From Catenulisporales bacterium (lineage in GTDB: Bacteria > Actinomycetota > Actinomycetes > Streptomycetales > Catenulisporaceae): a DNA stretch of 60,799 bases. How positions within the stretch are numbered: position 1 is the stretch's first letter; every line of letters starts with the position of its first letter. Where the stretch lies: positions 1 to 60,799 of the forward strand of contig JAEKKI010000148.1 in the NCBI GenBank assembly GCA_019510485.1, read 5' to 3'. The notes under the pieces were generated by a model. It ran no database searches. It was not told the DNA's origin and worked only from the letters and a program-made list of their open reading frames with translations. Shown one piece after another: positions 1-60,799 of this stretch. A program made the position numbers and the translations under genes.

Positions 1-139
1 AGGTGCTGAGCGTGTGCGTGTCCACACCCGGCGCGGGGATATGAGCGCCCAACCGGAACAAGGCCATGATGCCGAGCGTGAAGAGCAGCTTCTTGCGCAG
101 GTCGGGTGTCCGGAACGCCCGAGCGAATGCGGTGAGCAT
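1..139 (-). CDS. secY: SecY, preprotein translocase channel subunit (N-terminus only)
   Basis: The minus strand encodes the first 46 residues of SecY, beginning MLTAFARAFRTPDLRKKLLF and continuing into the GIMALFRLGAHIPAPGVD stretch typical of transmembrane segment 1 and the following loop. The rest lies outside the window. The ATG is at 137-139 and a strong AGGAGG ribosome-binding site lies at about 143-148. SecY forms the membrane channel of the Sec translocase. It follows rplO in the spc cluster, as in most bacteria, but after a 284-bp gap with a strong hairpin, so it may have its own promoter. Confidence 0.95.
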   Translation of the reverse strand, partial: MLTAFARAFRTPDLRKKLLFTLGIMALFRLGAHIPAPGVDTHTLST

Positions 140-353
140 GATCCTCCTGCGCCTTACGCGACGAGAGTTAGAGGGTACTGATACCTACACGCCTTCAGCC
201 GCGCGCGGCAGCGCGCCGCTTTCGGGCATGTGGGGTCAAGCCGGGGTGATGGCCGACCTGCGTCATCTTACGCATAGCAGGAAGCCTATGGCGACCCTCC
301 GGCGGGGGGATTCGACACATGGGCGAAATCAAGAGCGCCCATCGAAATCGCTA

Positions 354-387
354 GGGCGCCGCTCCCGGTTTACCGGAAGCGGCGCCC
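354..387 (-). terminator. Hairpin between rplO and secY
   Basis: A 10-bp inverted repeat (354-363 with 378-387) continues after a one-base offset into a CCGG/CCGG stem around TTTA. No U-tract follows on the minus strand. It sits just after the rplO stop, so it is either a weak terminator/attenuator or an mRNA-stabilising end. The remaining gap (140-353) holds no gene that I can support. Confidence 0.55.
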
Positions 388-423
388 ATCGCGATCGACC
401 TCACCGCTAAAAGCGGTTCAGCG

Positions 424-864
424 TCAGATCTCCTCGGCGGAGCCGCCGGCCGCGGCCAGCTTCTCCTTCGCGGAGGCGGAGAAGGCGTGCGCCTTCACCC
501 GCAGGGCGACCGAGACCTCGCCGGTGCCCAGGACCTTGACCAGTTCGTTGTCGCGGACCGCGCCCTTGGCGATCAGGTCCTCGACGGTGACCTCGCCGCC
601 GGCCGGGTACAGGGCCGAGAGCTTGTCCAGGTTCACGACCTGGAACGTCACCTTGAACGGGTTCTTGAAGCCCCGGGCCTTCGGCAGCCGCATGTGCAGC
701 GGCATCTGGCCGCCCTCGAACCGGGCCGAGACCTGGTAGCGGGCCTTGGTGCCCTTGGTGCCGCGGCCGGCGGTCTTGCCCTTGGAGCCCTCGCCGCGAC
801 CCACGCGGGTCTTCGGCGTCTTGGCGCCCGGGGCCGGGCGGAGGTGGTGGACCTTCAGGGTCAT
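424..864 (-). CDS. rplO: 50S ribosomal protein L15
   Basis: A 146-residue protein beginning [20 protein letters not shown], with the basic [21 protein letters not shown] segment characteristic of L15, of normal family length. L15 is a late-assembling 23S rRNA-binding protein of the large subunit. The ATG lies one base after the rpmD stop, so translation is probably coupled. It is the last ribosomal-protein gene before secY in this spc-type cluster. Confidence 0.97.
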
Positions 865-865
865 G

Positions 866-1048
866 TCAGTCGACCTCCTCGACCTTGACCAGGTGGCGGA
901 CGGTGTGGACCATGCCCCGGAACTGCGGGAGGTCCTCCTTCACCACGGTGTCGTTGATCCGCTTCAGGCCGAGCGACCGGAGGGTGTCCCGGTGGTTCTG
1001 CTTCGTGCCGATCTGCGAGCGGGTCTGCGTGATCTTCAAACGGGCCAT
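866..1048 (-). CDS. rpmD: 50S ribosomal protein L30
   Basis: A 60-residue protein starting [20 protein letters not shown], the length and sequence of bacterial L30. I chose the ATG at 1046-1048, which follows the rpsE stop by 5 bp; longer in-frame extensions upstream overlap rpsE and are not credible. L30 is a small peripheral large-subunit protein. The order rpsE-rpmD-rplO is the standard spc order. Confidence 0.96.
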
Positions 1049-1053
1049 GTCTC

Positions 1054-1692
1054 TCAGCTCCCCACACCGGCGCGGGCGCGCAGGAGGGCGGCCGGGGCCA
1101 CGTCCTCCAGCGGGAGCCCGCGGCGTGCGGCGACTTCCTCGGGGCGCACCAGGCCCTTCAGCGCCGCCACGGTCGCGTGGACGATGTTGATCGGGTTGTC
1201 CGAGCCGAGCGACTTGCTCAGCACGTCGTGGACGCCCGCGCACTCCAGCACGGCGCGCACCGGGCCGCCGGCGATGACGCCGGTACCGGGGGCGGCCGGC
1301 TTGAGCAGAACGACGCCGGCGGCGCGCTCGCCCGTGATCGGGTGCGGGATCGTGCCCTGGATGCGCGGGACCTTGAAGAAGTTCTTCTTGGCCTCCTCGA
1401 CACCCTTGGCGATCGCGTCGCGGACTTCCTTGGCCTTGCCGTAGCCCACGCCCACGGTGCCCTCGCCGTCGCCGACGATCACCAGGGCGGTGAAGCTGAA
1501 GCGGCGGCCACCACGCACGACCTTGGCCACCCGGTTGATGGTGACGACGCGCTCGATGTGCGCCGACTTCTCCACCGGGGCCTGGTCGCCGCGACGGTCA
1601 CGGCGCTCGCGGCGGTTGTTGCCGCCCTCGCCGCCGCCGCCGCCCTGGTTCTGTCCACCGAAGCCGCCTCCGCGGCGCTGTGGTCCAGCCAT
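1054..1692 (-). CDS. rpsE: 30S ribosomal protein S5 with Gly/Arg-rich N-terminus
   Basis: A 212-residue S5. Residues about 45-212 form the canonical double-stranded-RNA-binding and S5 C-terminal domains ([20 protein letters not shown], then KLLK-like [19 protein letters not shown]). The first 40 residues are low complexity, rich in Gly, Asn and Arg with RRGGG and RRERRDRR clusters. Such tails are common in actinobacterial S5 but absent from E. coli. S5 lies at the mRNA entry channel and is involved in decoding fidelity. It sits between rplR and rpmD. Confidence 0.97.
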
Positions 1693-1741
1693 CAGAGGCT
1701 CCTTCCCTTCACGATTTCAAAAGGCAGAGCGTAAATGTTCG

Positions 1742-2125
1742 TCACAGCTCCAGCCCTGCTTCCCTTGCGCCGTCGGCCACCGCGGCCACGCGGCCGTGGT
1801 ACTTGTTGCCGCCGCGGTCGAACACGACCGTGCCGATGCCCTTGGCCTTGGCCCGCTCGGCGACGAGCTTGCCGACTTCCTTGGCCTTGGCGGTCTTGTC
1901 GCCGTCGGTCGTGCGCAGGCTCGCCTCCATGGTGGAGGCCGAGGCCAGCGTCACGCGGGTGACGTCGTCCACGACCTGCGCCACCATGTGGCGCGAGGAG
2001 CGGGTGACCACCAGGCGCGGGCGCAGTGCCGTGCCGGAGACCTTCTTGCGGACGCGCAGGTGGCGGCGCTTGACGGCGTTGCGCTTCTTGGCCGCACCCT
2101 TGCCGATCTTGACTGCGAAAGCCAT
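1742..2125 (-). CDS. rplR: 50S ribosomal protein L18
   Basis: A 127-residue L18 with the typical basic N-terminus ([20 protein letters not shown]) and the [20 protein letters not shown] core. L18 binds 5S rRNA in the central protuberance together with L5. Its ATG overlaps the rplF stop by one base (TAATG), indicating translational coupling. The 49 bp to rpsE hold nothing beyond that gene's ribosome-binding site. Confidence 0.97.
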
Positions 2126-2667
2126 TACTTCTTCCCAGCCTTTCCGGCCTTGCGGCGGATGACCTCGCCGGCGAACTTGATGCCCTTGCCCTTGTACGGG
2201 TCGATCTTGCGCAGCTTCTTGATGTAGGCGCAGGTCTCGCCCACCAGCTGCTTGTCGATCCCGGACACCGAGAACCGGGTCGGGCTCTCGACGGCGAAGG
2301 AGATCCCCGACGGGGCCTTCACCGGCACCGGGTGGCTGTAACCCAGGGCGAACTCCAGGTCCGAGCCCTTGGCCACCACGCGGTAGCCGACACCGGAGAT
2401 CTCCAGGCTCTTGGTGTAGCCCTGGGTCACGCCGATGATCATGTTGTTCACCAGGGTGCGCGACAGACCGTGGCGCTCCTTGGAGACCCGCTCGTCGTTC
2501 GGGCGGGAGACGACCAGGTTGCCGTCCTCGCCCTTGGCGATCGTGATCGGGGAGACGACGGTGTGCGACAGGGTGCCCTTGGGCCCCTTCACTGTCACGT
2601 CCTGGCCGTTGATGGTGACGTCGACGCCGGCGGGAACCGGGATCGGCAGCCGTCCAATACGAGACAT
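2125..2667 (-). CDS. rplF: 50S ribosomal protein L6
   Basis: A 180-residue L6 beginning [20 protein letters not shown], with two L6 folds and the C-terminal signature [16 protein letters not shown]. The length is normal. L6 binds 23S rRNA near the sarcin-ricin loop and the factor-binding site. Its position between rpsH and rplR is standard, and the strong AGGAGAA ribosome-binding site supports the start. Confidence 0.98.
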
Positions 2668-2684
2668 TGCTTCTCCTCCTTCCC

Positions 2685-3083
2685 TTACCAGACGTAGGCG
2701 AGGACTTCGCCGCCGACGCCCTTGCGGGCCGCCTGGCGGTCGGTCAGCAGACCGGTCGAAGTCGAGATGATGGCGACGCCGAGTCCGCCCAGGACCCTCG
2801 GCAGGCCCGTGGACTTCGCGTAGACGCGCAGGCCCGGCTTCGAGATGCGCTTGATCCCGGCGATGGACCGCTCACGGTTCGGGCCGAACTTCAGCTCGAT
2901 GATGAGCGTCTTGCCCACCTCCGCGTCCTCGACCTTCCAGGAGGCGATGTAGCCCTCCTGCTTGAGGATCTCGCAGATGTGGGTCTTGATCTTGCTCGAC
3001 GGCATGCTCACGCTGTCGTGGAACGCCGAGTTGGCGTTCCGCAGCCGGGTGAGCATGTCCGCGATCGGGTCGGTCATGGTCAT
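2685..3083 (-). CDS. rpsH: 30S ribosomal protein S8
   Basis: A 132-residue S8 beginning [20 protein letters not shown], with the C-terminal [20 protein letters not shown] signature that binds helix 21 of 16S rRNA. In E. coli S8 is the autogenous repressor of the spc operon. A nested hairpin lies immediately upstream of this start (3114-3160), but it does not resemble the E. coli S8 site by eye. Confidence 0.97.
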
Positions 3084-3113
3084 GTTTGGCCTGAGGCCTT
3101 CCTCGCCGTGGTA

Positions 3114-3160
3114 TCCCCGGGCTGCTCACCCTCTCCGATCAGAGGGCACATACCCGGGGA
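3114..3160 (-). promoter_or_regulatory. Nested intercistronic hairpin between rpsZ and rpsH
   Basis: An outer 8-bp inverted repeat (TCCCCGGG at 3114-3121 with its complement at 3153-3160) encloses an inner repeat (CCCTCT 3129-3134 with AGAGGG 3141-3146). It fills the 94-bp gap upstream of rpsH. Possible roles are transcript processing, attenuation or a ribosomal-protein binding site. Confidence 0.5.
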
Positions 3161-3177
3161 CCTGCGGCGTGTAGTAG

Positions 3178-3363
3178 TTACCAGGAGCTCTTGGTGACGC
3201 CCGGCAGTTCGCCGGCGTGCGCCATCTCGCGCAGGCAAACCCGGCACAGGCCGAACTTGCGGTAGACCGAGTGCGGACGGCCGCACTTGGAGCAGCGGGT
3301 GTAGCCGCGCACCTTGAACTTCGGCTTCGCGAGCGCCTTGTTGATCAGGGCCTTCTTCGCCAT
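3178..3363 (-). CDS. rpsZ: 30S ribosomal protein S14, zinc-binding (type Z)
   Basis: A 61-residue S14 beginning [20 protein letters not shown]. Cys pairs at residues 24/27 and 40/43 (CSKC and CRVC) form the zinc ribbon of the short S14 type. An in-frame upstream extension overlapping rplE is rejected, because the ATG at 3361-3363 starts the conserved protein and follows a GGAGG site. Actinobacteria often carry a zinc-free paralogue elsewhere under Zur control. Confidence 0.97.
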
Positions 3364-3367
3364 GTGC

Positions 3368-3937
3368 TCACGCCTCCTTGAAGGGGAAACCGAGGAGACG
3401 CAGCAGGGCGCGACCCTCATCGTCGTTGCGAGCGGTCGTCACGACGGTGATGTCCATGCCGCGCACGCGGTCGATCTTGTCCTGGTCGATCTCGTGGAAC
3501 ATCGACTGCTCGTTCAGACCGAAGGTGTAGTTGCCCTTGCCGTCGAACTGCTTGGGCGACAGGCCGCGGAAGTCGCGGATACGGGGCAGCGCGATCGACA
3601 CCAGCCGGTCGCAGAACTCCCACATCCGGTCCCCGCGCAGCGTCACGTGGGCGCCGATGGGCTGGCCCTCGCGCAGCTTGAACTGCGCGATGGACTTGCG
3701 GGCCTTGGTCACGGTCGGCTTCTGGCCGGTGATGGCCGCGAGGTCGCGGATCGCGCCGTCCATCAGCTTGCTGTCGCGCGCGGCGTCGCCGACGCCCATG
3801 TTGACCACGATCTTGGTCAGCGTGGGGATCAGCATGACGTTCTCGAACGCGAACTGCTCCTTGAGCGCCGGGGCGATCTCGGACCGGAAGCGCAGCTTCA
3901 GGCGCGGCGCCACGGTCTCAGTCTCAGTCACAGTCAT
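3368..3937 (-). CDS. rplE: 50S ribosomal protein L5
   Basis: A 189-residue L5. The core starts near residue 14 ([16 protein letters not shown]) and contains [20 protein letters not shown] and the [17 protein letters not shown] motif. L5 binds 5S rRNA and contacts P-site tRNA. A Thr/Glu-rich N-terminal dozen residues ([11 protein letters not shown]) precedes the fold. The start is one base after the rplX stop. Confidence 0.97.
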
Positions 3938-3938
3938 C

Positions 3939-4307
3939 TCAGATGTCCTTACCGGTGCGCTTGGCGTAGCGGACGCTGCGCGTGACGGTCTTCTTCGAAC
4001 CGTCGGCGAGCGTGCGCTCCTCCTCCACGCGGCGGTAGCCCACGCGCGTGACGACCTTGACGCCCTCGTGCTCGACGACCAGCATCACGTTGGAGACGTG
4101 GATCGGGGCCTCGACGGTGATGATGCCGCCGGTCTTGCTCCCGCGGACGGACTGGCCGACCTTGGTGTGCTTCTTGACCCGGTTGACGCCCTCGACCAGG
4201 ACCTTCTGCGCCTCCGGGAAGGACTGGATGACCTTGCCCTGCAGGCCCTTGTCCTTGCCGGTGATGACCTGGACCAGGTCACCCTTCTTGATGTTCATTC
4301 CCGACAT
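3939..4307 (-). CDS. rplX: 50S ribosomal protein L24
   Basis: A 122-residue L24 with the KOW motif at the start ([20 protein letters not shown]). L24 initiates large-subunit assembly. Two in-frame ATGs are possible: 4307 (MSGMNIKK) and 4298 (MNIKK). The annotated start lies 3 bp from the rplN stop. Position and length are standard for actinobacteria. Confidence 0.96.
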
Positions 4308-4310
4308 GGC

Positions 4311-4679
4311 TTACAGCACCTCCGGGGCGAGCGAGACGATGCGCATGTAGCGCTTCTCGCGGAGCTCGCGGCCGACGGGGCCGAAGATGCGGGTGCCGCG
4401 CGGGTCCCCGCCGTCCTTGATCAGGACGGCCGCGTTCTCGTCGAAGCGGATGTACGAGCCGTCCGGCCGCCGGCGCTCCTTCACGGTGCGCACGATGACC
4501 GCCTTGACGACGTCGCCCTTCTTGACGCCCGCGCCGGGCAGGGCGTCCTTGACGGTGGCGACGATGACGTCGCCGATTCCGGCGTAGCGGCGGCTGGAAC
4601 CACCGAGCACCCGGATGCAGAGGATCTCCTTCGCACCGGTGTTGTCGGCGACCCGGAGCCGCGACTCCTGCTGGATCAC
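4311..4679 (-). CDS. rplN: 50S ribosomal protein L14
   Basis: A 122-residue L14 beginning [20 protein letters not shown], nearly invariant across bacteria and of standard length. L14 lies at the subunit interface and is the docking point of the silencing factor RsfS. An 86-bp gap containing a 10-bp-stem hairpin separates it from rpsQ. Confidence 0.98.
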
Positions 4680-4712
4680 TTGTTATCTCCTTCGTCGTGC
4701 CGGTTCACCGGG

Positions 4713-4738
4713 GGCCGCGGGATGTGACTCCCGCGGCC
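4713..4738 (-). promoter_or_regulatory. Intercistronic hairpin between rpsQ and rplN
   Basis: A perfect 10-bp inverted repeat (GGCCGCGGGA at 4713-4722 with its complement at 4729-4738, 6-nt loop) lies in the only long gap between the S10-like and spc-like halves of the cluster. No U-tract follows on the minus strand. It could mark the old S10/spc operon boundary as an attenuator or processing site. Confidence 0.5.
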
Positions 4739-4765
4739 GGCCCGGCGCCTGGCCGAACGGACTGG

Positions 4766-5062
4766 TTACTTGGCCTTCTCGAGGATCTCGACCAGGCGCC
4801 AGCGCTTGGTCGCCGAGAGCGGCCGGGTCTCCATGAGCAGGACGCGGTCGCCGATGCCGGCGCTGTTCTGCTCGTCGTGTGCCTTGAGCTTGGCCGTGCT
4901 GCGCACGACCTTGCCGTAGCGGGGGTGCTTCTTGCGGTCCTCGACCTCGACGACGATGGTCTTGTCCATCTTGTCGCTCACCACGTAGCCCTCGCGGACC
5001 TTGCGGCGGCCACGCTCGTCGGTGGTCTCGGTCTCGGTCGCTGTCACCGTCTGCTCGCTCAC
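4766..5062 (-). CDS. rpsQ: 30S ribosomal protein S17
   Basis: A 98-residue S17. The OB-fold core ([20 protein letters not shown] onward) starts near residue 19, after a Thr/Glu-rich N-terminal extension seen in other actinobacteria. S17 is a primary 16S rRNA-binding protein. Its start overlaps the rpmC stop by 4 bp, so translation is coupled. Confidence 0.97.
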
Positions 5063-5286
5063 TTCGCCTCCTCAGTACTGCCGATGCCGAGCTCCCGCTC
5101 AGTCATCAGCGTGTAGATGCGAGCGATGTCCTTCTTGACGGCGCGCATGCGGCCGTGGTTCTCAAGCTGGCCGGTGGCCTGCTGGAAGCGGAGGTTGAAC
5201 AGCTCCTCCTTGCTCTCACGGAGCTTCTCCAGCAGTTCGGCGTCGCCGAGCTCGCGCAGTTCGCGCGCGGTGGTCCCGGTCGCCAT
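5059..5286 (-). CDS. rpmC: 50S ribosomal protein L29
   Basis: A 75-residue two-helix L29 with the family core [20 protein letters not shown]-like segment (residues about 20-45). L29 lies beside the peptide exit tunnel and helps dock trigger factor and SRP. It overlaps rplP by one base and rpsQ by 4 bp. Confidence 0.96.
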
Positions 5287-5705
5287 CAGATGTCACCTGC
5301 CTCACGCTTGATGATCCGGCACTTGAGCGGGAGCTTGTGCGTGGCGCGAAGCAGGGCCTCGCGTGCGCGCTCCTCGTTCGGGTACGAGAGCTCGAAGAGC
5401 ACCCGGCCGGGCTTGACGTTCGCGACCCACCACTCGGGCGAGCCCTTGCCGGAGCCCATGCGGGTCTCGGCGGGCTTCTTGGTCAGCGGACGGTCGGGGT
5501 AGATGTTGATCCACACCTTGCCACCACGGCGGATGTGCCGGTTGATGGCGATACGCGCGGACTCGATCTGCCGGTTGGTCACGTACGCCGGGGTCAGCGC
5601 CTGGATTCCGTACTCGCCGAAGGCCAGGTTGTTGCCGCCCTTGGAGGCGCCGGAGCGACCGGGGTGGTGCTGCTTGCGGTGCTTGACCCGCCTGGGGATC
5701 AGCAT
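5286..5705 (-). CDS. rplP: 50S ribosomal protein L16
   Basis: A 139-residue L16 beginning [20 protein letters not shown], with the conserved [20 protein letters not shown] loop that approaches the A-site tRNA elbow. The length is standard. It lies 3 bp after rpsC, in normal order. Confidence 0.98.
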
Positions 5706-5708
5706 CGG

Positions 5709-6593
5709 TTACGCCTCCTTATTCTCTGTCGAGGGCGTCTCGGTAGCCGGGGCCTGCGTCTCCGCGGCAGCCTGGGCCGGGGCCTGGGACTGCTCGCGGC
5801 CGGGGCCGCCACCGCCGTCACGGCGCGGGCCGCGGCCACCGCCGCCGCCGTCGCGGCGCGGGGCACGGCGGTCGCCGTCACGGCCGCCGCCGCCACGGCG
5901 GTCGCCGCCGTCGCGCGGCGGACGCCCGGCGCGGGCCTCGGCCGCGTTCAGCGCGCGCTGCGCCGACAGCGAGGTGACATCGCCCTTGTAGATCCAGACC
6001 TTCACGCCGATCCGGCCGAAGGTGGTCTTGGCCTCGTAGAAGCCGTAGTCGATGTTCGCCCGCAGCGTGTGCAGGGGCACGCGGCCCTCGCGGTACTGCT
6101 CCGAGCGGCTCATCTCCGCGCCGCCCAGGCGGCCGGAGACCTGCACCTTGATGCCCTTGACGCCGGCCTTCATCGAGGACTGGATCGCCTTGCGCATCGC
6201 GCGGCGGAAGGCCACGCGCTGCGCGAGCTGCTCGGCGATGCCCTGCGCGACCAGCTGGGCGTCACTCTCGGGGTTGCGCACCTCGAGGATGTTCAGCTGG
6301 ACCTGCTTGGCGGTCAGCTTCTCCAGCTTGCCGCGGATGCGGTCGGCCTCGGCGCCGCGGCGGCCGATGACGATGCCCGGACGCGCGGTGTGGATGTCGA
6401 CGCGGACGCGGTCGCGCGTGCGCTCGATCTCCACCTTGCTGATGCCCGCGCGGTCCATGCCCTCGGTCATCAGGCGGCGGATCGCGACGTCTTCCTTGAC
6501 GTAGTCCTTGTACAGCTTGTCGGCGTACCACCGGGACTTGAAGTCCGTGGTGATGCCGAGCCGGAACCCATGCGGGTTAACCTTCTGGCCCAC
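5709..6593 (-). CDS. rpsC: 30S ribosomal protein S3 with long Arg/Gly/Asp-rich tail
   Basis: A 294-residue S3. Residues 1 to about 215 are the conserved KH and C-terminal domains ([56 protein letters not shown]). The last 75 or so residues are low complexity, with repeated [15 protein letters not shown] and RRDGGGG units followed by an Ala/Gln/Thr-rich end. S3 lines the mRNA entry tunnel. The tail is much longer than in E. coli (233 residues in total) and is probably disordered. It overlaps rplV by one base. Confidence 0.97.
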
Positions 6594-6985
6594 TATCGGG
6601 TCCTGCCCTTCTGCGCGACGCCCGCGGTCTCCTGGACCACGATGGTGATGTGGCTCGTCCGCTTGCGGATGCGGTACGCGCGGCCCTGAGCACGCGGCCG
6701 GAACCGCTTCAGGGTCGGGCCCTCGTCCACGTAAGCCTCGCTGATCACCAGCTGGCCACGGAGCTGCTTGTTGTTACGCGCGTTGGCAGCGGCCGACGCG
6801 ACGCACTTGAAGACCGGCTCGGCGGCGGCGTACGGCGCGAAGCGCAGGGTGTCGAGAGCCTTCTCGACGTCCTGGCCGCGGACCATGTCCACGACCCGGC
6901 GCACCTTCATAGCGGTCATGCGGATGTTCTTGGCCTGAGCGATGGCCTCGTTGCCCGCGAGATCCTTGGCTTTGTTCTCAGCCAC
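6593..6985 (-). CDS. rplV: 50S ribosomal protein L22
   Basis: A 130-residue L22 with the core [20 protein letters not shown] and the C-terminal loop region [20 protein letters not shown] that reaches the peptide exit tunnel. No insertion is seen in the tunnel loop, where macrolide-resistance changes occur. Its start overlaps the rpsS end by 8 bp. Confidence 0.97.
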
Positions 6986-7259
6986 GGCGCGACCTCCGAT
7001 CGTCCTTCACGTGACCCTTGAACGTCCGGGTCGGGGAGAACTCGCCGAGCTTGTGGCCGACCATGGCCTCGGTGATGAACACCGGGACGTGCTTGCGGCC
7101 GTCGTGGACGGCGATGGTGTGACCCAGCATGTCCGGCACGATCATCGAGCGCCGGGACCAGGTCTTGATGACCGTCTTGGTCCCCTTCGCGTTCTGGGCG
7201 TCCACCTTCTTGGTCAGGTGTTCGTCCACGAAGGGACCCTTCTTGAGACTGCGCGGCAT
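6978..7259 (-). CDS. rpsS: 30S ribosomal protein S19
   Basis: A 93-residue S19 beginning [20 protein letters not shown], with [20 protein letters not shown], of standard length. It sits in the 30S head next to S13. It overlaps rplV and follows rplB by 12 bp. Confidence 0.98.
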
Positions 7260-7271
7260 CTAAACCTCCTC

Positions 7272-8107
<836 letters not shown>

Positions 8108-8108
<1 letters not shown>

Positions 8109-8455
8109 TAGGAAACCGGCCCTCCAAACAGCTCGATGCGGCCCTTCTTGCCGCCACCGGGGTTCGGGTCCACGGTCACGATCGCGCGCTTGGTGTCCTT
8201 GCGCTTGCCGACTCCGTAGCGGGTCCGCTTGCGCTTGCCCTGGCGGTTGATGGTGTTCACCGACAGGACCTTGACGTCGAAGATCTCCTCGACGGCCTCG
8301 CGGATCTGGATCTTGTTCGTGTCCGGGTGGACGACGAACGTGTAGGTGTTCTGGTCCAGAAGGGCGTAGCTCTTCTCCGACACCACCGGCTTGATGATGA
8401 TGTCGCGGGCCAGGACGGCGCGGTCGGCGCGGCCCTTGTCAAAGACAGTGCTCAC
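8108..8455 (-). CDS. rplW: 50S ribosomal protein L23
   Basis: A 115-residue L23. The conserved fold starts at about residue 14 ([20 protein letters not shown]) and includes [21 protein letters not shown]23 is the docking site of trigger factor and SRP at the tunnel exit. Its first codons overlap rplD by 4 bp (ATGA type). Confidence 0.97.
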
Positions 8456-9099
8456 GCTTCGCTCCCCTCAGCTTCCGAGGAGCTCGACACTGCCGACTTC
8501 CCCTTGGCGGGACCGTTGACGAACTGGTCGTACGCGCCCCGCGTGAACACGACGGCGTCGTTGACGAGCACGTCGTAGGTGTTCAGCTGGCCGACGTCGA
8601 GCAGGTGCACGGTCGGGACGTTGCGGAGGCTCTTGTAGGAGACCTCGTCGGTACGCTGCAGCACGACGAGCAGGTGCTTGTGCTCAGTCACGCTCTTCAG
8701 CAGCGCCACGGCGGACTTGGTGTTCGGGACATCGCCCTCGACCAGAGCGTCCACCACGATCACGCGGCCGTCGCGCGCCCGGTCGGAGAGGGCACCGCGC
8801 AGCGCGGCGGCCTTCATCTTCTTGGGGGTGCGCTGGGCGTAGTCGCGCGGCACCGGGCCGTGCACGACGCCACCGCCGGTGAACTGCGGCGCGCGGGTCG
8901 AGCCCTGACGGGCCCGGCCGGTGCCCTTCTGGCGGTACGGCTTCTTGCCGCCGCCGGACACCTCGCCGCGGGTCTTGGTCTTGTGCGTGCCCTGACGGGC
9001 CGCCGCCAGCTGGGCCACCACGACCTGGTGGATCAGCGGGATGTTCGCCTGGACGTCGAAGATCTCCGCGGGGAGGTCGACGTCGACAACCTGCGTCAT
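8452..9099 (-). CDS. rplD: 50S ribosomal protein L4
   Basis: A 215-residue L4 with the conserved [20 protein letters not shown] loop that enters the exit tunnel. I take the ATG at 9097-9099 ([16 protein letters not shown]), one base after the rplC stop; a longer reading into rplC is not credible. In E. coli L4 also represses the S10 operon. The leader upstream of rpsJ here is long enough for such control, but no E. coli-like site was recognised. Confidence 0.96.
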
Positions 9100-9100
9100 G

Positions 9101-9748
9101 TCAGGCTCCCTTCTTGGCCGAGGTCTTGACCAGGACCAGACCGCCGTTGGGGCCGGGGATGGCACCCTTGACCAGGATCAGGCCCTTCTCGGCGTCCACG
9201 GCCTGGACGGTGAGGTTCTGGACGGTCACGCGCACCGAGCCCATGCGGCCGGCCATGCGCACGCCCTTGAAGACGCGGCCGGGGGTCGCGCAGGCGCCGA
9301 TGGAGCCGGGCGAGCGGTGCTTGCGCTGCACGCCGTGGCCGGCGCCGAGGCCGTGGAAGTTGTGGCGCTTCATGACACCGGCGAAGCCGTGGCCCTTGGA
9401 GGTGCCGGAGACGTCGACCAGCTGGCCGGCGCCGAAGGTCTCGGCGGTGATCTCCTGGCCGAGCTGGTACTCGGCGGCGTCGGAGGTGCGGATCTCCACC
9501 AGGTAGCGGCGCGGCGTGACGCCGGCCTTCGCGAAGTGGCCGGCCTCCGGCTTGGTGACCTTGGTGGGCTTCACGGCCCCGTAGGCGATCTGCACGGCCT
9601 CGTAGCCGTCGGTCTCCTGCTTGCGGATCTGCGTCACGACGCACGGCCCGGCCTTGACGACCGTCACCGGGACCACCCGGTTGTTCTCGTCCCAGACCTG
9701 GGTCATGCCGAGCTTCTCGCCCAGGACGCCCTTAATCTGCTTTCCCAT
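9101..9748 (-). CDS. rplC: 50S ribosomal protein L3
   Basis: A 215-residue L3 beginning [20 protein letters not shown], with the [20 protein letters not shown] motif near the peptidyl-transferase centre. L3 starts large-subunit assembly. It follows rpsJ by 13 bp. Confidence 0.98.
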
Positions 9749-9761
9749 GTTCGGCGCCGCC

Positions 9762-10070
9762 CTAGAGCTTGATCTCGATGTCGACGCCCGCGGGCAGGTC
9801 GAGGCGCATCAGCGAGTCAACCGTCTTCGGGGTCGGGTCGAGGATGTCGATGAGTCGCTTGTGCGTGCGCATCTCGAAGTGCTCGCGCGAGTCCTTGTAC
9901 TTGTGCGGCGAGCGGATGACGCAGTACACGTTCTTCTCAGTCGGCAGCGGCACCGGGCCGGCGACCTGCGCGCCAGTGCGGATCACGGTCTCGACGATCT
10001 TCTTCGCCGAGGAGTCGATCACCTCGTGGTCGTAGGCCTTGAGCCTGATGCGGATCTTCTGTCCCGCCAT
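9762..10070 (-). CDS. rpsJ: 30S ribosomal protein S10 (NusE)
   Basis: A 102-residue S10 beginning [20 protein letters not shown], with [21 protein letters not shown]10 is a 30S head protein and, as NusE, a partner of NusG and NusB in antitermination. It is the first gene of the cluster; a 490-bp leader/intergenic region lies upstream, with a GGAAGGATAAGG-type ribosome-binding region just before the ATG. Confidence 0.98.
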
Positions 10071-10562
10071 GGCTGCTTGGTTCCTTATCCTTCCCGGGGA
10101 CTGCTCGCATCAACGCACCCGGCCGGCCACGGTTGTGGACCCTCGGCCCACCGGGTTCGCCGCGTTCCACAACCCGTGTGTCCCGCGAAGCTTGTCCTGC
10201 TTTTCCCGCCTACCTCCGGTCCACGCGCTCGGGCGTGTCGCCCGCTGCGCCATGGGGATCCGCGGGCGCGACTCATCGCCTCGCCTGCAGAATCCGGATT
10301 CCGCGAGAACTGCCCCACCTGCGACGGAGTCCTAGCCGTACGGCCTGGAACTCCCGCGCACCCGTTGCAGGGCGCGGTCGGTCGAGCAACCTCAACAGTA
10401 TGGCCCAGGCCTGGGGGTTTTGGGAAATCGGGGCGTGGGCATACCAGGGGTTCATTTTGAGATGTGATATAGAGCACCCGCATCGCGCCGCTGACCTGGG
10501 GTGTCGCGCCGATGCTCGTGTCGATCCGCGTTCCGGGCCCAACCCGGGCATACCGTCGCGCC
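10071..10562. other. Long rpsJ leader and intergenic region
   Basis: No protein gene is supported here. The minus strand would carry the rpsJ promoter and a long 5' leader. The only recognisable element is the conserved motif at 10216-10240. A lower-GC patch around 10440-10475 (TGTGATATAG) could hold promoter elements for either direction, but no clear -35/-10 pair was found. Confidence 0.5.
10216..10240 (-). promoter_or_regulatory. Leader motif shared by rpsJ and rpsL
   Basis: This 25-bp segment matches 15302-15326 at 23 of 25 positions, in the same orientation relative to its downstream gene (rpsJ here, rpsL there). Minus-strand core: CGACACGCCCGA, then three variable positions, then CGTGGACCGG. 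It lies about 150 nt upstream of each first gene, inside the probable transcript leader. Its function is unknown. Confidence 0.6.
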
Positions 10563-10748
10563 ATGGAAGCCGCCTACACCCTCGACGACGCCCGCGTCCT
10601 GTTCCCCGACCTCGTCGAGGAAGCCCGCGCCACCGGCCGGCCGGTTCTCATCACCGACGACGGCGAGCCGGTGGCCGCCCTCGTCGACGTCCAGTGGCTC
10701 GAAGACTGCGAACGCCTCAAGGCCGGGCGGCAGTCGCCCGTCACGTGA
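10563..10748 (+). CDS. Phd/YefM-like antitoxin, orphan
   Basis: A 61-residue protein (MEAAYTLDDARVLFPDLVEE onward) with the Phd/YefM plan: a short strand, a helix, then GRPVLITDDGEPVAALVDVQ, the typical second strand-turn-strand, and a Glu/Asp-rich end. Such proteins are type II antitoxins that bind DNA and neutralise a Doc, YoeB or VapC toxin. No toxin gene follows; the next gene is tuf on the other strand. An upstream in-frame ATG at 10512 would add 17 residues, but the conserved part starts here. No clear ribosome-binding site is visible. Confidence 0.65.
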   Translation: MEAAYTLDDARVLFPDLVEEARATGRPVLITDDGEPVAALVDVQWLEDCERLKAGRQSPVT

Positions 10749-10767
10749 AAGAAGGCTGAAATACCGA

Positions 10768-10801
10768 GAGGACCCCCGGAGCCGAAGCTCCAAGGGCCCT
10801 C
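10768..10801 (-). terminator. tuf terminator
   Basis: A 15-bp stem (10768-10782 with 10787-10801, three G-U wobbles on the minus-strand RNA) is closed by a UUCG tetraloop, followed by a short U-containing run. It lies 35 bp after the tuf stop and 20 bp after the stop of the convergent antitoxin gene, so it may work in both directions. Confidence 0.7.
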
Positions 10802-10835
10802 GCGAGCACTCGGCGGCCTGACGACCGCGGAGTAC

Positions 10836-12029
<1,194 letters not shown>

Positions 12030-12101
12030 GTTGTCCTCCTGTGGACTTTGGTGAGGTGCCGGCCGGGGATGGATTCTCCGACGGCGTTTCTACGGATTCT
12101 C

Positions 12102-12133
12102 GGGACCGCCCGGCTTGCGGGCCGGGCCGTCCC
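12102..12133 (-). promoter_or_regulatory. Hairpin between fusA and tuf
   Basis: A 13-bp inverted repeat with one mismatch (12102-12114 with 12121-12133, 6-nt loop) lies just after the fusA stop, without a U-run. It may be an mRNA-stabilising or processing hairpin that lets tuf be expressed at a different level from fusA. Confidence 0.45.
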
Positions 12134-12144
12134 GACGGCTTGGG

Positions 12145-14262
<2,118 letters not shown>

Positions 14263-14298
14263 TTCGCTCAGCTACTTTCTGCGGTCTCGGCTACCGGG

Positions 14299-14769
14299 TT
14301 ACCAGCGGTAGTGCGCGAACGCCTTGTTGGCGTCCGCCATCTTGTGCGTGTCCTCGCGGCGCTTGACCGAGGCACCCAGGCCGTTGGAGGCGTCCAGGAG
14401 CTCGTTCATCAGGCGCTCGGTCATGGTCTTCTCGCGGCGCTGCCGGGAGTAGCCGACGAGCCAGCGCAGGGCCAGCGTGGTGCTGCGGCCGGCGCGGACC
14501 TCGATCGGGACCTGGTAGGTCGCACCGCCGACGCGGCGGGACTTGACTTCCAGGGTCGGCTTGACGTTGTCCAGGGCACGCTTGAGCGTGATCACCGGGT
14601 CGGTGCCGGTCTTCTCCCGGCAGCCCTCCAGGGCGCCGTAGACGATGCGCTCGGCGGTGGAGCGCTTGCCGTCCAGCAGCACCTTGTTCACCAGCGAGGT
14701 CACCAGCGGGGAGTTGTAGACCGGGTCGACGACGACCGGGTGCTTGGGTGCAGGACCCTTACGAGGCAT
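14299..14769 (-). CDS. rpsG: 30S ribosomal protein S7
   Basis: A 156-residue S7 starting [21 protein letters not shown] use the ATG at 14767-14769, which overlaps the rpsL stop (TAATG); a longer frame running back through rpsL is an artefact. S7 nucleates the 30S head and in E. coli represses the str operon. Confidence 0.97.
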
Positions 14770-15143
14770 TAGGACTTCTCCTTCTTGGCGCCGTAACGGC
14801 TGCGGGCCTGCTTGCGGTTCTTCACACCCTGGGTGTCCAGCGAGCCGCGGACGATCTTGTACCGCACGCCGGGAAGGTCCTTCACACGGCCGCCGCGCAC
14901 GAGCACGATGGAGTGCTCCTGCAGGTTGTGGCCGACGCCCGGGATGTAGGCCGTGACCTCGATGCCGGAGGAGAGCTTGACGCGGGCCACCTTGCGCAGC
15001 GCCGAGTTCGGCTTCTTGGGCGTGGTGGTGTACACGCGGGTGCAGACGCCGCGGCGCTGCGGGGATCCCTTGAGCGCAGGAGTGTTGTTCTTCACAACCT
15101 TGTCCTGCCGGCCCTTGCGGACCAACTGCTGAATGGTAGGCAC
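14769..15143 (-). CDS. rpsL: 30S ribosomal protein S12
   Basis: A 124-residue S12 ([20 protein letters not shown] onward). Lys43 and Lys88, the residues changed in streptomycin-resistant mutants, are both the sensitive type ([12 protein letters not shown] and [12 protein letters not shown]). It is the first gene of the str operon, with a leader of almost 290 nt. Confidence 0.98.
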
Positions 15144-15301
15144 TAGGTCTTGGCCTTCCCTTTCGTTCTAAGTCTCCGGCTGGGCGACCCCGGGCGCGGA
15201 GTGCTACTACCTCTCGGTTTCGCTTCGAGTTCCTGCTTGTCCACTTGTCGCGCACTGGTCGTTCGCCTCGCACCGCGATGTCCGGGAATCACCCGGTACG
15301 T

Positions 15302-15326
15302 CCGGTCCACGAGGTCGGGCGTGTCG
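15302..15326 (-). promoter_or_regulatory. Leader motif shared by rpsL and rpsJ
   Basis: The second copy of the 25-bp motif at 10216-10240 (23/25 identical). It lies about 160 nt upstream of the rpsL start and about 110 nt downstream of the predicted transcription start, so it would be part of the mRNA. Confidence 0.6.
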
Positions 15327-15362
15327 CGACCCACAGACCCCTGCTGTCTCATCCGGTGCGCT

Positions 15363-15379
15363 CGGCGGCTAAGCCGCCG
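15363..15379 (-). promoter_or_regulatory. Short perfect hairpin in the str leader
   Basis: A 7-bp perfect inverted repeat (CGGCGGC, loop TAA, GCCGCCG) between the predicted promoter and the shared leader motif. It could fold in the leader RNA. No U-run follows. Confidence 0.4.
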
Positions 15380-15437
15380 CACACCCGGACGGTGCGCAGG
15401 CAGGAGGAGCCGGGGGGACACCCCTGGCACGGCGACG

Positions 15438-15467
15438 AGCCTACCCAGGGCATGCCAGTGAGGTCAA
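15438..15467 (-). promoter_or_regulatory. Predicted promoter of the str operon
   Basis: On the minus strand, TTGACC (complement of 15462-15467) and TAGGCT (complement of 15438-15443) are separated by 18 bp. They match the actinobacterial housekeeping-sigma consensus well. Transcription would start near 15431, giving a leader of almost 290 nt before rpsL. Confidence 0.65.
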
Positions 15468-15692
15468 AACGAGGGAGGGACCCTAGCACCGGACAGGGCC
15501 GCCATCAAGGCGGCTGGTCCGCGCATCGGACACCTTCGCGTCTTGGGCCGTGCCTCAACCTTCGGCGAACCCACCCATTCTCGCATGGCGAACGCCATGC
15601 CGGGGCCGATTAAGGAGAAGGAGTGAAGCCGCCACGTACTGGTGAACGGGTGGGACCGATGAGGTATTCCCCGCCCCACGGACCCCTGACGG

Positions 15693-16103
15693 TCACGTGA
15701 ACAACAACGTCAACACGCCTTTCGCGCCGGTGTGCGCGATGAAGTAGTAGTGGAAGATCAGGTAGGCCAGGATCGCCAGATCGGCCAGCCCCATCACCCG
15801 CGCGATGTCGGCGAGTCCGGCCCCGGAGCGCTGTCCGTCCGCGGCGAGTATGTTCCGCTTCGCCTGCGCTCCCCACCGGGCGGCGAACACCGCGGCGATG
15901 AGCGCCACGACGATCGGCAGGTTGTAGAACGGCGTCCACGACGACCACGCGAGCAGGGCGGCCGCCATCGCGAAGACCGCCCGCAACTCCAGCCGCCCGC
16001 CTTGTCCGGGTTCGTACCCGCCGTGCCGCGGCACCGCCGTCGGAGCCGGCCGGGACCCGCCGGCGCTGTAGTTCGGACGCCCGACCTCGGGCTGGTCGTT
16101 CAT
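15693..16103 (-). CDS. Small membrane protein, function unknown
   Basis: A 136-residue protein starting MNDQPEVGRPNYSAGGSRPA. A Pro/Gly-rich hydrophilic N-terminus of about 45 residues is followed by three hydrophobic segments (near LRAVFAMAAALLAWSS; NLPIVVALIAAVFAA; LADLAILAYLIFHYYF). No catalytic motif is seen. I chose the ATG at 16101-16103 because the upstream extension is compositionally unlike a protein start. It is divergent from the neighbouring sigma-like gene. Confidence 0.65.
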   Translation of the reverse strand: MNDQPEVGRPNYSAGGSRPAPTAVPRHGGYEPGQGGRLELRAVFAMAAALLAWSSWTPFYNLPIVVALIAAVFAARWGAQAKRNILAADGQRSGAGLADIARVMGLADLAILAYLIFHYYFIAHTGAKGVLTLLFT

Positions 16104-16209
16104 CGGCCATCCGCCTTTCCGGTCCCGCGCGACACAGTAAGGGTACCCAGCGGGAACCGGTCCCACGTCTCATGCATCAAAGGTCTGTGACTACTACGAC
16201 GGGGCGACC

Positions 16210-16527
16210 ATGACGGAGCGCGGTGCGTTTCGGGAGAAGTTCGACGCTTTGGACGCGGCCATGCGAGCGACGTTGGTCTTTCGGTACCGCGAGGGGCTGC
16301 CGCTGGCGCATGTGGCGCAGTTGGTGGACGTCGATGTCGAACGTCTCGGACCGCGGATCGAACGAGCCCTGGCGGGCCTGGGGTGCGGGGAAGAAGCGCT
16401 GCGCCAGAGGCTCGATGAGCTTCGCGACGATCCCGGGCTCTCGTCGTTCGCACTCATCACGGTGGTGCGGGCTGAGCGGCGGCGGCGCCGATTCCGGCTT
16501 GGAGGCCTGGTGTGGCGGCGCGCCTAG
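16210..16527 (+). CDS. Stand-alone sigma-70 region 4-like DNA-binding protein
   Basis: A 105-residue protein. Residues about 15-55 (ATLVFRYREGLPLAHVAQLV then DVERLGPRIERALAGL) have the pattern of sigma region 4 in ECF factors: RYxEGLxxxxVAxxxxVxxxxVxxRxxRAL. There is no region 2, so it cannot be a normal sigma factor. The C-terminus is Arg-rich (RRRRRFRLGGLVWRRA). It is divergent from the membrane protein at 15693-16103 and convergent with rpoC. Possible roles are a transcription regulator or RNA-polymerase-binding protein. Confidence 0.6.
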   Translation: MTERGAFREKFDALDAAMRATLVFRYREGLPLAHVAQLVDVDVERLGPRIERALAGLGCGEEALRQRLDELRDDPGLSSFALITVVRAERRRRRFRLGGLVWRRA

Positions 16528-16552
16528 ACCCACTCGCCGCGGCCCCCACGAG

Positions 16553-16589
16553 AAGAGCGGCCGCCCCCCGAAGGAAGCGACCGCCCTCT
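16553..16589 (-). terminator. Probable rpoC terminator
   Basis: On the minus strand an imperfect GC-rich stem with a 2-nt bulge closes on a UUCG loop about 25 nt after the rpoC stop. There is no U-tract. The convergent sigma-like gene ends 25 bp away, so it may serve both. Confidence 0.5.
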
Positions 16590-16612
16590 CTAGCGCCCTA
16601 CCGGCTCAGACC

Positions 16613-20506
<3,894 letters not shown>

Positions 20507-20538
20507 TGGTTTTCTATCCTCCTCGATGAGTCGTTCGA

Positions 20539-24015
<3,477 letters not shown>

Positions 24016-24554
24016 GAGGGGTCCTTCCGGGGCTCGGACTGGACATGGCTGTCCTTAGCGCTACCCGGTGAACCTGTATCCCTACCCCGCCGCGGATCCG
24101 GCGAAACCCCTGGTCAGTGGCAGTGTCTGGGGCACTGGCACCGATAGGTCGAGGGGGTTTCGCGCACCCGTTGGCGGTCAGAGGCATGCAGAAAGGCAGC
24201 GCAAACGAACAGTGTAGCCGCGTTGGCCACGCCTGTCCAACCCGTGCCTGAATAGGCCTCGTGCCGCGGGTCCGGGAGGGGACCGACGCGTCGGGCGACA
24301 GACGGACAGACTAGCCGGGCCGACCGACGGTTGTCGCCGCCGACACGGGGGCCGGGCCTGTCCTTCGCACCTTTTCGCTTCCCGGCCGATGCCTCGCGCT
24401 GCCTGCGGCCGGGGGGTGCGGCGTATGTAGCTGACGTACCGCAGAATCCCGCGTAGCTGCGCCTACGTCAAGGGGTGCGGCGGCGCGTCTCTGATGGCGG
24501 GCGCGCCGGGCCCCGCCGTCGCGCGCGGGGACCACGCAGGTCACGCGGGAAGCG
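24016..24554. other. rpoBC leader and intergenic region
   Basis: The 598-bp gap between rplL and rpoB holds no convincing gene. On the minus strand it contains the rplJL terminator at its right edge, the rpoB promoter at 24211-24239 and a leader of about 190 nt. Several GC-rich inverted repeats around 24400-24480 are imperfect. Confidence 0.6.
24211..24239 (-). promoter_or_regulatory. Predicted promoter of rpoBC
   Basis: On the minus strand TGGACA (complement of 24234-24239; it can also be read TTGGAC one base earlier) and TACACT (complement of 24211-24216) are 17 bp apart, a good housekeeping-sigma match. Transcription would start near 24204. Confidence 0.65.
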
Positions 24555-24584
24555 GAAGGCCCCCGGGAGATCCCGGGGGCCTTC
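24555..24584 (-). terminator. rplJL terminator
   Basis: A perfect inverted repeat (GAAGGCCCCCGGGA, 2-nt gap, then its complement) lies 30 bp after the rplL stop. It has no U-run, which is common for actinobacterial terminators. With the separate rpoB promoter it implies that rplJL and rpoBC are at least partly independent transcription units. Confidence 0.65.
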
Positions 24585-24613
24585 GTGTAGCAAGCTTCGC
24601 AGCGAGCGAGGAC

Positions 24614-25000
24614 TTACTTGACGGTGACGCCGGCGCCGGCCTCTTCCAGGGCGGCCTTGGCCTTCTCGGCGGCCTCCTTGGTGGCCTTCTCCAGAACCGG
24701 CTTCGGGGCGCCGTCCACCAGGTCCTTGGCTTCCTTCAGACCCAGCGAGGTCAGCTCGCGCACGACCTTGATGACCTGGATCTTCTTCTCGCCGGCGGAC
24801 TCCAGGATGACGTCGAACTCGTCCTGCTCCACGACCTCCTCGGCGGCGGCGGCGGCCGGACCGCCGGCGGCGGCCACGGCGACCGGGGCGGCGGCCTTGA
24901 CGTCGAAGGTGTCCTCGAACAGCTTCACGAACTCGGAGAGCTCGATCAGCGTCATCTCCTTGAAAGCCTCGAGCAGCTCGTCGTTGCTGAGCTTCGCCAT
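24614..25000 (-). CDS. rplL: 50S ribosomal protein L7/L12
   Basis: A 128-residue L7/L12. The N-terminal dimerisation domain ([20 protein letters not shown]) is joined by an Ala-rich hinge (about residues 38-55) to the factor-binding C-terminal domain ([20 protein letters not shown]). It recruits translation GTPases to the stalk. It follows rplJ by 52 bp. Confidence 0.98.
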
Positions 25001-25052
25001 GATAGGCGTCCTTTCTCTAAGGGGGGTCTAGCTCGGTTGTGCCGGGTGCCTA

Positions 25053-25577
25053 TCAGGCGTCGGCCGACTTCTGCGCCGAGAGCGCGTCCACGGTGCGGAC
25101 GGCCTTCGACAGAGGAGCCTGGAAGAGCGCCGCCGCGTTCGCGAGGGACGCCTTCATCGCGCCGGCCGCCTTGGCCAGCAGAACCTCGCGGGACTCCAGG
25201 TCCGCGAGCTTGGTGATGTCGGTCGGGGAGAGGGTCTTGCCCTCCATCACCCCGCCCTTGATCACCAGAAGGGGGTTCGCCTTGGCGAAGTCACGCAGAC
25301 CCTTGGCCGCCTCGACCGGATCGCCCTTGATGAAGGCGATGGCCGACGGGCCCTTCAGGGCCGCCTCGTCGAGGCCGTCGATCCCGGCCTCCCGGGCGGC
25401 GACCTTGGTCAGCGTGTTCTTCACCACGGCGTACTGCGTGGTCGCACCGAGCGCGCGGCGGAGTTCCTTGAGCTGCGCGACGGTGAGCCCGCGGTACTCG
25501 GTCAGCACGGCGGCGTTCGAGTCGCGGAAGTGATCCGCGATCTCGGCGACCGCGGCCGCCTTGTCAGGCCTCGCCAT
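25053..25577 (-). CDS. rplJ: 50S ribosomal protein L10
   Basis: A 174-residue L10 starting [20 protein letters not shown]. It contains [20 protein letters not shown] and a C-terminal helix that binds L7/L12 dimers. I chose the ATG at 25575-25577, preceded by GGAAGGAGG; an upstream in-frame start would lie in the leader hairpin region. L10 is expected to control its own operon through the leader. Confidence 0.97.
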
Positions 25578-25632
25578 ACGGGCCTCCTTCCGGGGTGTCC
25601 GAGCCGACGTCGTGCCTCCGTTAAACAACAAA

Positions 25633-25658
25633 ACGCCCGGCGCACAAAGCGCGGGCGT
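25633..25658 (-). promoter_or_regulatory. Attenuator-like hairpin in the rplJL leader
   Basis: Read on the minus strand, a stem of ACGCCCG and CGCTTTGTGCG closed by CGGGCGT (about 10 bp with one bulged C) is followed directly by TTTTGTTGTTT. This is the best intrinsic-terminator shape in the window, and it lies about 55 nt before the rplJ ATG rather than after a gene. It probably works as an attenuator controlled by L10 or L10-L12 binding. Confidence 0.65.
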
Positions 25659-25879
25659 CCACAATCACGACCGATCCGAGTGGGGCCCGGATGCGGGAGC
25701 TGCTTCACTTATCGCGCCTCGGCGGGTCGCTCCGTGATGGAGGCCTTCGACTGGTCCGGGCCGTTCGGCTCGGATCAGCGACCAGCGGTCTTCGGCTGAC
25801 GTCAAGAGTAACACGCCGTAGGCGCGTGCTTTGACCACCGGAGAGCCGGACCCGCCGCTTCCTGTTTTCGCCGCACGCG

Positions 25880-25905
25880 AAAGCCCCCGCCGAAGCGGGG
25901 GCTTT
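25880..25905 (-). terminator. rplKA terminator
   Basis: A perfect 11-bp stem (AAAGCCCCCGC and its complement) with a UUCG tetraloop on the minus-strand RNA lies 20 bp after the rplA stop. The rest of 25659-25926 is the rplJL promoter/leader, where I found no clear -35/-10 pair. Confidence 0.75.
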
Positions 25906-25926
25906 CTGCTGCCTACTCGGCGCTGC

Positions 25927-26640
25927 TCACGACTCGTCGTCGGCCGCGACGTTCCGCACCCGGTTGGCGTCGACGTTGATCCCAGGACCCATCGTCGTCG
26001 CGAAGGTGATCTTCTTCAGGTACCGGCCCTTGGACGCGTTCGGCTTCACCCGCAGCACTTCCTCCAGCGCCGCGGCGTAGTTCTCGGCGAGCTGCTGCTC
26101 GGAGAACGACACCTTGCCGATGATGAAGTTCAGGTTCGAGTGCCGGTCGGCGCGGAACTCGATCTTGCCGCCCTTGATGTCGTTGACCGCCTTGACGACG
26201 TCCGCCGTCACGGTGCCGGTCTTCGGGTTCGGCATCAGGGCGCGCGGGCCCAGGACCCGGCCGAGGCGGCCGACCTTGCCCATCAGGTCAGGGGTGGCCA
26301 CGACCGCGTCGAAGTCCAGGCGGCCCTTGGCCACCTCGTCGATCAGCTCGTCGGCGCCGACGATGTCCGCGCCGGCCTCGCGGGCCTGCTCGGCCTTCTC
26401 GCCCTGGGCGAAGACCAGCACGCGGGCGGTCTTGCCGGTGCCGTGCGGCAGCACGACGGTGGAGCGGACCATCTGGTCGGCCTTGCGCGGGTCGATGCCC
26501 AGCCGCATCGAGACCTCGACCGAGCTGTCGAACTTGGTGACCGAGGTCTCCTTGGCCAGCCGGATCGCGGCCAGCGGGGCGTAGACCTCGTCGGCGTCGA
26601 TCTTGGCCGCGGCGTTGCGGTAGCCCTTGCTGCGCTTCAT
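25927..26640 (-). CDS. rplA: 50S ribosomal protein L1
   Basis: A 237-residue L1 ([20 protein letters not shown] onward), with [20 protein letters not shown] and [21 protein letters not shown]1 forms the mobile stalk at the E site and represses rplKA translation in many bacteria. The length is normal; it lies 83 bp after rplK. Confidence 0.98.
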
Positions 26641-26723
26641 TGCTGCTCTCCTACTTATGGTGAGTTGTGGTCTTCACGAGCCGCGCTCGGCTCTGCCACG
26701 TGGTGCGGTCTTGAGTTGTCGGC

Positions 26724-27158
26724 TCAGCTGTCGGCGACGATGACGCCCATCGAACGGGCGGTGCCGGCGATGATCTTCATCGCGGCCTCGACGTCGTTGG
26801 CGTTCAGGTCCGGCATCTTGGTCTCGGCGATCTCCCGGACCTGGGCCTGCGACAGGGTCGCGACCTTGTCCTTCTGCGGGACGCCCGAGCCCTTGTCGAT
26901 CCCCGCGGCCTTCAGGATCAGCTTCGCCGCCGGCGGGGTCTTGGTGATGAACGTGAACGACCGGTCCTCGAACACCGAGATCTCGACCGGGATGACCTGA
27001 CCGCGCTGGGCCTCGGTCGCCGCGTTGTACTGCTTGCAGAACTCCATGATGTTCACGCCGTGCTGACCCAGCGCCGGGCCGACGGGCGGGGCCGGGTTCG
27101 CCATACCGGCCTTGATCTGCAGCTTGATGACCGCGGTGAGCTTCTTCTTGGGGGGCAT
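26724..27158 (-). CDS. rplK: 50S ribosomal protein L11
   Basis: A 144-residue L11 ([20 protein letters not shown] onward), with the proline pair in the N-terminal thiopeptide-binding domain ([20 protein letters not shown]) and a C-terminal rRNA-binding domain. It is part of the GTPase-associated centre and needed for RelA activation. It follows nusG by 130 bp. Confidence 0.98.
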
Positions 27159-27234
27159 GCCCGTGTCTCTTTCGCTAGACGACGCCGATAACCCCTACCA
27201 AGGGCACGGCGGTGAAGTGGTTGCCGAGGAGGCA

Positions 27235-27269
27235 ACAGCTCCCCAGCATACGGGACGCCGGGGAGCTGT
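27235..27269 (-). promoter_or_regulatory. Hairpin between nusG and rplK
   Basis: A perfect 10-bp inverted repeat (27235-27244 with 27260-27269, 15-nt loop) fills the nusG-rplK gap. There is no U-tract. It may be a terminator with read-through or a regulatory site for L1/L11. Confidence 0.5.
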
Positions 27270-27288
27270 CTGAAATCTCGATCGATGA

Positions 27289-28092
27289 TCAGCTGTTCTT
27301 CTGGATCTGGTTGAAGCTCAGCTCGACCGGGGTCTCCCGGCCGAAGATCTCCACCAGGCCCTTGACCTTCTGCGAGTCGGCGTTGATCTCGTTGATCGTG
27401 GCCTGCAGTGTGGCGAACGGGCCGTCGATCACGGTCACCGAGTCGCCCACCTCGAAGTCCAGCACCTTGACCTCGGCCGGCGCCTTCTGCTTGCCGCTGA
27501 CCTCCTCGGGCTGCTCCTCCAGCAGGATCTTCACGACCTCGTCCAGGGTCAGCGGGAACGGCTCGTGCGCGTTCCCGACGAACCCGGTGACGCCGGGGGT
27601 GTTGCGCACCACGCCCCAGGACTCGTTGGTCAGGTCCATCCGGACCAGCACGTACCCGGGGAACTTGTTCCGCTTGACCCGCTTGCGCTGGCCGCCCTTG
27701 ATCTCGACGACCTCTTCCATCGGCACCTCGACCTGGAAGATGAACTCCTCCATGTTGAGGGTCGTCATGCGGGTCTCCAGGTTCTGCTTGACCCGGTTCT
27801 CGTATCCGGCGTAGCTGTGGATCACGTACCACTCGCCGGGCGCGCGCCGCAGGGCCTCGCGGAACTCCTCGACGGCCTCGGTGCTGCCGGGCTCGGCCGC
27901 GCCGGACTCCGCGTCCGACTCGGACCCGGACTCCCCGGACTCCTCGGACTCCCCGGTCGGCTCGGCCTGCTCGTCAGCGGACGCGGCGGCGGAATCGGCG
28001 ACCTCGGCCCCGGACTCGGGCTCGAAGGCCTCGTCGTCGTCGTTCTCCACGAGAACAGTCGCGTCCTCGAGGTCTCCGTAGGTCTCAGACAC
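27289..28092 (-). CDS. nusG: Transcription termination/antitermination factor NusG
   Basis: A 267-residue NusG. The first 85 or so residues are an acidic, Ser/Glu/Asp-rich extension, as in other actinobacteria. The NGN domain follows ([20 protein letters not shown]), then the KOW domain ([20 protein letters not shown]). It binds RNA polymerase and couples it to S10/NusE. It follows secE by 50 bp. Confidence 0.97.
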
Positions 28093-28142
28093 GGTCGCTC
28101 ATACTTCCTTTGCTTAGGGGTGTGCCGGGTGGTGGCGGCTGA

Positions 28143-28412
28143 TCAGCCGAACACCCACAACACCAGTTTGCTGAACCCGAAGTCCAGCGTAGCCACGATC
28201 CCGACGACGATCGCGACGAACACGATGACCACCGTCGTATAGGTCGTCAGCTCGTTGCGCGTCGGCCAGACCACCTTGCGCAGCTCGGCGATGATCTGCC
28301 GGTAGAACAGACCCAGGCGGCCCAGCGGGGACCGGCGGCGCTCAGGGCGGCGGTCCGCGCCGCGGCCGCGGTCCGACTTCGACGTCGCGGGGGTCGAGCT
28401 CGTCTCGGTCAC
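28143..28412 (-). CDS. secE: Preprotein translocase subunit SecE
   Basis: An 89-residue single-membrane-span SecE. A charged N-terminus precedes ELRKVVWPTRNELTTYTTVV, the conserved amphipathic clamp, and one transmembrane helix (VFVAIVVGIVATLDFGF). It stabilises SecY. Gene order tRNA-Trp, secE, nusG is typical for actinobacteria. Confidence 0.96.
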   Translation of the reverse strand: MTETSSTPATSKSDRGRGADRRPERRRSPLGRLGLFYRQIIAELRKVVWPTRNELTTYTTVVIVFVAIVVGIVATLDFGFSKLVLWVFG

Positions 28413-28492
28413 CTGGTCCTCATCACGGTCTCGAGATAGTGGCGGGCGGCGCGGAAAAGATCGCGATCAGATCCTTCCCGCGAACACGCTAC

Positions 28493-28530
28493 GCGCCCAG
28501 GAAGCCCGGGTGAAGGGCTTTCCTGGGCGC
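28493..28530 (-). terminator. tRNA-Trp terminator
   Basis: A 15-bp inverted repeat with one extra T (GCGCCCAGGAAGCCC at 28493-28507, complement ending at 28530) lies 6 bp after the tRNA-Trp 3' end on the minus strand. The weak U content suggests partial read-through into secE. Confidence 0.65.
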
Positions 28531-28535
28531 CTAAG

Positions 28536-28608
<73 letters not shown>

Positions 28609-28747
28609 ATGCCTAAGCGTGTTCCACAAACCTACCTCGCCGAGGTCGGGAAGGGGAATCCGCCGATCGAGAGTGTACGGGACACGCGCGCCGGATTGCG
28701 AACGGGTTCGGCTCAGGCCACGTTCACACGTGTCGCGGACCGCCCCA

Positions 28748-28792
28748 GACGTCTGCGAACGTTTCATGACGTCCCCCGGACGTCTCCGTTCG
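28748..28792. promoter_or_regulatory. GACGTC repeat cluster upstream of the aminotransferase gene
   Basis: GACGTC occurs at 28748, 28768 and 28779. The first and last are parts of 14-bp elements matching at 11 positions (GACGTCTGCGAACG and GACGTCTCCGTTCG), 31 bp (three helical turns) apart. They lie between divergent tRNA-Trp and the aminotransferase gene and could be an operator. No regulator is known. Confidence 0.35.
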
Positions 28793-28838
28793 TGGAACAT
28801 CGCACCGGGCACCGCCCCGGCGGTGGGACGATAGGGAC

Positions 28839-30083
28839 ATGACAGCCTCCGCCGCTCCCTCCTCCTCTGAAGCGCACCCAGCGAAGAACCGCATCTCCCG
28901 GCGCGTCGGCGCCATCGCCGAGTCCGCGACCCTGGCCGTGGACGCCAAGGCCAAGGCCCTGAAGGCCGCGGGCCGCCCGGTGGTCGGCTTCGGCGCCGGC
29001 GAGCCGGACTTCCCGACCCCGGACTACATCGTCGAGGCGGCGATCGCGGCCGCGGCCAACCCGAGGTTCCACAAGTACACCCCGGCCGGGGGCCTGCCGG
29101 AGCTGAAGGAGGCGATCGCGCACAAGACGCTGCGCGATTCGGGCGTGTCGGTCTCGGCGAACCAGGTGCTGGTCACCAACGGCGGCAAGCAGGCCATTTA
29201 CAACGCCTTCGCCACGCTGCTGGACCCGGGCGACGAGGTCATCGTGCCGGCGCCGTACTGGACCACCTACCCCGAGGCGATCCGGCTGGCCGGCGGCGTG
29301 CCGGTGGACGTGGTCACCGACGAGACCACCGGCTACCTGGCCTCGGTGGAGCAGCTGGAGGCGGCGCGCACCGAGCGCACCAAGGTTCTGCTGTTCGTCT
29401 CGCCGTCGAACCCGACCGGCGCGGTGTACAGCCCCGAGCAGGTCGAGGCGATCGGCCGGTGGGCCCTGGACAACGGCCTGTGGGTGCTGACCGACGAGAT
29501 CTACGAGCACTTGGTCTACGGCGACGCCCGCTTCACCTCGATCCTGCACGCGGTGCCGGAACTGGCCGACCGCACGGTGATCGTCAACGGCGTGGCGAAG
29601 ACCTATGCGATGACCGGCTGGCGCGTCGGGTGGCTGATCGGCCCGGTCGACGTGGTGCAGGCCGCCACCAACCTGCAGTCGCACGCCACCTCGAACGTCT
29701 CCAATGTGGCGCAGGTCGCGGCGCTGGCCGCGGTGTCCGGCGATCTGGAGGCGGCGGCCGAGATGAAGCTGGCCTTCGACCGGCGCCGGCAGACCATCGT
29801 GCGGATGCTGAACGAGATCCCCGGCGTGGTGTGCCCGGAGCCGCAGGGCGCGTTCTACGTGTACCCGTCGGTGAAGGGCCTGCTCGGCAAGGAGATCCGG
29901 GGCCAGCGGCCGGAGAGCTCGGTCGCGCTGGCCGCGCTGATCCTGGACGAGGCCGAGGTGGCCGTCGTGCCCGGCGAAGCGTTCGGGACACCGGGGTATC
30001 TGCGGCTGTCCTACGCGCTCAGCGACGCGGACCTGGTCGAGGGTGTGTCGCGGATGCAGAAGCTGCTGGGCGAGGCGCGCTGA
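28839..30083 (+). CDS. aspC: PLP-dependent aspartate aminotransferase (class I)
   Basis: A 414-residue fold-type-I aminotransferase. It has [18 protein letters not shown] near the N-terminus, [26 protein letters not shown], the PLP lysine Lys254 in [16 protein letters not shown], and the terminal arginine motif [14 protein letters not shown]. It probably interconverts aspartate/2-oxoglutarate and oxaloacetate/glutamate, though related enzymes accept other substrates. The start ATG follows ACGATAGGGAC without a ribosome-binding site, so the mRNA may be nearly leaderless. A gene of this type next to tRNA-Trp-secE is common in actinobacteria. Confidence 0.88.
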
Positions 30084-30105
30084 GCCGCCGCTCTCCCGGA
30101 CTCGG

Positions 30106-30144
30106 AGCCCGTGGCGATCGCTTGCGCGGTCGCTGCGGGCTTTT
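30106..30144 (+). terminator. Aminotransferase gene terminator
   Basis: A long stem (AGCCCG, one unpaired base, GGCGATCGC, loop, then the complement ending CGGGCT) is followed by TTTT. It starts 23 bp after the stop. Confidence 0.75.
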
Positions 30145-30213
30145 GATCCTTTGGGGCTTGATAACGGATGGTTCGGAGCCAACGGATTTCTCGGCCGCTG
30201 TCAGCATGTGAGA

Positions 30214-30258
30214 AGCCGGCGCCCACCTCGCTCCTCGGAGCTCGGTGCGGCGCCGGCT
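30214..30258 (-). terminator. Efflux gene terminator
   Basis: A 10-bp stem (AGCCGGCGCC with its complement at 30249-30258), with inner pairing of the loop, lies 14 bp after the stop of the minus-strand efflux gene. It faces the aminotransferase terminator. Confidence 0.65.
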
Positions 30259-30271
30259 GATCTCGGGACGG

Positions 30272-31801
30272 CTACAAGGTTACGTATTCGGCTTCCTGCT
30301 GCGCCTCGGAGGCCTGCGTCACCTCCGAGTCGATAGCGGTTCCGGCGGTGGTCGCCGGACGCCGGCCGGGCACCAGCCACATCGCCAGCGTCGCCAGCGC
30401 CAGGACCGCGGCACCGGTGGCGACCGCCGGGATCAGGCCGTCCATGAAGTGCTGGGGCGCGGACTCGGTCGCGGTGGGGCCGTAGCCGCCGTTGGCGGAG
30501 AAGACCGCACCCATCACCGCTATGCCCAGCACTCCGCCGAGTTCTCGCAGGGTGTTGTTGACGCCGGAGGCGATGCCCTCCTCGTGCCGCTGGACCGAGC
30601 CGAGGACCAGGTTCGCGATCGGGGCGAAGAACATCGCCATGCCGGTGCCGCCGATGATGAACGCCGGGAGCAGGTCGGTGTAGGGGACGGTGGTGCTCAT
30701 GACCGCGGCTATCCAGGTCAGTGCGATCGCCTGCAGGCCCAGGCCCACGGTGACGATCCACTTGCCGCCGATCCGGTCGGACAGGATGCCGGCGATCGGC
30801 GCCACCAGCATCGGCATGCCGGTCCACGGCAGCACCCGGACACCGGAGGCCAGCGGCGAGTCGCCGAAGGCGGTCTGGAACACCTGCGACAGGAAGAAGA
30901 CCGCGCCGAACATCCCGAAGGACATCAGCAGGGCGCTGAGGTTGACCAGGGGGAAGGAGCGGCCGCGGAACAGGTGCATCGGCACCATCGGCGCGTCGGT
31001 GCGCAGCTCCCAGACCACGAACGCGACCAGCAGCGCACCGCCGGCGAGGAAGCCGGTCAGCACCAGCGGCGTGGTCCAGCCGGCGTCCCCGCCGCGGATC
31101 AGGCCCAGCACGACGCCCAGCAGACCGCCGGTGGCCAGCACGGTGCCGACCACGTCCAGCCGGCGCGCGGAGCCGCGGCTCTCGGTCAGGCCGAACCAGG
31201 CCAGCGGCAGCAGGATGACGCCGAGCGGCACGTTGACCCAGAAGATCCACTGCCACGACGAGGCTTCCACGACGGCGCCGCCGATCACCGGCCCGAGCGC
31301 CACGGCCAGGCCGCCGATCGCGCCCCACGCACCGACTGCGGCGCCGCGCTTCTCGGGGCGGACGCTCGCAGAGAGCAGAGTCAGGCTCAGCGGGACGATG
31401 ACGGCGCCGCCGAGGCCTTGCACGGCGCGCGCGACGATCAGGACGCCGATGTTCGGGGCGAGGGCGGAGACGACGGAGGCGGCGGTGAAGACGGCGAGGC
31501 CTGCGACGAAGAGGTTCCGGCGCCCGAAGCGATCGCCGAGGGTCGAGCCGGTGAGGAGGAAGACGGCGAAGGTGAGGGTGTAGGCGGAGACGGTCCATTG
31601 CAAGCCGGACAGGCCGGCGTGGAGCGACTCGCGGATGGAGGGCAGGGCGATGCTGACGACGAGGTTGTCGAGCTGGGCCATGAACATGGCGACGGAGGTG
31701 ATGAGGAAGGTGCGGAGGGGATGGCCGATGGTGGCGGCCGCGGCAGTTCGGAGGTTTTGGCCGGCGTTGCTCGGTGGGTTCGAGGTGGTTGCGGTGCTCA
31801 T
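30272..31801 (-). CDS. DHA2-family MFS multidrug efflux transporter
   Basis: A 509-residue polytopic protein with about 14 hydrophobic segments, the DHA2 (EmrB/QacA) number. Motif A-like sequence LTGSTLGDRFGRRNLFVAGL follows TM2, and motif C-like AIGGLAVALGPVIGGAVVEA lies in TM5. It is a proton-driven drug exporter of unknown substrate. It is downstream of a TetR gene on the same strand, and both have the same 16-bp operator in front. The substrate cannot be inferred. Confidence 0.85.
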   Translation of the reverse strand: MSTATTSNPPSNAGQNLRTAAAATIGHPLRTFLITSVAMFMAQLDNLVVSIALPSIRESLHAGLSGLQWTVSAYTLTFAVFLLTGSTLGDRFGRRNLFVAGLAVFTAASVVSALAPNIGVLIVARAVQGLGGAVIVPLSLTLLSASVRPEKRGAAVGAWGAIGGLAVALGPVIGGAVVEASSWQWIFWVNVPLGVILLPLAWFGLTESRGSARRLDVVGTVLATGGLLGVVLGLIRGGDAGWTTPLVLTGFLAGGALLVAFVVWELRTDAPMVPMHLFRGRSFPLVNLSALLMSFGMFGAVFFLSQVFQTAFGDSPLASGVRVLPWTGMPMLVAPIAGILSDRIGGKWIVTVGLGLQAIALTWIAAVMSTTVPYTDLLPAFIIGGTGMAMFFAPIANLVLGSVQRHEEGIASGVNNTLRELGGVLGIAVMGAVFSANGGYGPTATESAPQHFMDGLIPAVATGAAVLALATLAMWLVPGRRPATTAGTAIDSEVTQASEAQQEAEYVTL

Positions 31802-31824
31802 GGTGATTCTCCCCTGTTTGGTGA

Positions 31825-31840
31825 GTTAGCAGTCACTAAC
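31825..31840. promoter_or_regulatory. TetR operator copy 1 (efflux gene promoter)
   Basis: GTTAGCAGTCACTAAC, an imperfect palindrome with GTTAG/CTAAC arms, lies 24 bp upstream of the transporter ATG. It is identical to the copy at 32615-32630. Confidence 0.75.
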
Positions 31841-31851
31841 TTCTTTTGGTA

Positions 31852-31867
31852 GTAATCGGTCACTAAC
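31852..31867. promoter_or_regulatory. Degenerate TetR operator
   Basis: GTAATCGGTCACTAAC matches the operator in its right arm (TCACTAAC) and lies 27 bp from copy 1 start to start. It may extend binding in front of the efflux gene. Confidence 0.5.
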
Positions 31868-31912
31868 TTTGCGAGGTGCGGAAAAGCCGGCCCTGCCGGC
31901 CGCTGGGTTCGG

Positions 31913-32605
<693 letters not shown>

Positions 32606-32614
32606 GGGGAGTAA

Positions 32615-32630
32615 GTTAGCAGTCACTAAC
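32615..32630. promoter_or_regulatory. TetR operator copy 2 (tetR promoter)
   Basis: GTTAGCAGTCACTAAC, identical to 31825-31840, lies 10 bp upstream of the longer tetR start. It supports autoregulation. Confidence 0.75.
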
Positions 32631-32671
32631 TTAGCCGTCAACAGAGCTGAGCCGGCTCGCCTGACCGGTTC

Positions 32672-32686
32672 TCAGACATTCCTCAT
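32672..32686 (+). promoter_or_regulatory. Possible response-regulator half-sites upstream of the two-component operon
   Basis: TCAG (32672) and TCAT (32683) are 11 bp apart in TTCTCAGACATTCCTCATC, resembling the 11-bp phasing at 35128-35153. The element overlaps the region just before the GGAGG of the response-regulator gene. Confidence 0.35.
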
Positions 32687-32700
32687 CGGAGGCACTGATA

Positions 32701-33555
32701 GTGATGAGCGTGAGCTCTTCCGTGCCTTCTTCGCCCTCCGGTGGCGCCGGTTCACAGTCGGCGGGCGTCGCCGACGTCCTGGTCGTCGACGACGAACCGG
32801 GCATCCGCGCCGTGCTCGCCTCCAGCCTGGAATTCGAGGGTTATGCGGTGCGCACCGCCGGCGATGGCCGTGCGGGGATCGCCGAGGTCGAGCGCGAGCG
32901 GCCGGACCTGGTGGTGCTGGACGTGCTGATGCCGGGGATGGACGGGCTGACCGCTTGCCGGCGGCTACGCGCGGCGTATCCGGCTCTTCCGGTGCTGATG
33001 CTTACCGCGCGCGATTTGACGGGCGACCGCGTGGCGGGGCTCGATGCGGGGGCCGACGACTATCTGGCGAAGCCGTTCGAGCTGGATGAGCTGCTGGCGC
33101 GGGTCAGGGCGTTGTTGCGGCGTGGGGCGTTGAGCACAGAGGGTGCTGCGGATGGTGGGGCGCGGGGAGCGGGCGGCGGACATGGCGATCACCTGCTCGC
33201 GTATGAGGACCTGCGGATGGACACGCTCACCCGGGAAGTGACGCGGGCTGGTCACCCGATCGAACTCACTCGGACGGAGTATCTGCTCTTGGAGATGTTC
33301 CTGGCGCATCCCCGGCAGGCGTTGACGCGCGAGCAGATTCTGCGGGCGGTGTGGGGCTTCGACTTCGAGCCGGCGTCGAACTCGCTCGATGTGTACGTGA
33401 TGTACGTGCGGAAGAAGACTGAGATCGAGGGGTTGCCGCGGCTGATTCAGACAGTGCGTGGGGTGGGGTACGCACTGCGTGCTGTGAGTAACGGGAACGG
33501 CAGGGCTGCCGCGGGCTCGAACAACGCACCGCATACAGCAGGTACCCCGCGATGA
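32701..33555 (+). CDS. OmpR-family response regulator
   Basis: A 284-residue regulator. Receiver domain residues 25-140 carry acidic pair DDE at 30-32, phosphoacceptor Asp74 in VVLDVLMPGMDG and Lys124 in LAKPFELDEL. The winged-helix DNA-binding domain (about 168-265) includes ELTRTEYLLLEMFLAHPRQA and RKKTEIEGLPRLIQTVRGVG. It is closest in layout to MprA/TcrA-type regulators. GTG at 32701 is preferred because GGAGG lies 8 nt upstream; an ATG follows directly. The stop overlaps the kinase start (ATGA), so the two are coupled. Confidence 0.88.
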   Translation: MMSVSSSVPSSPSGGAGSQSAGVADVLVVDDEPGIRAVLASSLEFEGYAVRTAGDGRAGIAEVERERPDLVVLDVLMPGMDGLTACRRLRAAYPALPVLMLTARDLTGDRVAGLDAGADDYLAKPFELDELLARVRALLRRGALSTEGAADGGARGAGGGHGDHLLAYEDLRMDTLTREVTRAGHPIELTRTEYLLLEMFLAHPRQALTREQILRAVWGFDFEPASNSLDVYVMYVRKKTEIEGLPRLIQTVRGVGYALRAVSNGNGRAAAGSNNAPHTAGTPR

Positions 33556-35021
33556 TGCGGCAGCTTCCGCTGCGGTCGCGGCTGGCGTTGTTGAGCGCGG
33601 TGGCGGTCACGGTGGCGATCGCGACTGTGGCGTTGGTGTCGTGGTTCGCAGTGCGGGCCCTGTCGTATCAGCAGATGGACAAGTCCATCGACGGTCAGGA
33701 GGTTCCCAGGCCTCCGCAGAAGATCAGGCTCTGCGGCGATCCCTTCAGCCCACTACCGGAATCTTGTATAGAACAGTTGCCGCTGAATCCCTGCGATGTT
33801 CATTTGAACCACCCCGGTCCCGGGAACGCGGTCTTCCACCAGGCTCCGATGATCAGTCTGACCTTTGTGAGCGCGGACGGCGGCACCCGATGCCCGGTCC
33901 TCGATTCCGTACAGACCCGAGACCAACCCGGCGACCTGCGGATGACCGGCCTGCCGCCCACCGAGAAGTCCTGGCGCGACGGGGTCGACGTGAACGGGCG
34001 CTCGGTGCGGGTCGAGATCGTCCCGGCGCCGGCGAACCAGGGCGTCTACCTGAAGGCGCAGTCGTACCAATCTGTCGACGACTCGCTGAACAGCCTGGCG
34101 TGGCTGTTGGGCGTGGTCTCGGTGCTGGGCATCGGCGGCGCCACAGCGGCGGGCGTCATGGTCGCCCGCGCGGCGTTGCGGCCGGTCGACCATCTGACCG
34201 GAGCGGTCGAGCACGTGGCGCGGACCGAGGACCTCAGCGTGCGCATGCCGGTGTCGGGGAACGACGAGATCGCGCGGCTGTCGCAGTCTTTCAACGCGAT
34301 GACCGCGGCCTTGCAGGCGTCACGGGACGAGCAGAAGCGGTTGGTGGACGACGCGGGCCATGAGCTGCGGACACCATTGACGTCGTTGCGGACCGCCATC
34401 GACTTGTTGATCCGCTCAGAGGAGTCGGGACGGCCGTTGCCGGATGGGAAGCAGACAGAGCTGCTCGCCGGCGCGCGTACCCAAATGCGGGAGCTGACGG
34501 TGTTGATCGCCGACCTGTTGGAGCTCGCCCGACCGGAGCAGACGGCACCGGCGACGACGAGTCCGGTCGCCCTGCATGAGGTGGTGGAGAACGCCGTGGA
34601 GCGGGTCCGGCCGCGTGGAGCGGCACGGGCGACGGCGGGCGAGAAGGCCGTGACGATCGACGCCGAGGTGGAACCGTGGTTCACCCACGGCGACGCGGCG
34701 GCGTTGGAGCGTGCGGTGGTGAACTTGCTCGATAACGCGGTGAAGTTCGCGCCGGCGGGTTCAGAGGTTGATGTGCGGCTGGCGCGCGGTGAGCTGACGG
34801 TGCGGGATCGGGGGCCCGGGATCGCGCCGGAAGAGTTGCCGCATGTTTTTGAGCGGTTTTGGCGGTCGCCGAGCGCCCGGGCCATGCCGGGGTCGGGGCT
34901 GGGGCTGGCGATCGCGGCGCGGGCTGTGCGGGAGGCCGGCGGGGCGGTCAGCTTGGAGGCCGCGCTGGACGGCGTGGGGGCGGTCGCCCGGTTGCGGATG
35001 CCGGGGACCGGAGGCTGGTGA
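33552..35021 (+). CDS. Sensor histidine kinase with cysteine-containing extracytoplasmic domain
   Basis: A 489-residue kinase. TM1 lies at about residues 10-35, the extracytoplasmic sensor at 36-180, TM2 at about 182-208, then HAMP (RPVDHLTGAVEHVARTEDLS), HisKA with His270 (DDAGHELRTPLTSLR) and HATPase_c (VVNLLDNAVKFAPAGSEVDV; DRGPGIAPEELPHVFERFW; GSGLGLAIAARAV). The sensor has four Cys (61, 72, 81, 114) that could form disulfides. Downstream are two glycosyltransferase genes, suggesting that it senses envelope state. Confidence 0.88.
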   Translation: MMRQLPLRSRLALLSAVAVTVAIATVALVSWFAVRALSYQQMDKSIDGQEVPRPPQKIRLCGDPFSPLPESCIEQLPLNPCDVHLNHPGPGNAVFHQAPMISLTFVSADGGTRCPVLDSVQTRDQPGDLRMTGLPPTEKSWRDGVDVNGRSVRVEIVPAPANQGVYLKAQSYQSVDDSLNSLAWLLGVVSVLGIGGATAAGVMVARAALRPVDHLTGAVEHVARTEDLSVRMPVSGNDEIARLSQSFNAMTAALQASRDEQKRLVDDAGHELRTPLTSLRTAIDLLIRSEESGRPLPDGKQTELLAGARTQMRELTVLIADLLELARPEQTAPATTSPVALHEVVENAVERVRPRGAARATAGEKAVTIDAEVEPWFTHGDAAALERAVVNLLDNAVKFAPAGSEVDVRLARGELTVRDRGPGIAPEELPHVFERFWRSPSARAMPGSGLGLAIAARAVREAGGAVSLEAALDGVGAVARLRMPGTGGW

Positions 35022-35027
35022 CAGGTC

Positions 35028-35057
35028 GTCGGGCTTGTCGCGGTCGGGCTTGTCGCG
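35028..35057 (+). repeat. Two 15-bp tandem repeats after the kinase gene
   Basis: GTCGGGCTTGTCGCG occurs twice without spacer (35028-35042 and 35043-35057), just after the kinase stop. No function is evident. Confidence 0.5.
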
Positions 35058-35127
35058 ACCGCGATCGTTAGGCGGCGCGCGGTCGTTCGAGTCGCTTCCG
35101 CGTCGGTACACGTGAGCGGATCCATTC

Positions 35128-35153
35128 TCATCCCGGCTTCATCGAAGCCTCAT
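35128..35153 (+). promoter_or_regulatory. Triple TCAT direct repeat with 11-bp phasing
   Basis: TCAT occurs at 35128, 35139 and 35150, exactly 11 bp apart, in the gap between the kinase gene and the glycosyltransferase genes. OmpR/PhoB-type regulators bind direct repeats with this spacing, so this is a good candidate operator for the adjacent response regulator. Confidence 0.5.
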
Positions 35154-35187
35154 TCACCTCCCACCCCCCGCCGACACCGTCATCCCC

Positions 35188-36471
35188 ATGAACGCAACCG
35201 CTCTCACCGAACGCGAACCGCCGGACAGCCCCGGCGCCGGGACGACGGACGGGGCACGTCGGCGACTGGTCGAAGTCGTGGTGCCCGTCTACAACGAGCA
35301 GCATGTGCTGGAAGCCAGCGTGCGGCGGCTGCACCGGTATCTCGTGGAGAACCTGCCCTATCCGTTTCGCATCACCGTGGCCGACAACGCTTCGACCGAC
35401 GGCACGTGGGCTGTGGCCGCACGGCTGGAGCGGGAACTCAGCGGAGTGCGGGCCGTACATCTCGATCTGAAGGGGCGGGGACGCGCGCTGCGTGCCGTGT
35501 GGTCCGCCTCGGATGCGGATGTCGTCTCGTACATGGACGTCGACCTGTCTACCAACCTCAACGCCTTCCTGCCGTTGGTGGCACCGTTGTTGAGCGGCCA
35601 CTCGGATCTGGCCATCGGATCGCGGTTGGCGCGCGGCAGCGCGGTGGCGAGGGGTCCGAAGCGCGAGCTCATCTCACGCACCTACAACCTCCTGCTACGC
35701 ACCACCATGGCGGCCCGGTTCTCGGACGCGCAGTGCGGCTTCAAAGCCGCCAGGACCGAGGTGGTGCAGGCGCTGCTGCCGCGGGTCCAGGACGAGGAGT
35801 GGTTCTTCGACACCGAGTTGCTGCTGCTGGCCGAGCGGTCGGGGTTGCGGATTCACGAGGTGCCGGTGGACTGGGTCGACGACCCGGATTCGCGGGTGGA
35901 CATCGTGAAGACCGCGGTGGGCGATCTGAAAGGGATGTGGCGCGTGGCGAAGGCGTCTTTGCGGTCTTCTTCCGGAGCGCCGGTGAGAGCGAGGGTGCGA
36001 GCGGTCGATCCGCCGGCTGGATTGCGGTGGCAGGTGCCGGTGTTCGCGACCATCGGTGTGCTGTCCACGCTCGCGTATCTGCTGTTGTACGTGCTCCTGC
36101 GGGCGCCGCTGGGCGCGTTCGCGGCGAACGCCGTCGCGTTGGGCGTCACCGCCGTGGCCAACACGGCGGCCAACCGACGCTTCACCTTCGGCGTCACCGG
36201 CAGCCGTAACGCACTCCGCGACCAGGTGGGCGGTTTGGTGGCGTTCGCCATCGGCCTGGTGCTGTCCAGCGGGACGTTGGCGGCCGTGCACGGCGGGGTG
36301 CACCGACCCTCGCGGGGCGTCGAACTGATAGCCCTCGTCGTCGCCAACGGCCTGTCCACCCTGGCCCGATTCGTGCTGCTGCGCGCCTGGGTCTTCCATC
36401 CGAGGCACCACGCCTCGTCCGACTACGAGACCGCTATCCCGGCGGCTCAGAACTCTGGAGAGCTGTCATGA
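35188..36471 (+). CDS. GT2 glycosyltransferase fused to GtrA-like membrane domain
   Basis: A 427-residue protein. Residues about 27-250 are a GT-A fold of the polyprenyl-phosphate sugar synthase type (VVVPVYNEQHVLEASVRRLH; ADNASTDGTW; SYMDVDLSTN with the metal-binding DxD). Residues about 275-415 hold four hydrophobic segments of a GtrA-like domain, including NTAANRRFTFGV. It likely makes a polyprenyl-phosphate-linked sugar and helps move it across the membrane. The following GT39 gene overlaps its end by 4 bp, so they probably form one pathway, similar to Bacillus YkcC/YkcB. Confidence 0.82.
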   Translation: MNATALTEREPPDSPGAGTTDGARRRLVEVVVPVYNEQHVLEASVRRLHRYLVENLPYPFRITVADNASTDGTWAVAARLERELSGVRAVHLDLKGRGRALRAVWSASDADVVSYMDVDLSTNLNAFLPLVAPLLSGHSDLAIGSRLARGSAVARGPKRELISRTYNLLLRTTMAARFSDAQCGFKAARTEVVQALLPRVQDEEWFFDTELLLLAERSGLRIHEVPVDWVDDPDSRVDIVKTAVGDLKGMWRVAKASLRSSSGAPVRARVRAVDPPAGLRWQVPVFATIGVLSTLAYLLLYVLLRAPLGAFAANAVALGVTAVANTAANRRFTFGVTGSRNALRDQVGGLVAFAIGLVLSSGTLAAVHGGVHRPSRGVELIALVVANGLSTLARFVLLRAWVFHPRHHASSDYETAIPAAQNSGELS

Positions 36472-38900
36472 GCGCGATCTCCCCCACATCGGAAGTCGTG
36501 TACGAGGTCGGTCCGCCCGCGACGGCTGCGGGAGACGGCGGACGCTTCAGCCGGTTGTGGCGAGGGCCCGACGATGATCCGCGCTGGGCGCGGCCGAGCC
36601 TGCTGGCGTTGTTGGTGGCCGCCGCCGTCCTCTATCTGTGGGACTTGTCGGCCTCCCGCTGGGCGAACTCCTTCTACGCGGCGGCGGCGCAGGCCGGGAC
36701 CAAGAGCTGGAAGGCGATGCTCTTCGGATCGCTGGACGCCGGGAACTCCATCACCGTCGACAAGCCGCCGGCGGCGTTGTGGGCGATGGCGATCTCGGGC
36801 CGGATCTTCGGGTTCAGTTCGTGGTCGATGTTGCTGCCGCAGGCGCTGATGGGCGTGGCGACGTGCGGCGTCGTGTACATGGCGGTCAAGCGGGTGCTCA
36901 CCAGGTCGCGCGGGGCTGCGCTGGGAGCCGGCGCCGGCCTGCTGGCGGCCTCCGCCCTGGCCGTCACGCCGGTCGCGGTGCTGATGTTCAAGTTCAACAA
37001 CCCCGACGCGTTGCTGACCCTGCTGCTGACGCTGGCCGTCTACGCGGTCGTGCGTGCGCAGGAGAACGGCAGCACTCGATGGCTGCTCCTGGCCGGGACG
37101 CTGATCGGCTTCGCGTTCCTCACCAAGACCCTGCAAGCCTTCCTGATCCTGCCGGCGCTGACCGCCGTCTACCTGGCGACCGGGCCGGGACGCTTCCCCC
37201 GGCGGCTGTGGCAGGTGCTGGCCGCCGGCCTCGCGATCGTGGTGAGCGCCGGGTGGTGGGTCGCGATCGTGCAGCTGACGCCCGCGTCTTCGCGGCCGTA
37301 CGTCGGCGGGTCACAGCACAACAGCTTCCTGGAGCTGACCTTCGGCTACAACGGCTTCGGCCGGCTGACCGGCAACGAGATCGGGAGCGTCGGCGGCGGG
37401 GCGAGGCGGAACATCGGCGACGCCCTCGGCCAGACCGCTGTGACCGGCAATCAGATGATCGGCGGGCCCGCCGGCCCGAACGGGCGGGAGCTCGGGTTCG
37501 TGGGCGGACCCGGCGGCTTCGCCCAGAGCCTCGGCTGGCGGCGCATGTTCAATGACGAGATCGGCAGCCAGATCAGCTGGCTGCTGCCGGCGGCGCTGGT
37601 GCTGTTCGTCGTCGGGCTGTGGGCGGCCGGACGCGCGCGCCGCACCGACCACGCGCGGGCCGCTCTGCTGGCATGGGGCCTGTCGCTGCTGAGCACGGCG
37701 GCCGTCTTCAGCTACATGAAGGGCATCTTCCACCCCTACTACACGATCGTTCTCGCCCCGCTCATCGCGGTCACGATCGGTATCGGCGGCGGGCTGCTGT
37801 GGGCCCGGCGCTCTGAGCTGGCGGCCCGCATCGGGCTCGCGGCGGCGGTCGGCGTGACGGCGTGGTGGGGCTTCGAGCTGCTGGCGCGGACGGCGGACTG
37901 GAACGGGTGGCTGCGGTTCGCGGTCGCGGGCGTCGGTGCGGTCGCGGCGGTGCTGCTGCTGGTCGGGCCGATGGTGGCGGGGAGGATCGGCGGGAGGTCG
38001 GGGTCGGTCGAGAACGGTGCCGGTGTCGACGCTGATGTCGAGACCGATGCCGATACCGATACCGATGCCGATCCGGCCGTTGCCGCGACCGCACCGACGA
38101 CCGGCACCTTCGGCAAGGCCCTGCGCTGGGCGGCACTGACGCTCGGCATAGGTGCGGCCCTGCTGGGACCGGCGGCCTACGCCGTCGCGACCACCGGAAC
38201 CGCCCACAGCGGTTCGATCCCCTCGGCCGGTCCGGCCGGCGCCCGCGGGCCCGGTGGCGGCGGCGGTATCCGCATCTTCAGCCGCGCGGGAGCCGGTGGA
38301 ATCCAGGGCGGTCGGAACGGGCAGTTCCCCGGCGGTGGCCAGAACGGCCGGTTCCCCGGTGGCAATCAGGGCGCGAACAACCAGCCTCCCGGCGGTTCGG
38401 CCCAGCAGGGCGGCCTTCCGCCGGGCGCAGCCCAGATGCCCGGCACCCCGCAGGGCGGCGGCGCGCAGAACGGCGCCGTCTTCCCCGGCGGCGCCTTCGT
38501 CGGCGGCCCCGAGGGCAACGGCGGCATGGGCAACCTGCTCGACGCCAGCACCCCCGGCGCGCAGATCCAGGCGCTGCTCAAGCAGGACGCGTCCAGCTAC
38601 CGCTGGGCCGCCGCGGCGGTCGGCGCCCAGAACGCCGCCGGCTACCAGCTGGCCACCGGCGACGCGGTGATGGCGATCGGCGGCTTCAACGGCTCCGACC
38701 CCTCGCCGACGCTGGCCCGGTTCCAGGCCTATGTGGCCCAGCACAAGATCCACTACTACATCGGCGGCGGGGTCGGCGGGCAGGCGAACGGCGGTGCCGA
38801 CATGGGCGGTGCGATCGGCGCGTGGGTCAAGGCCCACTACACAGCGCAGACCGTGGACGGCGTCACCATCTACGACCTGAGCGCGGCGCCCACGTCGTAA
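36468..38900 (+). CDS. GT39-type polytopic glycosyltransferase (ArnT/PMT-like)
   Basis: An 810-residue membrane protein. After a cytoplasmic N-terminus of about 45 residues come 11-12 hydrophobic segments, with the extracytoplasmic loop motif ITVDKPPAALWAMAI after TM1 that is typical of this family. Residues about 570-690 are Gly/Pro/Asn/Gln-rich and probably disordered. The C-terminal soluble part (ARFQAYVAQHKIHYYIGGG) is a conserved extracytoplasmic domain. It probably transfers a sugar from the lipid carrier made by the preceding gene to an envelope acceptor. Sugar and acceptor cannot be read from sequence. Confidence 0.8.
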   Translation: MSAISPTSEVVYEVGPPATAAGDGGRFSRLWRGPDDDPRWARPSLLALLVAAAVLYLWDLSASRWANSFYAAAAQAGTKSWKAMLFGSLDAGNSITVDKPPAALWAMAISGRIFGFSSWSMLLPQALMGVATCGVVYMAVKRVLTRSRGAALGAGAGLLAASALAVTPVAVLMFKFNNPDALLTLLLTLAVYAVVRAQENGSTRWLLLAGTLIGFAFLTKTLQAFLILPALTAVYLATGPGRFPRRLWQVLAAGLAIVVSAGWWVAIVQLTPASSRPYVGGSQHNSFLELTFGYNGFGRLTGNEIGSVGGGARRNIGDALGQTAVTGNQMIGGPAGPNGRELGFVGGPGGFAQSLGWRRMFNDEIGSQISWLLPAALVLFVVGLWAAGRARRTDHARAALLAWGLSLLSTAAVFSYMKGIFHPYYTIVLAPLIAVTIGIGGGLLWARRSELAARIGLAAAVGVTAWWGFELLARTADWNGWLRFAVAGVGAVAAVLLLVGPMVAGRIGGRSGSVENGAGVDADVETDADTDTDADPAVAATAPTTGTFGKALRWAALTLGIGAALLGPAAYAVATTGTAHSGSIPSAGPAGARGPGGGGGIRIFSRAGAGGIQGGRNGQFPGGGQNGRFPGGNQGANNQPPGGSAQQGGLPPGAAQMPGTPQGGGAQNGAVFPGGAFVGGPEGNGGMGNLLDASTPGAQIQALLKQDASSYRWAAAAVGAQNAAGYQLATGDAVMAIGGFNGSDPSPTLARFQAYVAQHKIHYYIGGGVGGQANGGADMGGAIGAWVKAHYTAQTVDGVTIYDLSAAPTS

Positions 38901-38916
38901 GTCGTGGAAAGACACC

Positions 38917-38949
38917 AGGCCGGTGGGTGACTCGATCGCCCACCGGCCT
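38917..38949 (+). terminator. Terminator after the GT39 gene
   Basis: An 11-bp perfect stem (AGGCCGGTGGG with its complement, 11-nt loop) is followed by TTCTCGTTCTCTT. It separates the plus-strand operon from convergent murB. Confidence 0.75.
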
Positions 38950-38974
38950 TCTCGTTCTCTTACAGTGCCGCTTA

Positions 38975-40081
38975 TTACAGTGCCGCGCTGACCAATACCG
39001 GCTCGGGGACGAGCTCGACGCCGAACCGGTCGCGGACGCCGTCCCGGATCTCCCGAGCCAAGCCCAGAACGTCGGAGGCGGCAGCCGACCCACGGTTGGT
39101 CAAGGCCAGAGTGTGCTTCGTGGACAGCGTCGCCGGGCCCTTGCCGTAGCCCTTCGGGTAGCCGGCCTGCTCGATCAGCCAGGCGGCGGAGGTCTTCACC
39201 CGGTCGCCGGCCGCCGGGAAACGCGGCGGGACCGCGGCGGCCCGCGCCGCGAGGGCCTCGAAGGCGTCCGGATCCAGCACCGGATTGGTGAAGAACGAGC
39301 CGGCCGACCAGGTGTCGTGGTCGGCGGCGTCCAGGACCATGCCCTTGGCGGCGCGCAGTTTCAGCACCGCGTCGCGCACTTCGGCCAGCGGAACGCGGTC
39401 GCCCTCCGCGACCCCGAGCGCGCGCGCCAGTTCGGCGTAGCGGATCGGGGCGGACAGGCGCTCGGACTCCGTCGCGGCCGGCGGGTCGAAGCCGAACCAC
39501 ACGGTCAGCACCACGTACTTGCCCGGGTTCTTCTTGAATATCGAGTCGCGATAGCCGAATTCCAGACATCGGGACTGCATCCCGCGGATCTCACCGGTCT
39601 GGCGGTCCAGCGCGCGGATCCAGGCGATGCTCTGGCTGACCTCCTGGCCGTAGGCGCCGACGTTCTGGATCGGGGTCGCGCCGGCCGAGCCGGGGATGCC
39701 GGACAGCGCCTCGACGCCGACCGCGCCCAGGGACACCGCCTCGGCGGCGAACGCGTCCCAGTCGTGCCCCGCGGCGACGCCCAGGCGCAGGCCCGAGCAC
39801 GTCTTCTGGCGCGTGACGCCGGTCGTCGCGATCTTCAGCACGGTGCCGTCGAACCCGTCGTCGCCGATCAGCAGGTTGGAGCCGCCGGCCAGGATCAGCA
39901 GCGGCTCACCGCGGGCGTCGCAGTCCTTGACGGTCTCGACGATCTCCTGCTCCGTGGTCGCGGTCACCATGCGCCGCGCCGGTCCGCCCACACGCAGGGT
40001 GGTCAGGGGCGCGAGGGGTGCCGAGGCCTGTTCGAGCATGGAGCACACGGTACCGGGTGCCGGGCCGGGCGCGCCCGTCAT
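38975..40081 (-). CDS. murB: UDP-N-acetylenolpyruvoylglucosamine reductase
   Basis: A 368-residue MurB. The FAD-binding domain starts at about residue 22 (PLAPLTTLRVGGPARRMVTA) and includes LILAGGSNLLIGDDG and GIPGSAGATPIQNVGAYGQE. The catalytic-serine region is GYRDSIFKKNPGKYVVL, and the C-terminal domain has AWLIEQAGYPKGYG. It reduces enolpyruvyl-UDP-GlcNAc to UDP-MurNAc in peptidoglycan synthesis. An alternative ATG at 40039 (MLEQASAPLAP) is possible. murB next to the MaoC pair is conserved in streptomycete-like genomes. Confidence 0.93.
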   Translation of the reverse strand: MTGAPGPAPGTVCSMLEQASAPLAPLTTLRVGGPARRMVTATTEQEIVETVKDCDARGEPLLILAGGSNLLIGDDGFDGTVLKIATTGVTRQKTCSGLRLGVAAGHDWDAFAAEAVSLGAVGVEALSGIPGSAGATPIQNVGAYGQEVSQSIAWIRALDRQTGEIRGMQSRCLEFGYRDSIFKKNPGKYVVLTVWFGFDPPAATESERLSAPIRYAELARALGVAEGDRVPLAEVRDAVLKLRAAKGMVLDAADHDTWSAGSFFTNPVLDPDAFEALAARAAAVPPRFPAAGDRVKTSAAWLIEQAGYPKGYGKGPATLSTKHTLALTNRGSAAASDVLGLAREIRDGVRDRFGVELVPEPVLVSAAL

Positions 40082-40132
40082 CTCAGCCCCCGAACAGTTG
40101 GTGAGCAGTCAGAAAGGTTCGGGGACGGCAGG

Positions 40133-40561
40133 TCAGGGCAGCCGCACCAGGGCCCGCGCCATGCCGAGCACCTTCTCCTCGCCGCTGGTCGCGGTCAGGT
40201 CCACGCGCACCGTGCCGTCGTCGTTGATCGCGCCGATCTTGCCGGTCACGGTGACGCGCGCGCCGGAGTCCGCCTCGACGCCGTCCGGCACCACGACCGG
40301 CTTGGTGAAGCGCACCGAGTACTCCACGACCAGGCCCGGGTCGCCGCACCAGTCGGTGACCACGCGGATCGCCTCGGCCATGGTGAACATGCCGTGCGCG
40401 ATCACGTCGGGGAGCCCGACCGACTGCGCGAAGCGCTCGTTCCAGTGGATCGGGTTGAAGTCGCCGGAGGCGCCGGCGTACTTGACCAGGTCCAGGCGGC
40501 GGATCGGGAAGGTCTGGGCGGGCAGTTCGTCGCCCTTGGCCACGTCGGCGAACTTGATCAC
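40133..40561 (-). CDS. MaoC-like hydratase/dehydratase, HadB-type catalytic subunit
   Basis: A 142-residue hot-dog protein with the hydratase-2 motif GDFNPIHWNERFAQSVGLPD followed by VIAHGMFTM, carrying the catalytic Asp and His. It starts at GTG (40559-40561) and overlaps the preceding gene by 4 bp (GTGA), which fixes the start. In mycobacteria the homologous pair beside rpmG and tRNA-Trp-secE forms the FAS-II dehydratase HadAB. In a lineage without mycolic acids the substrate is uncertain, probably a beta-hydroxyacyl thioester. Confidence 0.85.
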   Translation of the reverse strand: MIKFADVAKGDELPAQTFPIRRLDLVKYAGASGDFNPIHWNERFAQSVGLPDVIAHGMFTMAEAIRVVTDWCGDPGLVVEYSVRFTKPVVVPDGVEADSGARVTVTGKIGAINDDGTVRVDLTATSGEEKVLGMARALVRLP

Positions 40562-41007
40562 GGCTGCTCCCCCACCACGACGAGCTTGGAGTAGCCGGAC
40601 ACCACGTGCTCGCCCTCGACGGTGGCCAGGTCGGTGCGGGTGCTCAGGAAGCCCTGGCCCATGCGCTCGGTGATGTCCTCGATGACCACGGTCGCGATCA
40701 GCTGGTCGTCGGCGTAGATCGGGCGGGTGTGCACGAAGCGCTGGTCGGCGTGCAGGACCCGGCTGAAGTCCAGCCCGAGGCCGGGGTCCTCGATCACCTT
40801 GAGCGCGGCCGGCCAGGTGATGACGATCGGGAACGTCGGCGGGGCCAGGACGTCGCGGTGCCCGAGGTCCTGCGCCACCGCGGGATCGCGGTAGGCCGGA
40901 TTCGGGTCGCCGATCGCGTCGGCGAACTCGCGGATCTTCTCGCGGCCGACCTCGTACACCGCCGTGGGCGGATAGGTCCGGCCCTTGAAGTTGGCGTCCA
41001 GCGCCAT
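40558..41007 (-). CDS. MaoC-like dehydratase, HadA-type partner subunit
   Basis: A 149-residue hot-dog protein (MALDANFKGRTYPPTAVYEV onward) with FADAIGDPNPAYRDPAVAQD but without the catalytic Asp-His hydratase motif of its neighbour, as expected for the substrate-binding half of a HadAB-type heterodimer. AAGGAGG lies upstream. It is translationally coupled to the HadB-type gene and follows rpmG. Confidence 0.85.
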   Translation of the reverse strand: MALDANFKGRTYPPTAVYEVGREKIREFADAIGDPNPAYRDPAVAQDLGHRDVLAPPTFPIVITWPAALKVIEDPGLGLDFSRVLHADQRFVHTRPIYADDQLIATVVIEDITERMGQGFLSTRTDLATVEGEHVVSGYSKLVVVGEQP

Positions 41008-41037
41008 GGTTCCTGTGCCTCCTTGTATATATGGAAA

Positions 41038-41079
41038 ACCGCCCGCGCCTTCTCTGGTTCTCAGAGTCGGCGGGGCGGT
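41038..41079 (-). terminator. Terminator or attenuator between rpmG and the MaoC genes
   Basis: On the minus strand ACCGCCC-CGCC, a long loop, then GGCG-C-GGGCGGT is followed by TTTT. The adjacent CATATATAC (about 41024-41032) is unusually AT-rich and could be a -10 element for a separate promoter of the MaoC pair. Confidence 0.6.
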
Positions 41080-41102
41080 CCAAAGCTACAGGCAGGCGAT
41101 CC

Positions 41103-41267
41103 CTAGCGGGTCTCGCGGTGCGGGGTGTGCTTGTTGCACCAGCGGCAGTGCTTCTTCATCTCCAGGCGGTCCGGGTCGTTGCGCCGGTTCTTCTTGGTGA
41201 TGTAGTTGCGCCGCTTGCACTCGGTGCACGCGAGCGTGATCTTCGGCCGGACGTCGACAGCAGCCAC
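41103..41267 (-). CDS. rpmG: 50S ribosomal protein L33, zinc-ribbon type
   Basis: A 54-residue protein starting at [23 protein letters not shown] and ending [21 protein letters not shown] and CRWC form the zinc ribbon, so this is the C+ type; a zinc-free paralogue is likely elsewhere. It lies between tRNA-Met and the MaoC pair, the conserved actinobacterial site. Confidence 0.95.
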
Positions 41268-41334
41268 TTCGGGGTGCCTCTTCCTTCTCTTCGAGGGCTC
41301 CGGACCTTCCCAGGTCGGCCCTCATGATGGACAA

Positions 41335-41357
41335 CCCTGCAAGTTTACCTTGCAGGG
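41335..41357 (-). terminator. Hairpin between tRNA-Met and rpmG
   Basis: A perfect 9-bp stem (CCCTGCAAG, loop TTTAC, CTTGCAGGG) lies 24 bp after the tRNA-Met 3' end. A second imperfect hairpin lies at about 41293-41322. They may separate tRNA processing from rpmG expression. Confidence 0.55.
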
Positions 41358-41380
41358 CCGAGGGGTTCGCACGGACGCGG

Positions 41381-41454
41381 TAGCGGTGGCCGGACTTGAA
41401 CCGGCGACACAGCGATTATGAGCCGCTTGCTCTACCAGGCTGAGCTACACCGCC
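41381..41454 (-). tRNA. tRNA-Met (CAT)
   Basis: A 74-nt cloverleaf with anticodon CAT at 41418-41420. D-arm GCTCAGCCTGGTAGAGC and T-loop TTCAAGT are normal. The first acceptor pair is G-U. The acceptor and anticodon stem lack the initiator features, so it is an elongator tRNA or an Ile2 tRNA. Synteny beside tRNA-Thr and rpmG favours elongator Met. Confidence 0.92.
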
Positions 41455-41532
41455 ACTCGATCAACGATCGGGACGATCCGGTGGATACGAACATTCACCC
41501 GTTCGTGTCCACCGGATCCCCGGTGTGATCTG

Positions 41533-41605
41533 AGCCCCAATACGGAATCGAACCGTAGACCTTCTCCTTACCATGGAGACGCTCTGCCGACTGAGCTATT
41601 GGGGC
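41533..41605 (-). tRNA. tRNA-Thr (GGT)
   Basis: A 73-nt cloverleaf. Acceptor GCCCCAA pairs perfectly with TTGGGGC, discriminator T. Anticodon loop ATGGTAA gives anticodon GGT at 41570-41572. It is followed on the same strand by tRNA-Met. A TAACTT-type -10 lies upstream without a clear -35. Confidence 0.97.
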
Positions 41606-41696
41606 GAGCAGGGAATAAGTTACACGCTCCGCGGCCCGGCGCGAAATCGGGTTTCCCGACCGGGTGTCGCCGGTCTCGTCCACTACGCTCAACCGC

Positions 41697-42296
41697 ATGT
41701 CAGAGCCTCAGCCCGGACCGTCTCAGCAGGCGGCCACCGGGCGCCCGGAACGCAGCCGCAGCCAGTGGACCGTGCACGCCGAATGGCCGGTGTATGAGAA
41801 CCCGTGGGTCGATGTGCTGATGGCCGATGTCGAACTCGGCGACGGCACCCGCTTCGACCACCACATCGTGCGTACCCGCAACGCCGCGAGCTGCGTGGTG
41901 ACCAGAGTGCGGGACGGCCGGGAGGAGGTGCTGCTGCTGTGGCGGCACCGGTTCGCGATCGACAAGTGGGTGTGGGAGATCCCCTCCGGGCTGATCGAGG
42001 AAGGCGAGGATCCCGCCGAGACCGCGCGCCGCGAGGTGGAGGAGGAGACCGGCTGGCGGGTGGCCGAGGTCACACCGCTGCTGGCCTTTCACCCGGTCGG
42101 CGGGATGCTGCGGGCCGAATACCGGCTGTTCCGGGCGCGGGACGCGGAGTACGTCGGCGAGCCGACCGAGCAGAACGAGGCCGAGAAGGTGGCGTGGGTG
42201 CCGCTGAGCGAGGTGCCGGGGCTGATCGACTCCGGGCAGATCGCCACAGCGGCGTCGCTGGTCGGATTGCTGCGGGTGTTGGCCGAGCAGAAGTGA
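41697..42296 (+). CDS. NUDIX hydrolase (ADP-ribose pyrophosphatase-like)
   Basis: A 199-residue protein with the complete Nudix box (G, LIEEG, E, seven residues, REVEEETGW) at about residues 100-122. The arrangement around it (WVWEIPSGLIEEG and FHPVGGMLRAEYRLFRARD) resembles ADP-ribose pyrophosphatases. The ATG at 41697 begins the plausible protein; the longer in-frame start overlaps the tRNA-Thr promoter region. It ends directly against the convergent SIMPL gene. Confidence 0.85.
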   Translation: MSEPQPGPSQQAATGRPERSRSQWTVHAEWPVYENPWVDVLMADVELGDGTRFDHHIVRTRNAASCVVTRVRDGREEVLLLWRHRFAIDKWVWEIPSGLIEEGEDPAETARREVEEETGWRVAEVTPLLAFHPVGGMLRAEYRLFRARDAEYVGEPTEQNEAEKVAWVPLSEVPGLIDSGQIATAASLVGLLRVLAEQK

Positions 42297-42959
42297 TCAG
42301 CTGAAGCTGAACACCACGGTCACCTGCACGGTGACGTCGGTGCTGCCCATCTGGATCGGCACCGGGGCGATGGCGGCGCCCGAAGCGGCCGGCGACTTCA
42401 TCATGTCCGCGGCGGCCGCGTTCGGCTGAGTGCTGACGCTCTCCTCGACCCACTGGGTGGCGTCGCCGCCGGCGGCCGCGGCGGCGGAGATGGTGGCGCC
42501 GGCGGCCTTGGTGTCGCGCAGCGTCACGGTGAGGTTCTCCGTGGCCTGATACCCGGTGACGGTGCGCTTGCTGCTGGAATAGTCGTACTCCGGGCCGACG
42601 CCGAGCCCCGAGGTCTTCTGGTCGGCGTCGGCGACGTGGTTGGCCTTGAGCGAGTTCTGGACCGCGGTCATGGTCGTGACCAGACCGTTCATCGCGGATG
42701 TGACGTCGCCGGCGGTCTCGGGGGTGCCGGTGACCTTGCCGGCGCCCCGCACGGTGATGCCCGGGAACGCGTCCGGCGCCAGCGGGCCGGTGTCGGCGGC
42801 CAGCGCGGGAGCCAGGATCGCCGTACCGGTCGTTCCGGCGTTCGCCGCGGGCGCCGCCGAGTTGCCGGACAGGCCGATGGCGACCGCGCCGCCGACCGCG
42901 ACCAGCGTGGCGACGCCGAGCACAGCCGTGCGCCGGGTCAGGGTGAGGTTGATTCTCAT
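42297..42959 (-). CDS. Secreted SIMPL (DUF541) protein, apparently shortened
   Basis: A 220-residue protein with a signal peptide or anchor (RRTAVLGVATLVAVGGAVAI). The SIMPL features ITVRGAGKVTGTP and TSGLGVGPEYDYSSSKRTVT then TVTLRDTKAAGATI are present. Compared with the family, a short segment after VTGTPETA and the whole Ala/Lys-rich helix that normally follows the central strands are missing; the sequence jumps to APVPIQ and the terminal VTVQVTVVFSF. The frame stays open. SIMPL proteins are periplasmic or surface proteins of poorly known function. Confidence 0.7.
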   Translation of the reverse strand: MRINLTLTRRTAVLGVATLVAVGGAVAIGLSGNSAAPAANAGTTGTAILAPALAADTGPLAPDAFPGITVRGAGKVTGTPETAGDVTSAMNGLVTTMTAVQNSLKANHVADADQKTSGLGVGPEYDYSSSKRTVTGYQATENLTVTLRDTKAAGATISAAAAAGGDATQWVEESVSTQPNAAAADMMKSPAASGAAIAPVPIQMGSTDVTVQVTVVFSFS

Positions 42960-43030
42960 GGCGCTTGGATGCGGTGGATCTCGATTCGGTTCCCGGTTCG
43001 ATGATCGCCTTGTTCAGCAGGCTGGGTGTC

Positions 43031-44647
43031 TCACCAACCGGCGTTGGCGTAGTCCTTGAGGAAGCACCCGTACAAATCCTCGCCCTGCTCCCCCCGCACG
43101 ATCGGGTCGTACACCCGCGCCGCACCGTCCACCAGGTCCAGCGGCGCGTGAAAGCCCGCGTCGGCCAACCGAATCCGGTCCGGATGCGGCCGCTCGTCGG
43201 TGATCCAACCGGTGTCGACACTGTTCATGAGGATGCCGTCGGTCTGGAACATCTCCTGCGCACTGGTCCGCGTCAGCATGTTCAGCGCGGCCTTGGCCAT
43301 GTTCGTGTGCGGATGCCCGGGCCCCTTGTAGGAACGGCTGAAGACGCCTTCCATGGCCGAGACGTTGACGATGTGCTTGCGCCGCCCCGGCGACGCCTTC
43401 ATGGCCCCGCGCAGCCTGCTGATCAGCACGAACGGCGCCGTGGAGTTGCACAGCTGCACTTCGAGCAGCTCGATCGGATCGACGTCCTCAACGTTTTGCA
43501 CCCAGGAGTTGGTGTCCACCAGATCCGGGACCAGTCCCCCGGCGTCGATGGCGGTGCCCGCCGCGATCCGGTCCGGCGCGGCCGAACCGGCGGTCAGCGC
43601 CAGGGACACGAGATCAGGGGAGTCGGCACCGACAGAAGGAGACCGGGCCCCGAGCTGTACCAGATCGGCCGCGATCGCCTCCGGAGAGCGGCTCTGCCCC
43701 GGCAGGGCGACCAGCCCGGAGCCGGTGAAGCGGCCGAACGAGACCAGCTCCGGCAACGGCCCGGCCGGCAGCGGCTCGGCTTCGGCCCGGATCAGCGGCG
43801 CGTAAGCGCCCGGCGTGCGGCGCACGGTCTGCGCGGCGTTGTTGACGATGACGTCCAGCGGCCCCTCGGCGGCCACCGCGTCGGCGAGCGCCACCACTTG
43901 TGTCACGTCGCGGAGATCGATACCGACGATCTTCAGCCGGTGCAGCCACTCCCCGCTGTCCGGCATGGAGGCGAAGCGCCGCGCGGCGTCGTTCGGGAAG
44001 CGGGTGGTGATGGTCAGGTGCGCGCCGTCACGCAGCAGCCGCAGGGCGATGTACATGCCGATCTTGGCCCGGCCGCCGGTGAGCAGCGCGCGCTTGCCGG
44101 TCAGGTCGGTGCGCGCGTCCCGGCGCTTCCAGTTCTCGGCGGCGCAGTCGGGGCACAGCTGGTGATAGAACGCGTGGACCTCTCGGTAGCCGCCCTTGCA
44201 GATGTAGCAGGGACGCTCGCGCTGGAGCACCCCGGCGACGGCGTTCCCGGACGCGGCGGTCACCGAGCTCAGCGGCAGGCCCTGGGTCTCGTCGTCGAGG
44301 CGGTTCGGGGCGCCGGTCGCGGTGGCGGCGATGACTGCGCGGTCAGCGGCCTGTATCCGCGCCTGCCGCTCGGCCCGCCGCCGGACTTTGACGCTCTTGA
44401 AGACGCCGGCGGTGGCGCGGCGCACGGCGACGGCGTCCGGATGCTCGGTCGGCAGCTCCTCGACCTCGGCGAGGATGTCGAGGAGCAGGGCTAGGCGCTC
44501 GGGCGAGATGCCGGTTGCGGTGCCGCCTGTTCCGGTGCCGGTTCCGGTGCTGTGGGAGTCCGCATCCGCGCCCGCTGCCGTCTCGGGTGTGACGGCCGCC
44601 ACCTCATCTGCCGGCTCGCGCACCGCTGTTTCGCCCTGCTCGATCAC
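43031..44647 (-). CDS. Atypical SDR oxidoreductase with N-terminal zinc ribbon
   Basis: A 538-residue protein. After a low-complexity N-terminus and a helical segment there is a zinc ribbon (CYIC at 147-150, CPDC at 165-168), then a Rossmann SDR domain: TGGRAKIG (190-197), VNNAAQ (268-273), Ser430 in VNVSAMEG, and Lys452. The position of the catalytic Tyr (YxxxK) is Thr448 (TNMAK). An insertion of about 100 residues lies between NNAAQ and the serine strand. The substrate is unknown, and activity may differ from classical SDRs. Confidence 0.75.
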   Translation of the reverse strand: MIEQGETAVREPADEVAAVTPETAAGADADSHSTGTGTGTGGTATGISPERLALLLDILAEVEELPTEHPDAVAVRRATAGVFKSVKVRRRAERQARIQAADRAVIAATATGAPNRLDDETQGLPLSSVTAASGNAVAGVLQRERPCYICKGGYREVHAFYHQLCPDCAAENWKRRDARTDLTGKRALLTGGRAKIGMYIALRLLRDGAHLTITTRFPNDAARRFASMPDSGEWLHRLKIVGIDLRDVTQVVALADAVAAEGPLDVIVNNAAQTVRRTPGAYAPLIRAEAEPLPAGPLPELVSFGRFTGSGLVALPGQSRSPEAIAADLVQLGARSPSVGADSPDLVSLALTAGSAAPDRIAAGTAIDAGGLVPDLVDTNSWVQNVEDVDPIELLEVQLCNSTAPFVLISRLRGAMKASPGRRKHIVNVSAMEGVFSRSYKGPGHPHTNMAKAALNMLTRTSAQEMFQTDGILMNSVDTGWITDERPHPDRIRLADAGFHAPLDLVDGAARVYDPIVRGEQGEDLYGCFLKDYANAGW

Positions 44648-44688
44648 GGGCCCAAATCTACCCGCCGCTCAGGTGTGCTCCCGCCGGT

Positions 44689-45111
44689 TCAGCCCGCGGC
44701 CTGCTTCACCAGCGCCGCGATCCGCTTCTCGTCCGCAGCCGTCAGCTTCGTCACGGCGAACGCCGTCGGCCACATGTTCCCGTCGTCCAGCGCGGCCACG
44801 TCGTTGAACCCGAGCGTGCAGTAGCGCGCCTTGAACTTCCCGGAGGGCTGGAAGAAGCACAGCACCTTCCCGTCCTTGGCGTACGCCGGCTGCCCGTACC
44901 ACAGCCGCGGCATCAGCTCCGGCGCGTTCGCGCGGACGATCGCGTGCACCTTCTCGGCCAGCGCCCGGTCCGCGTCGTCGAACTCCGCGATCTTCGCGAG
45001 CACTTCGGCCTCGGCCTCTTCGAGGCTCACCTTGCCGCGCGCCTTGGCTTCCCGCACGCGCTCCTTCATCGCGGCCTTCTCCTCCGCGGTGAACGTCTCC
45101 GTCTTCGCCAT
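44689..45111 (-). CDS. DUF1801 (YdhG-like) domain protein
   Basis: A 140-residue protein: a charged helical N-terminus (MAKTETFTAEEKAAMKERVR) then a DUF1801 core (LMPRLWYGQPAYAKDGKVLC; GFNDVAALDDGNMWPTAFAV). Family members are annotated as putative iron chaperones or simply DUF1801; the molecular role is unproven. It stands alone between the SDR gene and the peptidase gene. Confidence 0.75.
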   Translation of the reverse strand: MAKTETFTAEEKAAMKERVREAKARGKVSLEEAEAEVLAKIAEFDDADRALAEKVHAIVRANAPELMPRLWYGQPAYAKDGKVLCFFQPSGKFKARYCTLGFNDVAALDDGNMWPTAFAVTKLTAADEKRIAALVKQAAG

Positions 45112-45186
45112 TTTTTCCCTCGCTCAGGTCTCGTAGCAGTGACAAGTCCTCATCGTAGGGACGGCCCGGTCCAGCGGCTTCTTGAA

Positions 45187-45230
45187 AACGAACGAGCACC
45201 CGGGCGGTCGGACCCGGGTGCTCGTTCGTT
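45187..45230 (-). terminator. Peptidase gene terminator
   Basis: A perfect 18-bp stem (45187-45204 with 45213-45230, 8-nt loop), followed on the minus strand by TTTTC. It lies just after the peptidase stop. Confidence 0.8.
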
Positions 45231-45245
45231 CGCTGCTGTGGGCTA

Positions 45246-48200
45246 CTACTTCACGGTGTAGCTGTACGGGATCCCCGTCAGCTCGTCACCGACGCCGATC
45301 AGCGCGTTGAAGGTGTCGACGTAGACCACGCCGCTCACTTTGTCTCCGCTCTTGCCGGCCGGCGTGAAGGTGACGGTGAGCGTGCCGGTCTGGCCAGGTG
45401 CGATCGTCACCGGCTTCAGCGCCGGGGCGCTCAGGTCGACACCGCTCAGCCACAGGTCGCCTGTGGAGGCCACCGCGCTGCGGTCGAACGCCAGCGTGGT
45501 GACGCTCTCGGACTCCGTCGCGCTGCCGCTGACCGTGCCGTTCGTCGGCCCGATCGGAGTCGGGTCCTGGGCCCAGATGCCCGGGGTCACGAACGGCGAG
45601 TCCAGCGTGGCCTCAGCGGTCAGGCCGTGCGAGACACCGTAGATCTCGGGCTGGCCGAACGGCGAGGAGGCCGCGAAGTCCGCCGGGATCGTCGAGGACT
45701 GCGTTCCCCGCAGCTCCGTGGTGTGCGACGGGACCTGGAACGACGGCTGTGCTCCGGTGGTCGCGAACGGCAGGCTCACCGTCGCGCCCAGCGGCGCCAG
45801 CGCCGGCAGGTCGTAGTCCGTGCTGGAGTCCAGGCGCGGGTCGGCGAACAGGGTCAGCGGGGCCGCGCCGGTGTTCTTCACCGTCACCGTCGCGGTCACC
45901 GGCGTGCCCGCGGCGACCTTGCCCTTGGGCAGGCCCGAGGCCTTGGCCTCGACGGCGTTGTAGCGCAGTTTGCCGTGGAACGCGTCGGCCAGGTTGCCGG
46001 CCGGGAGCGACGGGGACATGTCGTCCAGGACCAGCGTCCAGCGGCCGGCCGCCGGGGCGTTGACGTATCCGGTCAGTGACGGCACCAGGCCCAGGTTGCC
46101 CTGTGCGTCCGTGGCGACGTCACTGCTCAGCGAGAGGACCTGGTGGTCCGGGGACTCCAGGAACGCCGAGACCTCGTGGGTGCCGGTGAACGTCACGTCC
46201 ATCGCCAGGTTCTTCTTGCCCTTGGGGACGTCGAAGAAGTACGACTCGGTCTGCGACGGGGAACTGCCGCGGCCGTTGCCGCCGGTGAGCGCGCCGGAGA
46301 AGGCGCCGCCGTCGGTGCCGGTGGAGATCAGCGTCCGCTTGGTCACCGGCAGCGTGGTGGTCTGACGGAACGGGGTGTCGAACTCCAGCGCCGCCGAGGC
46401 GTCGCCGGCAGCGGCGTCGAGGGTCTGCTTCACGGTGAACTTCTGCGACTGCCCCGGCTTCAGCGTGGCACTCGCCGGGCTCACCGAGCCGACGCTCTTG
46501 TATTTGGTCGCCACGAAGTCGTAGTTCACGTCACCCTTGAAACCGGTCGCGTTGGCGTTGGCGTAGAAGTACGCGGTCCAGGTGCCGGCCGCCGGATGCG
46601 CCTGGTCGACGCGGGCGAAGTTGGTCAGCCCCTGCGGGCTGTTCCAGTTCTCGTATTCGCCGTTCGGGCCGACCAGGACCAGGCGGAGCAGGGTGCTGGT
46701 ACCACCGCAGGCGCACGCGGCCGAGCCGGTCAGGTGGTCGGCGCCGGCCGGCACGGTGAACGTGGTGCTGAACCAGTGCCGCTTCAGGCCGGGGGTGCCG
46801 AGGGTGTAGCCCTCGTAGAACCACGGGCTGTTCGGGTCGGTGAAGTCCACCGCCTTGGTGCCCTTGACGTCGCCGACCACGGTGTCCAGCTCGCGTACGT
46901 GGGCTGAGACGTTCTGCGTGTTCGGGCTCGTGTTCGTCAGCGTGACGGTGGCGGACTGCGTCGTGCCGCCCTTGCCGGACATGACGATCTGGGTGTCGCC
47001 CGAGGCGGTGGCGGCCAGCAGGCCGTCGCCCTGCGGCGCCGGGGTGCCGTTGTCGTCCTTGACGGACATCGCCATGCGGACCGCGCGGTAGGTGTCCATC
47101 TCGCCGGAGCCCTGCTGGCTGGCCGGCAGTCCGAGGTCGCGCGCGGAGGAGGTGAGGATCTGCTTCACCAGCGCCGGCGAGGGCCGGACTCCGTTGTGAG
47201 TGTTCTTATACGCCTCGATGACCAGGGCGGCGCCGCCGGACACCAGGGGCGCGGACATGCTGGTGCCGCCGAAGTCCTCGACCTGCGCCGGGTTGCCGTT
47301 GAAGTCCACGCAGGCGCTGAACCGGGCCAGCGGGCTGCACAGCGCCCAGCCGCCCTGGCCGGGTGCCGACAGGTCCGGGACGCGGCCCAGGGCGTTGACC
47401 CCGGCCGAGGACAGCGTGGCGGTGTTGTCCGAGGCCCAGCCGCCGGCCAGGTTCCGGGCTCCGCCGGTGCCGATCTGCGCCTGGTCCCGGAAGGTGGTGG
47501 TGGCCGCGACGCTGATCACATTCGGGTCGACCGACGGCTGGCCCTGGGTGTTGGTGACGCCGCCGTCGCCGGTGGAGGTGACGACCGTGACGCCGGCCGC
47601 CACGGCCGCGTCGTCGGCCAGGCTGGTGGCGTCCAGGCCCTGGGTGGGCTGCGCGTTGCTGCCCAGCGACTCGTTGATGACGTCGACGTTGGCCACGTTC
47701 ACCGCGTAGTCGACGGCCTGCACGACGGTGGAGTCGAAGACCAGGTCGGCCGCGCCGAAGACGTTCAGGCCGACCAGCGAGGCGCCGGGGGCCACGCCGC
47801 GCACGGTGATGGTGCAGCCGGGCGGCAGCGGGTGGTGGGGCGTGACGTACTTGGACAGGTCGTAGACCTGGCGGCCCTGCGCCGCGATGTCGCTGGCGTC
47901 GCCGAACGCCTCGCCGCCGGACTCGTCGCCGTTCGGGTCGGTGCCGGAGAAGTCCTGGTAGTCGCTGAAGACCGGGGTGCCGTCGGCGCGGATGAAGTCG
48001 GGGTTGTCGATGTCCAGCCCGTCGGCGATCCAGGCGACCTTCACGCCCTTGCCGTCGACCAGGTTCTGCGCCTGCGGCCGGTTCTTGTCGAGGAAGGCGG
48101 TGTTCGTGGTCTGCAACGCCTCCGGCTCCAGCAGCGGCTTGCCGGGATCGCTGGGGCAGGTGCCGGGGATGACTTTGTCCGGCGGGGTCTGGCCGTCGGC

Positions 48201-48665
48201 GCCGGTGGCGGCGTCGGCGGTCTCCCGGATGGCGGCCTTCTGCGCGGCGGTGAGCTTGTTCACCACGTGCTGCTGGTCGGCGACGACCGCGGCGACGTTC
48301 GAGTCCTGACGCAGGTGCGCGGCCTCGGCGTCGGTCATCTTGGCCGCGAAGCCGTTGATCACCGAGAACTTCTTGATGTCCTGCGCGCCGGCCGCCTGCG
48401 CCCCGCTGACCAGTGGGGCTTGGTCATGGTCCGCGGTCGCCTTGCGCTGGGACTTGGCGGTCTTGGCGCTCAACTCCGGGTGCTGATTCTTCAGCAGGAC
48501 GATCACGGGGTGCTTGGCGCCGGTGGACAGGGCGGCCAGTTGCTGGGCGGTGGTCGGTCGTGCCGGTCCGGTGGCGGCCTGGGCCATGGCGGCGGTCGTG
48601 CCGGCCCCCAACCCCAACGCCGTTACCGCGACGACCGCTATGCGGTGCCTTCGGGCAAGGTGCAT
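45246..48665 (-). CDS. Secreted subtilase-fold peptidase with sedolisin-like active-site residues
   Basis: A 1,139-residue exported protein. The signal peptide is residues 1-31 and an inhibitor-like propeptide spans about 50-135. The catalytic domain is about 200-490 and carries GGTSMSAPLVSG (Ser469). The classical Asp is replaced (VAWIADGLD) and no HGTH motif exists. Instead there are Glu252 and Asp256 in GGEAFGDAS, and Asp367 in VVTSTGDGG where subtilases have the oxyanion Asn. This is the Glu-Asp-Asp-Ser pattern of sedolisins. The last 650 residues are beta-rich extracellular domains. The ATG at 48663-48665 follows GGGAGAAAGG. Confidence 0.85.
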   Translation of the reverse strand: MHLARRHRIAVVAVTALGLGAGTTAAMAQAATGPARPTTAQQLAALSTGAKHPVIVLLKNQHPELSAKTAKSQRKATADHDQAPLVSGAQAAGAQDIKKFSVINGFAAKMTDAEAAHLRQDSNVAAVVADQQHVVNKLTAAQKAAIRETADAATGADGQTPPDKVIPGTCPSDPGKPLLEPEALQTTNTAFLDKNRPQAQNLVDGKGVKVAWIADGLDIDNPDFIRADGTPVFSDYQDFSGTDPNGDESGGEAFGDASDIAAQGRQVYDLSKYVTPHHPLPPGCTITVRGVAPGASLVGLNVFGAADLVFDSTVVQAVDYAVNVANVDVINESLGSNAQPTQGLDATSLADDAAVAAGVTVVTSTGDGGVTNTQGQPSVDPNVISVAATTTFRDQAQIGTGGARNLAGGWASDNTATLSSAGVNALGRVPDLSAPGQGGWALCSPLARFSACVDFNGNPAQVEDFGGTSMSAPLVSGGAALVIEAYKNTHNGVRPSPALVKQILTSSARDLGLPASQQGSGEMDTYRAVRMAMSVKDDNGTPAPQGDGLLAATASGDTQIVMSGKGGTTQSATVTLTNTSPNTQNVSAHVRELDTVVGDVKGTKAVDFTDPNSPWFYEGYTLGTPGLKRHWFSTTFTVPAGADHLTGSAACACGGTSTLLRLVLVGPNGEYENWNSPQGLTNFARVDQAHPAAGTWTAYFYANANATGFKGDVNYDFVATKYKSVGSVSPASATLKPGQSQKFTVKQTLDAAAGDASAALEFDTPFRQTTTLPVTKRTLISTGTDGGAFSGALTGGNGRGSSPSQTESYFFDVPKGKKNLAMDVTFTGTHEVSAFLESPDHQVLSLSSDVATDAQGNLGLVPSLTGYVNAPAAGRWTLVLDDMSPSLPAGNLADAFHGKLRYNAVEAKASGLPKGKVAAGTPVTATVTVKNTGAAPLTLFADPRLDSSTDYDLPALAPLGATVSLPFATTGAQPSFQVPSHTTELRGTQSSTIPADFAASSPFGQPEIYGVSHGLTAEATLDSPFVTPGIWAQDPTPIGPTNGTVSGSATESESVTTLAFDRSAVASTGDLWLSGVDLSAPALKPVTIAPGQTGTLTVTFTPAGKSGDKVSGVVYVDTFNALIGVGDELTGIPYSYTVK

Positions 48666-48962
48666 TGTGTGCCTTTCTCCCCGGCGCGCGGCCACGCCGC
48701 CGCGCGCACCCTTGGTGGTGCTCTTGAGGTTCCTGCGGTACCTGGTGCGGGATCGAGCGAACGAGCAGCAGCACGGCACCGCGTGTTCGCGGCATGCGAA
48801 GATCGATGCTCGCCAGGATGGGGGGATATCAGGAACCTCAGAAAGGCGTAGCGGCTCTACGTTGGCTGGGCTCTGGACGTGCGGCCACCTTGTGATATGC
48901 GCGTGGGGCGGCCGCTGTCGAGGCAAGGGGTGAGCAAGGGCTCTGAGGGTCGTCGCCGGTGT
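48666..48962. other. Peptidase gene upstream region
   Basis: A 297-bp region upstream of the secreted peptidase gene and downstream of the next small gene. It must contain the peptidase promoter, but I see no convincing -35/-10 pair, terminator or gene. Confidence 0.4.
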
Positions 48963-49310
48963 TTAGAAGAACCCGTCGTCGCTGTCGCCGAAGTCGTCAT
49001 CGTCGTCGAGCATCTCGCCGATCAGCATCCCGCCGACGAGTCCCGCGGCGCCCGCGCCGATGAGGGCGCCGGTGCTGTGGCCCTCGCGCGGCTGCTGCTG
49101 CGGGTAGCCCGGCTGCGGGTAGCCGGCCTGGGGATAGCCCTGCTGGGGATAACCCTGGTGCTGCACCGGCTGGTAGAACGGCGGCTGCGTGGTCTGGACG
49201 CGCTGCGCGCAGAACTGGCAGACCTCGATCTGGCGGCCCACCCCCCACTGCGGCTGCCAGAAGACGTCGGTGGTCGCCTGGCCGTGCGCCGGGTCGAAGA
49301 AGCAGATCAC
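48963..49310 (-). CDS. Small Cys-motif protein with Gly/Tyr/Pro/Gln repeats and acidic tail
   Basis: A 115-residue protein starting at GTG (49308-49310), with GAGGA 7-8 nt upstream. N-terminus MICFFDPAHGQATTDVFWQP then VCQFCAQRVQTTQPPFY contains CxxC. The middle has repeated QGYPQ/AGYPQ/PGYPQ units, followed by a glycine-zipper hydrophobic segment (GALIGAGAAGLVGGMLIGEM) and the acidic end DDDDDFGDSDDGFF. The N-terminal motif recurs in unnamed actinobacterial proteins; the function is unknown. A perfect palindrome lies in its upstream region. Confidence 0.65.
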   Translation of the reverse strand: MICFFDPAHGQATTDVFWQPQWGVGRQIEVCQFCAQRVQTTQPPFYQPVQHQGYPQQGYPQAGYPQPGYPQQQPREGHSTGALIGAGAAGLVGGMLIGEMLDDDDDFGDSDDGFF

Positions 49311-49334
49311 GGGTCGTTCCTCACGTCGACGAGA

Positions 49335-49351
49335 GTTCCAGGTACTGGAAC
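49335..49351. promoter_or_regulatory. Perfect palindrome upstream of the small CxxC protein gene
   Basis: GTTCCAG, GTA, CTGGAAC is a 7-bp perfect inverted repeat with 3-bp spacer, 25 bp upstream of the GTG start. It could be an operator. Confidence 0.4.
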
Positions 49352-49355
49352 GGAC

Positions 49356-49383
49356 CAAGCGCGGGAAGTGGTTCCCGCGCTTG
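49356..49383 (-). terminator. Terminator after the lipoprotein hydrolase gene
   Basis: A perfect 12-bp stem (CAAGCGCGGGAA, loop GTGG, complement) lies 34 bp after the hydrolase stop on the minus strand, with no U-run. Confidence 0.6.
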
Positions 49384-49417
49384 ATCTCGCTCTGCCGTGT
49401 CCGGAGGCTGACCGGTG

Positions 49418-51055
49418 CTATTGCGTGCAGCGGGTCCCGTCCGCCGGCAGCGTCCCGGAGACCAGGTACGCCTGCATCGCCGACAGCGCGCACTGGTTGT
49501 CGCTGGTGAACGCGGCGTGGCCGGTGCCGACCCGGGTCAGCAGCCGGGCGTTCGCGAAGCCCTTGGCCAGGTTCACAGCGTTCTGATACGGCGTGGCCGG
49601 GTCGTCGGTGGTGCCCACCACCAGGATCGGGTCCGAGCCCTGGGCCTTGATCTCGTGCGGCTTCTCCGGGGTCTGGAACGGCCAGTTCTCGCACATCGGC
49701 TGGGCCAGGTCGTCCTTGGTGAGGTCGGCGGCCAGGACCGGCGCGCCGGCCTTGAGCTCGGTGTAGGCCTTGTCGACCGCGTCCGGGCTGGGCGCCGGGG
49801 TGGTGAAGTCGGCGCAGCGCACGGCGATCAGGCCGTCCTGCTCGGTGCTGTAGTGGCCCTTGTCGTCGCGGCCGTTGTACTGGTCGGCGCCGGCCAGCAG
49901 CATCGAGCCGTCGCCGTTCTTCATCGCCCTGGTCAGCGCCGTGCGCAGGTACTGCCACAAGTTGGAGCCGACATCGCCGTACAGGCCGATGATGACGCCG
50001 GTCTCGCCCAGGTTCTGATCCAGCTTGCGCTTCGGGTCACGGGTCGGCAGTGGATGGTCGCGCAGGCCTTCCATGAACGTGCCGATCTGCTGCGCGGCCG
50101 CCTTGCCGTCACCGGACAGCGGGCACTCGGAGGCGTGGTTGGCGACGCAGTCGGCGGCGAACTTCTCCAACGACTGCTCGAAGCCGACCTGCTGCTGGAC
50201 CTCGGCCTCCAACTGGTCGGCGTTCGGATCCACGGCGCCGTCCAAGACCAGGCGGCCCACCTTGTCCGGGAACTGCTCGGCGTAGACCGAGCCGATGTAG
50301 GTGCCGTAGGAGATGCCCAGGTAGTTCAGCTTCTTGTCGCCGAGGACCTGGCGCATCAGGTCCATGTCCTTGGCGACGTTCTTGGAGCCGACGAACGGCA
50401 GCAGGTCGCCGGAGTTCTTCTTACAGGCCGCGGCCAGGTCCTTGCTGTCCTTCTCGGCCTTGGCCTTGCGGGCGGCCGGGTCCTTCGGCGGGTCCTGTGC
50501 GTTCAGGGCGTCCAGGGTCTTGTCGTCCAGGCAGCGGATGGGCTCGCTGCGGCCCAGGCCCCTGGGGTCGAAGCCGACGATGTCGAAGTGCGCGTGCAGG
50601 GCGCCGTCGAACTTCTGCTTCGCCTCCTCGACGAAGTCCACGCCGGAGGCGCCGGGCCCGCCGGGATTGGTCAGCAGCGAGCCGACTTTGCTCGCCGCGT
50701 CGGCGGCCGGCCACTTCACCATGGCGACCTTGACGTACTTACCCGCGGGCTGGCTGTAGTCCAGTGGCACGTCGATGCTGCCGCACTGGAAGGGGCTCAG
50801 GTCCAGGGTGGGGTCGTCGGCCGGTTCGGTGGTGCAGGTGCCCCAGGTGATCTGCTGCGCGTTGAAGGCGTCCAGGGAGGGGTACTTGGCGCTGGGGAGC
50901 GGGGTCGCGGTCGTTCCGCCGCTGCTTGTCCCTGGCGATGCGCTGCTTTTAGGTCCGGTGACGCCGTCGGACGTGCAACCGGCCAGCAGGGCTCCGCCGA
51001 GCACCATCGCGACAACGGATATGGACCTGCTACAGCGCGCCCCGTATGTCTTCAT
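49418..51055 (-). CDS. Lipoprotein alpha/beta hydrolase (tripeptidyl aminopeptidase-like)
   Basis: A 545-residue protein starting MKTYGARCSRSISVVAMVLG, followed by lipobox LLAGC, so it is probably a membrane-anchored lipoprotein. The alpha/beta-hydrolase core has LLTNPGGPGASGVDF, nucleophile elbow GISYGT and a C-terminal TAP-like domain (CENWPFQTPEKP; ILVVGTTDDPATPYQNAVN; GTGHAAF with the catalytic His). Relatives remove tripeptides from secreted proteins or peptides. Starts upstream of the ATG at 51053-51055 are possible but would spoil the signal sequence. Confidence 0.85.
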   Translation of the reverse strand: MKTYGARCSRSISVVAMVLGGALLAGCTSDGVTGPKSSASPGTSSGGTTATPLPSAKYPSLDAFNAQQITWGTCTTEPADDPTLDLSPFQCGSIDVPLDYSQPAGKYVKVAMVKWPAADAASKVGSLLTNPGGPGASGVDFVEEAKQKFDGALHAHFDIVGFDPRGLGRSEPIRCLDDKTLDALNAQDPPKDPAARKAKAEKDSKDLAAACKKNSGDLLPFVGSKNVAKDMDLMRQVLGDKKLNYLGISYGTYIGSVYAEQFPDKVGRLVLDGAVDPNADQLEAEVQQQVGFEQSLEKFAADCVANHASECPLSGDGKAAAQQIGTFMEGLRDHPLPTRDPKRKLDQNLGETGVIIGLYGDVGSNLWQYLRTALTRAMKNGDGSMLLAGADQYNGRDDKGHYSTEQDGLIAVRCADFTTPAPSPDAVDKAYTELKAGAPVLAADLTKDDLAQPMCENWPFQTPEKPHEIKAQGSDPILVVGTTDDPATPYQNAVNLAKGFANARLLTRVGTGHAAFTSDNQCALSAMQAYLVSGTLPADGTRCTQ

Positions 51056-51132
51056 GTGGTCATGTGTATCACTTCGGCCTCTATCTAGAATCACGATGTG
51101 GACGCCTTCCAGAAACACTTAGGCCAGGGCAG

Positions 51133-51885
51133 GTGAGCGCCGAGACGCCGGAGCCGGTGACACCCAGTCCGCCGCTGCTGCCCGGCCGTGCGCTGCTGAC
51201 GCAGTCCTGGCTGGACGCGACGTTCTTGCACTGGGCCGTCGATCCGGAGGTGGTGGCGCCGTTGCTGCCGGCCGGGGTGCGGCCGGATGTGTTCGAGGGC
51301 GTCAGTTACGTCGGGCTGGTCGCGTTCCGGATGCACCGCATCGGTTGGGGGACGCTGCCGGGGCTGCCTTATCTGGGGAGCTTCCCGGAGACGAATGTCC
51401 GGCTGTACTCGGTCGATCAGGCGGGGCGGCGGGGTGTGGTCTTCCTTTCGCTGGACGCGTCGCGGCTGCTGCCGGTCGCCACGGCGCGGTTGTCCTTCCG
51501 GTTGCCGTACCGGTGGGCGCGGATGTCGGTTCAGCGGTACGGGAACGTGTACTGGTATGTGTCGCGCCGGCGGGATCCGGGGTCGCCGGCCGCTCAGAGC
51601 CAGATCGGGGTGCAGGTGACTTCGCTTTTGGAGAACCCGAGCGACCTGGAGCACTTCATGACGGCCCGCTGGCGCCTGCACTTCTCGCTTGGCGGCAAGA
51701 CCGTGCACATGCCGAACGCACATCCCCAGTGGCCGCTTTACCGTGCGCAGCTGTTGGCCTGCGACGAAGACTTGGTGGCGGCGGCTGGCCTGCCGGGGGT
51801 CGGGTCGCGGCCGCCGGACAGTGTGCTGTTCTCGCCTGGTGTGCGGGTGCGCTTCGCTCGGCCGCGTCCGGTTGCTAGTGGTTGA
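51133..51885 (+). CDS. DUF2071 family protein
   Basis: A 250-residue protein starting at GTG (51133). It has the DUF2071 pattern: LTQSWLDATFLHWAVDPEVV, LLPAGVRPDVFEGVSYVGLV, GSFPETNVRLYSVDQ and FLSLDASRL. The fold resembles acetoacetate decarboxylase-like proteins; no function is established. It is divergent from the hydrolase gene. Its stop overlaps the end of the convergent reductase gene by 11 bp. Confidence 0.78.
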   Translation: MSAETPEPVTPSPPLLPGRALLTQSWLDATFLHWAVDPEVVAPLLPAGVRPDVFEGVSYVGLVAFRMHRIGWGTLPGLPYLGSFPETNVRLYSVDQAGRRGVVFLSLDASRLLPVATARLSFRLPYRWARMSVQRYGNVYWYVSRRRDPGSPAAQSQIGVQVTSLLENPSDLEHFMTARWRLHFSLGGKTVHMPNAHPQWPLYRAQLLACDEDLVAAAGLPGVGSRPPDSVLFSPGVRVRFARPRPVASG

Positions 51886-53536
51886 TCAGGTAGCGGACGA
51901 ACACGAGGTCGGCTCCGATCGGCCGGACTTCGGCGAGCGTCATGCGGTGTTGGGCGTCCTGCGGGAAGTCGGCGGCTTTTACGAACCGGGGGGCACGGTC
52001 GTCGCCGACGAAGAATGGCGCGATCGCCAAGTGGATCTCATCGGCGAGGTCCTCGGCCAGGAACCGGGTGTGCAGCGAACTGCCGCCCTCGACCATCAGC
52101 CGTTTGACGCCACGCCGTCGGAGGTCCGCGAGGATTCTGGGGAAGTCGACCAGGTCGCCGGCGGGGACCACCTCGGTACGCGGCACTCCGTGCAGCCGCT
52201 CGGCCTGCGCGGGTACTGCGAGGTCTGCGCAGTAGACGAGCTTGTCACCACCGGTGGTGAAGAAGCGCGCTCCGGCGTCGAGCGCTCCGGTGCCAGTGAC
52301 GGTGACCTTGATCGGGTACTCGGGCAGGCCTCGCCGGAGGCGCTCGGCGCGCCGCTCTGGGTTGTTCACCAGCAGGCGGGGGTTGTCGCGCCGGATGGTC
52401 TCGGCGCCGACCATGATCGCGTCGGAGGCGGCTCGGAGGGCGTCTACGCGGTCGAAGTCTTCGGTGTCGGAGAGGAGGAGACGGGTGGGGGTGGTGTCGT
52501 CTAGGTGGCCGTCTAGGGACATGGCGGCGCTGAGGGTTATGTGGGGGCGGTGGGGGTGGCTGGTGGGGTTGGTGTGGTTCGGGTGGTTGGGGCTGCGGGC
52601 GGGCTCTGGACCGCGGGCCTCGTCGGGATCGCGAGCGTGCTGTGGGCGGTCAGCACTACCAGCGCGGTTAGGCTGGTCAGCGCGGTCAGCGCGGTCATGC
52701 TGGCCGGTCGTGCCGGGCGCGAAGGTGAACGCGCACGCCTTGGCGGCGTGACCCAGGCGCTCGGGATGGCCAGCGTGCTCTGGGCGGTCGGGATCGCCAG
52801 CCTGGTTGAGGTGGTCGGCGTGGTCGGGATGGCCAGCGCGGTCCGAGCGGTCAGGCTGGCCAGCAGCGCTGGGCGCGAAGGTGAGCGCGCGCGCCTTGGC
52901 GGCGTGACGGAAGCGCTCGGGATGGCCAGCGTCCTCAGGACCACCGATGCGCTCGGGCGGTCCAGACCGGTCGAGCGGACCGACATGACCAAGCCGCTCA
53001 GGCCAGCCGGCGCAGCTGCAATCGGCAACCTGGCCGAGCGGATCGGACCAGTCAGCGCCGCTGAGTCGCTCGGCGAGATCAGCGTCCTCAGGACCACCAG
53101 TGCGCTCGGGCCGTCCAGACCGGTCGAGTCGACCGACATGACCAAGCCGCTCAGGCCAACCAACGCAACTGGAATCGGCAAGCTGCTCGGGCGGATCGGA
53201 CCAATCGGCGCGGCCGAGTCGCTCGACGAGATCAGCGTCCTCAGGACCACCAGTGCGCTCGACTCGCGCGGGCCGGTCGAGCCGACCGACCTGGCCAAGG
53301 CGCTCAGGCCAACCACTGCAACTGGAATCGGCAGGCTGCTCGAGCGGATCGGACCAGTCAGCGCGGCCGAGTCGCTCGACGTGCCCAGCCTCCTCAGGAC
53401 CACCAGTGCGCTCGACTCGCGCGGGCCGATCGGGTCGGCTGACATGGCCAAGCCGCTCGGGCCGGCCGGCGCGGTCGGAATCGGCGACGTCATCGAGCGG
53501 ATCGGGGTAGTCGAGGGCATCGGGGCGGTCGAGCAT
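51875..53536 (-). CDS. RibD C-terminal-type reductase in frame with a repeat-encoded N-terminus
   Basis: The C-terminal 225 or so residues (about 51875-52550) are a RibD/dihydrofolate-reductase-like domain: RPHITLSAAMSLDGHLDDTT, DAIMVGAETIRRDNPRLLV, MVEGGSSLHTRFL, EIHLAIAPFFVGD. The domain needs the strand before MSLDG, and I see no ATG, GTG or TTG in frame just upstream. The open frame continues to 53536 through about 330 residues of Arg/Asp/Gly/Pro/His-rich repeats, four of them 51-residue (153-bp) units. Either the protein really has this extension, or it starts at 52522 (MSLDG) without its first strand. The domain call is firm; the start is not. Confidence 0.6.
   Translation of the reverse strand: MLDRPDALDYPDPLDDVADSDRAGRPERLGHVSRPDRPARVERTGGPEEAGHVERLGRADWSDPLEQPADSSCSGWPERLGQVGRLDRPARVERTGGPEDADLVERLGRADWSDPPEQLADSSCVGWPERLGHVGRLDRSGRPERTGGPEDADLAERLSGADWSDPLGQVADCSCAGWPERLGHVGPLDRSGPPERIGGPEDAGHPERFRHAAKARALTFAPSAAGQPDRSDRAGHPDHADHLNQAGDPDRPEHAGHPERLGHAAKACAFTFAPGTTGQHDRADRADQPNRAGSADRPQHARDPDEARGPEPARSPNHPNHTNPTSHPHRPHITLSAAMSLDGHLDDTTPTRLLLSDTEDFDRVDALRAASDAIMVGAETIRRDNPRLLVNNPERRAERLRRGLPEYPIKVTVTGTGALDAGARFFTTGGDKLVYCADLAVPAQAERLHGVPRTEVVPAGDLVDFPRILADLRRRGVKRLMVEGGSSLHTRFLAEDLADEIHLAIAPFFVGDDRAPRFVKAADFPQDAQHRMTLAEVRPIGADLVFVRYLINH
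52715..52897. repeat. Direct repeat pair with 156-bp spacing
   Basis: The segment GGGCGCGAAGGTGA and flanking bases around 52715 recur 156 bp later (52871), encoding AKACAFTFAP and AKARALTFAP in the reductase frame. They are a further, more divergent part of the repeat region. Confidence 0.6.
52931..53536. repeat. Four 153-bp tandem repeats
   Basis: Units start at 52931, 53084, 53237 and 53390, each marked by TCCTCAGGACCACC; the last is incomplete at the presumed start codon. Because 153 is a multiple of three, frames stay open on both strands. Minus-frame units read ERLGRADWSDP, CxGWPERLGHVG and ERTGGPEDA. Confidence 0.85.
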
Positions 53537-53657
53537 GCGGCTATCGTCGCAGGGCGTAGCCGTCGGCGCCGCCTGAGCGCCGCGCCTTCTTCTCCGTTTC
53601 TCTCTCCCCCGCCCCCACCCACCATCCCAAGCCGCTCCCCCACCAGCACGGCGCGCC

Positions 53658-54155
53658 TCACCGCCGCCTGATTTGCTCCAACCGCGGTAGCAGGCGCAGC
53701 CGTCGCTCGCGGATCGCCTCGGCGTGGTGTGCGATCCAGAAGCAGATCGCGGCCATGGGCAGCTCCACGACCACCGCCAGCAGCAGCGCCTCGGCCAGGG
53801 CGCGGCTGTCGGCGGACGTGGTCGTGTCGAACCAGGCGTCGATCAGCAGCAGGGTGCCGGCCGACGTCGCGGGCAGTTCGACCCGGTCGTTGCGGGTCGG
53901 GCCGCCGGCGGCGGTCCAGCCGACGCGCAGCAGCGTGAAGGCCAACAGCAGGTCGAAGCCCACCCAGGCCAGGCGGTAGTGGCTCGCCTGCGAGCTGCGC
54001 GGCAGCGTGAATGCCAGGTACGCCGTCCACGGCACCACCGCCAGCCCGCCGCTGACGAACACGAACCCGACCCACCCGGCCACCGCGGGTGCGTCGGCAC
54101 TCAGCTCGGCCTGGATCAGGTCCGAGCCGTCATGAGCTTGGAATTGCTCTCCCAT
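53658..54155 (-). CDS. Putative membrane protein with 3-4 hydrophobic segments
   Basis: A 165-residue protein starting MGEQFQAHDGSDLIQAELSA at the ATG 54153-54155. Hydrophobic segments lie near GWVGFVFVSGGLAVVPWTAY, LAWVGFDLLLAFTLLRVGW, AEALLLAVVVELPMAAICFW and the region between. The C-terminus is Arg-rich and probably cytoplasmic. No family was recognised. It lies between the reductase/repeat gene and the ATP-grasp gene, same strand. Confidence 0.6.
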   Translation of the reverse strand: MGEQFQAHDGSDLIQAELSADAPAVAGWVGFVFVSGGLAVVPWTAYLAFTLPRSSQASHYRLAWVGFDLLLAFTLLRVGWTAAGGPTRNDRVELPATSAGTLLLIDAWFDTTTSADSRALAEALLLAVVVELPMAAICFWIAHHAEAIRERRLRLLPRLEQIRRR

Positions 54156-54207
54156 CCCCCGCAGCCCTTGGAATCGGGTGTAATGCGTTGAAACTAGTAT
54201 GGGTCTC

Positions 54208-55041
54208 TCAGAGTTCGTCGTCGATCCGCCGAACGGGTGATCGCAGGAACGTGCGATCACGCGCGCCGACCTCGGTCTCGGGACCGGCCGCGCGCAGCAC
54301 GACGTCCAGGACGCGCTCCGGGTCCGCCGCGTAGTGCCCGGACGCCCACGCCGCATTCGCCTCGATCACCGCGGGAGCGGTCCCACCACGGCCGTCGGCA
54401 TCCGCGATCAGACCCACATCGACCACAACAGCACTCGGCAACGTGTCGACAGCCCCTTGCAGCACATCCTCGGCGAATCCGAGAACCCGCTCCGCCAACT
54501 CATGGCCGTCCAACGGCTCGATGTCCAGGTCACCGTCGATCGCGTACTGCGCGCCGGCCACGACCTCGCCGTCGAGCACGTAGAGCCGGAACTCGACCGT
54601 GAACCGCACCGGATCACTGGCCAGAACCGGCGTGTCGGAATCAACCGCATCCGCACCCGGCAGCTGCGTGCCGTCGCGATACAGCCGCGCCGAAAAGCTC
54701 TTGTCATTGGGCGGCTTCAAAAACGCGGGCTCACGCAACTCCCACGCCTCAGCCATCGTCAGCATCCTGATTCCCCGCCGCACCGCCCACCGCGGCAGCC
54801 GGGTCAGCCAGTCGTCCGGCGGCTCCAGCAACGCCACACCGAGATCCGCCGCGACCGCGTCGGCGAACAGCGGCCCGGCGTACAGGTGCGCCGGCCCGCC
54901 GACCGTGAAGCCGTCCGGCACGCGCCAGCCCGTCAGGTGCTCGGTCAGCAAGCCACGACGGTACGCAGCGACCGCGAGCACGTGCGAAGTGTCGTTGGCG
55001 CGCGGCGAGAAGACCAGCGTGCGCGGCAAGTCGACAGACAT
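54208..55041 (-). CDS. ATP-grasp enzyme, DUF4343/R2K-clade-like
   Basis: A 277-residue protein with the short R2K/DUF4343 plan: a Rossmann-like N-terminus (LVFSPRANDTSHVLAVAAYR; WLTRLPRWAVRRGIRMLTMA), the lysine strand AFLKPPNDKSFSARLY, FTVEFRLYVLDGEVVAGAQY, then metal-binding VVVDVGLIADADG and VIEANAAWASGHY. R2K enzymes are predicted peptide or protein ligases (amide-bond formation through acyl phosphate). The acceptor is unknown. It is divergent from a 57-codon gene and near a beta-helix membrane protein and an AAA+ ATPase. Confidence 0.72.
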   Translation of the reverse strand: MSVDLPRTLVFSPRANDTSHVLAVAAYRRGLLTEHLTGWRVPDGFTVGGPAHLYAGPLFADAVAADLGVALLEPPDDWLTRLPRWAVRRGIRMLTMAEAWELREPAFLKPPNDKSFSARLYRDGTQLPGADAVDSDTPVLASDPVRFTVEFRLYVLDGEVVAGAQYAIDGDLDIEPLDGHELAERVLGFAEDVLQGAVDTLPSAVVVDVGLIADADGRGGTAPAVIEANAAWASGHYAADPERVLDVVLRAAGPETEVGARDRTFLRSPVRRIDDEL

Positions 55042-55123
55042 TGCGGACCCCCTTTGTGTTCGCCGAGAGAGTACGCGATCTCCGCGCCGGAACTTCGGTC
55101 TTTATGGCAGCCGTTGGCCGGTC

Positions 55124-55297
55124 ATGACGGTGAAACAGCGAGTCAAACGGGTCCTGCGCAGCCGCAAGGCGCGGAAAATCCTGAAGGAGCCGGGCGGCCC
55201 GGACGGGCTCTCTGGTCCCGACGGTGGCGTGCGCGAACCACGACGGCCCAAAGGATCGCCGCCCCAGGACTCGATCCACCTCGTGGAGCCCAAATAG
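55124..55297 (+). CDS. Small basic protein, hypothetical
   Basis: A 57-residue frame: MTVKQRVKRVLRSRKARKIL, a Gly/Pro/Asp-rich middle (GGPDGLSGPDGG) and PPQDSIHLVEPK. The N-terminal third is a strongly basic helix. It lies 19 bp before the beta-helix membrane protein gene, same strand, and is divergent from the ATP-grasp gene. GCCGGTC rather than a strong ribosome-binding site precedes the ATG. It may be a real small protein, a modification substrate or a chance frame. Confidence 0.4.
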   Translation: MTVKQRVKRVLRSRKARKILKEPGGPDGLSGPDGGVREPRRPKGSPPQDSIHLVEPK

Positions 55298-55316
55298 CGC
55301 GCGGTACAACTGACGC

Positions 55317-57116
55317 ATGCGCCCCGCCGGACTGAGCGACATCGAAAAGCAGGTTCGGAAGGAATTCCTTGAGGGCAGGCGAACCGTCTTCGGCGACCCG
55401 GCCGTCGACGATCCCGCGCAAGGCGCGTCGTGGGGACCCGAGCGAACACTGCAAGCCGCCTTCATCAGGAAGCTGATCGAGGACGCCGGCGAGCGTAGGG
55501 CACCGCTGCGGCTGGTCGGTGCACGCGTGGTCGGAGCGCTGGAGTTGGAGTACCTGGAGCTGGGCTACTCGCTGAGCTTCTCCTACTGCTCCTTCGATGA
55601 TGAGATCGACCTGCACGACACGCGGCTACGCCGACTCAACCTGCGCGGCACGCACCTTTCCGGATTGAACGCCGCGATGGCGCACGTCGACGGCTCAGTC
55701 GTGCTAAGCGGAGCGCACTCCACCGGCCAAATACGGCTGGACAACGCGGTGATCGGTGGCGGCTTGCTGCTTACCGAGGCGGTCATCAGCCATCCCGGTG
55801 GCGTGGCACTGCGGGCCGAACGGGTCCAGGTCACCGGCGACCTCGCGTTATGGGACACGACGATCGAGGGCACGGCAGTGCTGCGCGACGCGCGGGTCGA
55901 CGGCGTCCTGAGCCTGCAACGCGCACGTCTGCGCGCGCCGGGCGCCGAAGCGCTGGACGCGGCACGCCTATACGTCGGCAGCGACGTACTAGCCGACGAA
56001 CTGCACAGCGAAGGCCGTATCCACTTCTCCGGCGCGCAGGTGGCCGGCCTGCTCCGGCTCGCCAAGGCGAAACTGAGCAACCCCGGCACCACCGCCCTGG
56101 ACGCCTACCAGGCCAAGATCGGCGCGGACCTCCAGTGCTACCACGGCTTCGAGGCCGACGGCCTGGTCCGCATCACCGGTGCCCGCATCGAAGGCCACGC
56201 CCGCTTCGACGGCGCGGTGATCCACGGCGACGGCGCCAACGCCCTCGACGCCCGCTACGCCGACATCCGCGGCGCGGCCCGCTGCCGTGAGATGCGCGCC
56301 GCCGGGGCCGTGCGGTTCGCCAACGCCCGGGTCGCGAACGATCTGGACTTCCGCGAAGCGATACTGAACTTCGGCTCTCCCAGCCCCGTTTCCAGCTCCC
56401 GGGCTCCCGGCCCCGTTTCCAACCCCGTCCGCACCAGCCCGAACCTCCTGTTCCTGGGCAACCTCCGCGCCGCCGAACTCACCCTCCGCTTCGCCGCCCC
56501 GCCGCAGGGCGGCATCTACCTCGCGCACGCCCAGGTCGGCGTCCTCAACGACGACCCCGCCGTCTGGCCGCCGAGCCTGTCCCTCGACGGCTTCGCCTAC
56601 GAACGTATCGCCGACCCCGGCGACGTCGCCGTCCGCATCGGCTGGCTGGAGCGGGAGGACGCCGGATACCGCCCCGGGCCATACGAGCAACTCGCGACGG
56701 TGTACCGACGCCAAGGCCTCGACGGCGAAGCGCGGCGCGTTTTGCTGGCCAAGCAACGAGCGCGCCGCCGGAACCTCCCGACCGCGGCACGACCATGGGG
56801 GTTCATCCAGGACGCCGCCGTCGGCTACGGCTACCGGCCCGAGCGCGCGCTCGGCTGGCTGGCGGCGCTGCTGATCACCGGGGCCGTGACGTTCGGACTG
56901 CACCACCCGATCGCCTCCGGGCCGGACCAGGCGCCGCCTTTCAATCCCCTGATTTACACCTTGGACCTGCTGCTGCCCGTCATCAACTTCGGCCAGGGCC
57001 GCGCCTACATCGCCACCGGCGGCTACCAATGGCTCGCGTACCTGCTCACCGCCGCCGGCTGGATCCTCGCCACCACCATCGCCGCCGGCGTCGCGCGGGC
57101 CGTCAACCGCGCCTAG
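55317..57116 (+). CDS. Membrane protein with beta-helix repeat domain
   Basis: A 599-residue protein. Residues about 60-400 consist of successive strands (for example GRIHFSGAQVAGLLRLAKAK, LVRITGARIEGHARFDGAVI and GAVRFANARVANDLDFREAI) repeating every 20 or so residues, indicating a right-handed beta-helix. A helical linker (YEQLATVYRRQGLDGEARRV) leads to two or three C-terminal membrane segments (LGWLAALLITGAVTFG; YLLTAAGWILATTIAAGVA). Relatives are often named membrane-associated oxidoreductase, but no redox motif is visible. A scaffold or channel-gating role is possible. Confidence 0.7.
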   Translation: MRPAGLSDIEKQVRKEFLEGRRTVFGDPAVDDPAQGASWGPERTLQAAFIRKLIEDAGERRAPLRLVGARVVGALELEYLELGYSLSFSYCSFDDEIDLHDTRLRRLNLRGTHLSGLNAAMAHVDGSVVLSGAHSTGQIRLDNAVIGGGLLLTEAVISHPGGVALRAERVQVTGDLALWDTTIEGTAVLRDARVDGVLSLQRARLRAPGAEALDAARLYVGSDVLADELHSEGRIHFSGAQVAGLLRLAKAKLSNPGTTALDAYQAKIGADLQCYHGFEADGLVRITGARIEGHARFDGAVIHGDGANALDARYADIRGAARCREMRAAGAVRFANARVANDLDFREAILNFGSPSPVSSSRAPGPVSNPVRTSPNLLFLGNLRAAELTLRFAAPPQGGIYLAHAQVGVLNDDPAVWPPSLSLDGFAYERIADPGDVAVRIGWLEREDAGYRPGPYEQLATVYRRQGLDGEARRVLLAKQRARRRNLPTAARPWGFIQDAAVGYGYRPERALGWLAALLITGAVTFGLHHPIASGPDQAPPFNPLIYTLDLLLPVINFGQGRAYIATGGYQWLAYLLTAAGWILATTIAAGVARAVNRA

Positions 57117-57206
57117 CCGCGAGGGAACCGCACGAAGAAATCAGCGCCGATCCACTCTTCCGAAACCTCTGGTTCAGGACCCTGATGCGCTGGCATGGTG
57201 GGTGCC

Positions 57207-58721
57207 ATGAGCTCACAGCCGATGCCGTATCGCTCCACCAGCACTGCGAGCACTGCCAGCACCGCCGGCACCTTCAGTGTCCTCGTCGGCGGTTCCCCGC
57301 GGCCGCCGTCCGAAGCCGGAACCGACCCCGCGCCCACCGTCGCTGAGGCCCTCGCCGGCCACCTCGGCCCGGACGCCGCGCTGCTGCCGGTGACCAGCAG
57401 CAACTGGCCCCCGTACGAGCACGTCAACGTGCAGGGCGCCGTCGACCGCTGGCTGGCCCGCCACGGCGCCCCCTACCGCCTGGTCGGCCTGACCGGCTTC
57501 CGGCACCGCATGTTCGGACTGTCAGACCTCTTCCAGGCCGAGACCAGCCAGGGCATGAACCTCGGCGGCGTCCCCGTGACCGAGCAGCCCTCCGGCCCCG
57601 GCGAGCAGACCCGCGCCTGCGTGCAGTGCGGCCTGTACTTCATCGAGGGCGTCGCGGGCCCCGACGACGGCGACCAGACCGAGGATCCCAAGCCCCCGCT
57701 GGTGCTGCTGCTGCGCGGCCTGGAGATGCGCGGCCCGCAGAACGACGTGAGCGTCGAGATCGCCTGCGCCGACCGGGCCCTGGCCCGCGCCGCCCTCGCC
57801 GAGATCCGCCGCCTGGCGGTCGAGCACAGCGTCTACCGCGCCCACGTGCTGGAGTTCGGCGCCGAGATGTTCGGCCCGCACCAATCGCTGCTGAGCTTCC
57901 GCGAGCGCCCCGCGATGCGTCGCGAGGAACTGATCCTGCCCACCGGAATGCTGGAGGGCATCGAGGAGCAGATCCTCGGCGTCAACCGACACCGCGCCAC
58001 ACTCCTGGCGAACGGCCAGCACCTCAAGCGCGGGGTGCTGCTGTTCGGCCCGCCCGGCACCGGCAAGACCCACACTGTCAGGTATCTGATGAGCCGGCTG
58101 CCCGACACCACGGTCGTGGTCCTCACCGGCAACGCCCTGGGCTACATCAAGCAGGCGTGCGAGATCGCCCGGGCACTGGAGCCCGCACTCGTGGTGGTCG
58201 AGGACGTCGATCTGATCGCGCAGGACCGCAGCATGGGCCCGGGCACGAACCCGATGCTGTTCCAGATGCTCAACGAGATGGACGGCCTCGACGGCGACGC
58301 CGACGTGACGTTCGTACTCACGACCAACCGCGTGGACGTGCTGGAACCGGCACTGGCGATGCGCCCCGGCCGCGTAGACCACGCGGTCGAGGTCCCGTTG
58401 CCGGACGCCGAAGGCCGGACGCGCCTGCTCGAGCTCTATCGTGGCGGCCTCGACCTGGACCTGACCAACGCCGACACGGTGATCGAACGAACCGAGGGCG
58501 TCACGGCATCCTTCATCAAGGAACTGATCCGCCGCGCCACCCTGATCGCCGCCGAGCAGGACGGGACTGCCGACAAGGGACTCCGCGTCAGCATGGACCA
58601 CCTGGAGCGGGCACTGGACATCCTCTCCGACTCGCGCCACCAGCTGACCCGCCGCCTGCTCGGAGCGCCGGGCCGGCTTCAGGACGGAGACGTCGCGGGA
58701 ACGAATGGGACGGTGGTCTGA
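57207..58721 (+). CDS. AAA+ ATPase (Cdc48/FtsH-like module)
   Basis: A protein of about 504 residues. The N-terminal 240 residues are unassigned, with a CVQCGLYF motif at about residue 137. A classical AAA module follows: Walker A GPPGTGKTHT, pore-type segment TGNALGYIKQA, Walker B LVVVEDVDLIAQDR, sensor 1 LTTNRVD and the arginine-finger region RPGRVDHAVEVPLP, then the C-terminal lid. It probably unfolds or remodels a protein. The start at 57207 (MSSQPMPYRS) is chosen; 57195 would add four residues. Confidence 0.82.
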   Translation: MSSQPMPYRSTSTASTASTAGTFSVLVGGSPRPPSEAGTDPAPTVAEALAGHLGPDAALLPVTSSNWPPYEHVNVQGAVDRWLARHGAPYRLVGLTGFRHRMFGLSDLFQAETSQGMNLGGVPVTEQPSGPGEQTRACVQCGLYFIEGVAGPDDGDQTEDPKPPLVLLLRGLEMRGPQNDVSVEIACADRALARAALAEIRRLAVEHSVYRAHVLEFGAEMFGPHQSLLSFRERPAMRREELILPTGMLEGIEEQILGVNRHRATLLANGQHLKRGVLLFGPPGTGKTHTVRYLMSRLPDTTVVVLTGNALGYIKQACEIARALEPALVVVEDVDLIAQDRSMGPGTNPMLFQMLNEMDGLDGDADVTFVLTTNRVDVLEPALAMRPGRVDHAVEVPLPDAEGRTRLLELYRGGLDLDLTNADTVIERTEGVTASFIKELIRRATLIAAEQDGTADKGLRVSMDHLERALDILSDSRHQLTRRLLGAPGRLQDGDVAGTNGTVV

Positions 58722-58960
58722 TTGAGGCGGCGTACCCCTGATCGCCTCAACCGCCCCAAATAGGATCTTCACCACTCATCCTCCTGCACCATCACCCCAC
58801 CTCACACCCAGCCAACCATCCGACGAACAACCACCCGACGATCACCCACCCCACCCCCGCCCCCCACCAAACCAAGTGGCGAACCACCCCCCGCCATCCG
58901 CTATTGTTGGTCCGTCGCCCCACGGAGCCGATCCCCATCGGCACCGTGAGACGCACAATT
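58722..58960. other. G-poor, C/A-rich intergenic stretch before tRNA-Tyr
   Basis: From about 58760 to 58890 the plus strand is almost only C, A and T with very few G, unlike anything else in the window. No gene is seen. A TATTGT around 58902 could be the -10 of the tRNA-Tyr promoter, without a clear -35. Confidence 0.5.
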
Positions 58961-59041
58961 GGCGGGTTGCCCGAGCGGCCAATGGGAGCGGACTGTAAAT
59001 CCGTCGCGAAAGCTTCGAAGGTTCGAATCCTTCACCCGCCA
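58961..59041 (+). tRNA. tRNA-Tyr (GTA)
   Basis: An 81-nt class II tRNA. Acceptor GGCGGGT pairs with ACCCGCC, discriminator A. Anticodon GTA lies at 58995-58997, the long variable arm is CGCGAAAGCTTCG, and the T-loop is TTCGAAT. CCA is not encoded. An integrase remnant points toward its 3' end. Confidence 0.97.
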
Positions 59042-59054
59042 CACGCAGGCAAAA

Positions 59055-59089
59055 CAGCCCCTGACCAGGTGAAGTCTGGTCAGGGGCTG
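59055..59089 (+). terminator. tRNA-Tyr terminator
   Basis: A perfect 14-bp stem (CAGCCCCTGACCAG, 7-nt loop, complement) followed by GTTTGTTC lies 13 bp after the tRNA. Confidence 0.8.
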
Positions 59090-59172
59090 GTTTGTTCATA
59101 CTGCCACCGGTGTTCGATCCGTGCCGTTATGGATCACTGTTTCTGTCTAATACGTGTCAAAGTTTCGGCGCG

Positions 59173-59344
59173 CTACGCCGCATCCTCCCCGCCCAACGTG
59201 TCCTCGATCCGCCGCCGGGCGACGTCGTCCTGACCGTCGATGCACTTGGCATAGACCTGCAGGAGCACCTGCACGCTGTGGCCGGCCCACTCGGCGATCT
59301 GGGTCGGCGGGACGCCGGCGTTGAGCCAGGTTGACACGGCGGCA
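59173..59344 (-). pseudogene. Tyrosine recombinase (integrase), C-terminal remnant
   Basis: The minus strand reads AAVSTWLNAGVPPTQIAEWA, then GHSVQVLLQVYAKCIDGQDD and ARRRIEDTLGG before a stop at 59173-59175. This is the C-terminus of actinobacterial phage/AICE integrases, with the GHS box and the catalytic Tyr (QVYAK). The rest is missing because the IS element begins at 59345. The gene points to tRNA-Tyr 130 bp away, a classic integration-site arrangement. Confidence 0.8.
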
Positions 59345-59372
59345 TGAATCGCCCCGGGTTTGGTCCAGGCTC
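59345..59372 (+). repeat. IS left terminal inverted repeat
   Basis: It starts TGAATCGCCCCGGGTTTGG; 25 of 28 positions match the right end. Confidence 0.8.
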
Positions 59373-59399
59373 GATCTTTTTGGAAGGATCGAGTCTGTT

Positions 59400-59726
59400 A
59401 TGACGAAGTCAAAGCCGTATACGCAGGATCTTCGGGACCGGGCTGTGCGCCTGGTGTTGGAGACCGAAGAGCAGTACCCGTCCCGGGACGCGGCGATCAA
59501 GTCGATCGCGGCCAAGCTCGGGATCGGGACCGCCCAGTCGTTGCGCAACTGGGTGCGCCAGGCCGAGGTCGACGCCGGGGCCAGGCCCGGTGTGTCCACC
59601 GATGAGGCGGCCCGGATCAAGGCGTTGGAGCGGGAGAACGCCGAACTGCGCCGCGCCAATGAGATCTTGAAGGCAGCGGCCAGTTTCTTCGCGGCCGAGC
59701 TCGACCGGCCACATCGACGCTCGTGA
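59400..59726 (+). CDS. IS3-family transposase OrfA
   Basis: A 108-residue protein starting MTKSKPYTQDLRDRAVRLVL, with the helix-turn-helix (SIAAKLGIGTAQSLRNWVRQ) and a C-terminal leucine-zipper-like helix (IKALERENAELRRANEILKA). It binds the IS ends. Its last codons overlap orfB by 4 bp (GTGA), so OrfB may be made by coupling or by a -1 frameshift fusion. Confidence 0.9.
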   Translation: MTKSKPYTQDLRDRAVRLVLETEEQYPSRDAAIKSIAAKLGIGTAQSLRNWVRQAEVDAGARPGVSTDEAARIKALERENAELRRANEILKAAASFFAAELDRPHRRS

Positions 59727-60646
59727 GGTTCATCGACGAGCACCGGGACCGCTTCGGCGGCGTCGAGCCGATCTGCACCACGCTCACCGAGCACGGCTGC
59801 CCGATCGACCCCTCCACGTTCTACAAGTTCAAGAAACGCCCGGCCTCGGCCCGCACCGTCCGGGACACCGAGCTGACCGAGCTCATCAAGAAGATCCACG
59901 CCGACAACTACAGCGTCTACGGCGCCCGTAAAATCTGGCGCGAGTTGCACCGCCAAGGCCACCAGGTAGCCCGCTGCACCGTGGAGCGCCTGATGCGCAC
60001 CGCCGGGCTCACCGGGGCGGTGCGCGGCCGCACCATCCGCACCACCATCGCCGACCCCGGCGCCGAACGCGCCCCGGACCTGCTTAAGCGCGAGTTCGTC
60101 GCGGCCGCGCCGAACCGGGTCTGGGTCGCGGACTTCACCTACGTCCTCACCTGGTCCGGGTTCGTCTACGTGGCCTTCGTCGTGGACACCTTCTCCCGGC
60201 GGATCGTCGGCTGGTCGGCCGCGACCAACAAGCGCACCCCACTGGTGCTCTCGGCCCTGGAGATGGGGCTGTGGGCCCGCGACCGGCAAGGAATCGCCGT
60301 GGCCCGCGGCGAGCTGGTACACCACTCCGACGCCGGATCGCAGTACACATCGTTCCGGCTCGCCACACACCTGGCACTGGAAGACATCGCCGGCAGCATC
60401 GGCACCGTCGGCGACGCCTACGACAACGCCCTCATGGAATCGGCCATCGGCCTGTACAAGACCGAACTGATCAAACGCCGCGGACCCTGGCGCACCCTGG
60501 CCGAGGTAGAACTCGCCACCGCCGAGTGGATCGACTGGTACAACAACCGCCGCCTACACGGTGAGATCGGACACATCCCACCCGCCGAATACGAAACAGC
60601 CTTCTACCAAAACCAGCCAACACCCCAGCTCACAACCCAAACCTAG
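59723..60646 (+). CDS. IS3-family transposase OrfB (DDE catalytic)
   Basis: A 307-residue integrase-core protein with N-terminal HTH_21 (LIKKIHADNYSVYGARKIWR) and the DDE residues in WVADFTYV, VHHSDAGSQYTS and DNALMESAIGLYKTEL. It is intact. It starts at GTG 59723 inside the end of orfA; the stop lies at the inner edge of the right terminal repeat. Confidence 0.92.
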   Translation: MRFIDEHRDRFGGVEPICTTLTEHGCPIDPSTFYKFKKRPASARTVRDTELTELIKKIHADNYSVYGARKIWRELHRQGHQVARCTVERLMRTAGLTGAVRGRTIRTTIADPGAERAPDLLKREFVAAAPNRVWVADFTYVLTWSGFVYVAFVVDTFSRRIVGWSAATNKRTPLVLSALEMGLWARDRQGIAVARGELVHHSDAGSQYTSFRLATHLALEDIAGSIGTVGDAYDNALMESAIGLYKTELIKRRGPWRTLAEVELATAEWIDWYNNRRLHGEIGHIPPAEYETAFYQNQPTPQLTTQT

Positions 60647-60673
60647 AGTCTGGACCAAACCCGGAGCGGTTCA
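60646..60673 (-). repeat. IS right terminal inverted repeat
   Basis: The complement starts TGAACCGCTCCGGGTTTGG; it overlaps the orfB stop by one base. Confidence 0.8.
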
Positions 60674-60674
60674 C

Positions 60675-60799
60675 AGCGCGGGACTGCGGCTGTGCACCCA
60701 TTCACCGAACACCACGCAGCGCTGGTGGTACACGCTGCAGACTCTGCCGGCGACGGTCACCGTCCTGGCGGTGACCGTGACCATCTACCTGATCCTGCG
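60675..60799 (+). pseudogene. Truncated gene for a membrane protein (5' end lost at the IS)
   Basis: The frame reads SAGLRLCTHSPNTTQRWWYT then LQTLPATVTVLAVTVTIYLI and runs off the window. Codon third positions are nearly all G or C, and a transmembrane segment is visible. No start codon exists between the IS end and this sequence. The product is unidentified. Confidence 0.45.

What the first reader, a model, noticed from the sequence alone, without database searches (positions are those of the whole stretch)
47259..47915. Subtilase-fold secreted peptidase with sedolisin-type catalytic residues
In the 1,139-residue protein the Asp and His signatures of family S8 are absent (IADGLD instead of DTG; no HGTH). 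Glu252-x3-Asp256 occupies the place of the His motif, and Asp367 in STGDGG replaces the oxyanion Asn; Ser469 remains in GTSMSAP. This is the Glu/Asp/Asp/Ser arrangement of S53 sedolisins on a protein that otherwise looks like an S8 enzyme with an inhibitor-type propeptide. It may be an intermediate S8/S53 group or a peptidase adapted to acidic pH.
Basis: partly seen in the sequence, partly recalled or inferred. Interest (0 to 1): 0.62.

Follow-up and report, generated by a model that had tools for sequence, protein, structure and literature searches.

The report
Subtilisin-like protease with sedolisin-type active site
A secreted soil-bacterium protease is built like an ordinary subtilisin but carries, conserved in all 28 relatives examined, the acid-working catalytic residues of the sister family (sedolisins), making it a natural hybrid that could show how one enzyme chemistry turns into the other.

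Summary
The minus-strand gene 48665-45246 (1139 aa) encodes a secreted protein with an I9 propeptide, a PF00082 catalytic domain and a long C-terminal extension. Against 57 ordinary S8 subtilases, Glu252 falls on catalytic His (57/57 His), Ala214 on catalytic Asp (57/57 Asp), Asp367 on oxyanion Asn (57/57 Asn) and Ser469 on Ser. Asp256, one helical turn after Glu252, falls on a Val. This is the published sedolisin (S53) layout. In 28 homologues (37-87% identity) Glu252, Asp256, Asp367 and Ser469 are invariant wherever covered; Asp215 is not. The only invariant His, His490, lies 21 residues beyond Ser469, so degeneration or a hidden Asp/His pair is unlikely. The scaffold is S8-like: S8 propeptide, no Pro-kumamolisin domain, S8-only top profile and structure matches. 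The family occurs in all 10 genus (Catenulispora) genomes searched and sparsely elsewhere in Actinomycetota. A tree with catalytic columns masked puts it between S8 and S53, but AU tests leave one origin versus convergence open. Most likely it is a secreted serine-carboxyl endopeptidase active at acid pH.

The parts
45246..48665 (-). Gene for the 1139-aa secreted serine-carboxyl peptidase (stop codon included); a GGAG-type ribosome-binding site lies upstream of the ATG
48570..48665 (-). Signal peptide region, aa 1-32 (RRHR positive start, hydrophobic stretch, AMAQA / A-x-A-type end)
   Evidence: read from the sequence; no signal-peptide predictor was available
48273..48503 (-). Inhibitor_I9 (S8-type) propeptide, aa 55-131
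47112..48053 (-). Peptidase_S8 catalytic domain by Pfam, aa 205-518
   Evidence: PF00082, 95.5 bits, cutoff 21.8
48018..48029 (-). I-A-D-G, aa 213-216: Ala214 replaces catalytic Asp32 of S8; Asp215 lies on Thr33 and is not conserved
47898..47912 (-). E252-A-F-G-D256: Glu base in the place of His64 and Asp one helical turn later (the S53 BaseAcid pentapeptide)
47667..47675 (-). N331-E332-S333, the N-x-S segment next to the active site; Glu332 in 27/28 members against Met/Leu/Ile in S8
47565..47576 (-). S-T-G-D367: oxyanion Asp in place of S8 Asn155, as in S53 SSGD/AAGD
47259..47270 (-). G-G-T-S469: nucleophile Ser; GGTS is the S53 form (S8 mostly SGTS)
45249..47045 (-). C-terminal extension, aa 541-1139, Ig/ASH/Fn3-like beta segments by weak Pfam matches
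   Evidence: weak

Best explanation
The gene encodes a secreted endopeptidase of clan SB with an S8 (subtilisin-like) scaffold and an I9 propeptide that works by sedolisin (S53) serine-carboxyl chemistry. Ser469 is the nucleophile. Glu252, at the place of His64, is the general base/acid and is hydrogen-bonded to Asp256 one turn along the same helix, which takes over from the lost Asp32 (Ala214 leaves the space). Asp367 replaces the oxyanion Asn and, as in sedolisins, can act as proton donor to the tetrahedral intermediate. Because these carboxyls must be protonated or share protons, the enzyme should be active at acid pH (about 3-6) and weak at alkaline pH. The I9 domain should be an intramolecular chaperone and inhibitor removed on maturation, and the C-terminal beta domains may bind substrate or the cell surface. 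Shown here: residue identities, their correspondence to S8 and S53 positions, invariance across the family, S8-like domain architecture and a compatible predicted fold. Inferred: catalytic activity, pH optimum, propeptide function, C-terminal role and exact side-chain geometry.
For: Pfam: PF00082 95.5 bits and I9 31.3 bits; no Pro-kuma. Against 57 S8 sequences: D32->A, H64->E, V68->D, N155->D with Ser kept. Published S53 cores: 1GA6 IT34 / E80WDLD84 / NVS / SSGD170 / TS287 and kumamolysin IE32 / E78VELD82 / SIS / AAGD164 / TS278 (PMC11593635); the window has IA214 / E252AFGD256 / NES / STGD367 / TS469. Invariance of E252, D256, D367, S469 in all members covering them, down to 37% identity. The only invariant His is His490, 21 residues after Ser469; no other His is conserved. 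In the motif screen of further PF00082-type loci, E-x3-D in place of the His motif was seen in the family rows and not in ordinary S8 rows. Model with pTM 0.83: Glu252 and Asp256 are residues 85 and 89 of helix 84-94, and Ser469 is residue 302 at the start of helix 301-322, the subtilisin arrangement. Structure matches to S8 at Z 32-34. Catalytic-domain pI 4.25, close to S53 (mean 4.49) and below S8. Five S53-type genes in the same genome carry E-x3-D / SGD or TGD / GGTS motifs. An actinomycete S53 enzyme with this triad, E40, is active at pH 3-6 (PMC6739405).
Against: No activity was measured. One paralogous Catenulispora group keeps the four residues but changes Gly366 to Tyr and Ser333 to Glu, which may not be active. 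Low pI is weak evidence, because S8 domains of the same genome are also fairly acidic (4.5-5.2).
Confidence: 0.82

Rival explanations
1. Pseudoprotease: an S8 protein that lost His and Asp and now serves as a binding or sensing protein, like CspC/CspA germination pseudoproteases.
For: Two of the three S8 catalytic residues are gone. Weak NCBIfam matches include the Csp models. One paralogous group has altered oxyanion-side residues.
Against: The replacements are specific and invariant in the homologues down to 37% identity and reproduce all four S53 catalytic positions including the oxyanion Asp; the nucleophile Ser, Thr468 and the I9 propeptide are kept. Loss of function would let these drift.
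Confidence: 0.1
2. A true S53 sedolisin that lost its kumamolisin-type propeptide and gained an S8-type one.
For: Same catalytic residues and GGTS. The masked tree groups the family with S53 at 94/62 support.
Against: PF00082 matches the family at about 97-112 bits, from position 1 or 61, against about 20-53 bits and mostly from about position 70 in S53s of the same genomes. The PDB profile search shows only S8 in the best 60. The segment between the catalytic helix and the GVAP motif and the C-terminal end are S8-like rather than S53-like.
Confidence: 0.06
3. An S8-type Asp/His mechanism survives through alternative residues, for example Asp215 as catalytic acid and another His as base.
For: Asp215 is one residue from the S8 Asp position.
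Against: Position 215 is D, E, A or V across the family and no His near the active site is conserved; His490 is the only invariant His and lies past the Ser helix.
Confidence: 0.02

Closest known systems
Sedolisins / serine-carboxyl peptidases, MEROPS S53 (sedolisin 1GA6, kumamolysin 1GT9, TPP1, actinomycete E40)
   Same: Glu-x3-Asp base/acid pair on one helix, oxyanion Asp, Ser in GGTS, loss of the S8 Asp32 role, predicted acid activity
   Different: No Pro-kumamolisin propeptide (PF09286), S8-type I9 propeptide instead; S8-like sequence profile, inter-motif segments and C-terminal end; 600-residue C-terminal extension
Subtilases, MEROPS S8 (subtilisin BPN', Vpr, C5a peptidase, intracellular serine protease 4zoq)
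   Same: PF00082 domain over its full length, I9 propeptide, GTSMSAP nucleophile motif, predicted subtilisin fold (Z 32-34)
   Different: Catalytic His, Asp and oxyanion Asn all replaced, by Glu, Ala (+Asp one turn after Glu) and Asp
CDD group 'Peptidases_S53_like' (cd05562), recalled from memory and not testable here
   Same: By its name, an S53-like group set apart from classical S53 inside the S8/S53 superfamily; it may already contain this family
   Different: Not checked: CDD is not available and the library held no paper naming it

Membership tests
S8 subtilases | Catalytic Asp in D-[TS]-G | tested here: not met
   Ala214 at that column; D in 57/57 S8 rows, never in the family
S8 subtilases | Catalytic His in H-G-T-H | tested here: not met
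   Glu252 at that column; H in 57/57 S8 rows, E in all family rows that cover it
S8 subtilases | Oxyanion Asn | tested here: not met
   Asp367; N in 57/57 S8 rows
S8 subtilases | Nucleophile Ser in GTS-[MQ]-[AS] | tested here: met
   Ser469 in GTSMSAP
S8 subtilases | PF00082 domain with I9 propeptide | tested here: met
   95.5 and 31.3 bits, both over cutoff. PF00082 also matches S53 weakly
S8 subtilases | Subtilisin fold closer to S8 than to S53 | tested here: inconclusive
   All listed structure matches are S8, Z 32-34, but the model's alignment was mostly S8 and absence of S53 from the list excludes nothing
S53 sedolisins | Glu-x3-Asp base/acid pair at the start of the catalytic helix | tested here: met
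   E252AFGD256, invariant in all covering members; motif table in PMC11593635
S53 sedolisins | Oxyanion Asp in [SA]-[STA]-G-D | tested here: met
   STGD367
S53 sedolisins | Nucleophile Ser in GGTS | tested here: met
   GGTS469; GGTS in 27 of 28 rows covering it and 9/9 S53
S53 sedolisins | Pro-kumamolisin propeptide PF09286 | tested here: not met
   No PF09286 match in the protein or at this place in a genome scan that found three elsewhere. Some S53-type genes lack a recognised one too (L029, L030)
S53 sedolisins | S53 C-terminal calcium site | tested here: inconclusive
   By eye the C-terminal end is S8-like (QGSGEMDTYRAV) and unlike S53 DVTTGNN...GWD of L029; not superposed
S53 sedolisins | Activity at acid pH | not testable with these tools
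   Needs enzyme assay
Csp-type S8 pseudoproteases | Catalytic residues degenerate and variable | tested here: not met
   The four positions are invariant across the family

The most novel reading that the evidence does not exclude
The family is a surviving intermediate lineage: sister to S53, having acquired Glu/Asp/Asp/Ser chemistry once in a common ancestor while still keeping the S8 scaffold and I9 propeptide, so that the S8-to-S53 transition can be read from living proteins.
Probability: 0.35. Interest if true: 0.75.

Novelty: new variant of a known kind. Interest (0 to 1): 0.58.

Why it matters
S8 and S53 share a fold but use different bases and pH ranges, and how one became the other is not settled. 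A conserved clade with S8 architecture and S53 catalytic residues gives a direct natural test, either as a transitional form or as a second, independent invention of the same carboxyl chemistry. Such proteins are at risk of being named plain S8 family peptidases (the generic PF00082 and I9 models are what match), which would miss their chemistry. Acid-active proteases of this type are also of practical interest, as with the gluten-degrading S53 enzyme E40 (PMC6739405).

Tried and rejected
First AlphaFold2 model from eight family rows failed (pLDDT 42) and was not used. Viral contigs gave no family member with the family's most conserved stretches; they were then used as a source of ordinary S8 rows. 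An untargeted MAFFT alignment mis-set the S53 catalytic helix because S53 lacks the inter-motif hairpin; it was redone in segments anchored on the E/H position. The anchor assumes that S53 Glu and S8 His correspond, which is published (PMC6278154). AU tests: holding the family with the L059/L166/L169 S8 group is not rejected (p 0.175); holding S53 with S8_L171 is not rejected (p 0.364); two more tests did not finish. Paper searches found no description of this family. S53 structures did not appear among the listed structure matches; that is no evidence against kinship. PADLOC matches (IetS, E about 0.01) are generic S8 similarity and were dropped.

Full report
The gene. The minus-strand ORF starting at ATG 48665 and ending with the stop at 45246 encodes 1139 aa; a GGAG-type ribosome-binding site lies upstream. 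The protein has a signal-peptide-like start (by eye), an Inhibitor_I9 propeptide at 55-131 and a Peptidase_S8 domain at 205-518, then about 600 residues with only weak Ig/ASH/Fn3-like matches. The window is contig C206 of an incomplete genome (77% complete). The closest named relatives are Catenulispora (78-80% identity), and all 10 genomes of its genus have the gene.

Residues. Four cysteines, 170, 284, 443 and 452, are also conserved and may form two disulfides.

Correspondence to S8. I aligned the window protein and six relatives with 57 ordinary S8 subtilases recovered from viral contigs. Column by column: catalytic Asp is D in 57/57 S8 and Ala214 here; catalytic His is H in 57/57 and Glu252 here; the residue four after His is Val/Met in S8 and Asp256 here; oxyanion Asn is N in 57/57 and Asp367 here; Ser is common. 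An independent profile alignment to solved subtilisins also put Ala214 on Asp32.

Correspondence to S53. Denesyuk et al. 2024 (PMC11593635) tabulate the catalytic core of serine-carboxyl proteinases: the Asp segment shrinks to a dipeptide (IT in sedolisin, IE in kumamolysin), and base and acid lie in one helical pentapeptide (EWDLD, EVELD). The N/S-x-S segment stays, the oxyanion residue is Asp (SSGD, AAGD) and the nucleophile is TS. The window protein reads IA / EAFGD / NES / STGD / TS. The genome also holds three Pro-kumamolisin sedolisins and two more S53-type genes, with E-x3-D, SGD or TGD and GGTS, and seven PF00082 proteins of S8-like profile counting this one.

Conservation. Family members were collected from public genomes. 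They form a discrete set: members score from 277 bits (a fragment) to over 900 with the family profile, while the next S8 proteins score about 70 or less. In 28 homologues E252, D256, D367, T468 and S469 are invariant wherever covered, and position 214 is never Asp. Members range from 37 to 87% identity to the window protein. Position 215 varies and no active-site His is conserved; the one invariant His, 490, lies 21 residues after Ser469. Invariance of exactly the four S53 positions argues for selected catalytic function and against a pseudoprotease. Glu332, between Asn331 and Ser333, is Glu in 27/28 rows and hydrophobic in S8; its role is unknown.

Distribution. At a strict threshold the family occurs in 8 of 297 genomes drawn from the class and 3 of 396 from the phylum, the window's own genome counted in both. 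Named hosts are Catenulispora, Solihabitans, Solirubrobacter, a peat Acidimicrobiaceae MAG and a Streptantibioticus megaplasmid. Other phyla were not searched in depth.

Fold. A model from the mixed alignment reached pTM 0.83 and mean pLDDT 74. Glu252 and Asp256 are residues 85 and 89 in helix 84-94, and Ser469 is residue 302 at the start of helix 301-322. Foldseek and VIA-align match it to S8 subtilisins; in the VIA-align list Z is 32-34 with rmsd 2.2-3.8 A. Because most alignment rows were S8, this confirms compatibility with the subtilisin fold rather than deciding S8 against S53.

Evolution. A maximum-likelihood tree with the catalytic columns removed makes the family one group, S53 another and S8 a third, with the family and S53 on the same side of S8: S8 separated at 98/93 with 24 S8 rows and at 94/62 with 54. 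AU tests do not reject alternatives. One shared origin of the Glu/Asp/Asp chemistry and convergence are both open.

Mechanism and setting. The inferred mechanism is serine-carboxyl catalysis at acid pH, by established knowledge of sedolisins. The catalytic-domain pI is 4.25 and that of the propeptide region 9.5; the family mean of 4.25 is near that of S53 (4.49). Catenulispora is known as an acid-soil genus (my own knowledge), and an actinomycete S53 enzyme from pH 4.2 soil, E40, has the same triad type and works at pH 3-6 (PMC6739405). Next to the gene in the genus lies a TAP-like secreted peptidase, also present beside it in relatives, consistent with extracellular protein degradation but not proof of it.

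Verdict. The protein works like an S53 sedolisin by its residues but cannot be filed as S53 (Pro-kumamolisin propeptide test not met, S8-like profile) nor as S8 (three defining residues not met). It is a clan SB variant combining the two. It may already be set apart in CDD as an S53-like group (from memory, untested). No paper describing it was found in the open-access library.

Noticed in passing
L042, L043, L044, L045, L046: A second Catenulispora paralogue group keeps Glu/Asp/Asp/Ser but has Gly366->Tyr (SYDAG), Ser333->Glu (NEEAG) and IAAE at the Asp site: possibly altered specificity or an inactive branch.
   Followed up: partly
window 47670-47672 (Glu332): Near-invariant Glu between Asn331 and Ser333, where S8 has Met/Leu/Ile; S53 of the same genome often have Asn there. 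Could be a further proton-relay acid.
   Followed up: partly
window 49421-51079, minus strand: Upstream TAP-like alpha/beta-hydrolase peptidase (PF08386), syntenic in Catenulispora L002-L004.
   Followed up: partly
L160, L161 (genome G003, same class): S53-like proteins with a weak Pro-kuma match and VVFAFDGFD at the Asp site, resembling the window family's VAFFADGID locally; candidates for odd S53 branches.
   Followed up: no
genome G659 (same genus): About 16 weak PF00082 matches with S53-type profile ranges, suggesting a large sedolisin expansion in this genus.
   Followed up: no
L021: An S8-type protein of the own genome with DTG and HGT but GAD at the oxyanion and GTG at the Ser site: likely a pseudoprotease.
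   Followed up: no
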